Origin: Pelolinea sp.
GTDB lineage: Bacteria > Chloroflexota > Anaerolineae > Anaerolineales > Anaerolineaceae
Direction of reading: 5' to 3'
Length of the DNA: 64,000 nucleotides
Assembly (NCBI GenBank): GCA_012797975.1
Contig: JAAZOD010000020.1
Location: 62,001-126,000, forward strand
Below are positions 1-64,000 of this stretch, one piece after another. Position 1 is the first letter of the stretch; every line of letters starts with the position of its first letter. The notes under the pieces are model-generated. The model saw only the letters and a list, made by a program, of their open reading frames with translations. It did no database searches and had not been told where the DNA came from. The position numbers and the translations under genes were made by a program.

Positions 1-37
1 AACAGCTCATTTCGGGGTTTGAAAATTTCATATAGGT

Positions 38-43
38 TATAAT
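38..43 (+). promoter_or_regulatory. -10 box (TATAAT) of a probably leaderless gene
   Basis: A perfect TATAAT lies 6 nt before the ATG at 50 and no Shine-Dalgarno sequence fits between them. Transcription would start at or within a base or two of the ATG. No good -35 box is visible in the 37 bases upstream. Confidence 0.55.
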
Positions 44-49
44 GCCGGC

Positions 50-1351
50 ATGTTTAAAAGTAGAAAGTCGATCCTTATTGTCATGGCCTGCCTCATTCTT
101 GTTGCGGGATCTCTGCTGGTTTTTAATACCCGCGTCCAGGAATGGGTCGGTTGGCATGCTTCTCAGTTTTATAGCTGGCTGAAAGTTCAAGTGAACCCGC
201 CCGAAAAAGTGGAATTCAGTGCTTCTAGCGACAGCACACAGGAACTGCCGCAGCCCGCGGTTACTACTCTCCCATCTTCAACGCCTGCTGTGCAGGAAAC
301 TGGCCAACCGCAGGGCGGAGACGCCCCGACTTCCGGCAGCAACTCCTTACCCGCTTTTATGGAGCTGGAGGGTGCCACTTATTTTTCCCAACACAATCGC
401 TGGAATTATTGCGGACCTGCCAACCTGGCAATGGCGCTATCGTATTGGGGTTGGGAAGGCACTCATGACGACATAGCGCATGTGGTGAAGCCGTACCAAA
501 AAGACAAAGCTGTCATGCCGTATGAGCTGGTCGATTATGTACAAACCCAAACCGAGCTGAATGCGCTGACCAGGGTGGGGGGTGACCTGCGGTTGTTGAA
601 AACATTCATTGCCAACGGATTCCCGGTGATCGTTGAAAAAGGGCCTTATTTTCGTGATATCAGCTACCGCGTCACCTGGATGGGGCATTATCAGTTGTTG
701 ACCGGCTACGATGATGCACGTTCTATTTTCATCGCGCAGGATTCGTATATCCACGCAAACTATGAACAGGATTACGCCGAACTGGTTGACCAATGGCGTT
801 CCTTCAATTACACCTATATCGTGGTCTACCCAAGCACCAAACGGAATGATGTGTTGAACATTCTGGGCGAGAACGGCGACGAAGGTCAAAATTATCGGCT
901 GGCTGCCCAGAAAGCCGTGGATGAAATCTATACTCTGGAAGGTATTCACCAGTTCTTTGCCTGGTATAACTACGGAACCAACCTGGTCTATCTACGCGAT
1001 TACAGTGGCGCGGCGGATGCCTATGATCAGGCGTTGACCTTATACAATCAACTGCCCGAAGATAACACCATACGTCCCTACCGTATCCTCTGGTATGAAA
1101 CCGGACCGTATTATGCCTATTATTTCATGGCGCGCTATCAGGATGTGATCGACCTGGCGACCAATAATTCCATCGATATGGTGCGCGATGATGAGCCGGC
1201 GCTGGAAGAGAGTTATTACTGGCGCGGCAGAGCCAGGGTTGCAATAGGCGCTCAGGAAGAAGCCATTGACGATTTTATGACCTGCCTTACTTACCATCCG
1301 GACTTTACCCCATGCGTCGAAGAACTGAACGCATTGGGGATATTTCCATAG
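50..1351 (+). CDS. Membrane-anchored C39-like cysteine peptidase with C-terminal TPR-like repeats
   Basis: This 433-residue protein starts with a hydrophobic segment (about residues 8-25) that should act as a signal anchor, followed by a Ser/Thr/Pro/Gln-rich extracytoplasmic linker (about 57-100). The papain-like C39 domain follows: Cys121 in NYCGPANLAMAL is the expected nucleophile, the GHYQLLTGYDD segment holds the histidine, and AQDSY holds the Asp. From about residue 290 the chain becomes helical with Tyr/Ala-rich TPR-like repeats. C39 relatives process leader peptides or act as free extracytoplasmic peptidases. No bacteriocin or ABC exporter gene adjoins it, so a bacteriocin-maturation role is unsupported and the substrate is unknown. 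It is monocistronic and the ATG is favoured by the -10 box just upstream. Confidence 0.8.
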   Translation: MFKSRKSILIVMACLILVAGSLLVFNTRVQEWVGWHASQFYSWLKVQVNPPEKVEFSASSDSTQELPQPAVTTLPSSTPAVQETGQPQGGDAPTSGSNSLPAFMELEGATYFSQHNRWNYCGPANLAMALSYWGWEGTHDDIAHVVKPYQKDKAVMPYELVDYVQTQTELNALTRVGGDLRLLKTFIANGFPVIVEKGPYFRDISYRVTWMGHYQLLTGYDDARSIFIAQDSYIHANYEQDYAELVDQWRSFNYTYIVVYPSTKRNDVLNILGENGDEGQNYRLAAQKAVDEIYTLEGIHQFFAWYNYGTNLVYLRDYSGAADAYDQALTLYNQLPEDNTIRPYRILWYETGPYYAYYFMARYQDVIDLATNNSIDMVRDDEPALEESYYWRGRARVAIGAQEEAIDDFMTCLTYHPDFTPCVEELNALGIFP

Positions 1352-1561
1352 AGAATAGCTGTAACGGTTGCCTCGTTACTCTTCGCGATTGGGAACCTGG
1401 TAAATTCTTCACCAGCGCTCAGAATGATCGGGCGCAGCGGCTGAAAGACCTGTTCGAATTGATAAACATTTCAGACCTGGCCGCGTGTTGTAAATTTCTT
1501 ACTCCAGCGTGAACTGTTGCTGTGCAAGAACATTCCACAGGTACAATTAGGTTGAGGGAAA

Positions 1562-2842
1562 ATGGTCAGAATCCTGCATTTCTCCGATGCGCACATCGAT
1601 ACGGTCCGCCAGGGTCGACACGACCCGCAAAGCGGATTGCCCGTGCGCACATTGGATTTCCTGCAAGCTCTGGACATCATCGTTGACACCGCCATTGCGC
1701 AAAAAGCGGAGCTGGCCATTTTTGCCGGGGATGCCTACCGCAACCAATTGCCCGCTCCCACCTTTCAACGTGAATGGGGAAAGCGTATCCTGCGTTTATC
1801 ACAAGCCGGTATTTTTACCATACTGGTGGTGGGCAATCACGATGTCTCCCCCGCCACCGGGCGCGCTCATGCCCTGCAGGAGTTCGAAACGCTGCGCATC
1901 CCGAACACCTGTGTGATCAGCGAACCCTGTCTTTTAACTCCGAAAGACCTGAACGGCTTGCCCCTTCAGATCATCGGACTGCCGTGGATCTCGCGCTCAG
2001 GTTTGATGGCGTATACAGAAGCACGGGGAAAATCTCTGAAAGACGTACAGGTTGAAATCGAAGATTTATTAAGCGATGCATTGAAAGACCTGCTGAACCA
2101 GTTGGACCCAGCGCTGCCAGCCATCCTCACGGCACACCTTACCGTGCAGGGTGCGGTTTATGGCAATGAGCGCAGTGTCATGCTCGGGCGTGACCTGACC
2201 ATCCCACCCGGATTGCTGAAAGACGAGAAGCTGGATTATGTGGCATTGGGCCATATCCATCGTTTTCAGGACTTGAACAAAGGGCAATATCCTCCCATCG
2301 TTTATGCGGGCTCTATTGAAAAAATGGATTTTGGGGAAATGCGGGATGCCAAAGGTTTCGTGCTGGCGGATGTGGAAAGGAAGAAGACAAGCTATACTTT
2401 TCACCCACTATCCGGAAGGAAATTCCTGTCTTCTGATATTGAGGTCACGGATCAGGATGCCATAACCGATACGATCATCAAAAAGATGCCCTCCCGGGAT
2501 AGTCTGAAAGACGCTATCTTTCGTCTGAATCTGTTCTATCCGAGTAAATGGGAAGTGCTCATCGATGAGCATGCCATCCGTGACCATGCGGAGGATGCCT
2601 TTGAGTTTTATCTGGTGCGCAATCCATCCAGAGACGTGCGTGTTCAGCTTTCGGAAGATATGCGGCTCGGGCAAATGGCACCGCTAGATGTGATGGACGT
2701 GTACTGGAAATCGAACCATGTGGACGAAGTGCAGGCAGGGGAATTGCGCCGCCTTGCCACCACCATCATGCAAAGTTGTGAGCGGAATGAATCGGTCGAT
2801 GCTTTTTTGGAAAAACTGGAGAAAGGATCGGGTGAAGCATGA
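1562..2842 (+). CDS. sbcD: Exonuclease SbcCD, nuclease subunit SbcD (Mre11-like)
   Basis: SbcD is the Mn-dependent phosphoesterase subunit of the SbcCD (Mre11-Rad50) complex, which trims DNA ends and cleaves hairpins during double-strand-break processing. The 426-residue protein shows the calcineurin-like motifs in order: FSDAHID near the N-terminus (Asp9, His11), FAGDAY, VVGNHD, TAHL and GHIH. The C-terminal part is the capping and SbcC-binding region. It is the first gene of a four-gene run and its stop overlaps the sbcC start (ATGA). A TACAAT box at 1542-1547 lies 14 nt before the ATG, so the leader would be very short. The 210 bases before it (1352-1561) contain no gene I recognise. Confidence 0.93.
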   Translation: MVRILHFSDAHIDTVRQGRHDPQSGLPVRTLDFLQALDIIVDTAIAQKAELAIFAGDAYRNQLPAPTFQREWGKRILRLSQAGIFTILVVGNHDVSPATGRAHALQEFETLRIPNTCVISEPCLLTPKDLNGLPLQIIGLPWISRSGLMAYTEARGKSLKDVQVEIEDLLSDALKDLLNQLDPALPAILTAHLTVQGAVYGNERSVMLGRDLTIPPGLLKDEKLDYVALGHIHRFQDLNKGQYPPIVYAGSIEKMDFGEMRDAKGFVLADVERKKTSYTFHPLSGRKFLSSDIEVTDQDAITDTIIKKMPSRDSLKDAIFRLNLFYPSKWEVLIDEHAIRDHAEDAFEFYLVRNPSRDVRVQLSEDMRLGQMAPLDVMDVYWKSNHVDEVQAGELRRLATTIMQSCERNESVDAFLEKLEKGSGEA

Positions 2843-5406
2843 TACCGGTCAGACTCCAACTGCGCGGGTTTCTTTCGTATAAGGAACCGATCGATCTCTC
2901 GTTTGATGATTTTGACCTGGCGTGTATCTGCGGCGATAATGGAGCAGGGAAATCTTCCCTTTTGGATGCCATTACCTGGGTGCTGTTCGGCAAAGCACGC
3001 CGCAATGATGATGGCGTGATCAACAACACCTGCAGTGAAGCCGAAGTGGTCTATCAGTTTGTCTATGAAAATACGCTTTACCGCGTGCAGCGCATCAAAG
3101 CGCGCAACCGCCCGGTGGTCCTGGAGTTTCAAGCGAAAGGAGAAGAAGAAAACTGGAAAGTGCTTAGCGAACGCAGTGTGGCGGATACGCAAAGGGTGAT
3201 CCACGAAACTTTGCATTTGGATTATGACACCTTCATCAATGCCTCTTTCTTTCTGCAAGGGAAGGCGGATGAATTCACTCAAAAAAATTCCACTGCACGC
3301 AAAGAGATCCTGGCAGGCATTCTGGGCATGGATGTATGGGAGCGTTACAAAGATTTCACCCGTGAAGTGCGTCGAAATCGCGAGGACCATATCAAGGTGA
3401 TCGAAGGTTCGTTAAAAGAAATCGATGATGAATTGGCGCAGGAAGAACAGCGCCGGCAATCCCTGAAACAGGCGCAGGCAACCCTGGATCAATTGGAAAC
3501 TCAGCGCAAAGAGCAGCAGCATCTGTACGACCAGGCGAACAAAATAACCAGTTTGCTACACGATCAACGCAAAACCAGAGATGAAGCGCAAGAAAGACAT
3601 GGCTCATTGCAAGCTGGTTTGAAGCAGGATGCGCAGCAGATCGATGAGCGACAGCAGGAAGAAGAACACCTGGTGCAGGTGGTGAACGCTGCGGAGCAGA
3701 TCGAACAGGATTACAAGGCACGGATTGTTTTAGTAGGGAAGCTTCAAAAACTGGATGAGCTTTCTCGCCAATACTTTTTGCTGCAGCAAAAACAAGCTTC
3801 GCTTGAAAAGTCCGTGGCGATCGAAGAAAGCCGTTTGAAGCAAGAACTGCTCACTCTGGAAAAAGAAAAAAACAAAATCCAGCACCTATATTTCGATGTA
3901 CCGGAATTGGAAAAAAAGAAAGAACAATATTCCGCAGAATTGTTGCGTCTGCAAAAAAATGTGGATGAACAAAATGAGCTGAAAAAGGAGCTGGAAGCGG
4001 ACACACTGCAGAAAAGTAGCCTGCAGGCAGAAAACAAGACCCTGCGCGAGACCATGCAAAAGCTCAAAGAACGCATGGACCGCTTGCAACAAGAAAGCGG
4101 ATCCATCTGTCCACTGTGCGGCCAACCCCTGAGCGAGGAGCACCGCAAGCAGGTGCTCGTGGAGATCACTGCGGAAGGCCAGCAGAATGCAGCCCTCTAT
4201 CATAAAAACGAGGAACTGATCCAGCAACTGCAAAATGAGATCCTGGCTTGTGAGCAGCAGATCACATCCATTGATGATCGGGTGCAGCAAACGAGGGGCA
4301 AGGAACGAGAATTGGGAGCACTGGAGAGCGATCTGAACAGGATGCGGATGGAAATTTCCGAATGGGAACAGACGGGCATCAACGACCTGAAGATGATCGG
4401 GGAACGCTTAACGAAAAATGATTTTGCCGGAGAACTGCGCGACCAGGAAGCTGCCATTTTGCGGGAAATGGAAGCGTTGGGCTATGATGCTGCCCTGCAT
4501 GACTCGATTCGCAAAGAAGAACAAACCACACGAGCGGTGGAACAGAGCCATCGGGAAGTAGTGATCGCCGCCAACCGCCTGGAGCCGCTGCGCAGAGAGA
4601 TCAACACACTGCGCGCCCGCCATCAAAGCGACCAGCAAGAATTGGAAACGCTTGCCAAAAAATTAAAGGAAATGGATGGCAAGATCCAGGAGACAGAGGA
4701 TCAACTGCCCGATGTGGAAGGGATCGGGGAGCGATTGAATGACATCATCGTTCAGGAAAACCAGCAGCGCGCAGTGGTGGGGGGAGCTACGCAACTGGTT
4801 TCGGTGATCGAAACCCAGAAAGAGCGTAGAAAAAAGATTCGGGAAGAAATGAAAACCCTTCTACAAGAACAGGCAAATCTCCTTATGTTGGAGAGAGATT
4901 TTGGGCGTGATGGAGTACAAGCGTTATTGATCGAAGAAGCGCTGCCGCAAATGCAGATGCAGGCGAATGAGATTCTCCGAAACCTTTCCTCTGGCAGCAT
5001 GAGTGTAACGTTTCGGACCGAACGCGAGTATAAGGATAAGAAGCGTGATGATAAAATGCAGGTGCTGGATATTCTCATCAGCGATGCCGAGGGTGTGCAA
5101 CGTCCCTACGATCTCTATTCGGGCGGTGAGGCGTTCCGCATCAATTTTGCCATCCGCCTGGCACTTTCTAAAGTGCTGGCACAGCGTGCCGGTGCACGCC
5201 TGCAGATGCTCGTCATCGATGAGGGGTTCGGCAGTCAGGATGCGGAGGGACGCCAGAAATTGATCGAAGCCATTAACCTGATCCGCCCTGATTTTAAAAA
5301 GATCCTGGTCATCACACACCTGGAGGAACTGAAAGATGCATTTCCAGCACGTATTGAAGTGAGTAAAACCCGCAAGGGTTCGCAAGTTGAGGTGATCGTG
5401 CAATGA
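2839..5406 (+). CDS. sbcC: Exonuclease SbcCD, ATPase subunit SbcC (Rad50-like)
   Basis: SbcC is the SMC-like ATPase of the SbcCD nuclease. Visible parts of the 855 residues: Walker A GDNGAGKSS (Gly32-Ser40); a long coiled coil rich in Glu, Gln, Lys and Leu (about 175-690) broken at the middle by the zinc-hook CPLC (Cys424, Cys427), which dimerises two molecules; the ABC signature YSGGEAFR; Walker B with D-loop in MLVIDEGFGSQDAEG; and a His switch in VITHLEEL. The start overlaps the sbcD stop by 4 nt and the stop overlaps the next gene by 4 nt, so the genes are probably translationally coupled. The length is shorter than E. coli SbcC (about 1050) but usual for many other bacteria. Confidence 0.94.
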   Translation: MIPVRLQLRGFLSYKEPIDLSFDDFDLACICGDNGAGKSSLLDAITWVLFGKARRNDDGVINNTCSEAEVVYQFVYENTLYRVQRIKARNRPVVLEFQAKGEEENWKVLSERSVADTQRVIHETLHLDYDTFINASFFLQGKADEFTQKNSTARKEILAGILGMDVWERYKDFTREVRRNREDHIKVIEGSLKEIDDELAQEEQRRQSLKQAQATLDQLETQRKEQQHLYDQANKITSLLHDQRKTRDEAQERHGSLQAGLKQDAQQIDERQQEEEHLVQVVNAAEQIEQDYKARIVLVGKLQKLDELSRQYFLLQQKQASLEKSVAIEESRLKQELLTLEKEKNKIQHLYFDVPELEKKKEQYSAELLRLQKNVDEQNELKKELEADTLQKSSLQAENKTLRETMQKLKERMDRLQQESGSICPLCGQPLSEEHRKQVLVEITAEGQQNAALYHKNEELIQQLQNEILACEQQITSIDDRVQQTRGKERELGALESDLNRMRMEISEWEQTGINDLKMIGERLTKNDFAGELRDQEAAILREMEALGYDAALHDSIRKEEQTTRAVEQSHREVVIAANRLEPLRREINTLRARHQSDQQELETLAKKLKEMDGKIQETEDQLPDVEGIGERLNDIIVQENQQRAVVGGATQLVSVIETQKERRKKIREEMKTLLQEQANLLMLERDFGRDGVQALLIEEALPQMQMQANEILRNLSSGSMSVTFRTEREYKDKKRDDKMQVLDILISDAEGVQRPYDLYSGGEAFRINFAIRLALSKVLAQRAGARLQMLVIDEGFGSQDAEGRQKLIEAINLIRPDFKKILVITHLEELKDAFPARIEVSKTRKGSQVEVIVQ

Positions 5407-6521
5407 AAGACCAAACGCTGCATCTTGGCATTCAGCAACGCGTGCTTCCGGCATATCGTATTCCCTTCTTTGATATGCTGGCTCAGGAGTATGCAGGGAA
5501 AGTGAGCATTTTCTATGGGCTGCCCCGTGCTCATGAAATGCTTGAAACCAATGCTGTTCCTCAAGTGGCACTGCATACCAAGGGAAACAACCTGCATATT
5601 TTTACGGGAAAATTCTATCTGTGCTGGCAGCTTGGCTTGATGCGTTGGCTCAAGCAATGGCAGCCGGATGTGTTGATCATGGAAACCAATCCACGTTATC
5701 CTGCTTCACGGCAAGCGATCCGTTGGATGAAAAAGCACCAGCGTAAAGTGATCGGCTGGGGCTTGGGCTCTCCCACCACACAAGGATTCTTGGGGGCTGC
5801 GCGTATGCAGGAAAGGAGCCGCTTCATCCAGCGTTTCGATGCGCTGATCACCTACAGCCAGCAGGGCGCCGAGGAGTACAGCCGATCAGGCTATCCCTGC
5901 GATCGCATTTTCGTCGCACCCAATGCGACGGCAGCCAGACCAACTGCCCCCGCCCCTGAGCGATCCTTGCGGTATGAATTCAACCAACCTCAGGTGCTTT
6001 TTGTAGGGAGACTGCAGGAACGTAAACGGGCGGATGTGCTGATCGATGCTTGTGCAAATCTGCCGGAAGAACTGCGACCGCAATTGCATATTGTGGGAGA
6101 CGGTCCGGTGAAGAACAGCTTAATGCAACTGGCGCAAGAGCGCTACCCACAAACGAAATTCTATGGTGCCTTGCATGGCAAAGAACTGGCTTCTTTGTTT
6201 CAAAAAGCCGATCTTTTCGTGCTGCCCGGCACGGGCGGGCTGGCAGTGCAGGAGGCGATGAGCTATGCGCTTCCGGTCATCGTAGGTGAGGCGGATGGCA
6301 CACAAAGCGATCTGGTGCGCCCGGAAAATGGCTGGGTGCTGAAACGAGGGGACGCTGATGAGTTGGCCGAGAAGATCCAAGAAGCACTGCAGGACATTCC
6401 TGCGTTGAGAAAGAAAGGAACGACTTCTTTCAGCATCGTGCGGGATGAGGTGAACCTTGAACGTATGCTGGCAGTTTTCATGAAAGCGATCGAGGTCGTG
6501 GTGAAAGGAAGCGAGGCATGA
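5403..6521 (+). CDS. Glycosyltransferase, family 4-like
   Basis: A 372-residue retaining GT-B type glycosyltransferase. The C-terminal half carries the typical group 1 features: FVGRLQERKRADVLIDA, LHIVGDGP, an FYGALHGKEL segment, and the acidic donor-sugar loop GTGGLAVQEAMSYALPVI. The N-terminal half is the less conserved acceptor domain. No signal peptide or membrane helix is seen, so it acts at the inner membrane face, presumably on a cell-surface glycan or glycolipid; the sugar is unknown. It starts inside the sbcC stop (ATGA) and overlaps the next glycosyltransferase the same way. Being co-translated with a DNA-repair nuclease is the odd feature. Confidence 0.87.
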   Translation: MKDQTLHLGIQQRVLPAYRIPFFDMLAQEYAGKVSIFYGLPRAHEMLETNAVPQVALHTKGNNLHIFTGKFYLCWQLGLMRWLKQWQPDVLIMETNPRYPASRQAIRWMKKHQRKVIGWGLGSPTTQGFLGAARMQERSRFIQRFDALITYSQQGAEEYSRSGYPCDRIFVAPNATAARPTAPAPERSLRYEFNQPQVLFVGRLQERKRADVLIDACANLPEELRPQLHIVGDGPVKNSLMQLAQERYPQTKFYGALHGKELASLFQKADLFVLPGTGGLAVQEAMSYALPVIVGEADGTQSDLVRPENGWVLKRGDADELAEKIQEALQDIPALRKKGTTSFSIVRDEVNLERMLAVFMKAIEVVVKGSEA

Positions 6522-7738
6522 AGATCATGCTGGTTGCCGACGGGCGAAGCGCCATCACCCAAAGTTGGCTGGCGGGCCTGGCTGGCGAAGATGTGGATAT
6601 CACCCTGGTATCCACCTTTCCCTGTGAAAAACCCCGGGAAGCAAAGGAAATGATGGTATTGCCGGTCGCTTTTTCCTCACTGGCAGGAGGGCAGGTGAAG
6701 CTTGCCGGGCAGGAACAAAAGAAAACCGGATTTCGAAAAGTGCTCTCTGCCCTGCGCGGCCTGCTGCAAAATTTGCGCTACCAAATCGGCCCGCTCACCC
6801 TGCCATTTTATAAACGACGCTATCTTGATTTTGTCAACACTACACAGCCGGATATCGTGCATGCCCTGCGCATCCCCTTTGAAGGGATGCTGGCTTCTTA
6901 CACACCTCGTAAATATCCATTCATCGTCTCGACCTGGGGAAATGACCTTACTCTGCATGCGCGCGGGTCCAAACGCATGGCGCGCTGGACGCGCCGAACC
7001 CTGCAGCGCGCCGATGGATTGATGGCAGATGCCACCCGTGATCTGGAACTGGCCGGAGATTGGAGTTTCGACGCCGCGAATCCGACATTGATGGTGCCGG
7101 GCAATGGCGGGCTGCATCTGGAATACTTCAAGCAGATGGAAGCGGCACAGGAACGCGAACCCCAGTGCTTTAACCCGCAGCAATATCAGATCATCAATCC
7201 GCGCGGATTTCGCCCCGGCAGCGTGCATCAGGACGTTTTCTTTCAAGCTATCCCCGCCATCCTTCAGGATATCCCGGGAGTCCAATTCTTCTGTCCGGCC
7301 ATGGCAGGGCAACCTGAGGCAGAGCGCAAGGTGCACGAATTGGGAATCGCGAAGCACGCACTTTTGCTGCCATATCTTCCCCAGGCAGAACTTTGGCATT
7401 TGTATCAGCACAGCGATATTTATCTTTCGCTTTCGAGCCATGATGGAACCCCCAACACCTTTCTGGAAGCCATGGCCTGTGGGTGTTTTCCGATCGTTGG
7501 AAATATCCGATCTTTGCAGGAGTGGATCGAGAATGGAAAGAATGGCCTTCTGGTAGACCCTACCGATGCAAAAGAAGTGGCGAAGGCGGTCGTAGATGCG
7601 CTACAGAACAAGAAGATGCGCGAAGAAGCCAAACCCTTGAATTGGGCCCTGCTCGACGAGCGGGCAAATCGAAAAAAGATCCGAAAAAAGGTAGTCAGTT
7701 TCTATTCCGGATTACTTGTCCATCCACCCAAAAATTGA
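6518..7738 (+). CDS. Glycosyltransferase, family 4-like
   Basis: A 406-residue GT-B glycosyltransferase. An N-terminal Rossmann half contains PDIVHALRIPFEGML and a FIVSTWGNDLTLHARG segment. The C-terminal half contains the donor-binding region SLSSHDGTPNTFLEAMACG followed by a LQEWIENGKNGLLVDP segment, matching the E-x7-E pattern of group 1 transferases. It is the last gene of the sbcD-sbcC-GT-GT run and probably works with the preceding transferase on the same surface glycan (inference from coupling). Its 3' end overlaps the convergent HAD gene by 37 nt (7702-7738), so the two genes share coding DNA and probably lack a dedicated terminator here. Confidence 0.87.
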   Translation: MKIMLVADGRSAITQSWLAGLAGEDVDITLVSTFPCEKPREAKEMMVLPVAFSSLAGGQVKLAGQEQKKTGFRKVLSALRGLLQNLRYQIGPLTLPFYKRRYLDFVNTTQPDIVHALRIPFEGMLASYTPRKYPFIVSTWGNDLTLHARGSKRMARWTRRTLQRADGLMADATRDLELAGDWSFDAANPTLMVPGNGGLHLEYFKQMEAAQEREPQCFNPQQYQIINPRGFRPGSVHQDVFFQAIPAILQDIPGVQFFCPAMAGQPEAERKVHELGIAKHALLLPYLPQAELWHLYQHSDIYLSLSSHDGTPNTFLEAMACGCFPIVGNIRSLQEWIENGKNGLLVDPTDAKEVAKAVVDALQNKKMREEAKPLNWALLDERANRKKIRKKVVSFYSGLLVHPPKN

Positions 7739-8322
7739 CTGACCTCCCGGATCACTTGAGAACTATTTTGATATTGGATGGCGTGTATACCCAGGGCGGC
7801 AGCCGCTTCAACGTTTTCGATGAGATCATCTACGAAGATGGCCTGCTGTGGTGCAACCCCCAGGCGTTTCAATGCCAGCCGGTAGATCGCTTCATCCGGT
7901 TTCATCAAGTTCACCTCACTGGAAATCACGATATCATCGAAAAGATCAGCGATCTTGAATTTCTCTTCAAGGATCATGCGTAACTGATCGGAATAGTTGC
8001 TGAGCAGCCCAATCTTCGTCGTTCCACGAAGCGTTTTAATGAAATCAATCAAGGGTTCATTGACCATGAACGAAGAAAGGAAATAATCAAAGAACTGGGC
8101 CAGGTGATCTTCCGCGATGCCGTAATCCTGCAGAATGATCCCAAAAAACGATCTGGAGCTGATTTCCCCCAGGTTTGCTTTTTTACTCAACGCTCCCTGA
8201 AAATAGCGTTCGAGCGCTTCCGCCGGCACTCCCAGCGCATGGGATAGAAAGTCATGTCCGCGACCTTCGATGGGGAGGCACAGAACGTTCGCGAAATCCC
8301 ACAGAATTGCTTTAATGGCCAT
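7702..8322 (-). CDS. HAD-superfamily hydrolase (YihX-like phosphatase group)
   Basis: A 206-residue haloacid dehalogenase-like hydrolase. Motif I is WDFANVL with the nucleophile Asp9; the usual second Asp is replaced by Ala, as in the YihX-type group whose motif reads FDxGxVL. Motif II is LLSNYSD, the motif III Lys is in LMKPDEAIY, and motif IV is FVDDLIENV. A helical cap (about 20-90) lies between motifs I and II. It is probably a small-molecule phosphatase of unknown substrate. Its start overlaps the end of the upstream histidine-phosphatase gene by 11 nt, so the two are co-transcribed, and its 3' end overlaps the convergent glycosyltransferase by 37 nt. Confidence 0.85.
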   Translation of the reverse strand: MAIKAILWDFANVLCLPIEGRGHDFLSHALGVPAEALERYFQGALSKKANLGEISSRSFFGIILQDYGIAEDHLAQFFDYFLSSFMVNEPLIDFIKTLRGTTKIGLLSNYSDQLRMILEEKFKIADLFDDIVISSEVNLMKPDEAIYRLALKRLGVAPQQAIFVDDLIENVEAAAALGIHAIQYQNSSQVIREVSQFLGGWTSNPE

Positions 8323-8956
8323 ATTGTTCTTTGTTTTTCAGATGCGTTGTATCATTTACCGCAACGAGCGTGGCTTGCCCGCGCTCGTCGATGGAAACCC
8401 GACTGATACTGCAGGAACCCAGATCAAAGCGTTTCTTCTTTTTCACCTCCTCGCCGCACGGCAGCGAGGTCAAGATGGTATTCAATGCGATCGCATGGGA
8501 AACCACGGCAATGTTTCCCCGTCCATTCTGGGAAAGAATGGAATGCCACGCATCCAGCACTCTTTGATGGAAGCTGGCGCTTTTTTCTCCGGTCAGCCGA
8601 AGCATGCTGAACCACATGGGTCCAATGAAAATGAAAAGGAGCGGATTTTGTGAATATTTTTTGTACAGATCCCGCCTTCCTTCCATTTTTCCGAATCCCA
8701 TTTCACGCAATCCATCCAGGGGTGTGACAGTAACATGCGGGAAATTCCTGGCGATAAAACCGGCGGTTTGCAGGGCCCTGCCTTGCGGGCTTGAATAGAT
8801 GTGCGTGATGTGAGAGTCAGCCAATGCGCTGGCTGCCTGTTGCGCTTCCCATTCTCCAAAAGCGCTGAGCGGGCTGTCGAGGGCACCATGCACCTTTCCC
8901 CGCTCGATCCATTCCGTCGTGCCATGTCGTACCAGGTAGATTGTTGTTGTAGCCAT
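8312..8956 (-). CDS. Histidine phosphatase family protein (phosphoglycerate mutase-like)
   Basis: A 214-residue phosphohistidine-fold protein. The signature YLVRHGTTEW places the catalytic phospho-acceptor at His11; Arg10 and the later segment VVSHAIALNTIL provide the second His. YSSPQGRALQTAG is typical of the cobC/GpmB branch. Members hydrolyse phosphate esters from small metabolites; which one cannot be told here. I chose the ATG at 8956 because a TACAAT box lies 8 nt upstream and would make a leaderless transcript starting there. The alternative TTG at 8965 has no ribosome-binding site and overlaps the box. Confidence 0.85.
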   Translation of the reverse strand: MATTTIYLVRHGTTEWIERGKVHGALDSPLSAFGEWEAQQAASALADSHITHIYSSPQGRALQTAGFIARNFPHVTVTPLDGLREMGFGKMEGRRDLYKKYSQNPLLFIFIGPMWFSMLRLTGEKSASFHQRVLDAWHSILSQNGRGNIAVVSHAIALNTILTSLPCGEEVKKKKRFDLGSCSISRVSIDERGQATLVAVNDTTHLKNKEQYGH

Positions 8957-8964
8957 AGGGCTCA

Positions 8965-8970
8965 ATTGTA
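8965..8970 (-). promoter_or_regulatory. -10 box (TACAAT) of the histidine phosphatase-HAD operon
   Basis: On the minus strand TACAAT is followed by 8 nt and then the ATG at 8956. No Shine-Dalgarno sequence is present, which suggests a leaderless mRNA. Confidence 0.5.
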
Positions 8971-9016
8971 ATGTACAAACAACATCCGTTCAATTTTTTC
9001 CTGTTAAATCCATGTT

Positions 9017-9047
9017 AAAAAAAGAACTCTCCACCGGGAGAGTTCTT
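9017..9047 (-). terminator. Rho-independent terminator of the PTS-GH4 operon
   Basis: An 11-bp perfect stem (9022-9032 with 9037-9047, loop ACCG) is followed on the minus strand by seven T residues (9017-9023). It lies just past the end of the GH4 gene at 9065. Confidence 0.88.
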
Positions 9048-9064
9048 CGCAAAGCAAAAAACAA

Positions 9065-10483
9065 CTATCCCAACGGATCCTCACCGCGTTCGATCTTTTC
9101 GATGCTGTCGTGGAATAATGGCAAGTAATCTTTGTGGGCGACCAGCAATTCATCCAAGGCGCTCTTTGCCTGGTTGAAGGAAACGATGAGCGGATTGGCA
9201 ATCAACGCTTCCAGAGCAGCGTGGTAGTTTCCGGTCACTGCGGCTTCAACGGCCAGCAATTCGTAGTTTTTGGCCGCCTGGATGAAGGACATCATGTGTC
9301 TTGGAAGCGGACCCACCGCCAGAGGGTAAATACCTGATTTGTTCACCAGAGCCGTGGTGGTTGTGACCACGCTTGGATCAAGCCCCGGAAGGGTTCCCTG
9401 ATGACAAACATCGGGCCCATGAATTTCATTCTTATTGTTCCAAATTGCGCTGGCCAGTGAAAGGCCGGCTTCGGCATACCCTCTGCCGCCTCGGGTGAGC
9501 GTTGCAAGTTTATACCCCTGCATATCTCCCTTGGCATATAATGCCAGCGTCCTTTCTTCCATCGCTTTTACCATGTGTGCCCGCGTTGGAAGGTCTTTAA
9601 TTTCAAAGCCGTCCAATAGATCACCGAGATCTTTTTTGATAAATTTGAAGAGTTCGGGCCATCGTTCCGCGGTATGTTTATGATCTTCGATGGATTCTGG
9701 CAGTTCATAATAAAAACGCAAATAAGGGCCCATCGGGATCCAGCCGGCAAATTTCTGGATGTTCATGGGAGCCATTTCTGTGCGCAAGGGTGGGAGATTC
9801 TTACCAAGGTAATCGGCGAATATCTCCATGGCTGATTCTGTGATGTCTTCCCCTTTGTAGAAGACTTTCATCCAGATGAGATGATTCAGCCCGATGATCT
9901 TGCAGAAAACGTCTTTGGGATTGGCATTCAATGCCTTGACCATGAAGGTACGTGCCACCGTGGGGCCATTGCACAGCCCTGCAACGTTGATATGGCAATG
10001 TTGATTGACCGCTTCTGATAACATTCCAGAAGGATTGGCAAGGTTGATCAACCAGGCATTAGGGGCAGCATATTGTTTGATAGCGCTGGCAACATCCAGG
10101 ATCACCGGGATATTGCGCAACCCCATTGCCAATCCGCCCGGTGCGGTTGTTTCCTGACCGATCAACAAGCCATGTTTGGGTGGAATGGTTTCATCCAGGA
10201 TGCGGCCCTGTGATAGACCTACACGCATGGTGGTGACGACAAAATCCGCATCGGCAACCGCTTCTTGAATACTGGTGGTGGTGTTTACTGTTACGTTCAT
10301 TCCGGCTGAGGCCAGCATCGAGCGTACAAAATTTGCCAGAATGGCATTTCGCTCCGCATCTATATCCATTAAAACCCATTCAGAGATGGGAAATTCATCT
10401 CTGCGCTGAATCATGATTTCTGCGAAGTCTGGCGTGTAGCTGCTTCCCCCTCCAATTTGAGCCAGTTTTATACCGTTTTTCAT
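9065..10483 (-). CDS. 6-phospho-beta-glucosidase, glycoside hydrolase family 4
   Basis: GH4 enzymes cleave 6-phospho-glycosides by an NAD-dependent, Mn-dependent oxidation-elimination mechanism. The 472-residue protein has the dinucleotide-binding GGGSSYTPD at the N-terminus, NPSG at 150-153, and the metal ligands Cys171 (LCNGP) and His201 (GLNHLIW). This matches the CelF/LicH-type cellobiose-6-phosphate hydrolases, and the adjoining lactose/cellobiose-family PTS supports 6-phospho-beta-glucosidase over alpha-galactosidase. It is the last gene of the tetR-PTS operon, 130 nt after the IIA gene with a stable stem-loop between them, and has its own Shine-Dalgarno (AGGAG). Confidence 0.9.
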   Translation of the reverse strand: MKNGIKLAQIGGGSSYTPDFAEIMIQRRDEFPISEWVLMDIDAERNAILANFVRSMLASAGMNVTVNTTTSIQEAVADADFVVTTMRVGLSQGRILDETIPPKHGLLIGQETTAPGGLAMGLRNIPVILDVASAIKQYAAPNAWLINLANPSGMLSEAVNQHCHINVAGLCNGPTVARTFMVKALNANPKDVFCKIIGLNHLIWMKVFYKGEDITESAMEIFADYLGKNLPPLRTEMAPMNIQKFAGWIPMGPYLRFYYELPESIEDHKHTAERWPELFKFIKKDLGDLLDGFEIKDLPTRAHMVKAMEERTLALYAKGDMQGYKLATLTRGGRGYAEAGLSLASAIWNNKNEIHGPDVCHQGTLPGLDPSVVTTTTALVNKSGIYPLAVGPLPRHMMSFIQAAKNYELLAVEAAVTGNYHAALEALIANPLIVSFNQAKSALDELLVAHKDYLPLFHDSIEKIERGEDPLG

Positions 10484-10570
10484 TTTTATCTCCTGAGATT
10501 TTCACTTTTGCAATGGAATGAGTTGTGAGAATGCTGGAAGACAAAGTAGGTTACAATCAAAGTGTGTGTG

Positions 10571-10602
10571 GGTGGAGGTTGCCGAATCAGGCAACCCCCA
10601 CC
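10571..10602 (-). other. Intercistronic RNA stem-loop between PTS IIA and GH4
   Basis: A GC-rich hairpin: GGTGGAGGTTGCC pairs with GGCAACCCCCACC with one A-C mismatch and a 6-nt loop. On the transcribed (minus) strand no T-run follows, so it is not a classical terminator. It could protect or punctuate the PTS part of the mRNA or set the ratio of PTS to hydrolase. Confidence 0.6.
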
Positions 10603-10613
10603 TGCGTTGTACC

Positions 10614-10958
10614 CTACTTTTCTTGTTTTTCCAGTTTTTGCAGTTTCTCACAAAAGCGTTCGTACATGCTCAACAGGTGTTGAGCAAGGTTTAATTCCGT
10701 GATCGATGACATCAAAGTATCCTGGGCATGGGTGAAGAGCAGGGAATGGTCGATACTGTCACCACGTGCCTCTGCTTGAATGGTCTCGGTCTGGGTTTGA
10801 TGGGCCAGATTGATCTCATTCACAGCCATGTCGAGCAGTTCGTGGGCTTTGTCAAAATCAAAACTCTCCGCTGCCTTCAGGGCATCATTTATCTGCGTGC
10901 GGGCATTGCCTGCATGGATGATCACTTTTGTTGAGACTCGTATTGTTTCTTGATTCAT
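10614..10958 (-). CDS. PTS lactose/cellobiose-family enzyme IIA
   Basis: A 114-residue all-helical cytoplasmic phosphocarrier. His77 in LLFTHAQDTLM matches the phosphorylated His of the lactose/chitobiose IIA family (HAQDHLM type), and Asp80 the conserved trimer-core Asp. Phosphate passes from HPr to this His and then to the IIB Cys. It starts 19 nt after the IIC stop with an AGGAGG-type ribosome-binding site, in the order IIB-IIC-IIA. No HPr or enzyme I gene lies in the window. Confidence 0.93.
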   Translation of the reverse strand: MNQETIRVSTKVIIHAGNARTQINDALKAAESFDFDKAHELLDMAVNEINLAHQTQTETIQAEARGDSIDHSLLFTHAQDTLMSSITELNLAQHLLSMYERFCEKLQKLEKQEK

Positions 10959-10977
10959 GCATCCTCCGAAAAGCGGA

Positions 10978-12216
10978 TCACGCTACGGCCTTTTCCTTGT
11001 CGAGCATCCTCTTTTCATGGGTCTTGAAGAAGGGGTACCAAACAACGATATTCACTGCATATTCAACCAGGATGAGCAAGATAGCTTTGAAGTCCTGGGT
11101 CAGTAAGAAACCCTGAATGACCGACGGGATCCATGGGATCAATGCCGGATTGACCGGTTTGTTAACCAAGTTGGTGGCCATCATCGCCAGATATACCAGA
11201 ACGGGGTTGACCAGCGCGCCGTTGATGAAGAAGGGAATTCCCAGCACGGGATTGAAAGCGATGGGGAGCCCAAAAATGAGCGGTTCGTTGATGTTCATGA
11301 TACTGGGTATGAATGTTGTACGGCCGAGCGTTTTCAGCGTCTTGGATTTTGATCCCAACATCAAAAGGTTGAGCGTAAAGGTTGCCCCAGTTCCGCCGAG
11401 CACGATGAAAGCCGCGAAAGTATGCAGCATGTTAATATGAACCGGCGGCAAGCCCTGGGCATAAAGAGCCGCATTTTCACCAATGGCGGCGAACCATAAT
11501 GGGAAGAAAATCCCGAAGGTAATGGCAGGGTTGATGCCCACCAGGAAAAGCACATTCATCACAATGGCTGTGATCATGAATCCGACGAATGTGTCGCTGG
11601 TGTTCAAGAGGGGTGCGATAACAGTTGCCAGACTGGCCTGAAGGTCAAAATTCAACTTATAAGCAACAAACCAGGCGGCCAAAACGATCAGAAAACCAGG
11701 GATGAGAGGGGCGAACCAATCGCGCACAAAATCAGGCAGACCTTCCGAGCGCAATATCCACTTTTTCTTTTCAAACAATCCCAGGATTTCCGTTGTGAAC
11801 AGTGCTGCAACGATGGCGACAAAAATACCCTGTGCTCCAAAACGGTCCAGACTGAGCATAAAACTACCATCTTCCGAAAAAACGGGTTTCTGCAAGATGA
11901 AAAAAACGCTGATGGAAAACAACCCGCTGGAGATAGGATTGATCTGCAGTTGTTGTGCTAGACTGTGCGCAATGGTGTAGGTGAGCAGCACGGCAAAAAA
12001 TCCATAGGTCAGGTTGGTCGGAATGGTGAAGACGCCATCCAGCGCTGGAAACATTAAAGGTAGAACATTATCCAAGATCTGAAAGACAGCGCCGACCAGC
12101 AGGACCGGCATATATTTTTGAAACCCGCCCATGATGGAAGAGATGTCACGATTGCTGGTAAGTTTATACAGTGGGGGAGCGAGTTTCTCGTTGATCCAAT
12201 TCATTACTTTTTGCAT
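10978..12216 (-). CDS. PTS lactose/cellobiose-family enzyme IIC
   Basis: The 412-residue membrane channel that imports and positions the sugar for phosphorylation. About ten hydrophobic segments span the chain, and the conserved IIC motif NINEPLIFGLPIAFNP sits in the substrate-binding re-entrant region. It belongs to the cellobiose/diacetylchitobiose subfamily; with the GH4 hydrolase downstream a beta-linked disaccharide such as cellobiose is the most likely substrate (inference). A strong Shine-Dalgarno (AAGGAG) precedes the ATG. It is slightly shorter than typical CelB proteins (about 430-450). Confidence 0.92.
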   Translation of the reverse strand: MQKVMNWINEKLAPPLYKLTSNRDISSIMGGFQKYMPVLLVGAVFQILDNVLPLMFPALDGVFTIPTNLTYGFFAVLLTYTIAHSLAQQLQINPISSGLFSISVFFILQKPVFSEDGSFMLSLDRFGAQGIFVAIVAALFTTEILGLFEKKKWILRSEGLPDFVRDWFAPLIPGFLIVLAAWFVAYKLNFDLQASLATVIAPLLNTSDTFVGFMITAIVMNVLFLVGINPAITFGIFFPLWFAAIGENAALYAQGLPPVHINMLHTFAAFIVLGGTGATFTLNLLMLGSKSKTLKTLGRTTFIPSIMNINEPLIFGLPIAFNPVLGIPFFINGALVNPVLVYLAMMATNLVNKPVNPALIPWIPSVIQGFLLTQDFKAILLILVEYAVNIVVWYPFFKTHEKRMLDKEKAVA

Positions 12217-12283
12217 AACAGTAGTCTCCTTGTTAATTGAACAATTTGTAAAAAAAGAAAATTTGTGTTTATTTCAATAGGCA

Positions 12284-12595
12284 TTAACCTCCTTTTTGAA
12301 GAATATTTTTCGCCAGCGAAACGATTTTCTTTCCATCCATCTGGCCATAGGTAGCGGGATCGATCACCTGGCAGGGGATGGACCTTTGGCTGCAAAATTT
12401 TTCCACTTTTTCTTTAAAAAAAACCGCCTGGGGTGCAATAAAAATGATGTCAACCATATTGATAAATTCCGGAACCTCGGTAATGGATTTTGCCATCACA
12501 CTGCCCTCGATCTTTTGTTCCTCAAATTCATGGCGAATGTTTTGAACGAAAAACGAGGTCGAGATTCCACCAGCGCAAACCAGTAAAATATTCAT
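12284..12595 (-). CDS. PTS lactose/cellobiose-family enzyme IIB
   Basis: A 103-residue phosphotransfer domain that accepts phosphate from IIA on a cysteine and passes it to the incoming sugar. The P-loop-like NILLVCAGGISTS carries the active Cys7. I start the gene at 12595 because an AGGAG sits upstream at normal spacing; the longer in-frame start at 12637 would overlap tetR and add an unconserved extension. The ATG is 7 nt past the tetR stop, so regulator and transporter are on one transcript. Confidence 0.9.
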   Translation of the reverse strand: MNILLVCAGGISTSFFVQNIRHEFEEQKIEGSVMAKSITEVPEFINMVDIIFIAPQAVFFKEKVEKFCSQRSIPCQVIDPATYGQMDGKKIVSLAKNILQKGG

Positions 12596-12602
12596 GCTTT
12601 GA

Positions 12603-13235
12603 TCACTCCTGTTTCCTGTCTTTTTTATTGGAGTCAATACCGCTCTGGCTGGCGATCCCTTTCAGGTATGCATCCGTGAAATAATCGAAAGCATTCCCTC
12701 CCAAGCCAGTGCGGAACTGCACTTCAGAATAACGATCGGTCATGAGATAGGCAAAGAACAATCCCAGCAAAGCGCGTGTCAAAATATCCACATTGATCGA
12801 ATGCAATTCGTTGTTGGCGGCGATCATGATCTCGACGGCCTCGGTCATTTTCTTGAAGGTGTTATCAAAGAGTTCGGGAAGGTGTCTTCCGCGAAATTCG
12901 ACCGACTCGATCAAATGCAGGCGGATCAGATCGGGCTGTTTGTCCCATTCCTGGAGCATGCCATCTGCCGCGCTGCGCACAATTTCGTCCACATTATTTC
13001 CTCTGGCGTTTTCAACCGCTGAAGGGATGATCAGCCATGGGTGGTATATTTCGAGGACGGCCACAAAGATCTCCTCTTTGGTTTTGAAGTGTGAATAGAG
13101 CGTACTGGGAGACAAGCCGATCTGATTGGTGATGTCACGCGTCGAAGTGCCATGGTAGCCATTGTTCACAAAAAGGGCACAGGCAGACTCCAAAATGCGC
13201 TGGCGGGAATTTTTTTCTTTGGGCTCTGGATCCAT
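12603..13235 (-). CDS. TetR/AcrR-family repressor of the cellobiose-type PTS operon
   Basis: A 210-residue regulator. The N-terminal TetR helix-turn-helix is clear (about residues 10-60: RILESACALFVNNGYHG, then DITNQIGLSPSTLYSHF). The C-terminal part is the variable ligand-binding and dimerisation domain. It is the first gene of the operon tetR-IIB-IIC-IIA-GH4. A 14-bp perfect palindrome lies between its promoter and its ATG, so autorepression of the whole operon is the simple reading. TetR proteins controlling a cellobiose PTS are less usual than LacI, GntR or PRD-type regulators. The inducer is unknown. Confidence 0.9.
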   Translation of the reverse strand: MDPEPKEKNSRQRILESACALFVNNGYHGTSTRDITNQIGLSPSTLYSHFKTKEEIFVAVLEIYHPWLIIPSAVENARGNNVDEIVRSAADGMLQEWDKQPDLIRLHLIESVEFRGRHLPELFDNTFKKMTEAVEIMIAANNELHSINVDILTRALLGLFFAYLMTDRYSEVQFRTGLGGNAFDYFTDAYLKGIASQSGIDSNKKDRKQE

Positions 13236-13254
13236 AATTTTTCCGCTCCATACA

Positions 13255-13268
13255 AGCGAGCGCTCGCT
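13255..13268. promoter_or_regulatory. Palindromic operator, probably for the adjacent TetR protein
   Basis: AGCGAGC-GCTCGCT is a perfect 14-bp palindrome 20 nt upstream of the tetR ATG and about 10 nt downstream of the expected transcription start. Its size, position and neighbour fit a TetR-family autoregulatory operator. Confidence 0.7.
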
Positions 13269-13285
13269 CGCATATTCTATGTTTC

Positions 13286-13313
13286 ATTATAGAGGTCAAA
13301 AATGAAATGTCAA
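13286..13313 (-). promoter_or_regulatory. Sigma-70 type promoter of the tetR-PTS-GH4 operon
   Basis: On the minus strand TTGACA (13313-13308), 16 nt spacer, TATAAT (13291-13286). Both boxes are perfect consensus. Such a strong promoter fits a repressor-controlled operon. Confidence 0.85.
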
Positions 13314-13399
13314 GCCCCTGTTCATTTTTCCAGGCACTTGAAGAAATGAAATCGAAAACAGATATGGAAATTTGTCATCCCTTTCCTGACTGAAGGTTT

Positions 13400-13428
13400 T
13401 TGACTTGTTCTGCCCAGCCAGCTATACT
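13400..13428 (+). promoter_or_regulatory. Sigma-70 type promoter of the aldehyde dehydrogenase gene
   Basis: TTGACT (13400-13405), 17 nt spacer, TATACT (13423-13428), ahead of a strong Shine-Dalgarno GAGGAGG (13447-13453) and the ATG at 13460. Confidence 0.8.
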
Positions 13429-13459
13429 TTAATCGTAAATATCCCCGAGGAGGTTCCTT

Positions 13460-15037
13460 ATGGCTTTTAAATTGACCTATGCAACCATGTTCAACCCACC
13501 CGAAGAAATGCATAACCGTTTTGAAGAAGCATTGAAAGCGGTGCGCGCCAACCTGGGAAAAGAACATGCGATGATCGTTGACGGAAAAGACTATTTCGCC
13601 AATGAAAAATATGAAGATATCAATCCCGCAAATACCGATGAAGTGCTGGCGATCTTTCAAAAGGGGGATGAAAAAGATGCAGCCATGGCGATCGAAGCTG
13701 CCCAAAAAGCGTTCCCCCTGTGGTCCAAAACTCCCTGGCAGGAGAGGGTTAGACTCATGCGGCGCGTGGCAGAACTGCTGGATGAACGCATCTATGAAAT
13801 AGGCGCCATCGTTGCTCTGGAAGTGGGCAAGAACCGCATGGAAGCGTTGGGCGATGTGGCTGAAATGGCAGACCTGATCCGCTACGCATGCGATCAAATG
13901 GAAGCCAATGATGGATTTATCAAGAAGATGGGCGTGGACCCATTGAGCGGTTACTCTGTATCGAATATGTCTGTTCTGCGCCCTTACGGAGTATGGCTGG
14001 TGATCAGCCCCTTCAATTTCCCGGCTGCGCTAACCGGTGGTCCTTGCGGCGCGGCGCTGGTGGCGGGCAATACCCTGGTGTTCAAGCCAGCTACCGACAC
14101 CACTTGGACCTCCCGCAAGCTGGCGGAATGCATGCGCGACGCCGGATTGCCGGCTGGTGTGTACAATTTCGTCTCCGGCCCCGGAAGGAGCATGGGACAG
14201 GCCTTGATCGAAAACCCGGCAGTGGCTGGCATCACCTTTACCGGTTCCTATGATGTGGGCATGGGGATCTACCGTGATTTTGCCAAGGGCGAATATGTAC
14301 GACCCACCATTCTGGAGTTGGGCGGGAAAAATGCTGCGATCGTGTCGCGCAATGCGGATATTGAGGATGCAGCGGCCGGCATTGTGCGCTCTGCCTTTGG
14401 CCTGCAGGGGCAAAAATGTTCTGCCTGCTCCCGCATCTATGTGGAAAAACCGGTCTATCAGCAATTGCTGGATCGCATGATCGAGCTCACGAAGAAGATC
14501 AGCATCGGCGATCCCACCGAGCGGGCCACTTTTCTGGGGCCGGTTGTCAACAGCCGCTCCTATCAGGATTATCAGGATTATCTTGACAAGATCTACCACT
14601 CCGGCGGGCGTTTTCTGACCGGAGGAAAAGTGCTCAACGATGGTGAGTTTGCCAAAGGATATTTCTGCGCACCCACCATCGTGGCGGACCTGCCGGTGAA
14701 AAACAGCATCTGGAAGACGGAAATGTTCGTCCCCATCACCACCATTGCCTATGTTGATTCATTGGAAGAAGCCATGCAGCTTGCCAATGATTCAACCTAC
14801 GGTCTCACGGCCGGTTTCTATGGATCCTTGGAAGAAACAAGCTGGTTCTTTGATGCCATCCAGGCAGGTGTTACCTATGCCAACCGCCCGCAGGGGGCGA
14901 CCACCGGCGCCTGGCCAGGCTTCCAACCTTTCGGTGGCTGGAAGGGTTCTGGTTCTAGCGGAAAGAACGCAGGTGGTTTATACTATTTACAGCTTTACAT
15001 GCATGAACAGATCCAGACATTGATCAAAAAAGCATAG
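13460..15037 (+). CDS. Aldehyde dehydrogenase, L-glutamate-gamma-semialdehyde (P5C) dehydrogenase type
   Basis: A 525-residue NAD(P)-dependent aldehyde dehydrogenase that resembles RocA-type 1-pyrroline-5-carboxylate dehydrogenases, which oxidise glutamate semialdehyde to glutamate in proline/arginine breakdown. Landmarks: PFNFP with the transition-state Asn186, the TGS cofactor turn, Glu286 in LELGGKN, the catalytic Cys320 in GLQGQKCSACSR, and the C-terminal PFGGWKGSGSSGKNAGG. The GQKCSACSR context is typical of RocA rather than of succinate-semialdehyde enzymes. No proline dehydrogenase gene is next to it. It has its own promoter and terminator. A CoA-transferase pair follows on the same strand, so a role in amino-acid fermentation is plausible but unproven. 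Confidence 0.82.
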   Translation: MAFKLTYATMFNPPEEMHNRFEEALKAVRANLGKEHAMIVDGKDYFANEKYEDINPANTDEVLAIFQKGDEKDAAMAIEAAQKAFPLWSKTPWQERVRLMRRVAELLDERIYEIGAIVALEVGKNRMEALGDVAEMADLIRYACDQMEANDGFIKKMGVDPLSGYSVSNMSVLRPYGVWLVISPFNFPAALTGGPCGAALVAGNTLVFKPATDTTWTSRKLAECMRDAGLPAGVYNFVSGPGRSMGQALIENPAVAGITFTGSYDVGMGIYRDFAKGEYVRPTILELGGKNAAIVSRNADIEDAAAGIVRSAFGLQGQKCSACSRIYVEKPVYQQLLDRMIELTKKISIGDPTERATFLGPVVNSRSYQDYQDYLDKIYHSGGRFLTGGKVLNDGEFAKGYFCAPTIVADLPVKNSIWKTEMFVPITTIAYVDSLEEAMQLANDSTYGLTAGFYGSLEETSWFFDAIQAGVTYANRPQGATTGAWPGFQPFGGWKGSGSSGKNAGGLYYLQLYMHEQIQTLIKKA

Positions 15038-15052
15038 CTTGATTACATCCAT

Positions 15053-15097
15053 GAAGCGGTTCTCATACACCTGAGGAGATGGGAGCCGCTTCTTTTT
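15053..15097 (+). terminator. Rho-independent terminator after the aldehyde dehydrogenase gene
   Basis: A 12-bp stem including two G-T pairs (15053-15064 with 15081-15092), 16-nt loop, then TTTTT. It ends only a few bases before the ribosome-binding site of the next gene, so partial read-through into the CoA-transferase pair is possible. Confidence 0.7.
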
Positions 15098-15110
15098 ACA
15101 GGTGGCATCC

Positions 15111-16013
15111 ATGAACAAATTATGCAGTCTTCAAGAAGCAGTGGCCAGCTACGTGCAGGATGGCGATCTTGTGTACGCTGCCGGTTTTACCCATCTCATT
15201 CCCTTTGCTGTGGGGCACGAGATCATCCGGCAGGGACGCCGGAATCTGACACTGGCGCGAGCCACACCTGACCTGATCTATGATCAGATGATCGCCGCCG
15301 GATGTGCGCAGAAAGTGATCTTCTCTTACCTTGGCAATCCCGGAGTGGGTTCTCTGCGCATCGTGCGCGCTGCCATTGAAAGCGGTGCGATCGAGTGGGA
15401 GGAATACTCTCATTACAGCATGATCACCCGCCTCACCGCCGGCGCGGCGGGTTTGCCATTTATGCCCATGAACCTCACCGCCGCCCCTGACCTGGAGAAG
15501 ATCAACCCCAATTTCCAGCGGGTGGTGGATCCTTTCACCGGAAAAGAAGTGATGGTGGTCCCCCCGCTGCATCCGGATGTGGCGATTGTGCACGTGCAGC
15601 GCGCGGATGCGGAAGGCAATGCTCAAATCTGGGGCATCCTGGGAGAGCAGAAAGAAGCCGCTTTTGCTGCCCAAAAAGTCATCCTCACCGCAGAGGAGAT
15701 CGTGGATGAAACGGTCATTCGCTCCGACCCCAACCGCACTGTCATCCCCAGTTTGATCGTGGATGCGGTATGCCATGTGCCTTACTGTGCCCACCCATCC
15801 TATACCCAGGGTTACTACGATCGCGACAACGATTTTTACCTGCAGTGGGATGAACTCAGCAAATCCAAAGAAAATGTGGAAAAATGGCTGCAGGAATTTG
15901 TCTTGGATGTCAAGGACCATGCCCAATACTGGCGAAAATTGGGCGAGGCAACCCACCAGCGTTTGAAGATAAAAGATAAATTCAGCACCCCCATCAACTA
16001 TGGGGAATTCTAA
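15111..16013 (+). CDS. CoA-transferase family I, subunit A (glutaconate CoA-transferase-like)
   Basis: A 300-residue alpha subunit of a two-subunit CoA-transferase. It is much longer than SCOT-type alpha subunits (about 220-230) and fits the GctA family. Features: an N-terminal GDLVYAAGFTHLIPFAVGHE segment, a DPFTGKEVMVVPPLHPDVAIVHV core typical of the family, and a GNAQIWG turn. The start is taken as the ATG at 15111, five bases after AGGTGG; the GTG at 15102 would overlap that site. It pairs with the downstream beta subunit, 17 nt away. The actual acid (glutaconate, 3-oxoadipate or another) cannot be decided from sequence. Confidence 0.82.
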   Translation: MNKLCSLQEAVASYVQDGDLVYAAGFTHLIPFAVGHEIIRQGRRNLTLARATPDLIYDQMIAAGCAQKVIFSYLGNPGVGSLRIVRAAIESGAIEWEEYSHYSMITRLTAGAAGLPFMPMNLTAAPDLEKINPNFQRVVDPFTGKEVMVVPPLHPDVAIVHVQRADAEGNAQIWGILGEQKEAAFAAQKVILTAEEIVDETVIRSDPNRTVIPSLIVDAVCHVPYCAHPSYTQGYYDRDNDFYLQWDELSKSKENVEKWLQEFVLDVKDHAQYWRKLGEATHQRLKIKDKFSTPINYGEF

Positions 16014-16030
16014 CCAGGAGGAAAGCGGAA

Positions 16031-16798
16031 ATGAACGAGAGAATCTATTCAAAGAATGAGCTCATGATCGTCAACGCCGCCCGCCTCCTGCAGGATGGGG
16101 AGCTGGTTTTTGTGGGCGTCGGAACACCCAACCTGGCATGCAATCTTGCCAGGCGCACGCACGCCCCAAACCTGACCATGGTTTATGAGGCGGGAGTGAT
16201 CGGCGCGCAGCCCGCTCGCTTGCCGCTTTCCATTGGCGACCCGACGCTGGTCAGTGGGGCGAGCGCAGTTTGCAGCATGTACGAGATCTTCAGTCTGTAT
16301 CTGCAGCGGGGGAATGTGGACGTGGGTTTTCTGGGGGGCGCGCAGATCGACCGTTTCTGCAACATCAACGCCACCGTCATCGGCGATTACCGCCATCCCA
16401 AGGTGCGACTGCCGGGCTCCGGCGGTTCCATGGAGATCGCTGCCTGGGCGAACCGCTGTTATATCATGACCCCGCATGACAAGCGCCGTTTTCCTGAAAA
16501 AGTGGATTTTTGCACGTCGGCAGGTTTCTTATCCGGTCGCGCCGAGAGGGAGAAAAGCGGAGTGCGCGGTAGAGGCCCGCAGGCGGTGGTGACCGACCTG
16601 GCCATCATGATGCCGGATGAAAATGGCGAACTGCAGGTGACGGCCCTGCATCCAGGGGTGGAGCTACAGGATGTGCGCGACAATACCGGCTGGGAGATCA
16701 AGACAGCCACCAGCATCACCCGTACTGCCGAACCAACCTCTGGAGAACTGCGCATCCTGCATGAAGAATTGGATCCCAGCGGAATTTATCTAAACTGA
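16031..16798 (+). CDS. CoA-transferase family I, subunit B (glutaconate CoA-transferase-like)
   Basis: A 255-residue beta subunit carrying the catalytic residue: Glu53 in MVYEAGVIG corresponds to the Glu54 that forms the glutamyl-CoA thioester in Acidaminococcus GctB. FVGVGTPNLACNLA and LPGSGGSMEIA are further family signatures. An AGGAGG ribosome-binding site precedes the ATG. With the alpha subunit it should move CoA between carboxylic acids in the cytoplasm. Hydroxyglutaryl-CoA dehydratase and glutaconyl-CoA decarboxylase genes are not in the window, so glutamate fermentation is only a possibility. Its 3' end overlaps the convergent xdhC gene by 9 nt. Confidence 0.85.
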   Translation: MNERIYSKNELMIVNAARLLQDGELVFVGVGTPNLACNLARRTHAPNLTMVYEAGVIGAQPARLPLSIGDPTLVSGASAVCSMYEIFSLYLQRGNVDVGFLGGAQIDRFCNINATVIGDYRHPKVRLPGSGGSMEIAAWANRCYIMTPHDKRRFPEKVDFCTSAGFLSGRAEREKSGVRGRGPQAVVTDLAIMMPDENGELQVTALHPGVELQDVRDNTGWEIKTATSITRTAEPTSGELRILHEELDPSGIYLN

Positions 16799-17851
16799 GC
16801 GGTCCTTGTGTCTCTCCTTGACAATTTCACCGATGATGGAGAGGGCGATCTCTTCGGCCCTTTTGGAACCGATATCCAGCCCGATGGGAGCGTGCAGGCG
16901 CGACAGATCGCTTTCCTGCCAGCCCGCTTCTTTCAGTGCGGCAAATCGGCTCCGCCGTGTTTTTAAGGAGCCCAACAAGCCGATATACGCGATGGGGTTC
17001 TCCAATCCGATTTGCAGCGCCGGCAGATCGATCTTTTCGTCGTGGCTGATGACCACCAGCGCATCCTGTTTTTTAAGTTTCAAGGAGGGCAGGCAATCTT
17101 GCGGCCACTTCGGCAGGATGATATCCGCTTCAGGGAAACGCACCCGGGTGGCAAACATAGCACGCGGGTCGACGATGACCACTGTGAAACCCAGCATTTT
17201 TGCCATTCTGGTCAAGAAAATGGCAATCTCGCTGGCGCCGACGATGATCACCCGATCGGCAGGGCAGAAGAATTGAACGAATGCTGGCAGGATTTGCCCG
17301 TTCGCAAGCGGAAACTCCACAGTCTTCGAAACGGATACCTCATTTTCCACCTTCATCTTGACCGGTATAGAAAGAAGCCCAGCCTGCAATTCATCATAAA
17401 AGACCACTTTATCATCGAACAACAGCTTTTTTCCGATGTTCTCCGCATCCAGGAAATGGAGCAAATAGAACGGCTCTTCATTTTCAATTCGCGATACCAT
17501 TCGCTCAAAAAAATCCAACGATTGGCGGGAATCGGGAAAAGGTTCGATCAGCACATCGATCTCTCCGCCGCAGGTCAATCCCACTTCCCACGCGTTCTGG
17601 TCGCTAAAGCCAAAATGCCGCAGAACAGCCTGACCCTCTTTCATGACCTCCTGCGCAATTTCCACAATGGCCCCTTCCACACAGCCCCGGCTGACCGCCC
17701 CCTGCATATCCATGGCAGAAGAAACAGCCATCATTTCACCAACCGGCAGGGGAGTGGTGCCGGATGAGCGGATGAGGGTTGCCAGCGCGGCTTCTTTTCC
17801 CTCCACGTGCCAGCGACGAATCGCTTCGACCATTTTAATCAGTGTGTTCAC
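16790..17851 (-). CDS. XdhC/CoxI-family protein (molybdenum hydroxylase maturation-type)
   Basis: A 353-residue protein with the N-terminal XdhC_CoxI domain (LIRSSGTTPLPVGEMMAV, SRGCVEGAI, LTCGGEIDVLIEP) and the C-terminal Rossmann XdhC domain (DRVIIVGASEIAIFLTRMA, VVIVDPR, YIGLLGSLKTRR, GLDIGSKRAEEIALSIIGEIV). Known members bind and sulfurate the molybdenum cofactor and insert it into xanthine dehydrogenase-like enzymes. No molybdenum hydroxylase gene is in the window, so this is an orphan. The start is a GTG (17851) with a weak GGGA upstream; the ATG at 17833 is an alternative. It follows the methyltransferase gene by 33 nt and is probably the last gene of that operon. Confidence 0.85.
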   Translation of the reverse strand: MNTLIKMVEAIRRWHVEGKEAALATLIRSSGTTPLPVGEMMAVSSAMDMQGAVSRGCVEGAIVEIAQEVMKEGQAVLRHFGFSDQNAWEVGLTCGGEIDVLIEPFPDSRQSLDFFERMVSRIENEEPFYLLHFLDAENIGKKLLFDDKVVFYDELQAGLLSIPVKMKVENEVSVSKTVEFPLANGQILPAFVQFFCPADRVIIVGASEIAIFLTRMAKMLGFTVVIVDPRAMFATRVRFPEADIILPKWPQDCLPSLKLKKQDALVVISHDEKIDLPALQIGLENPIAYIGLLGSLKTRRSRFAALKEAGWQESDLSRLHAPIGLDIGSKRAEEIALSIIGEIVKERHKDRSV

Positions 17852-17884
17852 AATGAATTCCCGCTTTGTTATTTTCTTTCGTTT

Positions 17885-18541
17885 TCATCTTTGTGCAATG
17901 ATGGTGAAATGTTTTTTATCCTGCTGCGTATTGAAGAATTTAATCTTCCAGTTCTGCAGCAGTCCAAACACTTCTGCTTTGGTAAAGGTGTGATGCGGCA
18001 TACCTCTCTCGGTACCCGCTCTCAACACGTACGTATGCGGCTCCACCATAATCGCTTTTTTGAACCGGTCAGAATCAGGATCGAACCGCAGCAGATCCAT
18101 GACCAACAGACCATCCGGGCGCAGCACGCGTTCAATCTCCAAAAAGGTCGCCCGGATATCTGCGAAGAGATTATGCTGGAGCACCCGAAAGGAAAGGATG
18201 GCATCGAAACTTGCGTCTGCAAAAGGGAGAACCTGCATGTCAGCCAAAGCCAGGCGGGATGGGATTCCCTCTTCGCCCAGCCAGCGGCTGGCAGCTTTCA
18301 AACCCCAATCCGATAGGTCTGATCCATAGACCTGGTACCCGGCTTTTCCAAAATACACCAAGTGCCGGCCGTTGCCGCATCCCAGATCAAGGATGCGCTT
18401 CACCCCATATTTCGGAAAGAGAACGTCTGCCAGTGTGCAGATCCTATCCGGTTCCGTGAATTGCTGCGGTTTTTTTTGATATGCCGCATCCCATCCGTTG
18501 ATCTTTCCGCCGATTTTCTTCATCTTCTTCTCTTGCTTCAT
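17885..18541 (-). CDS. Class I SAM-dependent methyltransferase
   Basis: A 218-residue Rossmann methyltransferase. Motif I is RILDLGCGNGRHLVYFG, followed by YGSDLSDWGLKAA (acidic end of beta2), ADMQVLPFADASFDAILSF (motif II/III) and VLRPDGLLVMDL. The substrate is not evident; the fold resembles small-molecule (UbiE/Methyltransf_11) enzymes. Its ATG directly follows the stop of the upstream YcgN-type gene, so the genes are coupled, and xdhC follows 33 nt downstream. Confidence 0.87.
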   Translation of the reverse strand: MKQEKKMKKIGGKINGWDAAYQKKPQQFTEPDRICTLADVLFPKYGVKRILDLGCGNGRHLVYFGKAGYQVYGSDLSDWGLKAASRWLGEEGIPSRLALADMQVLPFADASFDAILSFRVLQHNLFADIRATFLEIERVLRPDGLLVMDLLRFDPDSDRFKKAIMVEPHTYVLRAGTERGMPHHTFTKAEVFGLLQNWKIKFFNTQQDKKHFTIIAQR

Positions 18542-18982
18542 TCACCACAGTTGAATGACATATTTCTGCAGATCATTCAGGTCAATCACATTTTCATGGA
18601 TGGCAATATCCCTCACCGAGATGCCTAATTTGTGAACCAGGTCATGTTTTCCGCTGCGCAGGACATGCCACCAGGGCAGGGGCTTGCCTTCCGTGATGCG
18701 GCGGTATGCACAAGTTTCAGGCAGCCAGTTTAACGGACGGATATCCTTTGCATGCAGGTCAATGCAAGTGGGCATGAGGTCATGCCGCTGTGCGTAGATC
18801 GTGCAGGTGCAGCTTTCCAGGTCCAAATAGCGGCAGGCAACGCGGGTCAACTGTGCTTTCATTTCGGGGGGAGTGCGCACCTTGTACAAACAGCAAATAC
18901 CGCATCCATCACACAGCAGATCCCATTCCGATTGGCTCAATGAATCCAATGACTGGATGCCGCCAGGGTCAAGCCAGCCCAT
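18542..18982 (-). CDS. YcgN-family cysteine-cluster protein (UPF0260-like)
   Basis: A 146-residue protein with the Cys-rich signature WDLLCDGCGICCLYK near the N-terminus and further pairs in LDLESCTCTIY and LPETCAYRRI. This is the YcgN/YkgJ-type cysteine cluster, presumed to bind zinc or an iron-sulfur centre; function unproven. The C-terminal half (HVLRSGKHDLVHKLGISVRD) matches the YcgN subgroup. Its start overlaps the stop of the upstream small gene by one base (TGATG). Confidence 0.85.
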   Translation of the reverse strand: MGWLDPGGIQSLDSLSQSEWDLLCDGCGICCLYKVRTPPEMKAQLTRVACRYLDLESCTCTIYAQRHDLMPTCIDLHAKDIRPLNWLPETCAYRRITEGKPLPWWHVLRSGKHDLVHKLGISVRDIAIHENVIDLNDLQKYVIQLW

Positions 18983-19209
18983 CAGCGCGAACCGTGATTG
19001 CTCTGGTCAGCCGCCTTGATCAACAAAGCAGCCAATTCGCGCGCCTGAGCGGAGGTGATGAAAATGTTCGTTTCTCCGGCATAGAAGATCTTTTCATCTT
19101 CAGGGCAATCTTCTTTAAAACTGATGCAGACATTATCCTCGAATTCATGATCGCCCTTTTCATAGAAGACGTTCACCTGCAACGTGCCATCCAATAATGT
19201 GATAGACAT
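18982..19209 (-). CDS. Small conserved-looking protein of unknown function
   Basis: A 75-residue acidic cytoplasmic protein without signal peptide or membrane segment; I recognise no family. I begin it at the ATG at 19209, five bases after AGAGG; the reading frame extends upstream but has no other good ribosome-binding site. It contains two Cys (VCISFKEDCPEDEK) and a C-terminal helix (SAQARELAALLIKAADQ). It is the first gene of a coupled run with the YcgN-type protein, the methyltransferase and XdhC. Confidence 0.6.
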   Translation of the reverse strand: MSITLLDGTLQVNVFYEKGDHEFEDNVCISFKEDCPEDEKIFYAGETNIFITSAQARELAALLIKAADQSNHGSR

Positions 19210-19286
19210 TTCAACCTCTTTGGTTCCTTCTTCTTTAATCATACCGTAATGGAGGAATTTCTGGTCATGCAACGGCTTGAAATTCT

Positions 19287-19316
19287 TTGGAAAGATGTGG
19301 AAAAATGCTTTAGAAT
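19287..19316 (+). promoter_or_regulatory. Promoter of the TolB-like lipoprotein gene
   Basis: TTGGAA (19287-19292), 18 nt spacer, TAGAAT (19311-19316). The ATG at 19348 has AAGGAG (19335-19340) at good spacing. Confidence 0.55.
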
Positions 19317-19347
19317 AAGGCGGTAAGTCCATTTAAGGAGTATTCGA

Positions 19348-20271
19348 ATGTCGAACGGAATAAAAAATTTAGGGATCACCGCCCTGGTACTGTTGGGCTT
19401 TCTGGCGGGCTGTTCAGCTTTGAGCACGCAGGAAAGCACCGCCACACCCTTACCAGCCCCTACTGCTGATCTGCGAGGGCAGCTTGTGTTTGCTGCAAAG
19501 ACAGCGGAAAAAGAAGATTATGAATTATTCTTGCTGGATGTGAAAAGCGGGAGCATTCAACAATTGACCAACAATGATTTTGAAGATATCGCCCCCGAGT
19601 TTTCACCGGATGGCACTCAGATCGCTTATTCTGCCAATCCCAATGGAGCGTACGATCTGTTCTTGCTTGACCTGGATACATTGACTGTAAAGCCATTGCT
19701 GGTGGATGATACGGATAAAACCGAACCCGTCTGGTCACCGGATGGAAAATACATTGCCTACCAATCCAACGGTTACGGCGACAATGATATTTACACCATA
19801 TCCGTACAGGATAGAACCGTCCAACGCCTGACGGAAGAAGATTCACAGGATACCCAAGCAAGCTGGCTGAAGAACGGAAAAGGATTGGTTTTCGTGTCAG
19901 ACCGGGATGGTGATTTTGAGGTGTATTCCCTTGATATCCATTCACGAAGCGTCACCCAATTGACGAACAATGAATTCTATGATGCTTCCCCGGTCTGTTC
20001 ACCCGATGGCGAAACGATCGCTTTTCTTTCAAAGCGAGAGGGATCCTTCAATGTATATATGATGAACATGGATGGAACGGAAGAGACCACGCTGGTGCAG
20101 GACAAAGATACCAATCATTCGCCGGAATGGTCTCCGGATGGGGAAGAGTTGGCTTTTATTTCTGATTCCGATACCCACAGCGGCATTTACATGGTAAAGA
20201 TAGGCAGCGGTGAAATCTATCAAGTATTGGACGGGTATTTTCATTATGCCGGATTATCCTGGAAGAATTAA
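19348..20271 (+). CDS. TolB-like beta-propeller lipoprotein
   Basis: A 307-residue exported lipoprotein. The signal peptide ends in the lipobox LAGC (Cys22), followed by a short Thr/Pro-rich linker. The rest is a propeller of about six PD40/WD40-like repeats, each with a variant of SPDGxxIAYxS and a following LFLLD-type strand. No Tol-Pal partners are present, and Chloroflexota usually lack a classical outer membrane, so a Tol role is unlikely; a surface binding or scaffold role is more probable. It is monocistronic with promoter and terminator. Confidence 0.82.
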   Translation: MSNGIKNLGITALVLLGFLAGCSALSTQESTATPLPAPTADLRGQLVFAAKTAEKEDYELFLLDVKSGSIQQLTNNDFEDIAPEFSPDGTQIAYSANPNGAYDLFLLDLDTLTVKPLLVDDTDKTEPVWSPDGKYIAYQSNGYGDNDIYTISVQDRTVQRLTEEDSQDTQASWLKNGKGLVFVSDRDGDFEVYSLDIHSRSVTQLTNNEFYDASPVCSPDGETIAFLSKREGSFNVYMMNMDGTEETTLVQDKDTNHSPEWSPDGEELAFISDSDTHSGIYMVKIGSGEIYQVLDGYFHYAGLSWKN

Positions 20272-20275
20272 AAGC

Positions 20276-20305
20276 AAAAACCGTGGAGCACCCCACGGTT
20301 TTTTT
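20276..20305. terminator. Bidirectional Rho-independent terminator
   Basis: CCGTGG (20281-20286) pairs with CCACGG (20293-20298); A-rich sequence flanks the left and a T-run the right. It can end both the plus-strand lipoprotein gene and the minus-strand ABC-2 operon that finishes at 20318. Confidence 0.85.
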
Positions 20306-20317
20306 ATCCATTGACGG

Positions 20318-21082
20318 TTATTCCCAACGGAAGGTCCTGGTGGAAATGATCATTCCCAGCAGAAGCATCACGACCAAAATACCAGCATCCAGAAGATGCG
20401 CATTCCAGGATTCCCCCATCCATAGTCCGCGCAGCAAATTAACCACATAGGTCAACGGAACGAAAGAGGATATCTTTTGAACCGTAGCCGGCATCAGCTC
20501 ACGTGGCCAAGCAGCTCCTGAAAGGATCAACATGGGATACAGCAGGACCATGGCCACGATCTGAGCCGTGCGGGTGGAGGGCATGATGCCTGCCAGAATG
20601 AACCCGATGCTGAAGAAGCTCAAACTGCCCAAGACGAACCCCCCGAGAAGACTGAGCAAATTTCCCTCGATCTGCACGTGATAGACCAGCTTTCCCGCCA
20701 GGATCAGGAGCAGCATTCCCAGGGTGGTCATGACGAAAACGACCACTACCTGGGCGAACAGCACGAGCAGAGAACTGACGGGTGTGGTGCTGAGCCGACG
20801 CAAAATTCCATTTTCACGGTAGGATGCCATGGTCATGGTGATAGACATTAAACCGGTCATTCCAATGACCATCGCGATCAAGGCCGGTATCAGCGTTTCG
20901 ATGGTTCCCTGTCCGCTGGCACCCGGTATGGAGGGGGCGGCTTTGTTGCCGTAGATGGTGCCAAAAATGAACAGCATTATCAAAGGGAAGAGCAATGTAA
21001 AAAAGGCGTTGGCCGGTTCACGCAGGAACAGTTTTGCTTCCATCCAGGTCATTTTCAAGAAACTTTTCATGGCGTACCTCAT
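20318..21082 (-). CDS. ABC-2 type transporter permease
   Basis: A 254-residue integral membrane protein of the ABC-2 (DrrB/YhaP-like) export family with six hydrophobic segments. The first is in ANAFFTLLFPLIMLFIFG. The conserved C-terminal region LSGAAWPRELMPATVQKISSFVPLTYVV is typical. Its start overlaps the stop of the ATPase gene by 4 nt (ATGA on the minus strand), so subunits are made together. The substrate could be a drug, a lipid or a glycan and is not deducible. Confidence 0.87.
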   Translation of the reverse strand: MRYAMKSFLKMTWMEAKLFLREPANAFFTLLFPLIMLFIFGTIYGNKAAPSIPGASGQGTIETLIPALIAMVIGMTGLMSITMTMASYRENGILRRLSTTPVSSLLVLFAQVVVVFVMTTLGMLLLILAGKLVYHVQIEGNLLSLLGGFVLGSLSFFSIGFILAGIMPSTRTAQIVAMVLLYPMLILSGAAWPRELMPATVQKISSFVPLTYVVNLLRGLWMGESWNAHLLDAGILVVMLLLGMIISTRTFRWE

Positions 21083-22002
21083 TCTCTCATCCTGCGCCCG
21101 GTCAAGCTTAAGAACACATCCTCCAGATTGGGCTGTTCGGTGCGCAAGTCATGGAAAGGAATATGCTGCGCGGTTAATTGATTGACCACCTCACTTACCA
21201 GTGGTGTCTTGCGCTGATCCGTTCCGTGAACCACCACCCGGTTTCCTTCAATGTCAAACTGTATCTTCCCCGAGATATTTTTCTTGAAATCTTCCGGCAG
21301 GCTTCCTTCCACTGTGAAGACGACCCGTTCTTCCGCACCCAGCAAGCGGATGAGCGCATCGGGGGTGTCCAGTGCCACGATCTTGCCATGGTCAAGAATG
21401 GCAACACGGTCGCACAAGCGTTCGGCTTCCTCCATGAAATGGGTGGTCAGTATGACCGTCTTGCCGTTGGAGCGCACATCGCGCACCAGATCCCAAATCG
21501 TGTGACGGGCTTGCGGATCCAAGCCGGTGGTCAATTCATCCAGGAAGATCAAATTGGGTTCCGGCAGCAGGGCCAGCGCGATGAACAAACGCTGTTTTTG
21601 CCCACCGGAAAGTTTTGAAAAAGGGGTGTTTTGCTTTTCTTCCAGGCCGAGCTGGACCAACAGTTTCCTCCAATCGGCTGCTCTGGGATAAAAGGTTGCA
21701 TACAAATCCAGCGCTTCCCAGACGCGCATGCGAGCTGGCAAGTTGGACTCCTGCAACTGCATGCCGGTGCATTCTTTCAAAGCGTGCCCATGATTTTGCG
21801 GGTCCATCCCCAGCACACGGATCATGCCCCGATCGGGTTTCCGCAACCCTTCGAGACATTCGATGGTGGTGGTCTTCCCTGCTCCGTTTGGGCCAACCAT
21901 GCCAAAGATCTCCCCTTCCTGAACTTCAAAGGAGATACCGTCCACGGCGGCCATTTCTCCATATTTTTTCTGCAACCCTTCCACCTGAATGATCGTGTTC
22001 AT
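21079..22002 (-). CDS. ABC transporter ATP-binding protein (DrrA-like exporter)
   Basis: A 307-residue exporter-type ATPase. Walker A is GPNGAGKTTT, the Q-loop Gln is in MQLQES, the signature is LSGGQKQRLF, Walker B is LIFLDELTTGLDPQ, and the switch His is in ILTTHFMEEAERL. A C-terminal extension of about 80 residues (from VVFTVEGSLPEDF on) is usual in the CcmA/DrrA branch. It follows the winged-helix gene by 7 nt and is coupled to the permease. Confidence 0.9.
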   Translation of the reverse strand: MNTIIQVEGLQKKYGEMAAVDGISFEVQEGEIFGMVGPNGAGKTTTIECLEGLRKPDRGMIRVLGMDPQNHGHALKECTGMQLQESNLPARMRVWEALDLYATFYPRAADWRKLLVQLGLEEKQNTPFSKLSGGQKQRLFIALALLPEPNLIFLDELTTGLDPQARHTIWDLVRDVRSNGKTVILTTHFMEEAERLCDRVAILDHGKIVALDTPDALIRLLGAEERVVFTVEGSLPEDFKKNISGKIQFDIEGNRVVVHGTDQRKTPLVSEVVNQLTAQHIPFHDLRTEQPNLEDVFLSLTGRRMRE

Positions 22003-22009
22003 ACTTTCC

Positions 22010-22303
22010 TTACTTTCTTTTCAAAATCGCTTCCAATGCCGCCACATGTTCGTGGAACACCGTTCGCCCCAGGGGTGTGGCTGCAACAAACGTGCGCGGT
22101 TTTCGCTCCACAAAGGTTTTATGGATGGTTATATAGCCGGCTTCTTCCAGCTTATGCAGGTGAGCGCCCAGATTTCCATCGGTCACACCCAGCAGCTTGC
22201 GCAGATAGGTGAAATCGACTTCATTCCCTTCCTCCAGGGTGACCAGAGTGGCCATGATTTGCAATCGGACAGGTTGATGAATCGTTTCGTTTAATTCAGC
22301 CAT
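22010..22303 (-). CDS. Winged-helix transcriptional regulator (HTH_27/ArsR-like)
   Basis: A 97-residue single-domain regulator: an N-terminal RLQIMATLVTLEEGNEVDF, a recognition region LRKLLGVTDGNLGAHLHKLEEAGYI, and a wing IHKTFVERKPRTFVAATPLGR. This matches the small stand-alone winged-helix proteins often encoded with ABC-2 exporters. It sits between the membrane protein (3 nt gap) and the ATPase (7 nt gap). The tandem inverted sequences at the operon promoter are its likely target (inference). Confidence 0.87.
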   Translation of the reverse strand: MAELNETIHQPVRLQIMATLVTLEEGNEVDFTYLRKLLGVTDGNLGAHLHKLEEAGYITIHKTFVERKPRTFVAATPLGRTVFHEHVAALEAILKRK

Positions 22304-22306
22304 GTT

Positions 22307-22876
22307 CTACCACCTGAAACGGATCGAAAGCCCGAGTGCGATCATGCAGCCCCCGACCAAAACCCCCATCCAGAGGTAAAAAATATTGGGGAAGAACAGA
22401 TAGCCGACAAGAGCCAAAGCCGCAATCGGCACTGCCCACCAGCTTGAGGAGAAGGAAAGCACCATTTCCATGGCAAATTGGCCGAGCATGGTGAACAGGA
22501 TAATGAACATGGTGATCTGCTTCCCATTGACGGGTTGGGCGATTGCAATTGCGGCAAGGCAGAAAAAGATCAAAGAAATCCAAAATATGAGAATGCGTTT
22601 TACATATACCGAAGTGGAGGAGCTGCGGACACGCTTGCTGTTTTGGGTGCCTAGCAGAACTGCGATGACGCTGCCCAAAACACTCATGCCGACCCAGATC
22701 GCAACCAGGATCTTGCCGGTAAGGAACTGGGTTGCCACAAAACCCACCAACCAGATGATGCCGGTAATGATCAAAAAGATATAAGCGCCACTGCCGGAGA
22801 TGGAGCGGCGTGTTTTTTGAGTGATCTTGCGGATGGCTTCCAGAGATTCTTCGGCCTCATTGGGAGAGATGTTCAT
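22307..22876 (-). CDS. Integral membrane protein of unknown function, first gene of the ABC-2 operon
   Basis: A 189-residue protein with an N-terminal cytoplasmic helix rich in Glu/Lys/Arg (about 1-28), then about six membrane segments arranged in pairs. I recognise no named family, but similar five- or six-helix proteins are commonly co-encoded with HTH_27 regulators and ABC-2 transporters. A strong ribosome-binding site (AAGGAGG) precedes the ATG and touches the palindromic operator. Confidence 0.75.
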   Translation of the reverse strand: MNISPNEAEESLEAIRKITQKTRRSISGSGAYIFLIITGIIWLVGFVATQFLTGKILVAIWVGMSVLGSVIAVLLGTQNSKRVRSSSTSVYVKRILIFWISLIFFCLAAIAIAQPVNGKQITMFIILFTMLGQFAMEMVLSFSSSWWAVPIAALALVGYLFFPNIFYLWMGVLVGGCMIALGLSIRFRW

Positions 22877-22890
22877 GGTTTCCTCCTTAT

Positions 22891-22920
22891 AGAGAACTCT
22901 ATATTGCAGAGTATTCTATA
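22891..22920. promoter_or_regulatory. Tandem operator copies in the ABC-2 operon promoter
   Basis: Two copies of a 13-bp element, AGAGAACTCTATA (22891-22903) and AGAGTATTCTATA (22908-22920), match at 11 of 13 positions with a 17-bp period. The first is part of a longer inverted repeat, TATAGAG-AA-CTCTATA (22888-22903). The second covers the -10 box. This is the layout of a repressor site for the winged-helix protein of the same operon. Confidence 0.65.
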
Positions 22921-22941
22921 GTGATTTTTCTGGTTTGTCAA
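22913..22941 (-). promoter_or_regulatory. Sigma-70 type promoter of the ABC-2 exporter operon
   Basis: On the minus strand TTGACA (22941-22936), 17 nt spacer, TAGAAT (22918-22913). The expected start is near 22905, inside the tandem operator region. Confidence 0.75.
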
Positions 22942-22945
22942 GCAA

Positions 22946-22972
22946 TAAAAAACCATCCCAAACATGGGATGG
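22946..22972 (-). terminator. Rho-independent terminator of the DUF2807 gene
   Basis: CCATCCCA (22953-22960) pairs with TGGGATGG (22965-22972). On the minus strand a T-run (22946-22952) follows. It is close to the -35 box of the next operon, so it insulates that promoter. Confidence 0.82.
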
Positions 22973-23025
22973 TGTAAGAACAATAGAACGATGATTCTAC
23001 GAAAGGGATTCTTCTTTTGAAACTT

Positions 23026-23736
23026 TTATTTATCCCCTTTGCCATTCACAGATCCCAGACCGCTGATGGTTTGCTGTACGGAAGGGGAGCCGTAATAGGA
23101 GACCGAACCCATCCCCGAAACCTCGACATTGAGCGAATCACTGACCCAGACCTCTGCGCTGCCTGCGCCACTCATCACCACGGTAGCAGTTCTGCTCATC
23201 AAGTCAGAACCATCGTAGCTGCCCACCCCGCTGATGACAATATTCTGGTTGACGGCATTCCCGGAAATGTCGATCGATCCGGCTGAATTCAGCAGGACCG
23301 TCAGATCCTGGGTGTTCAGTGAGTTAAGCTTGATGCTGCCAGCTCCAGTCAATGTGATACCCAGTTGATTTGTTGAGAGGGTGGGAACAGAAATGGAACC
23401 AGCACCCGATAACGATATTTCATTCAATTCTTTCACGGTTAAAGTGTATTTCACATGGCTCAATGAATCCCCCAAGATATCACGGGGGCAATCGATATAT
23501 AAGGTTCCGCCCACCACATCGGTGGTGATGTTGCGCAGAATATTATTAGGTCCTGCGATGGTCAGACTTTCCCGGTCACCCTGCTGGATGATGAACTCCC
23601 CGATGGTGTTAATGGACACTGCTGTGACACCATTGATCTCCCTTGTTTCCGTGCGCGCCACACCCACGGAACAAGCGCTGACCAATGGAAGCAGCACAAT
23701 ACTGAATAGAACGAATAAAAGATGCTCTTTTTTCAT
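23026..23736 (-). CDS. DUF2807 (head-GIN domain) lipoprotein
   Basis: A 236-residue exported lipoprotein; the signal peptide ends in LVSAC (Cys22). The mature part is a right-handed beta-solenoid-like domain with many repeats of the form SGAGS or SGxGS about every 18-22 residues, typical of DUF2807 putative auto-transporter adhesin heads. The biological role of these proteins is unproven; surface adhesion or signalling are proposed. It is monocistronic with a terminator and an AGGAG ribosome-binding site. Confidence 0.85.
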   Translation of the reverse strand: MKKEHLLFVLFSIVLLPLVSACSVGVARTETREINGVTAVSINTIGEFIIQQGDRESLTIAGPNNILRNITTDVVGGTLYIDCPRDILGDSLSHVKYTLTVKELNEISLSGAGSISVPTLSTNQLGITLTGAGSIKLNSLNTQDLTVLLNSAGSIDISGNAVNQNIVISGVGSYDGSDLMSRTATVVMSGAGSAEVWVSDSLNVEVSGMGSVSYYGSPSVQQTISGLGSVNGKGDK

Positions 23737-23819
23737 CGTTTCACTCCTGTAATTTTATTCTCCATACGTTCATTAATATAATACGGATTATTTTCGAGCA
23801 GGATGCACGGATGGAGACG

Positions 23820-24056
23820 CTAAAGAGGTTTTCCGCAGGAACCGCAGAAGTTGTTTTCGGGTGGGTTGTCGGCACCGCAGGCTTTGCACACCGCCTGTCC
23901 TTTTTTCTTCTTCCAGATCGAGCGCTTTTTCCATGGGTTCGAGAGGTCCCCTTGGATGGCCTTGGATTTTTTGGCGATCCAGAGCAGGAATACTTCCGAA
24001 AAAATGATCAGCCCGATCGCGACAATCATGGAAATGACCACAGGTCTTGAGAACAT
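23820..24056 (-). CDS. Small membrane protein with a C-terminal zinc ribbon
   Basis: A 78-residue protein: one N-terminal membrane helix (about 5-27), a basic cytoplasmic linker with WKKRSIWKKKKG, and a zinc ribbon with ligands Cys57, Cys60, Cys71 and Cys74 (CKACG, then FCGSCG). Function unknown. The ATG at 24056 has no Shine-Dalgarno but has a TACAAT box 9 nt upstream, so it may be leaderless. The overlapping plus-strand frame lacks any family feature. Confidence 0.7.
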   Translation of the reverse strand: MFSRPVVISMIVAIGLIIFSEVFLLWIAKKSKAIQGDLSNPWKKRSIWKKKKGQAVCKACGADNPPENNFCGSCGKPL

Positions 24057-24065
24057 AGTGCTGTT

Positions 24066-24071
24066 ATTGTA
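24066..24071 (-). promoter_or_regulatory. -10 box (TACAAT) of the zinc-ribbon gene
   Basis: TACAAT on the minus strand, 9 nt before the ATG at 24056; another candidate leaderless start. Confidence 0.45.
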
Positions 24072-24120
24072 TTCCTATTTCACAGCGGCAAGATCAGAAA
24101 ATCGTTGGAAAATCATGAAA

Positions 24121-24148
24121 TTGACAGAATGTCTGCCAATGCTATAAT
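24121..24148 (+). promoter_or_regulatory. Sigma-70 type promoter of deoR
   Basis: TTGACA (24121-24126), 16 nt spacer, TATAAT (24143-24148), both perfect. The deoR ATG at 24214 has AGAGAGG upstream, leaving a leader of about 60 nt that contains the candidate operator. Confidence 0.85.
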
Positions 24149-24159
24149 GTTCTCAACCG

Positions 24160-24192
24160 TGCAAAAAGCGACAAAGGATTTGTTATCTTGCA
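24160..24192. promoter_or_regulatory. Candidate DeoR operator in the deoR leader
   Basis: TGCAA (24160-24164), N6, ACAAA (24171-24175), N12, TTGCA (24188-24192). The same pattern with a 13-nt second gap occurs upstream of btpA at 25923-25956. It begins about 5 nt past the expected transcription start, fitting autorepression. Confidence 0.6.
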
Positions 24193-24213
24193 CCATGAAG
24201 AGAGGTTTCTGCG

Positions 24214-24981
24214 ATGCTATCGGATGAACGACGGGCGGCCTTGATCAATCAATTGCGCGAAAGCGGATATGTTCAAGCAGCGCAGATGGCGCAGAAATTA
24301 CAGGTGTCCACCGCCACCATCCGGCGCGATCTGGCCGAACTTGAGCAGGAAGGATTTTGCACCCGAACGCATGGGGGAGCGGTGCGCTCTTCACAAGGCA
24401 CCACCCTCGAACTGCCCTACGAAGTGAAGAAACAGAAGTTCGTTCTCGAAAAAGAACAGATCGCCCGCGAGGCGCTCAAGCTAGTCGAGGATGGCGATAC
24501 ATTGATCCTGGACTCCGGCTCCACCACTTATGCGCTGGCCAGGTTGCTGACCGAGAAACAGCGGCTGACGGTGGTAACCAACGACCTGCAGATTGCCACC
24601 TTGCTGGCTTCGAACCCGGCCATCCATCTGGTCTGCACCGGTGGAATTGCCCGGCCGCATGTGTTCACCTTGCTGGGAGCTGATGTGGTTGAGTTCATCC
24701 AAAAACTCAAGGTGGATAAAACTTTCCTCGGAGCCGATGCGATCCATACGGATGGATCCATTGGCAATGTGAACATCGAAGAAGTGGCGATCAAGCAAGC
24801 CATGATGAAAGCCGCGTCTTCCGTGATCTTGCTGGCGGACTCCTCGAAATTTTCCATGACCGGATTTGCCAGAGTGGGTACTTTTTCGGATGTGGATGTG
24901 CTGATCACCGATGCCGGTTGCCCGGAAAAAATGAAAGCAATGATCCGGGATGCCCACAGAAAATTGATCATTGCCCGGTAA
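24214..24981 (+). CDS. DeoR-family sugar-metabolism repressor
   Basis: A 255-residue regulator with the N-terminal DeoR helix-turn-helix (about 6-57: RRAALINQLRESGYVQAA, then STATIRRDLAELEQEGF) and the DeoR sensor domain (ISOCOT fold). The latter shows DGDTLILDSGSTTYALA, TVVTNDLQIATLL, CTGGIARP, DKTFLGADAI, and ILLADSSKF. Such proteins sense phosphorylated sugars. The convergent btpA-family gene carries a matching operator, so btpA is the proposed target. The pairing recalls the E. coli sgc locus, where a DeoR-type gene (sgcR) and a BtpA-family gene (sgcQ) occur together. Confidence 0.92.
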   Translation: MLSDERRAALINQLRESGYVQAAQMAQKLQVSTATIRRDLAELEQEGFCTRTHGGAVRSSQGTTLELPYEVKKQKFVLEKEQIAREALKLVEDGDTLILDSGSTTYALARLLTEKQRLTVVTNDLQIATLLASNPAIHLVCTGGIARPHVFTLLGADVVEFIQKLKVDKTFLGADAIHTDGSIGNVNIEEVAIKQAMMKAASSVILLADSSKFSMTGFARVGTFSDVDVLITDAGCPEKMKAMIRDAHRKLIIAR

Positions 24982-25063
24982 GGTGAATGGTCCTTGCCAA
25001 TCAAACAGCACAACTTGAGCGGAATCCAGATTATGCTGTTCGAAGAGGTATGGAAAATTAATA

Positions 25064-25882
25064 TTAAAAATTTTTGCGAAAGTCTTTTACCTTATCCATA
25101 AAAGCTTTCACCCGCTTTTTATCCACCGCATTCTGAAAAACCCCATCTATTTTAAAGGTGGTTGCCACCACCGCGCCATCGGCAATGCCAAGCTGTTCTT
25201 CGACGTTTTCCAACCGCACACCGGTGTTGGCAAAGACCACCGTATCGGGTACGGCATCTTTCACCAGTTTCAAGGTGGCTGTATCGGTCTGCATACCGGC
25301 GGTCAAACCGGAAACACACAAAGCGTCGGGCAAATGGTTGAAGACGGTCGAGCGGGCCACTTCGCGGATGTCGCGCGGGGCAAGGTAACGCGCCGCTTCG
25401 GGAACAATATTGAACAGCAGCTTTACATTCTCTGCGCCGAGGGCGTGCTGGTGCCGGATCACCTCGCCGCAGTTGGTGTTCCATAAGCCGAAATCGCTGG
25501 CGTATACTCCCGAAAAGATCTCGCGCACGAACCTGGCATCCACTGCTGCAGCAAGGTCGAGGGATGCAAAGGGGTCCCACAGCACATTCACACCATAAGG
25601 AACGGTAATCTCTGACATCAGTTCGCCGATGACGCGTGCCATGGCTGCCGTGGTTTCGGGTTTCACCTTCAACAGGTAGGGGAGACTGAACTCGTTGGAA
25701 AACATGATGCCGTCCACACCACCCTCTTGCAGGGCCACCAGGTCCGCCCTGGCAAGCTGGACGACCCTCTCCATCCCTGCGGATCTATCAAAACCGGGGT
25801 CGCCCGGCATGGCCTGCAGGTGACACATGGCAATGATCGGTTTGGGGGTGTGAAAGATACTTTCAGTCCAATATGTTTTCAT
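25064..25882 (-). CDS. BtpA/SgcQ family protein (TIM-barrel, putative nucleoside/sugar-phosphate-related enzyme)
   Basis: A 272-residue protein of the BtpA family: IAMCHLQAMPGDPGFD near the N-terminus, EGGVDGIMFSNEFSLPY, VPYGVNVLWDPFASLDLA, CVSGLTAGMQTD, FANTGVRLENV, and a C-terminal VATTFKIDG. The founding member, cyanobacterial BtpA, affects photosystem I stability, but most members in heterotrophs sit with sugar genes and look like TIM-barrel enzymes of unknown reaction. The ATG at 25882 has a GAGG ribosome-binding site; the longer frame up to 25969 runs through the candidate operator and is not used. It converges on deoR. Confidence 0.82.
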   Translation of the reverse strand: MKTYWTESIFHTPKPIIAMCHLQAMPGDPGFDRSAGMERVVQLARADLVALQEGGVDGIMFSNEFSLPYLLKVKPETTAAMARVIGELMSEITVPYGVNVLWDPFASLDLAAAVDARFVREIFSGVYASDFGLWNTNCGEVIRHQHALGAENVKLLFNIVPEAARYLAPRDIREVARSTVFNHLPDALCVSGLTAGMQTDTATLKLVKDAVPDTVVFANTGVRLENVEEQLGIADGAVVATTFKIDGVFQNAVDKKRVKAFMDKVKDFRKNF

Positions 25883-25922
25883 CGTAACCTCGCTTTGAAT
25901 CGCAAAATCTCTAGCAGAAGCA

Positions 25923-25956
25923 TGCAATAATGAACAAATTAATGTAATATATTGCA
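25923..25956. promoter_or_regulatory. Candidate DeoR operator upstream of btpA
   Basis: Read on the plus strand: TGCAA (25923-25927), N6, ACAAA (25934-25938), N13, TTGCA (25952-25956). The outer arms extend to TGCAATA and TATTGCA. It lies between the btpA -10 box and its ATG. Confidence 0.6.
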
Positions 25957-25967
25957 CAATAACAAAC

Positions 25968-25976
25968 ATTATATCA
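25968..25976 (-). promoter_or_regulatory. Extended -10 promoter element of btpA
   Basis: On the minus strand TG-A-TATAAT, a perfect extended -10 element. No clear -35 box is seen, which is typical for extended -10 promoters. The transcript would start near 25961, just before the candidate operator. Confidence 0.65.
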
Positions 25977-26047
25977 TGCAGGCCGCCGCGGAAATTTCAG
26001 CCAACGAACCAGCAGGGTTGCCGATTTTCAATATCGGAAATATGTTC

Positions 26048-26053
26048 TATAAT
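26048..26053 (+). promoter_or_regulatory. -10 box (TATAAT) of rarA
   Basis: TATAAT 22 nt before the rarA ATG at 26076. A small inverted repeat CCGAT-N7-ATCGG lies just upstream (about 26021-26037). No convincing -35 box. Confidence 0.5.
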
Positions 26054-26075
26054 AAGAATCACAGGGAATGGAACC

Positions 26076-27437
26076 ATGGACCTATTTGATTATCAGTTGG
26101 ATGTAAATTTGAGCAGTCAGGCGCCTCTGGCAGCACGAATGCGGCCGCGCACTTTCGCTGAATTCTTCGGCCAGGAACATATCGTCGGTGAAGGTAAGAT
26201 GCTGCAGCGTGCGGTCATGGCTGACCGGCTCTTTTCCTCGATTATCCTATGGGGTCCGCCCGGCACGGGCAAGACCACCCTGGCTCAGATCATTGCCAAT
26301 TACAGCAAATCCTATTTTGTATCCATCTCCGCGGTCATGGCCGGAAAAGCAGAATTAAAAACGGTCATGGATGAAGCACTGGAGCGGCGCCGCCTTTACA
26401 ATAAACGCACCATCCTGTTCGTGGATGAAGTCCATCGCTGGAACCGGGCGCAGCAAGATGCCCTGCTGCCGAACATTGAAAATGGGCTGATCATTTTGAT
26501 CGGTGCGACCACACAGAATCCTTATTTCGATGTGATCCCGGCCCTTGTTTCGCGCTCGCGGGTCTTTTCCTTGAAACCATTGGATGAGCCTGCGCTGGCA
26601 TCCATTTTGAACAATGCGCTGCAGGATAAGGAACGCGGCTATGGAAACATCCCGATCGATCTGGATGGCGATGCCCGCGATCACCTTATCCAGATCTGCG
26701 GAGGAGATGCGCGCAATCTATTGAACGCGTTGGAGTTGGCTGTGGAAAGCACGCCCAAGGGAGAAGATGGGCACATCCATATTTCCCTGCAAGATGCGCA
26801 GGAGTCCATCCAAAAACGTGCGGTGCGCTATGACCATGATGCCGATGAACATTACGATACCATCTCCGCCTTCATTAAATCCGTACGCGGTTCCGATGCG
26901 GATGCCGCCCTGTACTGGCTGGCGAAGATGTTATACGCAGGGGAAGATCCGCGCTTCATCCTGCGCCGGCTGCTGATATTGGCCGGAGAAGACATTGGGC
27001 TAGCCGACCCCCAGGCACTGCAAATAGCGGCTTCGGCGGCGTATGCGTTTGAATATGTGGGTTTGCCGGAGGGGGTGTTCCCCATCGTGGAAGCTACGCT
27101 CTACCTGGCAACCGCCCCCAAATCGAATTCTGCTCTGGGATATTTCACCGCCTTGAAGGAGATCGAACAGAACGGAGCGCAACCCGTTCCCACCCATCTC
27201 ATGGATAGCAGCCGTGACAGCAAAGCGTTTGGGCACGGGCAAGGATACCAATACCCGCATGAGTTTGCGGATCATTTTGTGGCTCAGCAGTATCTGCCCA
27301 GTGCACTGGTCGGCAGAACTTTTTACCAGCCCTCCGAGCAGGGCAGAGAAAAAACCGTGTCGGAAAATGTGGCCAAATGGCGGGAGATCCAGGCGCGTGT
27401 CTTGAAAGAACAATTTTCCAAAAAACCGAATCCATAA
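26076..27437 (+). CDS. rarA: Replication-associated recombination protein A (MgsA/RarA AAA+ ATPase)
   Basis: A 453-residue AAA+ protein acting at stalled replication forks, related to the clamp loader and to eukaryotic WRNIP1. The N-terminus ARMRPRTFAEFFGQEHIVG is diagnostic, Walker A is GPPGTGKTT (Gly60 on), Walker B is TILFVDEVHRWNRAQQDALLP, sensor 1 is LIGATTQNP, and the C-terminal MgsA/RarA tetramerisation region (EDIGLADPQALQIA and later YPHEFADHFVAQQYLP) is complete. Length is normal. It ends one base before the convergent rdgB gene. Confidence 0.94.
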   Translation: MDLFDYQLDVNLSSQAPLAARMRPRTFAEFFGQEHIVGEGKMLQRAVMADRLFSSIILWGPPGTGKTTLAQIIANYSKSYFVSISAVMAGKAELKTVMDEALERRRLYNKRTILFVDEVHRWNRAQQDALLPNIENGLIILIGATTQNPYFDVIPALVSRSRVFSLKPLDEPALASILNNALQDKERGYGNIPIDLDGDARDHLIQICGGDARNLLNALELAVESTPKGEDGHIHISLQDAQESIQKRAVRYDHDADEHYDTISAFIKSVRGSDADAALYWLAKMLYAGEDPRFILRRLLILAGEDIGLADPQALQIAASAAYAFEYVGLPEGVFPIVEATLYLATAPKSNSALGYFTALKEIEQNGAQPVPTHLMDSSRDSKAFGHGQGYQYPHEFADHFVAQQYLPSALVGRTFYQPSEQGREKTVSENVAKWREIQARVLKEQFSKKPNP

Positions 27438-27438
27438 T

Positions 27439-28023
27439 TTAGTATTGAAGATAGGGGATCAGGGCCTGCACAGCTTTTGCACGATGACTGATGCCGTTTT
27501 TTTCCAATAAATTCAATTCGGCCATGGTTTTTTGCGTGCCGGTCACCAGGAAGATGGCGTCATATCCAAAGCCATACTCGCCACGTTCTTCGGGGATGAT
27601 CTCCCCCGTACATTCCCCCTGCATCGAGCGGAGAGGTTTTCCGGGGATGGCCAGCGTGGCGACGCAAATGAAACGGGCTTTCCACGGGCGGGGATGGACG
27701 GATAATTTTTCCAATAACAGCTTGCGACGATCGCGATCGGTGGCATGCGCGGAATTCACAAAACGCGCGGAGCGGACGCCGGGAAGTCCTCCCAACGCCT
27801 CCACTTCCAGGCCGGTATCATCGGAAAGAACGGGCAGCCGGCTGGCCTGACTGAACGCCAGCGCCTTGAGCTCGGCATTCTCGCGATAGGTGGACCCGGT
27901 TTCATCCACATCCAACTCCAGCCCGATATCGGCCGGCGTAAGGAGTTCCACGTTCGCTTGCGAGAGCAAACTGCTGATCTCTGTAATTTTTCCGGGGTTG
28001 GTGGTTGCAATTAGAAGTTTCAT
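27439..28023 (-). CDS. rdgB: XTP/dITP diphosphatase (RdgB/HAM1 family)
   Basis: A 194-residue housekeeping pyrophosphatase that removes ITP, dITP and XTP from the nucleotide pool. It opens with the family motif IATTNPGKITEI, continues with SDDTGLEVEALGGLPGVRSARF, and ends with YGFGYDAIFLV and MAELNLLEKNGISHRAKA. The ATG at 28023 follows AAGG at slightly long spacing. It is divergent from the yceD-rpoD operon and convergent with rarA. Confidence 0.93.
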   Translation of the reverse strand: MKLLIATTNPGKITEISSLLSQANVELLTPADIGLELDVDETGSTYRENAELKALAFSQASRLPVLSDDTGLEVEALGGLPGVRSARFVNSAHATDRDRRKLLLEKLSVHPRPWKARFICVATLAIPGKPLRSMQGECTGEIIPEERGEYGFGYDAIFLVTGTQKTMAELNLLEKNGISHRAKAVQALIPYLQY

Positions 28024-28064
28024 TGAATTTCTACCTTAATAATTATGAATAATATCATAAAAAC

Positions 28065-28093
28065 TTGACCCTGTAGAACTGGCGTGCTATAAT
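28065..28093 (+). promoter_or_regulatory. Sigma-70 type promoter of the yceD-rpoD operon
   Basis: TTGACC (28065-28070), 17 nt spacer, TATAAT (28088-28093). Near-perfect, as expected for a gene pair that makes the housekeeping sigma factor. Confidence 0.85.
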
Positions 28094-28125
28094 CGACCAA
28101 GCATCAATATTTTAATGGATTACTA

Positions 28126-28605
28126 GTGAATCAACCCCGCAGACCTTTTCGAATCAATGTCGGTTTTCTTATTAATCAACCCATTGGCTTCAGTCGCGAA
28201 ATCCCTTTTTCCCTTGAAGCCTATCAATTTCCAAATGGTGGGAAAACCGAAACCCTATCTGGAACGATCACACTCATCCGCACCCAGACGGGTATCCAAG
28301 CTGTGATGGATTTTTCTGCGCTGGTGGATGCCCAATGCGTTCGCTGCTTGGAAGGGTTCAAACAACCCCTGCATACCAATTTTCAAGAACTGTATACCTT
28401 TTCTCTCGAGTCAATTTCGGAAGACGAAGAAACAATCCCCGAAGATGGATATCTCGATTTCGAAGAAGCCATCAATGATTATATATTTCTTGAATATCCC
28501 ATCAATCCGCTCTGCAAACCGGATTGCCGTGGTTTGTGCATGATCTGTGGGCAGAATTTGAACATCGGTCCTTGTGAACATATAGCGAATAAAGCAACCG
28601 AGTAG
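28126..28605 (+). CDS. YceD family (DUF177) protein
   Basis: A 159-residue DUF177 protein. Members are linked to 23S rRNA maturation or ribosome assembly and in most bacteria lie directly before rpmF (ribosomal protein L32). Two Cys groups are seen: CVRCLEGF in the middle and CKPDCRGLCMICGQNLN near the C-terminus, a probable zinc site. The start is a GTG at 28126, about 25 nt after the expected transcription start; no in-frame ATG is better placed. Here rpoD, not rpmF, follows 42 nt downstream. Confidence 0.82.
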   Translation: MNQPRRPFRINVGFLINQPIGFSREIPFSLEAYQFPNGGKTETLSGTITLIRTQTGIQAVMDFSALVDAQCVRCLEGFKQPLHTNFQELYTFSLESISEDEETIPEDGYLDFEEAINDYIFLEYPINPLCKPDCRGLCMICGQNLNIGPCEHIANKATE

Positions 28606-28647
28606 ACTCCGATAAAAGCGGAGATGAATTCTTGTGGGAGGTTTTCG

Positions 28648-29826
28648 TTGTCTTACGATGAACAAAAAATAAAAGACGACATCCTTGAAATCCTTCTGGA
28701 GCAGTCCGAAACCCATGATGAATTATCGGTGGAAGATATTTATAACGCGCTTCCAGATACGGAAGAATTTGACCAGGAATTCATTTATGAAATCATCGGA
28801 GAACTGCGCAAGCAGGGGGTGGAGATCACAGAAGAAGAAGGGGACGCGACCATAGACGATGATGAGATTCCCATGACCGACATGGATCCCTACGCCGGCT
28901 TGGGGCACATCTCAAGCGACGATACCATCTCTCTATATCTGCGGGAGATGTCACGCGTCCCTCTGCTGGATAGCCGTGAGGAGATTGCGCTGGCAATCCG
29001 GATCGAAAATGGAAAAGCAGCGCAAATTGAATTGGGCAAGTTAAACGGAAATGCCACACCTCAACAAAAGCAGGAACTCGAAAAAGTCGTAGACAATGGA
29101 AAAGAAGCGCGTGCTCACCTCATCAAAGCCAACACACGCCTGGTGGTTAGCATTGCCAAACGCTACACGAACCGGGGCGTACCGTTCCTGGACCTGATTC
29201 AGGAGGGCAACCTGGGGCTGATGAAAGCGGTGGAGAAATTTGATTACACCAAGGGCTTTCGTTTCTCCACCTATGCCACCTGGTGGATCCGCCAGACCAT
29301 CACGCGCGCCATTGCGGACCAGGGTCGCACCATCCGTGTGCCGGTGCATATGGTTGACCGCATACGCCAGATGTACAAACAAATTCATGAACTGGAGCAG
29401 AACCTGGGAAGAACTCCAACCATCGATGAACTTTCCAAGGCGATGAGGATCGATAAACAAAAAGTATCCTGGATGCTGCGCGTTTCCTGGCTGCCGCTTT
29501 CACTGGAAAGTCCGATCAACGACGATGAAGATGAATCGGAACTGGGCCATTTTATCGAGGATAAAGAAACACCCACTCCCATTCAATCCGTCTATTCAAA
29601 ACTGCTCAAAGAAAAGGTCAATGACGTGCTTGATACGTTGCCCTGCCGAGAAGCCCGCATCTTAAAATTGCGCTTTGGGCTGGAAGATGGAAAATTCTAT
29701 ACGCTTGAAGAGGTCGGAAAGAAGTTTGGCCTTACCCGTGAACGGATCCGACAGTTGGAGACGAAAGCCCTGCGCCGGCTGCGCCAGCCGCAAAAATCAC
29801 AGCAGCTTCGCGATTACCGGCAATAA
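28648..29826 (+). CDS. rpoD: RNA polymerase primary sigma factor
   Basis: A 392-residue sigma-70 group 1-type factor. A shortened region 1.1 (about 1-80, acidic, with [15 protein letters not shown]) precedes region 1.2 ([16 protein letters not shown]), region 2 ([46 protein letters not shown]), region 3 ([14 protein letters not shown]) and region 4 with [20 protein letters not shown]. The RVPVHM and [13 protein letters not shown] blocks mark a housekeeping-type sigma. I prefer the TTG at 28648, six bases after TGGGAGG; the in-frame ATG at 28624 has its purines directly abutting the start and no proper spacing. It sits in an operon with yceD. Confidence 0.93.
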
Positions 29827-29831
29827 GATCT

Positions 29832-30593
29832 TCAGGATTTGAAAAAATCTAACAAATACCCCTCAACCATTTCGGGATACTCCCAGATGAAAAGATGGCC
29901 TGCATGTGCCAGCGTTTTAACGGACGAGGTGCTGAAATGGTCGATCATATCCTGTTTTTGTACGGGATTGCTGAAGGGGTCGTTCTCCCCCAACAGGAAC
30001 AGGGCCGGAACCGTACATTTTCTTTCAGGATAGACAGGGCAGTACTGGTGGGTGATCAACAGGTCGTTTTTCAACGTTTCCCGGTCTGCATGAAAGAGCG
30101 GTTCACCGACCTTCCCTTTTTGCGCTTCTGAAAAGCCGGTTTGGAAAAGTTTCTGGGTGAAACCCTGCACCCAGTCAAACCGATTAACTTGTCCTGGAAG
30201 CGCTTGTTCGTAAAATTCCTCGAAGACCGGATCCGGTGTGTATGCCAGCAATGCGATTTGGGCACAGAAAGCCGGATTTTGGAACAGTATCTGCAAAACG
30301 ATGGCTGACCCCATGGAATACCCGACCAGGTTGGCTTTTTCGATGCCTAAAGAATCCAAGAAGACTTGAAGGTCCAGCGCATATTCTTCAATGGAATTCA
30401 ATTCTTTCTTCGCCGATTTGCCGTGATTGGGCAAATCGATCGCGAAGATATGCCTGCCGGGGAGATGCCGGATGCCGGACGGCCATCCCAGGTGGGAACT
30501 GCCGGCTCCATGCACCAGGATGATTGGGAGCGAGTCTGCATCCTGCGGTTTGACTTCCTGATAGGCAACTCCATTTTGAAAAGAAAGCGCCAT
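29832..30593 (-). CDS. Alpha/beta-fold hydrolase
   Basis: A 253-residue cytoplasmic hydrolase. The oxyanion loop is LVHGAGSSHLGW, the nucleophile is Ser93 in LVGYSMGSA, the acid is probably the Asp in LLGENDPF, and the His is in LAHAGHLFIWE. Substrate unknown; it could be an esterase, lipase or C-C hydrolase. The ATG lies 5 nt past the elp3 stop, so it is in the elp3 operon. It converges on rpoD with only a 5-nt gap and no obvious terminator. Confidence 0.87.
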   Translation of the reverse strand: MALSFQNGVAYQEVKPQDADSLPIILVHGAGSSHLGWPSGIRHLPGRHIFAIDLPNHGKSAKKELNSIEEYALDLQVFLDSLGIEKANLVGYSMGSAIVLQILFQNPAFCAQIALLAYTPDPVFEEFYEQALPGQVNRFDWVQGFTQKLFQTGFSEAQKGKVGEPLFHADRETLKNDLLITHQYCPVYPERKCTVPALFLLGENDPFSNPVQKQDMIDHFSTSSVKTLAHAGHLFIWEYPEMVEGYLLDFFKS

Positions 30594-30598
30594 GGCTG

Positions 30599-32224
30599 CT
30601 ATAGTGGGCGGATCATGTACAGGTCTCCACCCGTGAATCCTCTTTCCAGATAATATTGATGGGTGCCGATGGCTGCGATGACCGCCAGCTTGTTAATATC
30701 CCGAGCACAACAGAGTTCCACCGCTTTTTCGATCAGACGGCTCCCCAGCCCAACATGCTGGGCAGCGCCCGATTTTTCCGCACCAAACTGCAGTGATTGG
30801 CCGTAAATGTGCACTTCCCGAATGATGGCGCAGCCGTGCAATTCGGGGATTCGTTGAGCGACCTGCTGGTAGATTTGCTTTCCTTTTTCTGTGGAAAGGT
30901 CGGGGAATGAGAGCCGTAAATAACCGGCCAGATGATCATCGGGAGTGCGGTAATGCAGAAAGTGTTCTTCGGAATATGGAGGGCGGTAAACCAGATCGTT
31001 CAATTCCAGAGTATTTTCCTCCACCAATTTCCCGCGGATCTCACGGCAGCGGATACAGCGGCATTGTTCACCACGGGCCGCCAGTTCGCGCTGCACGTCC
31101 TGCCGTAAACTGGATCGTTTATTACCGTCAATAATATAAGTGGAGGGGATATCACGGATGATGCGGTTCACCCGGCAATATTCCGGAATGCCGGGTTTGA
31201 TATCTGCAATAAGCCGGACCAATTCCTGGGTTGTGTAGGGCTTATACGCCCCCTGCAACCAATACTGGTAAAGCTGACTGCTTTCGATCAATTGGGTTGG
31301 ATAGATCTTGATCTCATCCGGGCAGTAGCCGCCTTCCCACATCTTCACAAAATCTGCCCGGTCTGAGACAAGGGTTGCCCCCAGCAGGTTGGGCATCCAG
31401 TGCATGACGATCTTGAAGCCAGCCGCGCGCAGCATAGAGACCGCCTGCAAGGTGACCTCTGCGGTATGTCCGCGTTGGTTCTTTTCCAAAATCTCATCAT
31501 TGAAACTCTGTGCACCGATCTGCACTTTGGTGACGCCCATGCGGCGCATTCCGGCCAGCACGGCAGGGTCAATGGTGTCGGGGCGTGTTTCCACCACCAG
31601 CCCAACATTCCGCCGCGCGCTGGTCTGATTGACAACCTGCGCTTCTTCCAAGGTGGCTGAATCCGTACCATTCATGGCGTCCAGACAGCGTTGAATGAAC
31701 CAGGCCTGATACTCCTCAGGATATGCGGTCCATGACCCGCCCAAAATGAGCAGTTCGATCTTGCTGGTGGGATGGCCGATTGCATCGTACGAAGCCAGGC
31801 GGGAGGACACCTGCAGGTAGGGATCGAATTGATTTTCAAATGCCCGCGCCGCACCAGGTTCTTCGCGCAGGTAACTTTTGGGCAGCTCCTTGTCATCCGG
31901 GCAAAAGATGCAATCACCGGGGCAGGGATACGGTTTGGTCAACACGGTGACCGTGGTGACACCGGATAAGGAACGGATCGGCTTCATGCGGATGCGGGTC
32001 AGGAATACAGGATCGTTTTGATAAGTTCCATCCTGCACCAGCTCCTGGTAGCGAGCGACAAGCGCATGTTTGGCGATATACCCCCCTGCCTTCAGCGGGT
32101 AAGTATGAATGGCTTTCATAACCGGAGTTCCGGCAATGATCTCATCCAATACCAGTTTGGCAATGGATCTTTCTTCATCAGTATACTGCTTGGCTTCGCG
32201 CCAGGCCTGTTTAGTTTTTTTCAT
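30599..32224 (-). CDS. Elp3 family tRNA uridine(34) acetyl/carboxymethyl-modifying enzyme
   Basis: A 541-residue stand-alone Elp3. The radical SAM part has the cluster motif PYPCPGDCIFCPDD (Cys101, Cys105, Cys108), followed by LLILGGSWTAYP, LVVETRPDTIDPAVLAGMRRMGVTKVQIGAQS and HWMPNLLGAT. Then come a Cys-rich RCIRCREIRG segment and a C-terminal GNAT-type acetyltransferase domain with QHVGLGSRLIEKAVELC and GTHQYYLERGF. In archaea and eukaryotes Elp3 starts cm5U34 formation in tRNA using acetyl-CoA; bacterial Elp3 is rare, and the Dehalococcoides enzyme is a studied example. It is divergent from the methyltransferase gene and co-transcribed with the alpha/beta hydrolase. Confidence 0.93.
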   Translation of the reverse strand: MKKTKQAWREAKQYTDEERSIAKLVLDEIIAGTPVMKAIHTYPLKAGGYIAKHALVARYQELVQDGTYQNDPVFLTRIRMKPIRSLSGVTTVTVLTKPYPCPGDCIFCPDDKELPKSYLREEPGAARAFENQFDPYLQVSSRLASYDAIGHPTSKIELLILGGSWTAYPEEYQAWFIQRCLDAMNGTDSATLEEAQVVNQTSARRNVGLVVETRPDTIDPAVLAGMRRMGVTKVQIGAQSFNDEILEKNQRGHTAEVTLQAVSMLRAAGFKIVMHWMPNLLGATLVSDRADFVKMWEGGYCPDEIKIYPTQLIESSQLYQYWLQGAYKPYTTQELVRLIADIKPGIPEYCRVNRIIRDIPSTYIIDGNKRSSLRQDVQRELAARGEQCRCIRCREIRGKLVEENTLELNDLVYRPPYSEEHFLHYRTPDDHLAGYLRLSFPDLSTEKGKQIYQQVAQRIPELHGCAIIREVHIYGQSLQFGAEKSGAAQHVGLGSRLIEKAVELCCARDINKLAVIAAIGTHQYYLERGFTGGDLYMIRPL

Positions 32225-32248
32225 TTTTCGTCACTGGTCCCGCGATAC

Positions 32249-32256
32249 ACTATAAT
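32249..32256. promoter_or_regulatory. Overlapping divergent -10 boxes between elp3 and the methyltransferase gene
   Basis: Plus strand TATAAT (32251-32256) lies 7 nt before the methyltransferase ATG at 32264. Minus strand TATAGT (32254-32249) lies 24 nt before the elp3 ATG at 32224. The two boxes share four bases, so both promoters may not be occupied at once. No good -35 boxes are seen. Confidence 0.5.
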
Positions 32257-32263
32257 GACCATT

Positions 32264-33028
32264 ATGGATGATCCTATCATTCAGCGGATCAATACGCTCA
32301 ATCGCGAATTCTATCAGACTTTTAGCCATTCCTTTTCTTCCACCCGCGCACTGGTACAGCCGGGAGTGAAACGGATGGCGAGACAATTTCCAAAAGACGG
32401 CGCAGTCCTTGATTTAGGTTGTGGAAATGGCAACCTGATGAAGGTGCTGAACGATCATGGCTTTCAGGGGTTATACGCGGGGGTGGATTTCAGTGAAAAC
32501 CTTATTCATGAAAGCCAGCGTATGCTTCGGAGTTTCAGCGAACCCCCATCCTATCGCGCAGAATTCTTCGTGTTTGACCTAGCACAATCCAAATGGAACA
32601 CCTTTCCGATCCATGAGGATTGGGATGTGATCTGTGCCTTCGCTGTTTTTCATCATATCCCCGGGAAAATGGCGCGCAGCCAACTCTTCCGGAACATTCA
32701 TGCCCTCTTGAAGCCAAGGGCCGAATTCATCTTCAGTGTTTGGCAGCCGCAAAACAGCCGGCGAATGGCGAAACGTTTTGTAAGCTGGGATCTGGTTGGG
32801 ATCGATGCCGATGATGTTGAAGATGGCGATGTTTTGCTGGATTGGAAAGCGGAACAGGCCACAACCCAGAACATTGGCTATCGCTATGTGCATATCTTTC
32901 AACAAGAGGAATTAACAGAGTTGGCTGAGCAAAATGGTTTTTTCATCAAAGACAGCTATTATTCAGATGGTAAAGAAGGGAATATAGGCCTCTATCAAAT
33001 TTGGGAAAAAATATCCGAAAATAAGTAG
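32264..33028 (+). CDS. Class I SAM-dependent methyltransferase, possibly tRNA wobble-uridine (Trm9/ABH8-like)
   Basis: A 254-residue methyltransferase: VLDLGCGNGNLMKVL (motif I), YAGVDFSENLI, the acidic/aromatic EDWDVICAFAVFHHIPG (motif III region) and LLKPRAEFIFSVW. I use the ATG at 32264 because a TATAAT box ends 7 nt before it; the frame extends further upstream but only into elp3. The arrangement of residues (LDLGCGNG, then FHHIP, then FSVW) resembles Trm9/ABH8 methyltransferases that finish mcm5U in eukaryotes. The divergent Elp3 makes a shared tRNA role an attractive but unproven idea. Confidence 0.82.
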   Translation: MDDPIIQRINTLNREFYQTFSHSFSSTRALVQPGVKRMARQFPKDGAVLDLGCGNGNLMKVLNDHGFQGLYAGVDFSENLIHESQRMLRSFSEPPSYRAEFFVFDLAQSKWNTFPIHEDWDVICAFAVFHHIPGKMARSQLFRNIHALLKPRAEFIFSVWQPQNSRRMAKRFVSWDLVGIDADDVEDGDVLLDWKAEQATTQNIGYRYVHIFQQEELTELAEQNGFFIKDSYYSDGKEGNIGLYQIWEKISENK

Positions 33029-33271
33029 TGGATGAAAAAATGATCGGTTGAAAAATTCGGTTGTATGATTAACTTAATGTTTAAAGACATTTCCAAACGA
33101 ATCATTCTATTTTGAGAAAATTCTATCAAAGGAATCAGGAAATTGGAATTGTTTGTATAACTTACGTGTTCATGGAGCTATCGAAGTTTCTCATTCTGTT
33201 CCAATTGCCTAGAAACCCAAAATAATTCAACAGGAAATATGAATTGTTTTACAAAAAGGAGGAGATTTCTA
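33029..33271. other. AT-rich intergenic leader before the symporter gene
   Basis: This 243-nt stretch is clearly richer in A+T than its neighbours. It holds a possible TATAAC -10 box (33156-33161) and an inverted pair AATTGGAA (33141-33148) and TTCCAATT (33199-33206) 50 nt apart. I see no gene or recognisable RNA. Confidence 0.35.
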
Positions 33272-34570
33272 ATGAAAAAACCCCGCTCACTATCTTTTAG
33301 TTATGCCATTGGTATGTTTGGCACTTCCATTCCGATCAACATGCTTAAAACCTACGCGGCTGTTTTCTATGTTGACCGTTTGGGATTGACCACTGTGCAA
33401 TTTTCTCTGATCCTGTTTATCTACACATTCATTGATGCTCTTGATAATCCGATCTATGGTTTTTTGTCTGATCGCACAAATTCTAAATGGGGTAGAAGGC
33501 GCCCCTGGTTAGTGGTCAGTACGCCGCTGTTGGCTCTTTGTCTGATCGCTTTCTATAATCCTCCCATTCAATCGGTAGGAACCACATTGTTTGTTTACTG
33601 CATGATCTTCTATATCCTTACGGGGACCATTGATTCGGTAATCAATGCGAACTACTCTGCCCTTTTTCCGGAGCTTTTCCCTACTGATGAGAGTCGTGCA
33701 AAAACTAACGCTATGCGGCAAGCTTTTCAATTAGTGGCTATGATCATCAGTATTGCACTAACGTCGATGGTAACCAGCGCTATTGGCTACTCCAAAACTT
33801 CCATGATCTATGGCTTGCTGGGGGGAATCATTATCATGTATATGGCGCTTTCCTGTAAAGATGCAGGTATCCGATCGGATGAGGAAAGGCCCCAATTATG
33901 GGACAGCTTAAAAAGTCTTTTTATCAATAAAAAATTCTGGATCGCAGGTTTTACCAATGCATTTTACAGTGCAGCCGTATCGTTGGTGCTGGCAGCGGTT
34001 CCATTCTTTGCCAAGTACACTTTGGGTATTTCAGATAGCCAGCAAACCTTGCTGTTCGGTACAGTTCTGCTGGTTGCAATCGGCTGTGTGGCTATTTGGG
34101 CGGCCATGGTAAAGAAATACTCTTTGATCAAGGTATGGCGGGCGGCTTTGTTTGTGCTGGCACTGGCTTTCATTCCCATGTATTTTGCAAATTCCCTGAC
34201 AATGGCAATCATTTGTGGAGCTTTTGTGGGTTTGGGGATATCCGGCGTTATTGTCACCATGGACTTGATCGGAGCTAAGATCATTGACGAGGACAAGATG
34301 AAATACAATGTACGCCGTGAAGGCATCATCTCCAATGCGCTGGGTTTTATGAATCGTTTGAATGGACTGTTCACCAGTTTTGCTTTCTATCTGGTTTTTG
34401 TCCTTTTTGGATTTGAAAGTGGTACGAACCCCGGCACTCAGCCCGATAATGCTGCACGTTTCTTGCTGACAGTTTTCCCATTAGCTATGATGATTATCAG
34501 CTTCATCTTCTCATTTTTCATTAATTTCAATAAATCCAAAGCCAATGAAGAAGCAGTGAAAGCAAGTTAG
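33272..34570 (+). CDS. GPH-family sugar:cation symporter (MelB-like MFS transporter)
   Basis: A 432-residue membrane protein with about 12 helices. The family motif in the 2-3 loop, DALDNPIYGFLSDRTNSKWG followed by RRRPW, is diagnostic of glycoside-pentoside-hexuronide:cation symporters. It should import a glycoside or uronide with Na+ or H+. I start it at 33272, after a strong AAGGAGGAG; the frame opens at 33239 without a site. An esterase and a PHP protein follow at 15 nt and by ATGA overlap, and a GH38-like protein faces them, suggesting that an acylated oligosaccharide is taken up and processed (inference). Confidence 0.9.
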   Translation: MKKPRSLSFSYAIGMFGTSIPINMLKTYAAVFYVDRLGLTTVQFSLILFIYTFIDALDNPIYGFLSDRTNSKWGRRRPWLVVSTPLLALCLIAFYNPPIQSVGTTLFVYCMIFYILTGTIDSVINANYSALFPELFPTDESRAKTNAMRQAFQLVAMIISIALTSMVTSAIGYSKTSMIYGLLGGIIIMYMALSCKDAGIRSDEERPQLWDSLKSLFINKKFWIAGFTNAFYSAAVSLVLAAVPFFAKYTLGISDSQQTLLFGTVLLVAIGCVAIWAAMVKKYSLIKVWRAALFVLALAFIPMYFANSLTMAIICGAFVGLGISGVIVTMDLIGAKIIDEDKMKYNVRREGIISNALGFMNRLNGLFTSFAFYLVFVLFGFESGTNPGTQPDNAARFLLTVFPLAMMIISFIFSFFINFNKSKANEEAVKAS

Positions 34571-34585
34571 AATGGAGATACAAGC

Positions 34586-35359
34586 ATGGCAGTAATACAT
34601 ATCGATCACCTATCCGAATCTGTTAAAGTGAATATGCCCCTCAATATGATCATTCCCGATCCGGGGCGCATGCAGGATATACCGGTACGAAAGCGGAAGG
34701 TCTTGTATTTGCTGCATGGCCTCAGCGATGATGCCAGCGCCTGGCAGCGCTATACATTCATTGAGACGATCGCAAACGCTTATGGACTGGTTGTGATAAT
34801 GCCATCTGCCGGACGAAGCTTTTATACCGATCAACCCAACGGACAAAATTATTTCACTTACTTAATGGAGGAATTACCCCAGTATCTGGCAGATGTTTTT
34901 TGTCTGAAACCCAAACGGGAAGATACCATGATCGCAGGTATTTCTATGGGTGGATACGGCGCTTTTAAGGCAGCCTTTACGCACCCGGAGCGGTTCTCGG
35001 TTGCTGCTAGCTTTTCAGGAGTGCTGTCACTGGATATTCTGAAAATGAATCCTGACGACCTGCGCTATGAAGAATTCATCTATCTCTTCGGTGATTTAGA
35101 GAAACTCAACGGCAGCGAACATGACCCCGCGGTCTGGTTAAAGCGCGCATCTGCCAATCCATCGGTTTTACCAAAACTGCATATCGTGTGTGGGCGGCAG
35201 GAGGATCTGTATCCATTGAGTCAGATGTATGCAAAAGCGTGCATTTCACTGGGAATCCGGGTGAATTATCATGAGGAGGATGGGAAACATGATTGGTTCT
35301 TCTGGAATGCACAGATCCAGCGCTTGCTCGAAATTGAATTGGGAAACCGTGATCAATGA
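34586..35359 (+). CDS. Esterase of the EstA/feruloyl-acetyl esterase (esterase D) family
   Basis: A 257-residue alpha/beta hydrolase without a signal peptide. The nucleophile Ser120 lies in MIAGISMGGYGAF, the oxyanion region in LYLLHGLSDDASAW, the acid in GRQEDLYP and the His in DGKHDWFFW. This layout matches putative esterases (PF00756) that remove acetyl or feruloyl groups from sugars and S-formylglutathione-type esters. Being cytoplasmic and next to a sugar symporter, it probably deacylates imported oligosaccharides. It overlaps the PHP gene (ATGA at 35356). Confidence 0.87.
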   Translation: MAVIHIDHLSESVKVNMPLNMIIPDPGRMQDIPVRKRKVLYLLHGLSDDASAWQRYTFIETIANAYGLVVIMPSAGRSFYTDQPNGQNYFTYLMEELPQYLADVFCLKPKREDTMIAGISMGGYGAFKAAFTHPERFSVAASFSGVLSLDILKMNPDDLRYEEFIYLFGDLEKLNGSEHDPAVWLKRASANPSVLPKLHIVCGRQEDLYPLSQMYAKACISLGIRVNYHEEDGKHDWFFWNAQIQRLLEIELGNRDQ

Positions 35360-36687
35360 AAATGGAGAATTTGGCTGTTAACACCATCAAAAAGGAAATT
35401 TTTATCGAACATGAAAGGGAAGGGACTTATTTTACCCTTCCTTTTTCCATGCCCGCAGAAACCGAAAGCATAACGCTCACCTATCGGTATACCAGTCACA
35501 TTGAAGAAGAAAAAAAGATCGACGCCGGCCGCTTTGTGGCGAAACCACAGGCCAGTATCATCGATCTGGGATTGATCGCCCCAGATGGAAGGCAGGTGGG
35601 AGCATCGGGTTCCAATAAAACAGAGATCTATATCAGTGAAACCTATGCCACCCCTGGCTATAAGGCCTGTGCTCTGGTCCCCGGCGAATGGCAGATCATC
35701 ATTGGTGCGTATAAAATCGCTGCGGCAGGTGTTGAAGTAACCTACGAGATCACGTTCACTAAAAAAAGCCGACGGCTTTTCAAGGGTGATCTGCATATCC
35801 ATACCTGTGCTTCTGATGGAATCTTCACAGCAGAAGAATTAATGGAGCGGGCACAAAAACTAGGGTTGGATTTCATCGCGATTACCGACCATAACCAAAT
35901 GATTTCTGCCGATGAATTACCAAAAGTACGCGGTTTTAATGTGATCCAAGGCATGGAATATACTCATTTTCTGGGGCACTCCAATTTTTTGGGCGTGGAT
36001 AAACCATACGAGGTTCCATTTATTGCAAACACTTTTGACGAAGTGAGCGCTCGCTTTCATTCAGCTGATGAGCGTGGCGCCCTGATCGTGATCAATCATC
36101 CTTTTCAAGAGCCCTGTGAATTTAAGTTTGATATGATGGAACTTCCATTTCACTGCCTGGAAATATGGAACGGTCCGATGCGCGAATCAAACCTGAAAGC
36201 GATCGAATTATGGCAGAGGTTATTAACTGAAGGGAAAAGAATTCCAATCAGCGGTGGTAGTGATTTTCACAGGGATGATATTCCTTTTCTATTCATGGGT
36301 GGACCAACTACCTGTGTGTATGCCATGTCGAATAGCAGCCAGGATATCCTCACTGCTCTGCGAGAGGGACATGCTTTCATCAGTTATGCACCCAAGGGAC
36401 CCGCGATACAGATAACCGCCGGTGATGCCATCATGGGTGATCAGGTAGAGTGGACGAAAGAACAGAAACTTCAAATAGATGCAGACAATCTGGTGAAAGG
36501 AGATATTCTGCAGATCATCACAGCGACCGAAAAGAAAACGCTGTTGGAAGCTCAATGCGATGGAAGCTGCCATGTATCATACCGTATGCAGGCGCCGGGT
36601 TTCGCCAGGGTTGAAATTGCGCGCGTACTCATCGCTGGGCTGCCCTGGCTGCCTGTTTTAATTTCAAATCCAATTTACTTTGTATAG
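35356..36687 (+). CDS. CehA/McbA-family PHP-domain metallohydrolase
   Basis: A 443-residue protein. An N-terminal beta-sandwich-like region (about 1-138) precedes a PHP domain starting at GDLHIHTCASDG (His147, His149), followed by FIAITDHNQ, a GMEYTH acid ligand, IVINHPFQ and SGGSDFHRDD, all metal-binding motifs. A beta-rich C-terminal region follows. The family includes CehA carbaryl hydrolase and McbA, but most members are predicted phosphoesterases or sugar-related hydrolases of unknown substrate. It is translationally coupled to the esterase, so a carbohydrate-ester function is more likely here than pesticide breakdown. Confidence 0.85.
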   Translation: MKMENLAVNTIKKEIFIEHEREGTYFTLPFSMPAETESITLTYRYTSHIEEEKKIDAGRFVAKPQASIIDLGLIAPDGRQVGASGSNKTEIYISETYATPGYKACALVPGEWQIIIGAYKIAAAGVEVTYEITFTKKSRRLFKGDLHIHTCASDGIFTAEELMERAQKLGLDFIAITDHNQMISADELPKVRGFNVIQGMEYTHFLGHSNFLGVDKPYEVPFIANTFDEVSARFHSADERGALIVINHPFQEPCEFKFDMMELPFHCLEIWNGPMRESNLKAIELWQRLLTEGKRIPISGGSDFHRDDIPFLFMGGPTTCVYAMSNSSQDILTALREGHAFISYAPKGPAIQITAGDAIMGDQVEWTKEQKLQIDADNLVKGDILQIITATEKKTLLEAQCDGSCHVSYRMQAPGFARVEIARVLIAGLPWLPVLISNPIYFV

Positions 36688-36692
36688 CAGAA

Positions 36693-38705
36693 TTATTTTT
36701 CAATAGCCGAATTTGGAAAGCACAAAAGAAATCGAAAGCGGCAATCCTCTTCAAACCACATGGGGAAGTTGGTTCCCCACACGTTATTTAGTAAATTGAA
36801 ATGCATTCCGCCTTTCATGTTGGGTTGTTCATTGGTGAAATTGAGCAATGCGGGCTGCCCGGGCGCGACAAGGGGCGAATCGAGTGCGAGGATTTCCATT
36901 TCTTCAAAGCTGTCTTTACACAAAACACCTTTTCCCGCTGCATGCAGATGCCGGTTGCCATTTTCTACCACATCCAGTGGGGAAATATATTCCCCAAGCT
37001 TTTCAATGCTCCATTGTGCAAACTCAGAATGCCGCGGTTTAAAGGTGAACCAAAAGGCTTCGGGTAAACGACAGGCGGGCTTATTGAACCACTGTAAGTC
37101 AATGCTGACCTTCGCTTCGTTTTGCGGGAAAGTATAGTGCAGGTAAAAATCTAGGGGACAGCCATATTCCTGACTGCAAAGCGGTTCAGCCCGCAAATGG
37201 AATAAAGCTTGCGTAGCAACCGCGGTTGTTTTCATATATTGTTCATCTACCATTGGCTGCCAGAAACGGCTGGGGGCATTGGTGGATTCCATACCTGGTT
37301 TGGTAAAATCCTCCCGGCTCCAATAATTGTTTTGTTCTTCCGGTCGAATGTATTGGTGGAAGAACCGTTCATAATCCTCCGCAGAAAAAGTCTGGTAGCG
37401 CACCAACCCAAGCGGATGGGAATCATCTGCCCAGTTCTTGGCATTGGAAAGATTCAGTAATGAGACAAGCGCACCAGTGGAGGGATCGAATTGGATGGTG
37501 AAATGCGGCAGTTCGATGAGCTTATCAGTGAATATGCCTTTTTCCCAATCTTCAAGCTGCGGACGCGCAGGGCGGATGGCTTGCAGGTGCTGACGGGCGG
37601 AATCAGCGTAAGATGTATCGTTCAATACGTTCACAGCCCCCTGAATATAAGCACGTTTTTCTGCCCAGGAAGATGCAAAAGTGTCAAAATTGGGTCTAGC
37701 ACGAGCTACAGAAAAACTGTCTGCTGAATAATTCTCATGGTCTCGCAAAAAAGTCTTTTCATCCATTCCCCAGGTGTGTTCGGGGATCATCAGCAGAGCG
37801 TTCTGAAAATCTCGAAACCACTTTTGGTCGTGGATCTCAGGGCTTTCAACAAGCCAATGAGTGCGCAAACGTAACAACTCGCGGAACTGACTGACTTTGA
37901 TCGGGTCACTGCCCACACCGTGGATCCAGGTATCTCCGATTTCCTGTGTAACAACAGGTAAATGAGGACGGACCGGTTCAAGTTTTTCTGCAAAATCATT
38001 CAAGGTTGATGCGATAATGTGAGCATGGGGATAGGTAGTTTGTATTTTTTCAAATGCATCCAGCACCTGCTGTGGATTTTGCGGGCCGAGATTATCGATG
38101 GTATGCGCAAATGCTAGTGCATCATCCGTACCTTCGACGAATTTTATGGAACCATAGCCACTTTCAACCATTACAATGATCTCTTTTCCTGAAGGGTGCT
38201 GCCAGCGAAAAAGCGGGGGAACATTAGGGACAGTGGAACCCGGATTGATACCAATATGCAAGAACTTGACGCCTGCATCAACCATAAGAGGAATGATTCC
38301 ACGCGTATGCCCCGGCACATCAGTGAACTTTGCGGCAATAGTACATTTCCCAAAACGGCGATCGAGTTCCTGTGAAATGGATAATCCAAAGCGAAAGAGC
38401 TCCACATCCATCAATTCGGTATGTGTTGTGAAGGGCAGCGCATGCCAGGATATATCTCCTGCCAGGATCGCATTTTCCATTTCTTTGCGCTGAGCAGAAT
38501 TTGCTCGTTCGAGGTATTCATAGATGAGCCAGGAACCGGTGGTCCAGATAAATTTCTCGGTTCTTTCCATGGCGCATATTTTTCGTGCAGTAGCCAACGC
38601 AGCGGGAATGTAATTTGAAAAATAATTTTGAATAACACCAGCAGCAGAATCAGTAAAACCGATATCCAAATGTGTTTTGAAAATGAGATGAATTGTTTGA
38701 CCCAT
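36693..38705 (-). CDS. Large GH38-like (alpha-mannosidase-fold) protein, possibly DUF5054
   Basis: A 670-residue protein. The N-terminus HLIFKTHLDIGFTD places His12 and Asp14 where GH38 enzymes have their zinc-binding His-x-Asp. KFTDVPGHTRGIIPLMVDAG and LFRWQHPSGKEIIVM resemble the GH38 catalytic barrel, and the C-terminal half is beta-rich like the GH38 sandwich domains. I recall proteins like this under DUF5054; the exact activity is unknown. The start at 38705 follows GGGAGAGG; the longer frame runs through the promoter region. It faces the symporter-esterase-PHP operon and ends 5 nt from the PHP stop. No signal peptide, so it acts inside the cell. Confidence 0.72.
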   Translation of the reverse strand: MGQTIHLIFKTHLDIGFTDSAAGVIQNYFSNYIPAALATARKICAMERTEKFIWTTGSWLIYEYLERANSAQRKEMENAILAGDISWHALPFTTHTELMDVELFRFGLSISQELDRRFGKCTIAAKFTDVPGHTRGIIPLMVDAGVKFLHIGINPGSTVPNVPPLFRWQHPSGKEIIVMVESGYGSIKFVEGTDDALAFAHTIDNLGPQNPQQVLDAFEKIQTTYPHAHIIASTLNDFAEKLEPVRPHLPVVTQEIGDTWIHGVGSDPIKVSQFRELLRLRTHWLVESPEIHDQKWFRDFQNALLMIPEHTWGMDEKTFLRDHENYSADSFSVARARPNFDTFASSWAEKRAYIQGAVNVLNDTSYADSARQHLQAIRPARPQLEDWEKGIFTDKLIELPHFTIQFDPSTGALVSLLNLSNAKNWADDSHPLGLVRYQTFSAEDYERFFHQYIRPEEQNNYWSREDFTKPGMESTNAPSRFWQPMVDEQYMKTTAVATQALFHLRAEPLCSQEYGCPLDFYLHYTFPQNEAKVSIDLQWFNKPACRLPEAFWFTFKPRHSEFAQWSIEKLGEYISPLDVVENGNRHLHAAGKGVLCKDSFEEMEILALDSPLVAPGQPALLNFTNEQPNMKGGMHFNLLNNVWGTNFPMWFEEDCRFRFLLCFPNSAIEK

Positions 38706-38735
38706 AATCCTCTCCCTGAGGAAATGCTTTACTGA

Positions 38736-38764
38736 ATCAGAAAAATTTATGATTTTCTTCTGAT
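38736..38764. repeat. Inverted repeat in the leader of the GH38-like gene
   Basis: ATCAGAA (38736-38742) and TTCTGAT (38758-38764) separated by 15 nt, about 30-60 nt upstream of the ATG. It could be an operator or a weak RNA hairpin. Confidence 0.35.
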
Positions 38765-38835
38765 ATTTTATCCTCAATAAGAATATAGATTGGAATTTAT
38801 TTTTGGTTCCGTGAAGTGTAAGAAATACATATTTT

Positions 38836-38864
38836 TTAACAAAATCATGGAAAAACTGTACAAT
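38836..38864 (+). promoter_or_regulatory. Sigma-70 type promoter of the small DAK2-reminiscent gene
   Basis: TTAACA (38836-38841), 17 nt spacer, TACAAT (38859-38864), about 30 nt before the ATG at 38895. Confidence 0.7.
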
Positions 38865-38894
38865 ATAAGAAATGAAAAAAGAAGAGGTAAACCG

Positions 38895-39533
38895 ATGAGT
38901 AGCAATCAATTGGATCTATTGACCATATTCAAAGAAGTTTCCAAGACGATGAAGACCAATCAGAATGCTTTGAATCAGGCAGATGAGTACAACCATGACC
39001 ATGGGGATCATATGGTTGAAATCTTTGAAGTCATCACTGCGGCCATGAAGACGAAAAAAGATGCTGAACCTGCCGAACAACTGGAATATGCTGCTCAATT
39101 GCTGCGACAAAAATCATCCAGCGGATCGGCGAAAACATATGCCAACGGCTTAACCCAGGCTTCCAAACAGATCAGTGGAAAATCATCGATTGATATGAAT
39201 ACGATCCTTCCCTTGTTGCAAACATTGTTAAGTGGCGGAGAAACGACCACAAGCGGTGATAGCGGTGTTCTGGGCGACCTGCTCGGTTCTTTGATGGGAG
39301 GAGGCACCTCCACGACAAAATCTGGCGCAAACGATGGCCTTGATTTAAGCGACCTGCTTGGAGCAGGATTATCCTATATGCAATCCAAGCAAGCAGGCAG
39401 CTCGGATATGGAAGCGTTGTCGAAAGCATTATTGGGAGGTTCGCAATACAACAGCAATCCCTATCGCACCCAATCCGGCGAGTTAATTGCCAATACGGTG
39501 CTGCAAGCTCTAAGCGGTATGATGAGCAAGTAG
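38895..39533 (+). CDS. Cytoplasmic protein with a DAK2/DhaL-reminiscent N-terminal region, function unknown
   Basis: A 212-residue protein with no signal peptide. The N-terminal helical half contains ALNQADEYNHDHGDHMVEIF, which resembles the Mg-ADP-binding Asp motif of the dihydroxyacetone-kinase L domain (D-x5-D-x-D-x-G) but does not match it exactly. The C-terminal half is low-complexity, rich in Gly, Ser and Thr, with LLGSLMGGG and DLLGAGLSYM, reminiscent of DUF937-type proteins. I would not assign an activity. The ATG at 38895 follows AGAGG. It is monocistronic with promoter and terminator. Confidence 0.7.
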   Translation: MSSNQLDLLTIFKEVSKTMKTNQNALNQADEYNHDHGDHMVEIFEVITAAMKTKKDAEPAEQLEYAAQLLRQKSSSGSAKTYANGLTQASKQISGKSSIDMNTILPLLQTLLSGGETTTSGDSGVLGDLLGSLMGGGTSTTKSGANDGLDLSDLLGAGLSYMQSKQAGSSDMEALSKALLGGSQYNSNPYRTQSGELIANTVLQALSGMMSK

Positions 39534-39539
39534 CAATGC

Positions 39540-39577
39540 AGAAAAGCCAATTTGAACAAGAGTTGGCTTTTCTATTT
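39540..39577 (+). terminator. Rho-independent terminator
   Basis: An 11-bp perfect stem (AGAAAAGCCAA with TTGGCTTTTCT, 39540-39550 and 39563-39573) directly after the stop codon, followed by TT-rich sequence. The right arm contains a TTGGCT that could serve as the -35 box of the next gene. Confidence 0.75.
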
Positions 39578-39592
39578 AAACGAACGTATAAT
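39563..39592 (+). promoter_or_regulatory. Promoter of the M20 peptidase gene
   Basis: TATAAT (39587-39592), 18 nt after TTGGCT (39563-39568), which is part of the terminator stem. The ATG at 39621 has a GAGGG site. Confidence 0.55.
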
Positions 39593-39620
39593 CGGTTGAA
39601 TTCAAACATGAGGGAAGATC

Positions 39621-41087
39621 ATGGCATATTTTTTAATGATTCTTGGGATCCTGCTGCTTGTATTTCTCATCATGCTGTTGCGCACACTGCGCTTGACAGG
39701 GAATTATCCGCAAAGTGCCAGCGCTGACCTAATCCGTGTAACTGCACAAAAACCTGCCATTCATCTTTCTGAGGCAATCCAATTCCAAACCATCTCCAAA
39801 TTAAAGATGGAAGAATCCGATGCAACACCCTTCAAAAACTATCACCACTGGCTTGAAAAAACCTATCCGAAAACACATGCGGCCCTTAAAAAGGAAATTA
39901 TCAACCAGCTCAGTCTTCTGTATTGCTGGAAAGGGAGCAATCCGCATCTGCAGCCAGTTCTTTTTGCCAGCCATCTGGATGTGGTACCCGTAGATAAAGC
40001 CACATTGACCGCTTGGCATGCCGATCCTTTTAAAGGAGAGGTCAAGCAAGGTTTTGCCTGGGGACGCGGCGCTCTGGATATGAAGAACCATACGGTGGCG
40101 CTGTTCGAGGCCATGGAAACGCTGGCTGATTCCGGGTTCCAGCCCAAACGGGATATCTATTTTGCCTTCGGCCAGGACGAAGAGATTTCAGGGAAAGAGG
40201 GTGCAAAGAGCATCGCGGCCCTTTTGATGAAAAGAGGAATTCATCTGGCTGCTGTTTTGGACGAAGGCGGCATGATCAGCCATGGTTTGATCCCAGGAGT
40301 GGAGACACCCCTGGCTTTGGTGGGAATTGGAGAAAAAGAATATGTGACAGTCAATCTCTCTGCCAAAGGAACCCCGGGCCATTCCTCCAATCCCCCACGG
40401 CAAACCGCCATCGGCATTCTGGCGCGGGCGATCGCACTGCTGGATGATAACCCATTCAAGGCGCGACCCGAACTGGCCATTACAACATTGCAAAAGATCG
40501 CTTATCTGTTCCCCTTCTCCACCCGTTTTGCATTGTCGAACACCTGGCTGCTGAAGCCCTTGTTGGTCAAGCAATTGGAACGAAAAGTACAGACCAATGC
40601 CCTCATCCGCACCACCCATGCTGCAACCGTGATTCAGGGAGGCATCAAAGATAATGTTCTGCCTGCTGAAGCGCAGGCCAAGATCAACTTTCGGCTTTTG
40701 CCGGGTGATTCTCAGCAAACCGTGCTGAGCCATATTCAAAAAGTCGTGGCTGATCCCAGGGTGAAGGCGGAGATTGACCTGGCAGATGCCTGGGGACCCT
40801 GCAAAGTCTCGGCGGTTGACACATCGGCTTATAACACGCTGGAACTTGTCATCCGCCAGGTATTCGGCGATATCCCGGTCACTCCTTATCTGCTCATGTT
40901 CGCCACCGATGCGCGCCATTACCAAGAGGTCAGCGACCAGCTCTATCACTTCTCTCCTTTGGTCATGGAAGCGGATGATATGAGCAGAATGCATGGGATT
41001 GATGAACGCATCCGTGTCGATGCATTAGTGGGCATGGTGAAGTTTTATGCACGCTTGCTGAAAGTTTGGGGTGAAGCAGAGTTTTAA
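39621..41087 (+). CDS. M20-family metallopeptidase with N-terminal membrane anchor (PM20D1/CPS1-like)
   Basis: A 488-residue zinc peptidase. Residues 3-25 form one membrane helix. Metal-site motifs are FASHLDVVPVD, GRGALDMKN and GQDEEISGKEGAKS; the dimerisation domain holds AKGTPGHSSNPP. The long form with an N-terminal helix matches the carboxypeptidase S/PM20D1 group, which hydrolyses or forms N-acyl amino acids and small peptides. It lies alone downstream of a terminator; its 3' end overlaps the convergent acetyltransferase gene by 4 nt. Confidence 0.9.
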   Translation: MAYFLMILGILLLVFLIMLLRTLRLTGNYPQSASADLIRVTAQKPAIHLSEAIQFQTISKLKMEESDATPFKNYHHWLEKTYPKTHAALKKEIINQLSLLYCWKGSNPHLQPVLFASHLDVVPVDKATLTAWHADPFKGEVKQGFAWGRGALDMKNHTVALFEAMETLADSGFQPKRDIYFAFGQDEEISGKEGAKSIAALLMKRGIHLAAVLDEGGMISHGLIPGVETPLALVGIGEKEYVTVNLSAKGTPGHSSNPPRQTAIGILARAIALLDDNPFKARPELAITTLQKIAYLFPFSTRFALSNTWLLKPLLVKQLERKVQTNALIRTTHAATVIQGGIKDNVLPAEAQAKINFRLLPGDSQQTVLSHIQKVVADPRVKAEIDLADAWGPCKVSAVDTSAYNTLELVIRQVFGDIPVTPYLLMFATDARHYQEVSDQLYHFSPLVMEADDMSRMHGIDERIRVDALVGMVKFYARLLKVWGEAEF

Positions 41088-42112
41088 GAAGTTTTTTTCT
41101 TCGAAAGACTGATTTTGTAAATAAAAGAATCAACCGCACCAAATTTATATTTGTACGATTCATCCCCACGCATGAAATCGACTACTATGCGGGAATTTTC
41201 AATTGCCCATTGGATCAAATAACCCAATAAAACCCATCCTGGAGAAAAATACTGCAGCTCACTATGGATGCCGGAATTATAAATATAAATCGTTTTTTGA
41301 TCGTCAAAACACAGATATCCGGCTGACAGAACACCATTGATCTCAAGGAAACACAATTTGAGAATGTATTGGGAGAAACCCCAGGAAAGAAGGCTTTGCA
41401 TGTGGGTTTGCATGGAGGGAACCAAAAATATTTTCTTCGCGGGATCTTCTTGCATCAAGTCCAAAAAAACCTCCCCGCTTTTTTGAAGATCTTTTTCATC
41501 CGTCACAAAGAAAAATCGATAATTTACCGATTCCTGTTCTACCCGGCGTATCTTTCTGCGGATCTCATGGCGCTGCTTTCTATCAAGACTTTCCAGATAT
41601 GCATCCCAACTACCACTACCAGGCAGGATTAAATAAGGAGCGTGTTGGTCCTTCTCGATGGCACAGGAAACGCTTTTCGAAAGAGATGTGTTTTGGAAAA
41701 AATGAAGTAATAGAGAAGTAAAATGGAGATTTGTAAAATCAATTTGATCCCATAGATCAGGAACCTCATCGAGCAAGTGGTGGAGCACTGCGTCACAAAA
41801 ACCATCAGCGTTTTTAACAGAGACAATGAGATCAAGATAATCAGAAATCTCCTTACTTCCAATGAATGTGAGTAACGCTTTGCCATTATGAACGGTTCGA
41901 AACAGTGGTGCAATACCCACCAATTCCTCCTGTTCATACCCCAGCAGAATGTACGGTTCCCCGTTTTCCCATTCTCCCCCGCCCAATGAATGCCACCATA
42001 GCTTTAGATAGCCATATTTCAAGAAGGGGACATTGACCGCGCTGGTTTGCAGTAATGAATCCCAAGCAGGTTGAAGATCATCATGAAATGAATGCAGGAC
42101 TTTTATTTCCAT
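41084..42112 (-). CDS. FemAB/BioF2-like GNAT acetyltransferase
   Basis: A 342-residue protein with a double-GNAT fold like CelD/BcsL, BioF2 and FemAB. Visible parts: WDSLLQTSAVNVPFLKYGY at the start, ELVGIAPLF, a central basic RKQRHEIRRKIRRVEQE, LCFLEINGVLSAGYLCFDD, and IYNSGIHSELQYFSPGWVLLGYLI with VVDFMRGDESYKYKFG. Such enzymes acylate polysaccharides, peptidoglycan bridges or lipids. I start it at 42112, after an AGGTGA; the frame runs far upstream into the divergent maf gene and that part is not real. It is monocistronic. Confidence 0.82.
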   Translation of the reverse strand: MEIKVLHSFHDDLQPAWDSLLQTSAVNVPFLKYGYLKLWWHSLGGGEWENGEPYILLGYEQEELVGIAPLFRTVHNGKALLTFIGSKEISDYLDLIVSVKNADGFCDAVLHHLLDEVPDLWDQIDFTNLHFTSLLLHFFQNTSLSKSVSCAIEKDQHAPYLILPGSGSWDAYLESLDRKQRHEIRRKIRRVEQESVNYRFFFVTDEKDLQKSGEVFLDLMQEDPAKKIFLVPSMQTHMQSLLSWGFSQYILKLCFLEINGVLSAGYLCFDDQKTIYIYNSGIHSELQYFSPGWVLLGYLIQWAIENSRIVVDFMRGDESYKYKFGAVDSFIYKISLSKKKTS

Positions 42113-42146
42113 GCTCACCTGAAAGAATGCAAAATTTTGTAACGTA

Positions 42147-42152
42147 ATTATA
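42147..42152 (-). promoter_or_regulatory. -10 box (TATAAT) of the acetyltransferase gene
   Basis: On the minus strand TATAAT 34 nt before the ATG at 42112. The maf -10 box lies 15 nt away on the other strand. Confidence 0.5.
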
Positions 42153-42167
42153 CCGGGTACATCATGA

Positions 42168-42173
42168 TAAAAT
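42168..42173 (+). promoter_or_regulatory. -10 box (TAAAAT, extended TG) of maf
   Basis: TG-A-TAAAAT ends 9 nt before the maf ATG at 42183 with no Shine-Dalgarno sequence; another candidate leaderless start. Confidence 0.5.
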
Positions 42174-42182
42174 CTGTGCGAT

Positions 42183-42848
42183 ATGCAACAACAGAGTTTA
42201 TTGCTCGCTTCTTCTTCCCCACGCCGAAGGGAACTGATCGCCTGGTTGAATATTCCGTTCGCCGTAGCCGCAGCGGATATTGATGAAAGCCGGCAGAGTG
42301 GGGAACATGCCATGGGGCATGTGCGCCGTTTGGCGCGGGAAAAAGCCGAAAAGATCTGGAATGACAACCATCCCGCTTCCATCATCCTGGCGGCTGATAC
42401 GATCGTCATCAAGGATGACCAAATCTTGGGAAAGCCAAAGGATAAGGAACAGGCAACCCGCATGCTAGCCCTGCTGAGGGATACCATGCATCAGGTGGTC
42501 ACGGCCATCTGCCTGATCCAACCGGATGGAAGAGAGATGCAAGACGTGTGCACCTCCACTGTGCACATGCGGAATTACTCGGACCAGGAAATTAAGAGAT
42601 ATGTTGTCAGCGGTGATCCATTCGATAAAGCGGGGGGATACGCCATCCAGAACGGATCCTTCAATCCTGTGCTCAAATTTCAGGGTTGTTTTGCCAGCGT
42701 CATGGGATTTCCGTTCTGCCATATTGAAAGGGCCTTACGAAAGATAGATGGGTATAATTGGATACCAGTGGCAGAGATATGTCAAAAGAACCTTCCTTAT
42801 GACTGTCCGATCTGCACAAAAGTATTAAATGGTGAAGATATAGGATAA
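42183..42848 (+). CDS. maf: Maf family nucleotide pyrophosphatase
   Basis: A 221-residue Maf protein, a house-cleaning nucleoside triphosphate pyrophosphatase also tied to septum formation. LLASSSPRRRELI is the diagnostic N-terminus, then AADTIVIKDDQILGKPKD and GDPFDKAGGYAIQ, FNPVLKFQGCFASVMGFPF. It is about 20 residues longer than usual at the C-terminus, with an extra DCPICTK that could bind a metal. It is followed 4 nt later by a penicillin-binding protein gene, which supports a link to division or wall growth. Confidence 0.92.
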   Translation: MQQQSLLLASSSPRRRELIAWLNIPFAVAAADIDESRQSGEHAMGHVRRLAREKAEKIWNDNHPASIILAADTIVIKDDQILGKPKDKEQATRMLALLRDTMHQVVTAICLIQPDGREMQDVCTSTVHMRNYSDQEIKRYVVSGDPFDKAGGYAIQNGSFNPVLKFQGCFASVMGFPFCHIERALRKIDGYNWIPVAEICQKNLPYDCPICTKVLNGEDIG

Positions 42849-42852
42849 GAGA

Positions 42853-45078
42853 ATGAAAAAAATCGCAAATCTTTTTTCGGTCGTCGTGATCCTTGCTTTT
42901 CTCGCAGCAGGATGCGGACCCAAGAGTGCGGATGCATTGCCAACCCCGGTCATTGCTAAAACGGAAACACCGGATGTCGAACCAACTGCGTCAAGCTACT
43001 TGGATGCATGGCAAAAGAAGGATTATGCGGGCATGTATGGTTTTCTTTCTCAACAAAGTCAGGCAAATCTGACACAGGACGCCTTCACGGCTTTGTTGAC
43101 AGAATTCTCCAAGAACATGACCCTTGCTTCCCTTACAGCACAGCTATCCTCTTCTGCCACCAATCCGGTCACTGCCAGCGCAAAGTTCCTTGTGAATTAC
43201 CACACGTCGTTGTTCGGTGATTTCAGCAGGGAACCCGAAACGAATTGGATACTGGAAAACAATCAATGGAAACTGGTTTGGGATAATGGCGCCTTTTTGC
43301 CGGAATTGGCCGGCGGTAATACTCTGGCTCTGGAATCGAAGAAACAACAGCGCGGCAACATCTATGACATTAATGGAGAACCGATTGTAGAAGGAACCAC
43401 CGCTTATGCGTTGGGCATCACCCGCGGAGAAATCGAGGAGGGAAAAGAAGGTCAACTTGTCTATTATTTATCGGAATTGACCGGAAAAACGACCCAATCG
43501 ATCTATGAATCCTATGCGGATGCCGGGGCCACCTGGTATGTTCCAGAGGGAGAAGTGTCGGCCGATGAAATTGGAGACCGCTGGGATACTTTGATCAACC
43601 TGGGCGGATTGGTGATGACGGAATATGAATCGCGCTATTATTATGGCGGAGGGATCGCACCCCAAGCCATCGGATATGTATTGGGCATGTCGGAAGAACA
43701 ACAGATTGAATATGCCCAAAAAGGATATATGGGCGATGAAAGCATCGGACAGGCCGGCCTGGAAAAATATGCCGAAGAAGCGCTGGCAGGAAAACCTTCC
43801 GCTTCACTCTATGTGGTAAACAGCGATGGACAGGTCGTTTCCCGCATCTCCCAGGCGGACCCGACCCCGTCACAATCTATCGCAACCACTTTGGACAAAA
43901 ATTTGCAGATCGAAACACAAAAAGCAATTTCCGGATTTACCGGTGCTGCGGTTGTCATGGAAGTGGAGACCGGGCGAATTTTGGCTATGGCATCTTCGCC
44001 GAGCTTTGACCCCAACCTCTTTGACCCGAACAATGCGAACAGCGCACAATTATTAAATGATGTGCTGAACAATAAAAACCAAAGTTTGTTGAACCGCGCC
44101 ACCCAAGGGCAGTACCCTCTCGGGTCTGTTTTCAAGATCGTCACCATGGCAGCGGCTTTGGAAAGCAACCTGTACACTCCCGATTCTTCCTACTACTGCG
44201 GCTACTATTTTGAAGAGCTGCCCGGTGAAAAATTTGAAGACTGGACCCTGGACAAAGGGTACGATGAGAGCGGCGAGCTGACCCTGGTGCAGGGGTTGAT
44301 GCGCTCCTGCAATCCGTGGTTCTACCATCTTGGATTGGATCTTTTCAGACAAATGGGCGCCACCTATCTTTCAGATATGGCACGTGGTTTCGGTTTGGGC
44401 AGCGCCACCGGCATTGAACAGGTCGCTGAGGATACCGGCTCCATCCCGGATCCAAAAACGGATGGTGATGCAGTGCAGCAAGGCATTGGCCAGGGTGAGA
44501 TGCTGGTGACCCCCTTGCAGGTGGTGCGTTTCATCGCTGCCATTGCCAATGGTGGCACGCTTTACCGCCCGCAACTCATTGATAGTATGACCAGCTCAAC
44601 CGGGGTGACGACCTACACTTTTTCACCCGAAGCACAGAGCACTTTACCCATCAGCCAAACCACACTGGATGCGATCCGTGAAGGGATGGGCCTGGTGGTC
44701 AGTTCTAAACGTGGCACCGCCCACGAGGCGTTGAGCGGATTGAATATCACCATGTATGGAAAGACCGGAACAGCGACGAACTCCACCGGTGATCCGCATG
44801 CATGGTTTGCCGGTTACACCGACATGAATAAAGAAGATAAACCTGATATTGCGGTAGTGGTACTGGTAGAAAATGGCGGTGAAGGTTCCGAAGTGGCTGC
44901 GCCCATCTTCCGCCGCATCATTGAAACCTATTACTTCGGGGAACCGAAGAAACTGTATCCATGGGAAGCCGAGTTCGATGTGACCAGAACACCTACACTG
45001 CAGTACACGCTTACACCCACACAGACCCCCTATCGGGAACCTGTTAAAGTGGAACCCACCCCCACGCCCGCAGGATGA
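42853..45078 (+). CDS. Lipoprotein class B penicillin-binding protein (transpeptidase)
   Basis: A 741-residue wall-building transpeptidase. A signal peptide ends in the lipobox LAAGC (Cys21), so it is anchored as a lipoprotein rather than by a helix. A domain of about 110 residues (SYLDAWQKKDYAGMYGFLS on) looks like the NTF2-like MecA_N domain. The PBP dimer domain follows (KKQQRGNIYDINGEP), then the transpeptidase with SVFK (Ser425), SCN (485-487) and KTGT (637-640). The C-terminus ends in a Thr/Pro-rich tail (TPTLQYTLTPTQTPY). This layout resembles MecA/PBP2a-type enzymes of Gram-positive bacteria, but low beta-lactam affinity is not implied. It overlaps rsgA by 4 nt. Confidence 0.92.
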   Translation: MKKIANLFSVVVILAFLAAGCGPKSADALPTPVIAKTETPDVEPTASSYLDAWQKKDYAGMYGFLSQQSQANLTQDAFTALLTEFSKNMTLASLTAQLSSSATNPVTASAKFLVNYHTSLFGDFSREPETNWILENNQWKLVWDNGAFLPELAGGNTLALESKKQQRGNIYDINGEPIVEGTTAYALGITRGEIEEGKEGQLVYYLSELTGKTTQSIYESYADAGATWYVPEGEVSADEIGDRWDTLINLGGLVMTEYESRYYYGGGIAPQAIGYVLGMSEEQQIEYAQKGYMGDESIGQAGLEKYAEEALAGKPSASLYVVNSDGQVVSRISQADPTPSQSIATTLDKNLQIETQKAISGFTGAAVVMEVETGRILAMASSPSFDPNLFDPNNANSAQLLNDVLNNKNQSLLNRATQGQYPLGSVFKIVTMAAALESNLYTPDSSYYCGYYFEELPGEKFEDWTLDKGYDESGELTLVQGLMRSCNPWFYHLGLDLFRQMGATYLSDMARGFGLGSATGIEQVAEDTGSIPDPKTDGDAVQQGIGQGEMLVTPLQVVRFIAAIANGGTLYRPQLIDSMTSSTGVTTYTFSPEAQSTLPISQTTLDAIREGMGLVVSSKRGTAHEALSGLNITMYGKTGTATNSTGDPHAWFAGYTDMNKEDKPDIAVVVLVENGGEGSEVAAPIFRRIIETYYFGEPKKLYPWEAEFDVTRTPTLQYTLTPTQTPYREPVKVEPTPTPAG

Positions 45079-46001
45079 CAGAAGAATTTGCAGTTGGCAT
45101 GGTGACCCGCATGCAGGCGGGATTCTATACTGTGATGGCAGAAAATCATATCCTCACCTGCCAACTGCGTGGTCGTTTAAAACAGCACAAAAAGATGGAA
45201 GACCTGGTCGCCATTGGCGATCAGGTCTTCATCAGTCCAATCGATGAAGAAAGGGGTGTCATTGAGGAGATCTGTGAACGAGAGCGGGCGCTGGTGCGCA
45301 TGGCGCCTACCAGGCGCGGGATCTATAAACAAATCCTGCTGGCGAACCCTGATCAAACAGTTTTCGTTTTTGCCTGCGCTGACCCAATTCCCAGTTTACG
45401 CATGCTCGATCGCTTTTTGGTGATTGCCGAAAAGCAAAACATTGCTGCGTTGATCGTTGCCAATAAGGTGGATAGGATCGATAGGAAGCAAGCGGAAGCA
45501 CTCTTTTCTCTTTATCCCGCCTTGGGTTATCCGGTCATTTACACTTCTGCCAAAGAAGGTACGGGAATTGAAGAATTGCGCGAAAATCTGCAGGGAAAAT
45601 TATCTGCGTTTGCAGGTCCATCGGGAGTTGGAAAGACCAGCCTGCTGAATGCATTACGACCGGGGCTTGGATTGGAAGTAAAGACCGTAAAAGAAAGTTC
45701 GCATAAAGGCAGGCATACCACCATTGTGCGCCAGCTTTTCTCGCTGGATGAACACAGTCAGGTGGCTGATCTGCCCGGCATCCGGCAGCTTTCGGTTTGG
45801 GATGTTGAACCGGAGGAATTGGATGGTTATTTTTGTGAATTCCGTCCCTTTGTCGAGCAATGTCAGTTCAACGATTGCCGTCATGATCAAGAACCGGGAT
45901 GTGCCATCAACCATGCGGTACAAAATGGAACGATCAGCGCCGCCCGTCGCGACTCCTACTTGAAATTAAGAAGGGAATTGGAAGCCCAAAGGAATTATTG
46001 A
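45075..46001 (+). CDS. rsgA: Small ribosomal subunit biogenesis GTPase RsgA
   Basis: A 308-residue circularly permuted GTPase that checks late 30S maturation. An N-terminal OB fold is followed by the G4 motif NKVD (130-133), G1 GPSGVGKT (181-188), and G3 DLPG (232-235), the permuted order that defines the family. A C-terminal zinc site has Cys263, Cys268, His270 and Cys276. Its ATG overlaps the stop of the penicillin-binding protein gene (ATGA), so ribosome assembly and wall synthesis genes are coupled. Confidence 0.94.
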   Translation: MTEEFAVGMVTRMQAGFYTVMAENHILTCQLRGRLKQHKKMEDLVAIGDQVFISPIDEERGVIEEICERERALVRMAPTRRGIYKQILLANPDQTVFVFACADPIPSLRMLDRFLVIAEKQNIAALIVANKVDRIDRKQAEALFSLYPALGYPVIYTSAKEGTGIEELRENLQGKLSAFAGPSGVGKTSLLNALRPGLGLEVKTVKESSHKGRHTTIVRQLFSLDEHSQVADLPGIRQLSVWDVEPEELDGYFCEFRPFVEQCQFNDCRHDQEPGCAINHAVQNGTISAARRDSYLKLRRELEAQRNY

Positions 46002-46027
46002 TATTTGAAAGCGAAGCGAGAACTATT

Positions 46028-47965
46028 ATGAAAATGAAATCGTTATCATTCACCCTTATCGGGATCATTCTCCTTGCGATGCTCATTACCTCCTGTTCGG
46101 GTTTGGGAGGTGTCAAAACCACCCCGACGGTGGAAGAACCCACCGCTACCGCTGTGCCGTTAAAAGAAATCACTCTGTGCACAGCCGAAGAACCGAAAAC
46201 GTTGTTTTATTATGGTGAACAAAGTAAAGGTGCCGAGCTGGTCTTTGACGCTATTTATGATGGACCATTCGATTGGGTAAACTACCTGGCAGAACCGGTC
46301 ATTATAGAGAAAGTACCCTCCCTTGGTGATGGGAGTGCCAGTTATGTGTCCGGCGCTGTGAATGCCAGCGATCTGGTCGTGGATGTGGATGGAAACATTG
46401 GCCCTTTGGCAGAAGGGGTGAAATTATTCCCCAGCGGCTGTCAAGCGATGGATTGTGCCATTACCTGGGATGGTGTGACACCGATCCAGATGGATCGACT
46501 GACACTGGTTTATACACTGAAACAAGGTGTGCAGTGGTCGGATGATGAAACCGTGAAAGCTGCCGATTCGCAATATGCCTATCTGGTGGCGGCAGGCCTT
46601 GAAAATTCACGTTATGAAGAAATCGTGGATGAAATTGTGACTTATGAAGCAATCGATGACCGAAATGTTAAGGTGACCACATTGCCCGGATTGATCACAT
46701 CCGATTACACACAGTTCTTTTTCTCACCTTTACCCCAGCATGCTCTGAGTTCCTATACCAGCGGCGATCTGGAAACTGTGGACGCTGCCGCAAAACTGCC
46801 ATTGGGGTGGGGCCCGTTCAAAATCACAGCCTGGAATGCCGGAACTGGAATCACGCTTGAAAAGAATGAATTCTATTTTCGGTCAGCGGAAGGATACCCG
46901 GCGCTGGACAAGATCAATGTGAAATTTCTGAAAACAGGCCGAGCGCTGAATGATCTCATTGCACAGGATGGGTGTGATGTGATCGATGATTCACTGATCA
47001 AAGCCGGTGCATCGTCTGAGATAAACACACTTCAGAACGATCGTGCGGTGCGGGTGGAAACGCTGCCGGGCGAGAATTGGGAAGTGCTTTTATTGGGAAT
47101 AAACCCTGCTTCGTACGATGATGGTTATTACCCTTATGGATCAGACCGTCCTGATCTATTCAGCGATGTTGCTGTTCGCAATGCCATCCGACAGTGCACC
47201 GATCATGAGGCGATCGCAGGACAGCAAGTGCTGATCGGAAACGGCCACCCCTTTGTCTATTTCCCCTATGATGTGCAGAATGGATCTGCAACCAATGTAT
47301 TCGACACCTATGACCCGACAGCGGCCAATACCGCTTTGGATGCTGCGGGATGGAAGGACTATGATGCGAATCCGGCCACCCCTCGTGTTGCTTACGGGGT
47401 AAGCAATGTGCCGGATGGCACGGTTTTTTCTCTCAATCTCTATACCACCACAAGTTCAGAAAATGCACAAATTGCACAGGGCATTCAGACCTCTTTGGCA
47501 AACTGTGGAATTCAAATTAAAACAGTGGCAACCCCTGCTGCTGAACTGTATGCAAAAGGTCCCGAGGGAGTTCTGTTCGGCAGAAAGTTCGATCTGGCAT
47601 TGATCTCCTGGAAAATTGGGGATACTCTTCCCTGTGCATTATTTGAGAGTGAAGAAATTCCATCGGAAGATAATTATTGGATCGGAGTAAATGATGGCGG
47701 TGGAAATGTCACCGGCTATCAGAACGCTGCCTTTGATGCATTCTGCACCTCCGCGCGTTATGGAAGCACGGATCAAGCAGCTGCATTGAACGCACAGCTC
47801 GAAGCAGCAAAACTATTGGATCAAGAAACGCCATTCCTCTCTTTATTCTTTGATGCAAAAACATTCATCGTTGATTCAAAACTCTGCTTTCCGGATGAAA
47901 GAAACAGCGAAAAATATCCCTATTCGTCGCTGGAGTATTGGGATTTTCGTGACACTTGTAATTAG
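46028..47965 (+). CDS. ABC transporter substrate-binding lipoprotein, family 5 (first copy)
   Basis: A 645-residue extracytoplasmic binding protein of the SBP_bac_5 (oligopeptide/nickel/oligosaccharide) family. The signal peptide ends in LITSC (Cys23), then a Thr/Pro-rich linker. Family-type blocks are VYTLKQGVQWSDDETVKAAD, LGWGPFKITAW, and VAVRNAIRQCTDHEAIAG. I begin at 46028 because the signal peptide starts there; the frame opens earlier within rsgA. It follows rsgA by 26 nt and may be read from the upstream operon. It differs from the other two family 5 copies in the window. Confidence 0.87.
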   Translation: MKMKSLSFTLIGIILLAMLITSCSGLGGVKTTPTVEEPTATAVPLKEITLCTAEEPKTLFYYGEQSKGAELVFDAIYDGPFDWVNYLAEPVIIEKVPSLGDGSASYVSGAVNASDLVVDVDGNIGPLAEGVKLFPSGCQAMDCAITWDGVTPIQMDRLTLVYTLKQGVQWSDDETVKAADSQYAYLVAAGLENSRYEEIVDEIVTYEAIDDRNVKVTTLPGLITSDYTQFFFSPLPQHALSSYTSGDLETVDAAAKLPLGWGPFKITAWNAGTGITLEKNEFYFRSAEGYPALDKINVKFLKTGRALNDLIAQDGCDVIDDSLIKAGASSEINTLQNDRAVRVETLPGENWEVLLLGINPASYDDGYYPYGSDRPDLFSDVAVRNAIRQCTDHEAIAGQQVLIGNGHPFVYFPYDVQNGSATNVFDTYDPTAANTALDAAGWKDYDANPATPRVAYGVSNVPDGTVFSLNLYTTTSSENAQIAQGIQTSLANCGIQIKTVATPAAELYAKGPEGVLFGRKFDLALISWKIGDTLPCALFESEEIPSEDNYWIGVNDGGGNVTGYQNAAFDAFCTSARYGSTDQAAALNAQLEAAKLLDQETPFLSLFFDAKTFIVDSKLCFPDERNSEKYPYSSLEYWDFRDTCN

Positions 47966-48038
47966 TTGTATAATGGAAAAACAGATACAATAAAAAAATA
48001 TTGGCCATGTTGCGGATCTACGTAGGATAGGTGAACAG

Positions 48039-48067
48039 TTGACATGCCATTTCAAGTATTGTAAAAT
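48039..48067 (+). promoter_or_regulatory. Sigma-70 type promoter of the family 5 ABC operon
   Basis: TTGACA (48039-48044), 17 nt spacer, TAAAAT (48062-48067), 75 nt before the first ATPase ATG. Confidence 0.8.
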
Positions 48068-48091
48068 AATCCGAACTTTTAGCCAGGTCCG

Positions 48092-48110
48092 GCAGATTTT
48101 TTGTATCTGC
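48092..48110 (+). other. Small leader hairpin before the ABC operon
   Basis: GCAGAT (48092-48097) and ATCTGC (48105-48110) enclose a 7-nt T-rich loop in the 5' leader, between promoter and ribosome-binding site. Role unknown. Confidence 0.4.
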
Positions 48111-48142
48111 TTGACAAAATTCCTCAGTAAAGGGCATTATCA

Positions 48143-49129
48143 ATGGCAGAACTATATAGTGTAAAAGACCTGGAAACACAATTTCACACAAGGGAAGGGA
48201 CAGTTCACGCTGTCAACGGGGTATCATTCTCGCTGCAAGAAGGTGAAACACTCGGAATCGTGGGGGAAAGCGGATGCGGTAAAAGCGTCTCCATGCTTTC
48301 TACATTACGATTGATCCCTCAACCTCCGGGTGAGATCGTTTCGGGGGAAGCAATTTTCCAAGGAAGAGATTTACTCAAATTATCAGCGGAAGAACTGCGA
48401 CATGTGCGCGGTGGACAAATCGGATTTGTTTTCCAAGATCCGATGACGTCGTTCAACCCCGTGCAGACCATCGGAAAACAATTAATGGAACCGCTCGAGA
48501 TCCACTTGGGCATGAACAAGAAACAAGCCTGGGATCGGGCGATCGAAATGCTGAGGATGGTACGCATCCCCAATCCGGAAGATCGGTTGAAGGACTATCC
48601 CCATCAATTTTCCGGTGGAATGCGCCAGCGTGCCATGATCGCAATGGCGTTGGCGTGCTCGCCACAGGTGTTGATCGCGGATGAACCGACCACCTCATTG
48701 GATGTGACCATCCAGGCACAGATCATGGACCTGGTTACCAGCTTGCGCAAAGAATTAGGCATGGCCATCATTTGGATCACCCATGATTTGGGCGTAGTGG
48801 CTGGTTTGGCAGAACGTGTGATCGTTATGTATGCCGGTTATATCGTAGAAGAAGCCAGGGTGAAAGACCTGTATGCCAAACCGGAACATCCTTACACCTT
48901 GGGCTTGTTGCGCAGTCTCCCAAGATTGGACATGGATGAAAAGAAGCGACTTGCTTCTATCGAAGGCGTTCCGCCAGTTCTTTTCAAAAAACCCAAATTC
49001 TGCCCATTTGCTTCGCGCTGCCCTTATCGCATTGAAAAATGCCTGGAAGAAAATCCATCCTTAATGCTCGTGGGCGAGAACCACAAAGCTGCCTGTTGGG
49101 TTGATACCTACACTGGGAAGGAGCGCTAA
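48143..49129 (+). CDS. Oligopeptide/oligosaccharide ABC transporter ATP-binding protein (OppD/DppD-like)
   Basis: A 328-residue ATPase. Walker A is GESGCGKS, the Q-loop is in [12 protein letters not shown], the signature is [11 protein letters not shown], Walker B is [13 protein letters not shown], and the switch His is in WITHDLGVV. The C-terminal oligopeptide/dipeptide-transporter extension contains [16 protein letters not shown], a Cys cluster that binds [4Fe-4S] in some DppD homologues. It is the first gene of an ATPase-ATPase-binding protein-permease-permease operon; its stop overlaps the next start by 1 nt. Confidence 0.93.
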
Positions 49130-50133
49130 TGCCTGAACAAGAAGTTATCCTGCATGTTGAAGATCTAAAAATGCATTTCCCGATCAAACGGGGTGTCATC
49201 CAAAGGACAGTTGGTTATGTTCATGCGGTAGATGGCGTCACGTTTGATGTTTATAAAGGGGAGACTCTGGGTTTGGTGGGGGAATCAGGGTGTGGAAAGA
49301 CCACAGCCGGACGCACCATTTTGCAATTGTATAAACCAACAGCCGGTAAGGTGGTCTTTGAAGGAAAAGATCTGGTTCAATTAAAAAGTGAAGAAATGCG
49401 GCAAACCCGCAGAAAAATCCAGATGATCTTTCAGGATCCTTACGCCAGTTTGAATCCCCGCATGACGGTGGAAGAGATCATTGGCGAACCTCTGCTGGTT
49501 CATAATATCGAGCATGGAAAAGAAATTCGCGACCATGTGAAAGATCTGTTGGAACTGGTCGGTTTGAACCCTGCTTATGTCGATCGTTACCCGCACGAAT
49601 TTTCTGGTGGGCAACGGCAGCGTATCGGTGTCGCGCGTTCCCTTGCCCTAAAGCCAGATTTGATCGTGTGTGATGAGCCGATTTCCGCCCTGGATGTATC
49701 CATTCAAGCCCAGGTGGTCAACCTGCTGGAAGACCTGCAAAAGGAATTGGGATTAACCTATCTTTTCATTGCCCATGATCTTTCCATGGTGCGTCATATC
49801 AGCAACCGTGTCGTTGTCATGTATCTGGGTATCTTGGTCGAGATGGCTGATCGGAAGACGCTGTATGAAAATCCGCTGCATCCCTATTCCATTGCGTTGC
49901 TTTCTGCTGTTCCGATCCCCGATCCAAAAATAGAAGAGAAACGCAAGCGGATCATTTTGGAGGGAGATGTACCTTCTCCCATTAACCCGCCCTCCGGCTG
50001 CCGTTTCCGCACACGCTGCCCGCTTGCACAGTCAATCTGTGCCGAACAGCGACCGGAATGGAAAGAGGTCGAACCAGGTCATTATGTGGCCTGTCACTTT
50101 TGGAACAACACCAAGTCCTTGCAAAGGAGGTGA
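49129..50133 (+). CDS. Oligopeptide/oligosaccharide ABC transporter ATP-binding protein (OppF/DppF-like)
   Basis: A 334-residue ATPase partner of the preceding subunit. Walker A is GESGCGKTT, the Q-loop is [14 protein letters not shown], the signature is [15 protein letters not shown], Walker B is [13 protein letters not shown] and the switch His is in FIAHDLSMV. The C-terminal extension ends with [16 protein letters not shown]. It should dimerise with OppD below the permease pair. A 67-nt gap follows before the binding-protein gene. Confidence 0.93.
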
Positions 50134-50200
50134 TGGCTAGAACACGAAGTAATTTTTGCGGTACGTTTCAGAAAGTAAAAAAAATAAATGGAGGAGCAAG

Positions 50201-52225
50201 ATGCGTTCAAAATGGTATGTATTATTTAGTGCATTGGTAGTCCTTGCGACACTCCTCGTTGCTTGCCAACCCGCAGCTGCAACAGAAGAAGCAGCCCCGG
50301 AAGCAGGCGCAGTCGAGGAAGCGGCAGATGCTGAGGCATTCTGGCGCAAGTCTGCAGATCCTACCACCTGGGTTGAGACATCGATTGGTGATCCAGAAAC
50401 TCTCGATACCTCCCGCGACTATGAAACCGGCGGTGGCGAGATTCTCCAAAACGTGTACGATACCCTTGTTTTCATGGATAAAGACCAGGCGTCAACATTC
50501 GTCCCCATGCTGGCAACAGAAGTTCCTTCCCTGGAAAACGGTGGAATCTCTGAAGATGGCAAGACCGTTACCTTCCACATTCGCGATGGTGTAAAGTTCC
50601 ATGACGGTTCCGATATGACCGTTGACGATGTTGCTTTCAGCTTCATTCGCAGAATTTTAGCTGGCAGCACCGTTTCACCGCAGTGGATGCTTGTCGAACC
50701 AGTTTTTGGTGCCGGACTTGTGGATATTGCAGAAGTAGTTGATCCTGAGAATCCCCCCTATGATGATCAGGCAACTCTGAAGACCTATGATGCTGCAACC
50801 CTCGCCAATGTCTGCGAAACCCTAAAAACCAAGATCGTTGCTGATCCTGCTGCTGGTACCGTGACCTTTAATCTTGCACAACCGTGGGCTCCTTTCATTG
50901 CTACCTTAGCCAATGGTGGTTGGGCAACAATTGAAAGCAAAGCATGGGTAGGTGCGAACGGTGGTTGGGATGGTGACTGCGCAACTTGGCAGAACTACTA
51001 TGCAATCCCCACCGAGGAACTCAACCAGCTTGGCATTGGCAACAGTGCTATGGGAACTGGCCCCTACAAATTCGATCACTGGACACCCGGTGAGGAAATT
51101 GTTTTGACCGCCAACGAAGATTACTGGATGACCGAACCCATGTGGGAAGGCGCCCCGACCGGAGCCCCAGCGATCAAGACCGTTGTGATCAAACAAGTTG
51201 GTGAATTCAGCACCCGCCTGGCAATGGCGCAAGCTGGAGATGCCGATAACATTCTTGCAGGTTCAACCGAAGACTGGCCGATTTTGGATGAGATGGTCGG
51301 TGGACAAATCACCTATGATGAATACATGGCTGGTGAACCGATCGTAATCACCGATCCAACCAAACCATTCTACAAAGTGACCGATATTACATTCGCAAAT
51401 ACCCGCACCGATATTGGCTTCAACTTCAAAGTCAACACCGAAGGTGGAAACTCCTTCATCGGTAGTGGTGTTTTGGATGGCGATGGAATCCCAGCCGATT
51501 TCTTCTCGGATGTCCATGTCCGCCGTGCCTTCAGCTACTGCTTTGATTATGACACCCTGGCTACTGAAGTAATGCAGGGTGAAGCCAATCGCGCCCCAGT
51601 TCTCATGCTGCCCGGCATGATTGGTTACGATGAGAATGCTGATCACTACACCTATGACATTGACAAGTGCGTGGAAGAATTGAAAGCCTCCACCTGGGTA
51701 TCCGAAGATGGCACTCAACTCTATGACCTTGGTTTCCGCATGTCCGCAGTCTACAATGTGGGCAACACTCTACGCCAGACCATTGCTGAATTAGTGCAAG
51801 CTGGTATGCAGGAAGCCGGTCCACAATTCGTGGTCGAGGTTGTAGGTTTACCATGGCCAACCTTCCTGGCGAACATCAACGCCAAGAAAATCCCGATCTT
51901 CATCATCGGATGGCTGTCTGACTACTTCGACACCCATAACTGGACTTCAACCTTCACCTCTGCTTACTATTCATTCAAGCAGAACTTCCCGGATGAACTG
52001 CGTGCGCAGTTCTCCGAGATCAACTCACGTGCTGTACAGGAAGTCGATCCTGCAAAACGCGAAAAGATCTACAAGGAAGAATTCAACAAGCTGTATTTCG
52101 AACAAGCTCCAGCTATGCTGCTCTTCACAACCAAGGGCCGTCACTATGCACAGCCTTGGGAAAATGGCTGGTACTCGAACCCGATCTATTCCAACAAGTG
52201 GTACTACGCTCTGTCGAAAGACTAG
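50201..52225 (+). CDS. ABC transporter substrate-binding lipoprotein, family 5 (second copy, within the operon)
   Basis: A 674-residue SBP_bac_5 lipoprotein; the signal peptide ends in LLVAC (Cys22) and an Ala/Glu-rich linker follows. Family blocks: FHIRDGVKFHDGSDMTVDDV, NSAMGTGPYKFDHWTPGEE, and FFSDVHVRRAFSYCFDYDT. A strong GGAGGAG precedes the ATG at 50201. Codon use looks optimised, as expected for an abundant binding protein. It lies between the ATPase and permease genes, an unusual order. It is closely related to the protein starting at 62237. Family 5 proteins in some thermophiles bind oligosaccharides, so peptides should not be assumed. Confidence 0.92.
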   Translation: MRSKWYVLFSALVVLATLLVACQPAAATEEAAPEAGAVEEAADAEAFWRKSADPTTWVETSIGDPETLDTSRDYETGGGEILQNVYDTLVFMDKDQASTFVPMLATEVPSLENGGISEDGKTVTFHIRDGVKFHDGSDMTVDDVAFSFIRRILAGSTVSPQWMLVEPVFGAGLVDIAEVVDPENPPYDDQATLKTYDAATLANVCETLKTKIVADPAAGTVTFNLAQPWAPFIATLANGGWATIESKAWVGANGGWDGDCATWQNYYAIPTEELNQLGIGNSAMGTGPYKFDHWTPGEEIVLTANEDYWMTEPMWEGAPTGAPAIKTVVIKQVGEFSTRLAMAQAGDADNILAGSTEDWPILDEMVGGQITYDEYMAGEPIVITDPTKPFYKVTDITFANTRTDIGFNFKVNTEGGNSFIGSGVLDGDGIPADFFSDVHVRRAFSYCFDYDTLATEVMQGEANRAPVLMLPGMIGYDENADHYTYDIDKCVEELKASTWVSEDGTQLYDLGFRMSAVYNVGNTLRQTIAELVQAGMQEAGPQFVVEVVGLPWPTFLANINAKKIPIFIIGWLSDYFDTHNWTSTFTSAYYSFKQNFPDELRAQFSEINSRAVQEVDPAKREKIYKEEFNKLYFEQAPAMLLFTTKGRHYAQPWENGWYSNPIYSNKWYYALSKD

Positions 52226-52243
52226 GATCGAGTTAAACAAAGC

Positions 52244-52271
52244 GCTGAGGGTAGGGTAACCTACCCTCAGC
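52244..52271 (+). other. Intercistronic RNA stem-loop with a GNRA tetraloop
   Basis: A perfect 12-bp stem (GCTGAGGGTAGG with CCTACCCTCAGC) closed by GTAA. It follows the binding-protein stop by 18 nt and is not followed by a T-run. It probably protects the 3' end of the binding-protein message and lowers permease expression, as intercistronic hairpins do in other binding-protein operons. Confidence 0.72.
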
Positions 52272-52298
52272 CAAACTGAATGAAACGAGAAGAAAAAA

Positions 52299-53363
52299 AT
52301 GACCCAATATATTGTCCGCAGATTACTGCTCATGCCCCTGACCTTGATAGGAGTGACGCTCCTCATCTTCGGAATGCTTTCCTTTTTATCACCAGCAGAA
52401 AGAGTATCGTTATATGTGCGGGATATCCCCAAAAATGATATCGTGATGAATTCTTTGATCGAACGATATGGTCTGAACGATCCATTTCTGGTGCAGTATT
52501 ATCATTGGCTGGTTGGTCAGAAAGATGCATCCACAGGAGAATGGGCTGGCGGAATACTGAGAGGAAATTTCGGGTATTCCCGCTCTGCGAACCAAAATAT
52601 TGTTGACCTGATCAAGCGACGCTTCCCGGCTACTGTAGAATTGGCACTTTATTCCATTGTCCCATTGATTGGAGTGGGCACCTGGTTGGGAATCGTGGCA
52701 GCAAAAAATCACAACAATATTATTGACCAAATTGCTCGCATCTTTGGTATCTTGGGTTATTCTTTTCCCTCTTTTGTGTTTGGTCTTCTCATGCTGATGT
52801 TCTTCTATGCAAAATATCAGATTTTCCCACCTGATCGACTGTCGAACTGGGCAAATTTGGTGGTGACAGGGGAAGGATTTACAAGTTATACCAGTTTGGT
52901 CACCATTGATGCCTTATTGAATGGACGGTTCGACATTTTCTTGGATGCACTTCGCCATCTGGTTTTACCCATTCTTACCCTTTCTTACATTAACTGGGCC
53001 CTGTATCTGCGCATCATGCGTTCATCCATGCTGGAGTCCATGAATCAGGATTATGTGGTCACCGCCCGTGCGAAAGGTGTAAAAGAGAAAGATGTTGTCA
53101 ATAAGCATGCCAGACCCAATGCCATGATACCCATCGTGACCATGAGCGGTATGACCATTGCAGGGCTATTAAGCGGTGTGACCATCACAGAGACAATTTT
53201 CATCTATCCTGGGATTGGCTCTGCCGCGGCGGCTGCCTCAACTCAATTGGATGTGGTTACCATCCTTTCGTTAGTGTTGCTAACGGGATTCATCCTGCTG
53301 GTGGCGAATTTGATCGTTGATATCACCTATGCATTCCTGGATCCGCGCGTGCGGTTATCTTGA
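52299..53363 (+). CDS. ABC transporter permease (OppB/DppB-like)
   Basis: A 354-residue permease with an N-terminal helix (about 9-30), an exposed segment of about 90 residues, and five further helices. The conserved cytoplasmic EAA-type loop is in VVTARAKGVKEKDVVNKHA with RPNAMIPIVTMSG. It forms the channel with the next permease. It follows the stem-loop and has no overlap with neighbours. Confidence 0.92.
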   Translation: MTQYIVRRLLLMPLTLIGVTLLIFGMLSFLSPAERVSLYVRDIPKNDIVMNSLIERYGLNDPFLVQYYHWLVGQKDASTGEWAGGILRGNFGYSRSANQNIVDLIKRRFPATVELALYSIVPLIGVGTWLGIVAAKNHNNIIDQIARIFGILGYSFPSFVFGLLMLMFFYAKYQIFPPDRLSNWANLVVTGEGFTSYTSLVTIDALLNGRFDIFLDALRHLVLPILTLSYINWALYLRIMRSSMLESMNQDYVVTARAKGVKEKDVVNKHARPNAMIPIVTMSGMTIAGLLSGVTITETIFIYPGIGSAAAAASTQLDVVTILSLVLLTGFILLVANLIVDITYAFLDPRVRLS

Positions 53364-53385
53364 GTCGGGCGAAGGAGATAATTGA

Positions 53386-54426
53386 ATGGCTGAAGCACAA
53401 GTTCTCGATAAAAAACTAGAGGGGCTGATCGGTGAATATACCGAGCGCAAGATCACTCGCACTGAAAAGCTGTTAGGACCGGAAGCTTACCGAATATTGA
53501 AAGGGATCTTTACCACTCCCACCTCAGTGGTTGGCTTTATTTTAATTGCAATATTCATTCTTGTGGCAATCTTTGCCCCGCAGATCATTCCTCCCAAAGC
53601 CAATGCATTGGATCCCTACAAGATCATGCGGGATGGGTTCGGCTCTGTTCCTAAAGCACCCGGTACGATTTGGACGAAAAATCCACCCCAAGTGCCATGG
53701 TGGTATCGCACCTTTGTAGGCGATGAATGGGTTCACCTGTTCGGCACCGCCAGCGGCGGTTGGGATATCTTTTATGGTGTGATCTGGGGAACACGAACCG
53801 CCATCAAGGTAGGCCTTATCATTGAAGGTATCACCTTAATATTAGGGATGATCATCGGTTGTCTGGCTGCCTTTTATGGCGGGCTGCTGGATACAATCAC
53901 CATGCGCGTGGTCGAAGTGTTCCAGACTTTCCCCTTTATTATGGCGGCCATGACGCTATCGGCAATTCTGACACCCATTATCGGGAAAGGCATTTGGCCT
54001 GCCACCATTGCCTTGGTCGCATTTGGATGGATGGGGTATGCTCGTCTGATCCGTGGGGACATTCTCTCGGTGCGTGAGCGCGACTATATCCTGGCAGCGC
54101 GTGTCATTGGAGCCAAAGACAGCCGCATCATGTTCAAACATATCATTCCCAATGCAATCTATCCGACCCTGGTGCTGGCTTCACTGGATATTGGTACCAT
54201 TGTGGTATCCTTTGCCGCGTTGAGTTTCCTAGGGATCGGCACCGAGATCGGGTATGCCGACTGGGGTCAATTGGTCAGCTTTGCCCGAAACTGGATCCCA
54301 CAATTGTCAACCTACTGGTGGATCTTGATCTACCCCGGAATGGCATTGGTTTTGTTCGTTTTGGGATGGAACCTGGTTGGCGATGCTTTGCGCGATATCA
54401 TGGATCCCAGAATGAGAAATCGATAA
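53386..54426 (+). CDS. ABC transporter permease (OppC/DppC-like)
   Basis: A 346-residue permease with an N-terminal cytoplasmic tail, one helix (about 45-67), a periplasmic-side insert of about 70 residues including TIWTKNPPQVPWWYRTFVG, then five helices. The EAA-type loop is in YILAARVIGAKDSRIMFKHI. It is the last gene of the operon, 22 nt after the first permease, and is followed by a strong terminator. Confidence 0.92.
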   Translation: MAEAQVLDKKLEGLIGEYTERKITRTEKLLGPEAYRILKGIFTTPTSVVGFILIAIFILVAIFAPQIIPPKANALDPYKIMRDGFGSVPKAPGTIWTKNPPQVPWWYRTFVGDEWVHLFGTASGGWDIFYGVIWGTRTAIKVGLIIEGITLILGMIIGCLAAFYGGLLDTITMRVVEVFQTFPFIMAAMTLSAILTPIIGKGIWPATIALVAFGWMGYARLIRGDILSVRERDYILAARVIGAKDSRIMFKHIIPNAIYPTLVLASLDIGTIVVSFAALSFLGIGTEIGYADWGQLVSFARNWIPQLSTYWWILIYPGMALVLFVLGWNLVGDALRDIMDPRMRNR

Positions 54427-54442
54427 AACACTTGAGAATCGG

Positions 54443-54478
54443 TACAGGGTTTCGTGGCTACGAAACCCTGTATTTTAT
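54443..54478 (+). terminator. Rho-independent terminator of the ABC operon
   Basis: A perfect 13-bp stem (54443-54455 with 54460-54472), tetraloop GGCT, followed by TTTTATT. Confidence 0.9.
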
Positions 54479-54495
54479 TAAATCCCAAAATATGT

Positions 54496-54501
54496 TAAAA
54501 T
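54496..54501 (+). promoter_or_regulatory. -10 box (TAAAAT) of tRNA-Gln
   Basis: TAAAAT 27 nt before the tRNA 5' end, in the AT-rich stretch after the terminator. No clear -35 box. Confidence 0.4.
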
Positions 54502-54528
54502 ATCTTCCTCTTGAAGGGAACCCCAGAA

Positions 54529-54599
54529 TGGGGCGTGGTGCAACGGCAGCACAGCAGACTTTGAATCTGTTTATCTTGGTTCGAATCCGAGCGCCCCAG
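54529..54599 (+). tRNA. tRNA-Gln (anticodon TTG)
   Basis: A 71-nt cloverleaf: acceptor TGGGGCG (54529-54535) with CGCCCCA (54592-54598), D-stem GTGC with GCAC, anticodon stem GCAGA with TCTGT and loop CTTTGAA holding TTG at 54561-54563. The T-arm is CTTGG-TTCGAAT-CCGAG. The discriminator is G99 (54599), and U1-A72 plus G73 are glutamine identity features. CCA is not encoded. The D-loop is short and lacks one of the usual variable bases. Confidence 0.95.
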
Positions 54600-54621
54600 C
54601 TTGAGAAATTATGAAAAGGAT

Positions 54622-54665
54622 AAAACGCGAGCAAACTGATCGAAAGTTGGCTCGCTGTTTTGTTA
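54622..54665 (+). terminator. Terminator after tRNA-Gln
   Basis: A long imperfect stem built around CGCGAGC and GCTCGC with flanking A and T runs (54622-54637 with 54645-54661), ending in TTTTGTT. It separates the tRNA from glmU. Confidence 0.65.
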
Positions 54666-54684
54666 AAAAAGAATGGAGTGAATC

Positions 54685-56064
54685 ATGCGAACAGGTTCAA
54701 TCATCTTAGCAGCAGGACTCAGTAAAAGAATGAATTCCGCAACCCCCAAAGTGATCCATCCCCTGTTGGGAAAACCGCTATTATCCTATTCGATCGAGGC
54801 GGCAAAAGCAGCGTCCGATGTTCCTCCTGTGGTAGTTGTTGGATATGCCGGCGATAAGGTCATGGAAGCCATTCATGCTGAAGTTCAATATGCATTTCAA
54901 AACGAACAATTGGGTACCGCCCATGCCGTAATGATGGCCGAACCGTTGCTAAAGGGAACCGTTGATCAAATTTTGATCACATCCGCCGATATGCCGTTAG
55001 TATCCGCGAACACTTTGCGGGAATTGGTGAAAATTCAATCGCTGCATGATGGACCGATGAGCCTGGTCAGCATTCTCACAAACGACTCGCGCGGGTTTGG
55101 GAGAATTATCCGTGACAGGTCAGGGAACGCCCGGGCGATCATTGAAGAAAAAGTTGCCACACCCGAGCAGCTCACGATCAACGAATTCAATGCCGGCATC
55201 TATTGCGTCAAGAGCGAATGGTTGTGGGATGCATTGAAGAAAGTAAAAAAATCTCCGGTGGGAGAATTCTTCCTGACCGATCTGCTGGAAATTGCCGTAC
55301 AAGCCAATGAAAAGGTCTCAATACTGCAGCTTGAGAATGTAGAAGAAGCGATCGGGATCAACAATCGTGTCCATTTTGCCGAAGTGGAAAAGATCATGCG
55401 TCGACAGATCAATGAGAAGTTTATGCTATCGGGAGTGACCATGATCGATCCGGATCTTGTCTATATTGACCCGACCGTCGAAATCGGCCGGGATTCGGTT
55501 ATTTATCCCGATTCCTATTTGCGCGGAAACACAAAAATTGGTGAAAATTGTACGATAGGTCCTGGCACGATCATTGAAGATTCCAGCATTGGCAATGATT
55601 GCCGAATCTTGAAGAGCGTTTTGGAAGGGGCAGAACTTGAAGACCATGTGGAAATGGGACCATTCTGCCGTCTACGCAGCGGAGCGCATTTGGCCAGTCA
55701 CGTACACATGGGCAACTTTGGAGAGGTGAAAAAATCCTATCTTGGAAAAGGTACCAAAATGGGACATTTTTCTTATATCGGTGACGCTACAATTGGCGAG
55801 AATGTGAATATCGGCGCCGGTACGATCACCTGCAACTATGATGGGGAAAAGAAGAATAAAACAGTGATCGGCGATGAGACTTTCATCGGCAGCGATACCA
55901 TGCTGGTGGCACCGGTAAACATTGGTAAAAATGCAGTCACTGGCGCAGGAGCGGTTGTGACCCGCGATGTGGGAGATGGCGAGAAAGTGGTGGGTGTTCC
56001 TGCGCATGTAATCAAGAACAAAAAAGATGAGGAAAAAGAAGATGACAAATCCAGAAAAGGATGA
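54685..56064 (+). CDS. glmU: Bifunctional UDP-GlcNAc pyrophosphorylase / glucosamine-1-phosphate N-acetyltransferase
   Basis: A 459-residue enzyme making UDP-GlcNAc for wall and glycan synthesis. The N-terminal pyrophosphorylase has LAAGLSKRMNSATPKVIHPL, QLGTAHAVM, TSADMPL, and NEFNAGIYC. A linker leads to the left-handed beta-helix acetyltransferase with hexapeptide repeats, including IGPGTIIEDSSIG, GNFGEVKKS, and NIGAGTITCNYDG. The lysine/glutamate-rich C-terminus overlaps the cytidine deaminase gene by 23 nt. GGAGTG precedes the ATG. Confidence 0.95.
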   Translation: MRTGSIILAAGLSKRMNSATPKVIHPLLGKPLLSYSIEAAKAASDVPPVVVVGYAGDKVMEAIHAEVQYAFQNEQLGTAHAVMMAEPLLKGTVDQILITSADMPLVSANTLRELVKIQSLHDGPMSLVSILTNDSRGFGRIIRDRSGNARAIIEEKVATPEQLTINEFNAGIYCVKSEWLWDALKKVKKSPVGEFFLTDLLEIAVQANEKVSILQLENVEEAIGINNRVHFAEVEKIMRRQINEKFMLSGVTMIDPDLVYIDPTVEIGRDSVIYPDSYLRGNTKIGENCTIGPGTIIEDSSIGNDCRILKSVLEGAELEDHVEMGPFCRLRSGAHLASHVHMGNFGEVKKSYLGKGTKMGHFSYIGDATIGENVNIGAGTITCNYDGEKKNKTVIGDETFIGSDTMLVAPVNIGKNAVTGAGAVVTRDVGDGEKVVGVPAHVIKNKKDEEKEDDKSRKG

Positions 56065-56452
56065 GAGATCCGCATTAATCCAGATTGCAATTGAAGCGCG
56101 GAAGAAGGCCTACGTCCCCTATTCCCATTACCCGGTAGGGGCAGCACTTCTGACAAAATCGGGAAAAATTTTCACCGGCGCAAACATTGAGAATGCCGCT
56201 TTTCCCGTCACCATTTGTGCAGAACGGACGGCCATTTTCAAAGCCGTATCGGAAGGGGAATTGGAGCTGGAGGCGATCGCCGTGGTGACGAAGAATGGTG
56301 GAACGCCCTGCGGATCGTGCCGCCAGGTAATGGCTGAATTCAACCCAGAGCTGAAGATCTATATCGCCAATGAAAAGGGAGAATTGGTTCAAGAAACCCA
56401 ATTAAAAGACATTCTCCCCGGGTATTTTGGACCAAAAAGTTTGGTGCCATAA
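56042..56452 (+). CDS. cdd: Cytidine deaminase
   Basis: A 136-residue zinc-dependent deaminase of pyrimidine salvage. NIENAAFPVTICAERTA holds the first zinc Cys and the catalytic Glu; PCGSCRQVMAEF holds the other two zinc Cys. I start it at 56042 (GAGG at 9 nt) rather than at 56027; the gene begins inside the 3' end of glmU. Confidence 0.93.
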   Translation: MTNPEKDERSALIQIAIEARKKAYVPYSHYPVGAALLTKSGKIFTGANIENAAFPVTICAERTAIFKAVSEGELELEAIAVVTKNGGTPCGSCRQVMAEFNPELKIYIANEKGELVQETQLKDILPGYFGPKSLVP

Positions 56453-56470
56453 GAGACCGATAACAGTGAA

Positions 56471-57256
56471 ATGGATGACAGTGACCGGTTAATCAATTCT
56501 GAAGCATATGTGATCACTCAGACGGATTATGGGGAAGCTGATCGTATCTACACGATTTTTTCCAGGCGGAACGGAAAAATAAAGGCACTGGCGCACGGTG
56601 CGCGGAAATCAAAATCTCGCAAAGCCGGACATCTTCAACCGCTTACGCTGAACCATTTAATGCTTGCGAAGGGGAAAACATTTTGGGTCATTACGCAGGC
56701 GGACACCCTTAATCCCTATACCCTGATCAAGAACGATCTGAAAAAAACGGCCAGTGCCTTATATGTCTTTGAACTGGTCAACCGTTTTGCCCCGGAAAAT
56801 GAACCGGTTATTCCCCTCTTTCAATTGATCAAGGAGAGTCTGGATCGAATTGAAAAAGAGGATGACCACTTTCTAAACATCAAATATTTTGAATTCCGTT
56901 TGCTAAAAAGCACCGGCTTTATGCCCAACCTTGTCGATTGTGTTCAATGCGGCGAGCCCATACAACCGCAGGATCAGTATTTTTCAGCCGAGCAGGGAGG
57001 AGTGCTTTGCCCGCACTGTGGCATCAAAGGATTCAATGCTCGAAAGATCAGTTTACCGGCATTAAGGTATTTTCGATTCATCCAGCGCAGCCCTTATAAC
57101 GAATTACAGAAAGCAAGACCCACCCCTGAAATTCAACAGGAAATGGAAAGTTTAATGCTATATTATTTAACATACATTACAGAAAAAGGATTCAATACCC
57201 CTGTCTTTCTTCATCAGGTTGAAAAGATATTCAAGAAAAAGGACAGCAATGAATAA
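56471..57256 (+). CDS. recO: DNA repair protein RecO
   Basis: A 261-residue recombination mediator that helps load RecA with RecF/RecR. An N-terminal OB fold (AYVITQTDYGEADRIYTIFS, KIKALAHGARKSKSRKAGH) is followed by a helical domain with a zinc site: CVQCGEP and CPHCG. The start at 56471 is 18 nt after cdd without a strong ribosome-binding site. It overlaps the NifU-domain gene by 8 nt. Confidence 0.92.
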   Translation: MDDSDRLINSEAYVITQTDYGEADRIYTIFSRRNGKIKALAHGARKSKSRKAGHLQPLTLNHLMLAKGKTFWVITQADTLNPYTLIKNDLKKTASALYVFELVNRFAPENEPVIPLFQLIKESLDRIEKEDDHFLNIKYFEFRLLKSTGFMPNLVDCVQCGEPIQPQDQYFSAEQGGVLCPHCGIKGFNARKISLPALRYFRFIQRSPYNELQKARPTPEIQQEMESLMLYYLTYITEKGFNTPVFLHQVEKIFKKKDSNE

Positions 57257-57500
57257 GGAAAAAAAGGAATATTCCAGAGAAGAGCAGATCCGAGGGTTGA
57301 TCGAACAGATTGATGCCTACATTGATCATTATCATGGCGGTTCGGTTGAGTTCCTGTCTTTGAAGGGCAACGTTCTAACGGTCCGCTTGGGTGGCGCTTG
57401 TGAAGGTTGTTCTTTGCAGAATGCCACTTTGAAAGGTTGGGTGGAAGGTACAGTGAAACAATTCTTTCCTGAAATTAGAGAAGTTGAATTGGGAAATTAA
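57249..57500 (+). CDS. NifU C-terminal-domain iron-sulfur scaffold protein
   Basis: An 83-residue Nfu-type protein. The CxxC motif in GGACEGCSLQNATLKGWVE should bridge a [4Fe-4S] cluster between two subunits for delivery to client proteins. I use the ATG at 57249, overlapping the recO stop by 8 nt. The frame opens further upstream only inside recO. Confidence 0.9.
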   Translation: MNKEKKEYSREEQIRGLIEQIDAYIDHYHGGSVEFLSLKGNVLTVRLGGACEGCSLQNATLKGWVEGTVKQFFPEIREVELGN

Positions 57501-57544
57501 TCTTTTGTGAGTTCCGGGATACGGATTGGATCCTGGAAAATCAA

Positions 57545-60500
57545 ATGAATTTCATGATGAAAACAAACAGACACCTCCTGTTTCTAACTGTAATTCTGGT
57601 CACCGCTGCTATTTTCTTTTCATCCTGCGGTACATTGCCCGAAATGTCGAGCGCAAAAAATCCGGAACCCTCTTTCATCACCACCTCATCGCCGGTGGAA
57701 GAGGGAAAGGAGTTTGATTTCATCAATCAACCCATGCGTTTTGATTATCTTGATACCTTTAGTGGTTTATCCTCGAACATGATCAACGAGATCATTCAGG
57801 ATCAATTCGGATTGGTCTGGATCGCCACCTTTAACGGATTGAACAAATATGATGGTAAAAATTTCACGGTTTATCAAAAAGATGAATCAGACAAGAGCAG
57901 TCTGATCAATAATGCGGTTTGGGTCATTTATGAAGATCAAGATGGGAATCTTTGGGCAGGCACGGATGGAGGATTGGATAAATTCAACCGCACTACCAAT
58001 TCTTTCACTCATTATCAAAATGATCCTTCTGATCTGCATAGTCTGCCGAACAATTTTGTGCGTTGCATATTGCAGGATTCGCGCGGCAACCTGTGGGTCG
58101 GAACCTCAGGTGGAGGACTCAGCAAGTTCGATCCCGAGACCGAACAGTTCACTACCTATACACATAATGAGGAAAATCCATACAGCATCACCAGCAACAT
58201 CGTCCGTGCGATTTACGAGGATTCACGCGGCTATTTATGGATAGGCACCTGGAACGGACTGGATCGGTTCGATTATGAAACAGAGAGTTTTTTCCATTTC
58301 AATAAGAGGAGCATCTCAAATCAGGCGGAATATTTCATCGAATCCACTCCAAATGTGCGAGGTTTCGATATTGCCGAAGATGTTCTTATCACCACCGAAA
58401 CGCAGTACTATCCATCGGATGTGTCGGTTGAAAACAAGATTATCGATATCGAAGAAGATATTGATGGCGATTTGTGGTTAGCCACCATGGGCGGCGGTAT
58501 AAAAAAATTGGACCCACTGGATGGTTCTTATGAAATCTATCAAAATGAAGGGAACAATCCGTCGAGTCTGAGCAACAATACGGTGCTGGAGATCTTTCGT
58601 GATTCACAGGATAACTACTGGTTTGGCACCAATGATGGACTAAACCTGTATAACCGTTCCAATGATCATTTTGTACGTTTTCTTTATGACATTGAAACGC
58701 GCGATATGTTGAATTCCCTATCCAGCGGCATTATTTCTTCGATTATGGAAGATGAATCTGGCATGTATTGGATTGGAACATCCGGTGGCGGGGTAAATAT
58801 TTTCAGCCCTACCATGAATCGGTTTCAACAGGTGAAAAACGATCCCACGCGTCCCTCTTCTTTGAGCAGCAATACCATCTGGGCTTTTCAACAAGATTAT
58901 GATGGCACCCTGTGGGTGGCGAATGACGCAGGTGTGGATATGCAGCGCAAGGATGCAGGTTACTACATCCATTATGATCCGCATTCCGACGATCTTCGAG
59001 ATGACGATGATGCGGTTTATACCATCCTTCGCGATTCGACGGGTGTGCTATGGATTGGGACGGAACATGGATTAAGCAGCTTCAATTACATCGAAAATCG
59101 TTTTATCACATATTCTGCCTATACCTATCCCTCTGAAAGCGACCTTGCCCCCCTCGAAGAGATTCCGATCACTGACCTGCAGGAAGATTCTGAAGGGAAT
59201 ATTTGGATTGGGACTTATGGCAACGGACTCATGAAGCTGGACCCGACTTCGGGTAGCATCATCGATTTTCAGTATGATGCGAACAATGCCAACAGCATCA
59301 GCAGCAATATCATCAACGCCATCGCACACGATAAGGATGGTGTCTTGTGGATCGGGACGATCGGGGGAGGATTGAACCGTCTGGACCCCCACACCAATCT
59401 ATTTACCCGGTTTTTAAATGATCCTGAAAATACAGAGACCATCAGCGATAATACGGTGACATCGTTGACCTTTGATCAAAGCGGTACATTATGGATCGGC
59501 ACATATAATGGTTTGAATTCTTTCAATCCTGCTACGGGCCTATTCAAGGTGTATTCCATCCGCGAGGGGTTGAGCAGTGATGCAATCCTGGGGGTTGTGG
59601 TCGACCGCGACGGGATGGTTTGGATGAGCACACGGAACGGACTTTCTCGTTTCAATCCTCAAAACAATGAATTTCTGCATTTTACTTATCAGGATGGTTT
59701 GCAAAGCAGTGAATTTCTAAACAGTTCCTGTGCTTTAGGGTCTGAGGGAAAATTATATTTTGGCGGATTGGGTGGATATAATGTTTTCGACCCGGCGGAA
59801 TTGCAGGGGAACACGTATGTCCCTGAGATTGTTTTGACTTCTCTCACACAAAGCGGTGAACCTCTTGCATTGGATCAAGGTTTGGAAGAAGTTGATGAGA
59901 TCACCCTGCGATGGCCAGACAATTACTTCGAATTCGAGTTTGCGGCATTGAATTACATTCGTCCCCAGAAGAACGAATATGCTTATTTTTTGGAAAATTT
60001 TGACAAAGATTGGAACTATGTAGAGACCCGTTCCTACGGTCGTTATACCAATTTACCCCAAGGCACCTATAAACTGCATTTGATCGGATCAAATAACGAT
60101 GGCATCTGGAATCGCGATGGCAAAACGGTCGTCATCCATGTCATTCCTGCGTGGTGGGAATCACAATGGTTTCGAGTGTCGGCAATTTTATTGGTCACCC
60201 TGGTGGTCATTTCTTTTTATCGAATGCAGTTGATGAATGTTGAGCGTTATAACCGAAAACTTGCTGAGGAAGTAAAAGAACGAACTGCAGATATCGAGCG
60301 GCGGCGCAGGGTTTCAGATGGGCTGCGTGAGATCCTGATACGGTTGAATTCAGATCTTCCTGTTCGCGAAAGCATTGATTTTATCGCCTGTCAGGTAAGT
60401 GAATTGCTGTCAGCGCGCTGTGTCATCATTGTTCAATTTATCAGTGAAAAGCGGGTAAAGACTCTGGCTGTCTTTCGAAAAGGTTTCTGCGAAGGAGCAG

Positions 60501-61453
60501 AAGATCTGAAAGAGCAGGAACAAGCGGATGTGCCTGACAAGATCATCGATCAGCTTGCTCCGAAGATTCGCACGCAGAAGTATGGAAAAGTGGAATATAA
60601 AAATCTACAGAATAATCTTGATGAAACCTATACTGGCGTTCCCATCTACCTGGGTGGTGAGATTTTTGGCGGATTGATCATCGAGCATGGTGCTTTGGAG
60701 ATCCGCCATGAGGACCTTGAACTGCTGAAGTCCTTCGCCGACCAGGTTGGTTTAGCGTATGGAAATGAACTGCTGCGTACGCGGGCAGAGGAAATGGCAG
60801 TGGTGACGGAACGCAACAGGATTGCCAGAGATCTGCATGATGCGATCACGCAAACACTGTTTTCTGCTAATTTAATAGCGGATACGCTTGCAGAAAGCTG
60901 GGATGTCGACCGGAGAAAAGCGGAAGAATTAATTGTCTCCCTCCGTCAATTGAACCAAAGCGCTTTGGCAGAGATGCGCACTTTACTGCTGGAACTGCGT
61001 CCGGCTGCTGTGGTAGAAAGTGACTTGCGCGACCTTCTTGAGCAATTGGCGAACATTCTTCGGGGGCGGGCAGGTTGTATGGTCGACCTGGAAATGAAAG
61101 GGAAATGCAAATTACCAGACGATGTGCAGGTTGGTTTTTATAGAATTGCACAGGAATCTGTAACAAATATCATGAAACATTCCGATGCGCACCATGTGCG
61201 TATACAATTAAAGTGCACTCCATTAAATCTTCGTAAAAGCATGCAACTGTCAAAAACGGTGGTTTTGAAGATCGAAGATGACGGCAAGGGATTTAACGTT
61301 GATCAAATCATAAGCGGTCGTTTTGGTCTGACCAATATGTACCAACGAGCTGCTGCAATCGGCGCTGATTTACAAATAACATCCGCTCGTGAAAAAGGGA
61401 CCTGCATACAACTAGCCTGGCAAGAGAGAAAGGATGATCGGATGAATGGATAA
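57545..61453 (+). CDS. Two-component sensor histidine kinase with two extracytoplasmic beta-propellers
   Basis: A 1302-residue membrane sensor. The N-terminus is an export signal with a possible lipobox (FFSSC, Cys28). About 14 Reg_prop repeats follow, each near GxLWIGTxxGLxRFDP, enough for two seven-bladed propellers (about 60-760). A Y_Y_Y domain ([17 protein letters not shown]) leads to a membrane helix at about 876-896. Inside the cell are a short coiled coil, a GAF domain (about 925-1080), a HisKA_3 domain with the phospho-acceptor His1098 in [15 protein letters not shown], and HATPase_c with the N-box in [16 protein letters not shown] and DDGKGFN. Starts at 57554 or 57557 are also possible. 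It overlaps its regulator gene by 8 nt. Confidence 0.93.
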
Positions 61454-62078
61454 AAAAATAAAAGTAGTGGTGGTGGATGATCATGATGTCGTTCGTCGAG
61501 GATTGTCCTCTTACTTGAATATTACCCAGGATATCGTTATCGTTGGGGAAGCCAGCACCGGTCAGGAAGCAATAGAGATCTGCGAAAAATTACAACCGGA
61601 TGTGGTGCTGATGGACCTGGTAATGCCCGGAAAGGATGGCATTGAAGCTACCAAAGAGATCTTAGCCTCTCAACCCGCAATCAAAATTATTGCACTTACC
61701 AGTTTTAAGGAAGCAGATATGGTGCAGGATGTCATGCGGGTTGGAGCCATGGGATACCTGCTTAAAAACATCAGTGGAAAAGAGCTGGCGGAAGCCATCC
61801 GATCTGTCTATGCTGGCAAACCAGCCCTGGCACCGGAGGTGACCCGCGAATTTGTGATGGGAACACAAAATCCGCGAACCGGTGACGACCTCACCGAGCG
61901 TGAAATGGAAGTGCTTAAACTGCTGGTGGAAGGGCTAAGCAACCCGGAGATCGCTGAACGACTGGTGATCAGCCGCTCGACTGCGCGAGCCCATGTGAGC
62001 AATATTCTGGCAAAACTGGAAGTTTCCAATCGATCAGAAGCTGTAGCACTGGCTTTGCGGAAACGGTTGGTGAAATAA
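61446..62078 (+). CDS. NarL/FixJ-family response regulator
   Basis: A 210-residue regulator: receiver domain with the acidic pocket [10 protein letters not shown], phospho-acceptor Asp57 in [10 protein letters not shown], the switch ALTS and the conserved Lys in YLLKNI. A LuxR-type helix-turn-helix follows ([20 protein letters not shown], then [17 protein letters not shown]). It starts within the kinase gene, so the two form one unit. The binding-protein gene 158 nt downstream is the nearest possible target. Confidence 0.95.
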
Positions 62079-62105
62079 GATAGTACATTTGTCTAGTTTC
62101 TAAAT

Positions 62106-62142
62106 AGCCCCTGCGGATAATGCCGTTAGGGGCTTTTTTTTA
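62106..62142 (+). terminator. Rho-independent terminator after the response regulator
   Basis: AGCCCCT (62106-62112) pairs with AGGGGCT (62128-62134), extended by a weak inner stem, followed by eight T residues. Confidence 0.88.
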
Positions 62143-62143
62143 T

Positions 62144-62198
62144 ACAGTTTGAGGGTAAAGAACTGTTTGAGGAGGTGAAAAAATCCATTTAAACAGTT
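62144..62198. repeat. Repeated ACAGTTT/AACTGTTT elements upstream of the third binding-protein gene
   Basis: ACAGTTTGAGG (from 62144), AACTGTTTGAGG (from 62161) and AAACAGTTTG (from 62191) share the core CAGTTT or CTGTTT. The last two form an inverted repeat (AACTGTTT and AAACAGTT) 22 nt apart. They could be response-regulator sites or part of an RNA fold; no good -10 and -35 pair is obvious between terminator and gene. Confidence 0.4.
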
Positions 62199-62236
62199 TG
62201 TAATGCCAAAGATTCATTTGATGAGAGGAGAAAATA

Positions 62237-64000
62237 ATGAAGTCGAAATGGTATGTATTACTTACAGCTCTGATGATCGTTTCTACGCTGCTCGTTTCTT
62301 GCGGCCCTGCTGAACCGGCAGCCGAAACGGAGACTGGCACAGAATCCGGAGAAACCACATCAGAAGTGATGGTTACCTCCAAGGACCCCACCACATGGAC
62401 CGAAACTGCTTTTGGTGATATTGACACATTGGATGTAACCCATGCTTATGAATCAGCCGGTGGTGAAGTGATCGAAAATGTGTACGATCGCTTGCTGTGG
62501 TACAAAAAAGATTCCGTAACAGAGTTTGTTCCATGGTTGGCAACCGAAGTGCCATCGTTGGAAAATGGCGGGATCTCTGAAGATGGTTTGACCTATACCT
62601 TCAAGATCCGCTCCGGTGTCAAATTCCATGATGGCAGCGACATGACGGTTGACGATGTCGCCTTTAGCTGGGCACGGAGCATTCTGGCCGGTGGAACCGA
62701 TTCACCACAGTGGATGTGGATGGAACCCCTGTTTGGAGCGGGACTTCTGGATGTGAGCGAGCTGGTGGCAGCATATGATGCGGGAGTTTCCCTGGAGGAC
62801 CCCAAAGCGATCTATGATTACGTGACCAGTGCAGATGCCGTGGTACCCTATGACGACCGGGCAGCCCTGGGCGCCTATTCCCCCGAAACACTCAGCGCGG
62901 TTTGTGAATATGTAAAATCCAGAGTGGTTGCGGACCCCGAAACCAATACCGTCACCTACAAACTTGCCCAACCATGGGCTCCTTTCTTGGCCACGTTCCT
63001 TGGTTATTGGGGTAGTGTGCAGAGCGAGGCATGGGTGAGTGCGAATGGCGGCTGGGATGGCGATTGCTCAAACTGGACCGAACATTATGCATGGTCTTCT
63101 GAAGAGTTGAATCAATATCCCATTGGAACTTCAGCCATGGGTACCGGCCCCTATAAACTTGATCATTGGACACCTGCGGAAGAGGTCGTTTTGAGAGCCA
63201 ATGAAGATTTCTGGCTAACCGAACCTGCTTGGGAAGGAATGCCCACTGGAGCGCCCCAATTGAAGACGGTCATTATCAAACAGGTGACTGAATTCAGCAC
63301 CCGCCTGGCCATGGCTCAGGCAGGAGATGCGGATAACAACCAGATCGGTTCGACCGAGGACTGGCCTATTCTGGATGGTTTTGTTGGCGCAGAAGAGACC
63401 TATGATGAATATATGGCGGGCGAACCGGCCGTTGAAGTGGATTCATCCAAACCCTTCGTGAAGATCTCCGATATCAATGCAGTCAATACGCGAACCGACA
63501 TCGGCTTCTCATTTACGGTCAATACCGAAGGCGGCAACTCATTCATCGGTTCCGGAAAATTGGATGGTGATGGTATTCCGGCAGATTTCTTCTCTGATGT
63601 GCATGTACGGCGTGCTTTTGCCTACTGCTTCGATTATGAGACCTATTTGAACGATGTGCTACAGGGAGACGGACGCAGAGCTCCAACGTTGATGCTGCCG
63701 GGAATGTCTGGATACGATGAGAATGCTCCCCAATATACCTATGATGTGGAAAAATGTCGCGAGGAATTGAAAGCATCCAGCCTGATCTCTGAAGATGGAA
63801 CGCAGCTCTTTGATCTCGGTTTCCGCTTCTCGGCGGTCTACAATGTGGGGAATACCCTGCGGCAGACCATTGCTGAGATCATCCAAGCCGGTATGCAGGA
63901 AGCCGGTCCGCAATTTGTGGTGGAAGTGGTCGGTTTGCCATGGCCGTCATTCCTGCGGGCCATCAATGCCAAGAAGATCCCGATCTTCATCATCGGTTGG
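62237..64000 (+). CDS. ABC transporter substrate-binding lipoprotein, family 5 (third copy, cut by window end)
   Basis: The open frame runs from the ATG at 62237 (after GAGAGGAG) to the window edge, 588 codons without a stop, so about 85-90 residues are expected to be missing by comparison with the 674-residue copy at 50201. The signal peptide starts KSKWYVLL and ends in LLVSC (Cys22). Long blocks are shared with the second copy, such as ATEVPSLENGGISEDG, DGIPADFFSDVHVRRAF, and KKIPIFIIGW. It has an extra segment around LVAAYDAGVSLEDPKAIYDY that the second copy lacks. Transporter genes may follow outside the window. Confidence 0.9.
   Translation, partial: MKSKWYVLLTALMIVSTLLVSCGPAEPAAETETGTESGETTSEVMVTSKDPTTWTETAFGDIDTLDVTHAYESAGGEVIENVYDRLLWYKKDSVTEFVPWLATEVPSLENGGISEDGLTYTFKIRSGVKFHDGSDMTVDDVAFSWARSILAGGTDSPQWMWMEPLFGAGLLDVSELVAAYDAGVSLEDPKAIYDYVTSADAVVPYDDRAALGAYSPETLSAVCEYVKSRVVADPETNTVTYKLAQPWAPFLATFLGYWGSVQSEAWVSANGGWDGDCSNWTEHYAWSSEELNQYPIGTSAMGTGPYKLDHWTPAEEVVLRANEDFWLTEPAWEGMPTGAPQLKTVIIKQVTEFSTRLAMAQAGDADNNQIGSTEDWPILDGFVGAEETYDEYMAGEPAVEVDSSKPFVKISDINAVNTRTDIGFSFTVNTEGGNSFIGSGKLDGDGIPADFFSDVHVRRAFAYCFDYETYLNDVLQGDGRRAPTLMLPGMSGYDENAPQYTYDVEKCREELKASSLISEDGTQLFDLGFRFSAVYNVGNTLRQTIAEIIQAGMQEAGPQFVVEVVGLPWPSFLRAINAKKIPIFIIGW

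Follow-up and report, generated by a model that had tools for sequence, protein, structure and literature searches.

A candidate operator shared by the deoR and btpA leaders of a Pelolinea genome

In a 64,000-nucleotide stretch of a Pelolinea sp. genome (the window), the neighbouring genes deoR and btpA carry in their leaders a common nested inverted repeat, set in the same register just past the promoter. Taken as a whole, these observations are quite probably best explained if both sites are candidate operators through which the neighbouring DeoR would repress itself and btpA, if the two genes are what is left of a larger module, and if BtpA works on a sugar phosphate. Conservation among relatives lends good support to a putative DeoR operator common to the two genes. 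The features concerned, in window coordinates, are the following.

24121..24148, plus strand: deoR promoter, with TTGACA (24121-24126), N16 and TATAAT (24143-24148), and a TG before the -10 box; promoter scan 12/12.
24159..24193, no strand assigned: candidate deoR operator, nested dyad G-TGCAA-N6-ACA-N7-TGT-N4-TTGCA-C, 11 nt past the -10 box.
24214..24981, plus strand: deoR, DeoR-family repressor of 255 aa (P0001); Pfam HTH_DeoR 5.5e-17, DeoRC sensor domain 2.2e-50.
25064..25882, minus strand: btpA, BtpA/SgcQ family, 272 aa (P0002); PF03437 1e-90, TIGR00259 1.5e-97; ATG at 25882.
25923..25957, no strand assigned: candidate btpA operator, on the minus strand a nested dyad TGCAA-N6-ACA-N6-TGT-N6-TTGCA, 11 nt past the -10 box.
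25968..25976, minus strand: extended -10 of btpA, TGATATAAT, read from the sequence; -10 box 25968-25973.

An earlier note on this DNA had drawn attention to a string common to the two leaders, TGCAA-N6-ACAAA-N12/13-TTGCA, and the string is real: it matches the window exactly twice, at 24160-24192 (N12) and 25923-25956 (N13), and none of 100 dinucleotide shuffles of the window. As a description of the element it was incomplete, since the full form of both sites is a nested inverted repeat with an outer TGCAA/TTGCA and an inner ACA/TGT pair. The spacers are 6-7-4 in the deoR site and 6-6-6 in the btpA site, which, read on the btpA strand, is the evenly spaced dyad TGCAA-TATATT-ACA-TTAATT-TGT-TCATTA-TTGCA. 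The note was right that the genes are convergent and that each element lies just downstream of a consensus-type promoter, TTGACA-N16-TATAAT (12/12) for deoR and an extended -10 for btpA, the latter being absent from the promoter-scan output and recognised by reading the sequence. Since both sites start 11 nt after the -10 box, they would span approximately +5 to +38 of the transcripts, counting from the predicted start of transcription. A longer reading of btpA, from an ATG at 25969, would run through the operator and is unlikely; when the sister btpA is read in its long form, the alignment begins just three codons before the short start.

Throughout the 2.57 Mb genome (G000), the outer pair TGCAA/TTGCA alone, at N24-27, occurs 30 times, a count that includes the btpA site and leaves out the deoR site with its gap of 23; the information must therefore be carried by the inner boxes and the spacing. 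When the btpA-spaced pattern was searched in G000 with up to three mismatches, there were 36 and 43 matches on the two strands, against 7 and 6 for the pattern written backwards, a control of unmatched composition because TGCA becomes ACGT. The btpA site itself has 0 and 1 mismatches and the next best matches, at three places, have two; the deoR site of G000 escapes this pattern, its spacers being different.

Both proteins are securely placed at the family level. By Pfam, P0001 belongs to the DeoR family (PF08220, 61.7 bits against a cut-off of 21; PF00455, 171.1 against 31.8), and it falls below the cut-offs of all 18 NCBIfam models listed for it. The best-scoring of these, AgaR (NF040755), was rejected as an identity, with 196.2 bits against the 260 required. 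P0002 is a member of the BtpA/SgcQ family (PF03437, 304.1 bits, cut-off 30; TIGR00259, an NCBIfam subfamily model, 326.1 bits, cut-off 153.4), and the photosystem I biogenesis equivalog NF045918 was likewise discarded (158.5 bits against 400). Between G000 and the sister genome G003, deoR is under purifying selection (dN/dS 0.08, dS 1.6; dS was not estimable for btpA and two other pairs). The DeoR proteins of G000, G003, G135, G134, G041 and G002 (a third genome of the same genus) have in common the recognition helix S(S/T)ATIRRDL. G000 also holds a second BtpA (C13:32350-33150, L063; 34% identity), close to a gene for an EIIC-GAT permease at C13:34844-36019, and a third at C11:70678.

The earlier note had made its case depend on conservation at related loci, and here the outcome is divided. 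The strict string TGCAA-N20..30-TTGCA is found in 0 of 29 other BtpA-family loci (L016-L045), which were taken with 1.5 kb flanks that leave some deoR leaders outside; only the window's own two sites have it. What the relatives do conserve, to judge from the comparison of their leaders, is a looser form of the nested dyad that keeps its register past the -10 box. We derived a box matrix solely from the two window sites, fixed the spacing rules and scanned whole loci of eight other genomes; the deoR leader came out on top in three of them: G003 (48,758 positions), G135 and G134 (35,994 each). It did not do so in G020, G022, G023, G002 and G041; in G041 a high-scoring match ahead of the EIIB gene was discarded, as it lies inside an apparent coding sequence. 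Nine other deoR/btpA leaders of 64 nt gave single-base-shuffle p values of 0.001, 0.001, 0.001, 0.016, 0.022, 0.028, 0.33, 0.34 and 0.68, thus at or below 0.03 in six of the nine. The best match falls 10-11 nt past the -10 box in eight of the nine, G022 being out of register; even the weakly matching deoR leaders (G002, p 0.33; G023, 0.34; G041, 0.68) keep the register. Further btpA leaders behave similarly: that of the btpA stub on C8 of G002 (p 0.0095, 12 nt past the -10 box), that on C11 of the same genome (0.056, 11 nt) and that of G001 (0.010, 11 nt).

The register was also put against a background of TATAAT boxes in 26 sequences, with training sites excluded and boxes up to 330 nt before deoR or btpA counted as theirs. 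The best match begins 10-12 nt after the box in 9 of 13 such cases and in 11 of 144 elsewhere (Fisher 7e-7), although these leaders are related by ancestry, so that neither register nor similarity can be counted as independent and the p values overstate their independence. Four boxes do not follow: those of an operon-internal btpA, of a DeoR paralogue (27% identity) and of the deoR of G021, and a second TATAAT before the btpA of G001. Read by eye, the deoR leaders of G057, G062, G061 and G021 have no clear site of this nested-dyad kind.

These comparisons bear on the simplest alternative, a chance likeness of two AT-rich leaders. In its favour one could cite the failure of the strict string in the 29 loci and the commonness of its outer pair in the genome; the empty shuffles, the retention of the site in other genomes and the ability of a two-site matrix to pick out the deoR leaders of three further genomes speak so clearly against it that we regard coincidence as extremely improbable.

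To obtain a genome-wide view, we have employed a profile, R1, made from seven sites and searched against 11 genomes, scoring no more than 150 first-look candidates per genome. The 58 resulting rows comprise the seven training sites, the reverse of one of them and 50 others. Both window sites, as training sites, were found again in the whole of G000 (btpA, E 5.1e-7; deoR, E 1.5e-4), where there were just two more rows, one in the leader of a DeoR paralogue (C28:138707) and one at E 7.2. As the window sites are so far ahead (E 5e-7 and 1.5e-4, then 0.15), the regulon in G000 is probably limited to deoR and btpA. Eight of the 50 other rows fall in the 300 nt that precede a BtpA or DeoR gene or what remains of one, with an estimated chance expectation below 0.1 at a maximum of about 12 such genes per genome. 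They include the sites before the btpA remnant of G002 (C8:2940, E 0.003), before the other btpA of that genome (C11:18790, E 0.025) and, in register, before the btpA of G001 (C151:18930-18973, L051, E 1.0), a genome approximately 92% complete in which no orthologue of this DeoR was found. The other five precede DeoR-family paralogues (G000:C28:138707, G001:C149:23886, G002:C59:55070, G004:C7:5575 and G004:C6:3092; E 0.15 to 2.9), and hence this DeoR is not the only one to have such a site. A ninth row, G020:C1:148822, precedes an ORF that by eye resembles the start of a DeoR. For the remaining 41 rows no BtpA or DeoR neighbour was identified, DeoR genes outside the genus being listed only to E 1e-40; among these are G134:C56:21428 (L268) and G134:C45:11558, with E values of 0.014 and 0.035. 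R1 gave no rows in G022 and G023.

The R1 results raise the possibility that another regulator, either a DeoR paralogue or one of LacI type, controls both genes through these sites. Its advocates could point to the btpA site kept in G001 and to the R1 matches in the leaders of DeoR paralogues, five further DeoR-family matches being present in G000 itself. Nevertheless, it is this particular deoR whose leader carries strong sites in G000, G003, G020, G135 and G134, and autoregulation is a habit of the DeoR family. Moreover, excerpts of one study locate DeoR-family sites in 5' UTRs or on promoters (PMC8579813), as would be the case here. We therefore think it unlikely that a different protein is the principal binder, but in G001 a paralogue may bind the site before btpA, given that no orthologous DeoR was found there.

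The inverted repeats could also be read as RNA hairpins in the 5' leaders, serving as an attenuator or a processing signal, and not as DNA sites. Some of the leaders are indeed foldable: those of deoR and btpA in G000 reach -8.4 kcal/mol (z -1.4) and -10.2 (z -2.3), and that of deoR in G003 reaches -12.8 (z -2.9). However, seven of the ten folded sites show no clear advantage over shuffles (z -0.95 to +0.63) and there is no Rfam match up to E 1, which together disfavour such a reading; the two window leaders contain no terminator-like site either. We consider hairpins a very improbable explanation.

If the sites are indeed DNA operators, DeoR would bind both leaders at approximately +5 to +38, probably as stacked dimers, with outer (R)CA and inner ACA/TGT boxes occupied at a distance of roughly one helical turn. 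Such binding would block transcription of deoR and btpA, and a phosphorylated sugar held in the DeoRC domain would, by analogy with the family, release the repressor. At L272:1470-1620 (contig C1 of G020), another nested dyad, ACACAT..GAACAT..ATGTTC..ATGTGT, precedes an ORF that looks like another DeoR; from this example, the two-tier operator may be general in the DeoR family.

The gene content of the locus varies within the genus. Its fullest version is that of G003, where deoR-rpe faces btpA, a class II aldolase gene diverges from btpA, and the flanking genes are the same as in the window. With the same flanks, G002 has deoR, rpe and the aldolase gene, and its btpA is a C-terminal stub of 36 codons (L110:2779-2886, on C8) between rpe and the aldolase; before this stub the operator (2940-2982) and a promoter-like -10 are still recognisable. 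At the same place G000 has deoR and btpA only. Its homologues of the absent genes lie elsewhere and are distant (RPE 33% and 37% identical, aldolase at most 36%), as compared with 75% and 79% identity between the G003 and G002 proteins. Because of the btpA stub in G002 and the gene content of other genera, loss in G000 seems more likely than gain elsewhere, and the deoR and btpA of the window would thus be the remnant of a larger module.

Relatives of this DeoR with at least 45% identity occur in 13 of 147 genomes of the family, the next reaching at most 40%. Whole sgc-like PTS operons in other genera begin with a deoR that has such a leader: G020, G135 and G023 have the run DeoR, EIIC-GAT, ADH, SDR, M42, BtpA, RPE, EIIA, EIIB. 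G134 and G061 have the same type of PTS operon without BtpA in the run (L160, L163). More distant DeoR relatives head operons with an ABC transporter and an FGGY kinase, as in G057 and G062 (DeoR, ABC transporter, M29, FGGY kinase); BtpA comes next in G062, and the G057 stretch ends inside the kinase gene. The "self-contained DeoR-BtpA regulon" of the earlier note thus holds for the window genome alone, presumably as a product of gene loss; it does not extend to the sister genome, with its rpe and divergent aldolase, or to the other genera with their whole operons.

The note's parallel with SgcR/SgcQ is apt for the gene content of relatives. Like E. coli sgcXBCQAER (SgcQ = BtpA, with SgcX, SgcE, SgcABC and SgcR), G020, G135 and G023 combine DeoR, a GAT-type PTS (EIIC-GAT, EIIA, EIIB), M42, BtpA and RPE. 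The window itself has no such operon, only deoR and btpA, and the relatives differ from E. coli in adding ADH, SDR and aldolase and in having ABC/kinase versions. Published work describes the E. coli sgc operon as a PTS of unknown sugar specificity (PMC5797941), comprising PTS IIA/B/C, the epimerase-like SgcE and the zinc hydrolase-like SgcX (PMC13343008). As of July 2026, excerpts of the latter source report that the sgcABCEQX module is induced in nitrogen-containing slow-growth conditions, that sgc mutants have no growth defect in the conditions tested, and that substrate and functions are not established, a pentitol-related metabolism being proposed (PMC13343008). In these excerpts SgcQ is described with PTS chaperone-like features and not as an enzyme, which differs from the reading of BtpA preferred here (PMC13343008). 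In the literature, as far as its texts were available, we found neither a described SgcR operator nor an assigned BtpA/SgcQ reaction, which is no proof of absence in print. The cyanobacterial BtpA of photosystem I biogenesis shares the Pfam family with the window protein, which fails its equivalog model.

What BtpA does can be approached through its neighbours. We surveyed the best 80 of at least 508 relatives in public genomes (64-76% identical to the window BtpA), using a single-query tblastn and distances of at most 6 kb; contigs were often short, and full flanks were available for 49 of the 80. Among these best 80 loci, FGGY kinase genes are found near BtpA in 53, M29 or M42 in 41, DeoR in 30, RPE in 14 and EIIC in 8; EIIC and FGGY occur together in a single locus, and 12 loci have none of FGGY, M29/M42, EIIC, RPE and DeoR. 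The PTS and the kinase thus seem to replace each other, suggesting that BtpA acts after phosphorylation. As to the peptidase-family genes, M42 accompanies the PTS-type operons around BtpA (L048, L159, L049) and M29 the ABC-type ones (L162, L052, L053, L175), and in the wider set of 80 loci M42 is also found beside ABC and FGGY genes (L191, L195, L200, L222).

The AlphaFold model of BtpA (34 sequences, pLDDT 90.8) belongs to the phosphate-binding (beta-alpha)8 barrels. Its closest folds are tied, with hexulose-phosphate synthase at Z 18.5, HisF at 18.2 and KDPGal aldolase at 18.0, and Foldseek matches it to the RPE 4nu7 at E 7e-8; no solved structure is related to BtpA by sequence, the best E being 0.55. 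Such a predicted, shared barrel fold by itself shows no function. Asn219-Thr-Gly and Asp235-Gly are invariant in the 34 sequences and lie at strands 7 and 8, where barrels of this type hold the phosphate. A predicted phosphate-binding TIM barrel whose usual neighbours are a sugar kinase or a PTS permease is likely to be a sugar-phosphate enzyme. Since PTS and ABC plus FGGY-kinase operons both occur under related DeoRs, BtpA would most likely act on the sugar phosphate that results from PTS uptake or from the kinase. The earlier note had hoped that the regulon would reveal the substrate class; gene context does indicate a likely one, a phosphorylated sugar or polyol, without naming the substrate. 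A more detailed scheme, which we put forward tentatively and regard as possible but doubtful, would have BtpA/SgcQ proteins as sugar-phosphate enzymes in a route fed by a PTS or by ABC plus FGGY with a phosphorylated sugar or polyol conjugate. An M42/M29 hydrolase would remove an amino-acyl or similar group, RPE (with or without aldolase) would lead to central metabolism, and DeoR would sense a phosphorylated intermediate.

As a regulatory device, the operator is of the ordinary local DeoR switch type. The window DeoR has the same HTH_DeoR and DeoRC domains as the local autoregulating repressors of sugar operons of GlpR, AgaR and FruR type, but differs from them in its two-tier nested dyad with TGCAA/ACA boxes. 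Excerpts on the DeoR-family regulators of Caldicellulosiruptor describe sites between promoter and start codon, beside sugar genes, as in the window (PMC8579813). The operator is useful as a way in: through it, a btpA that stands alone is connected with a regulator whose relatives are found at the head of complete sugar operons, and the place suggested for BtpA/SgcQ is after phosphorylation and before the ribulose-phosphate epimerase. With the module reduced to a repressor, its operators and one putative enzyme, the sugar phosphate could be identified by screening inducers against DeoR and the two leaders.
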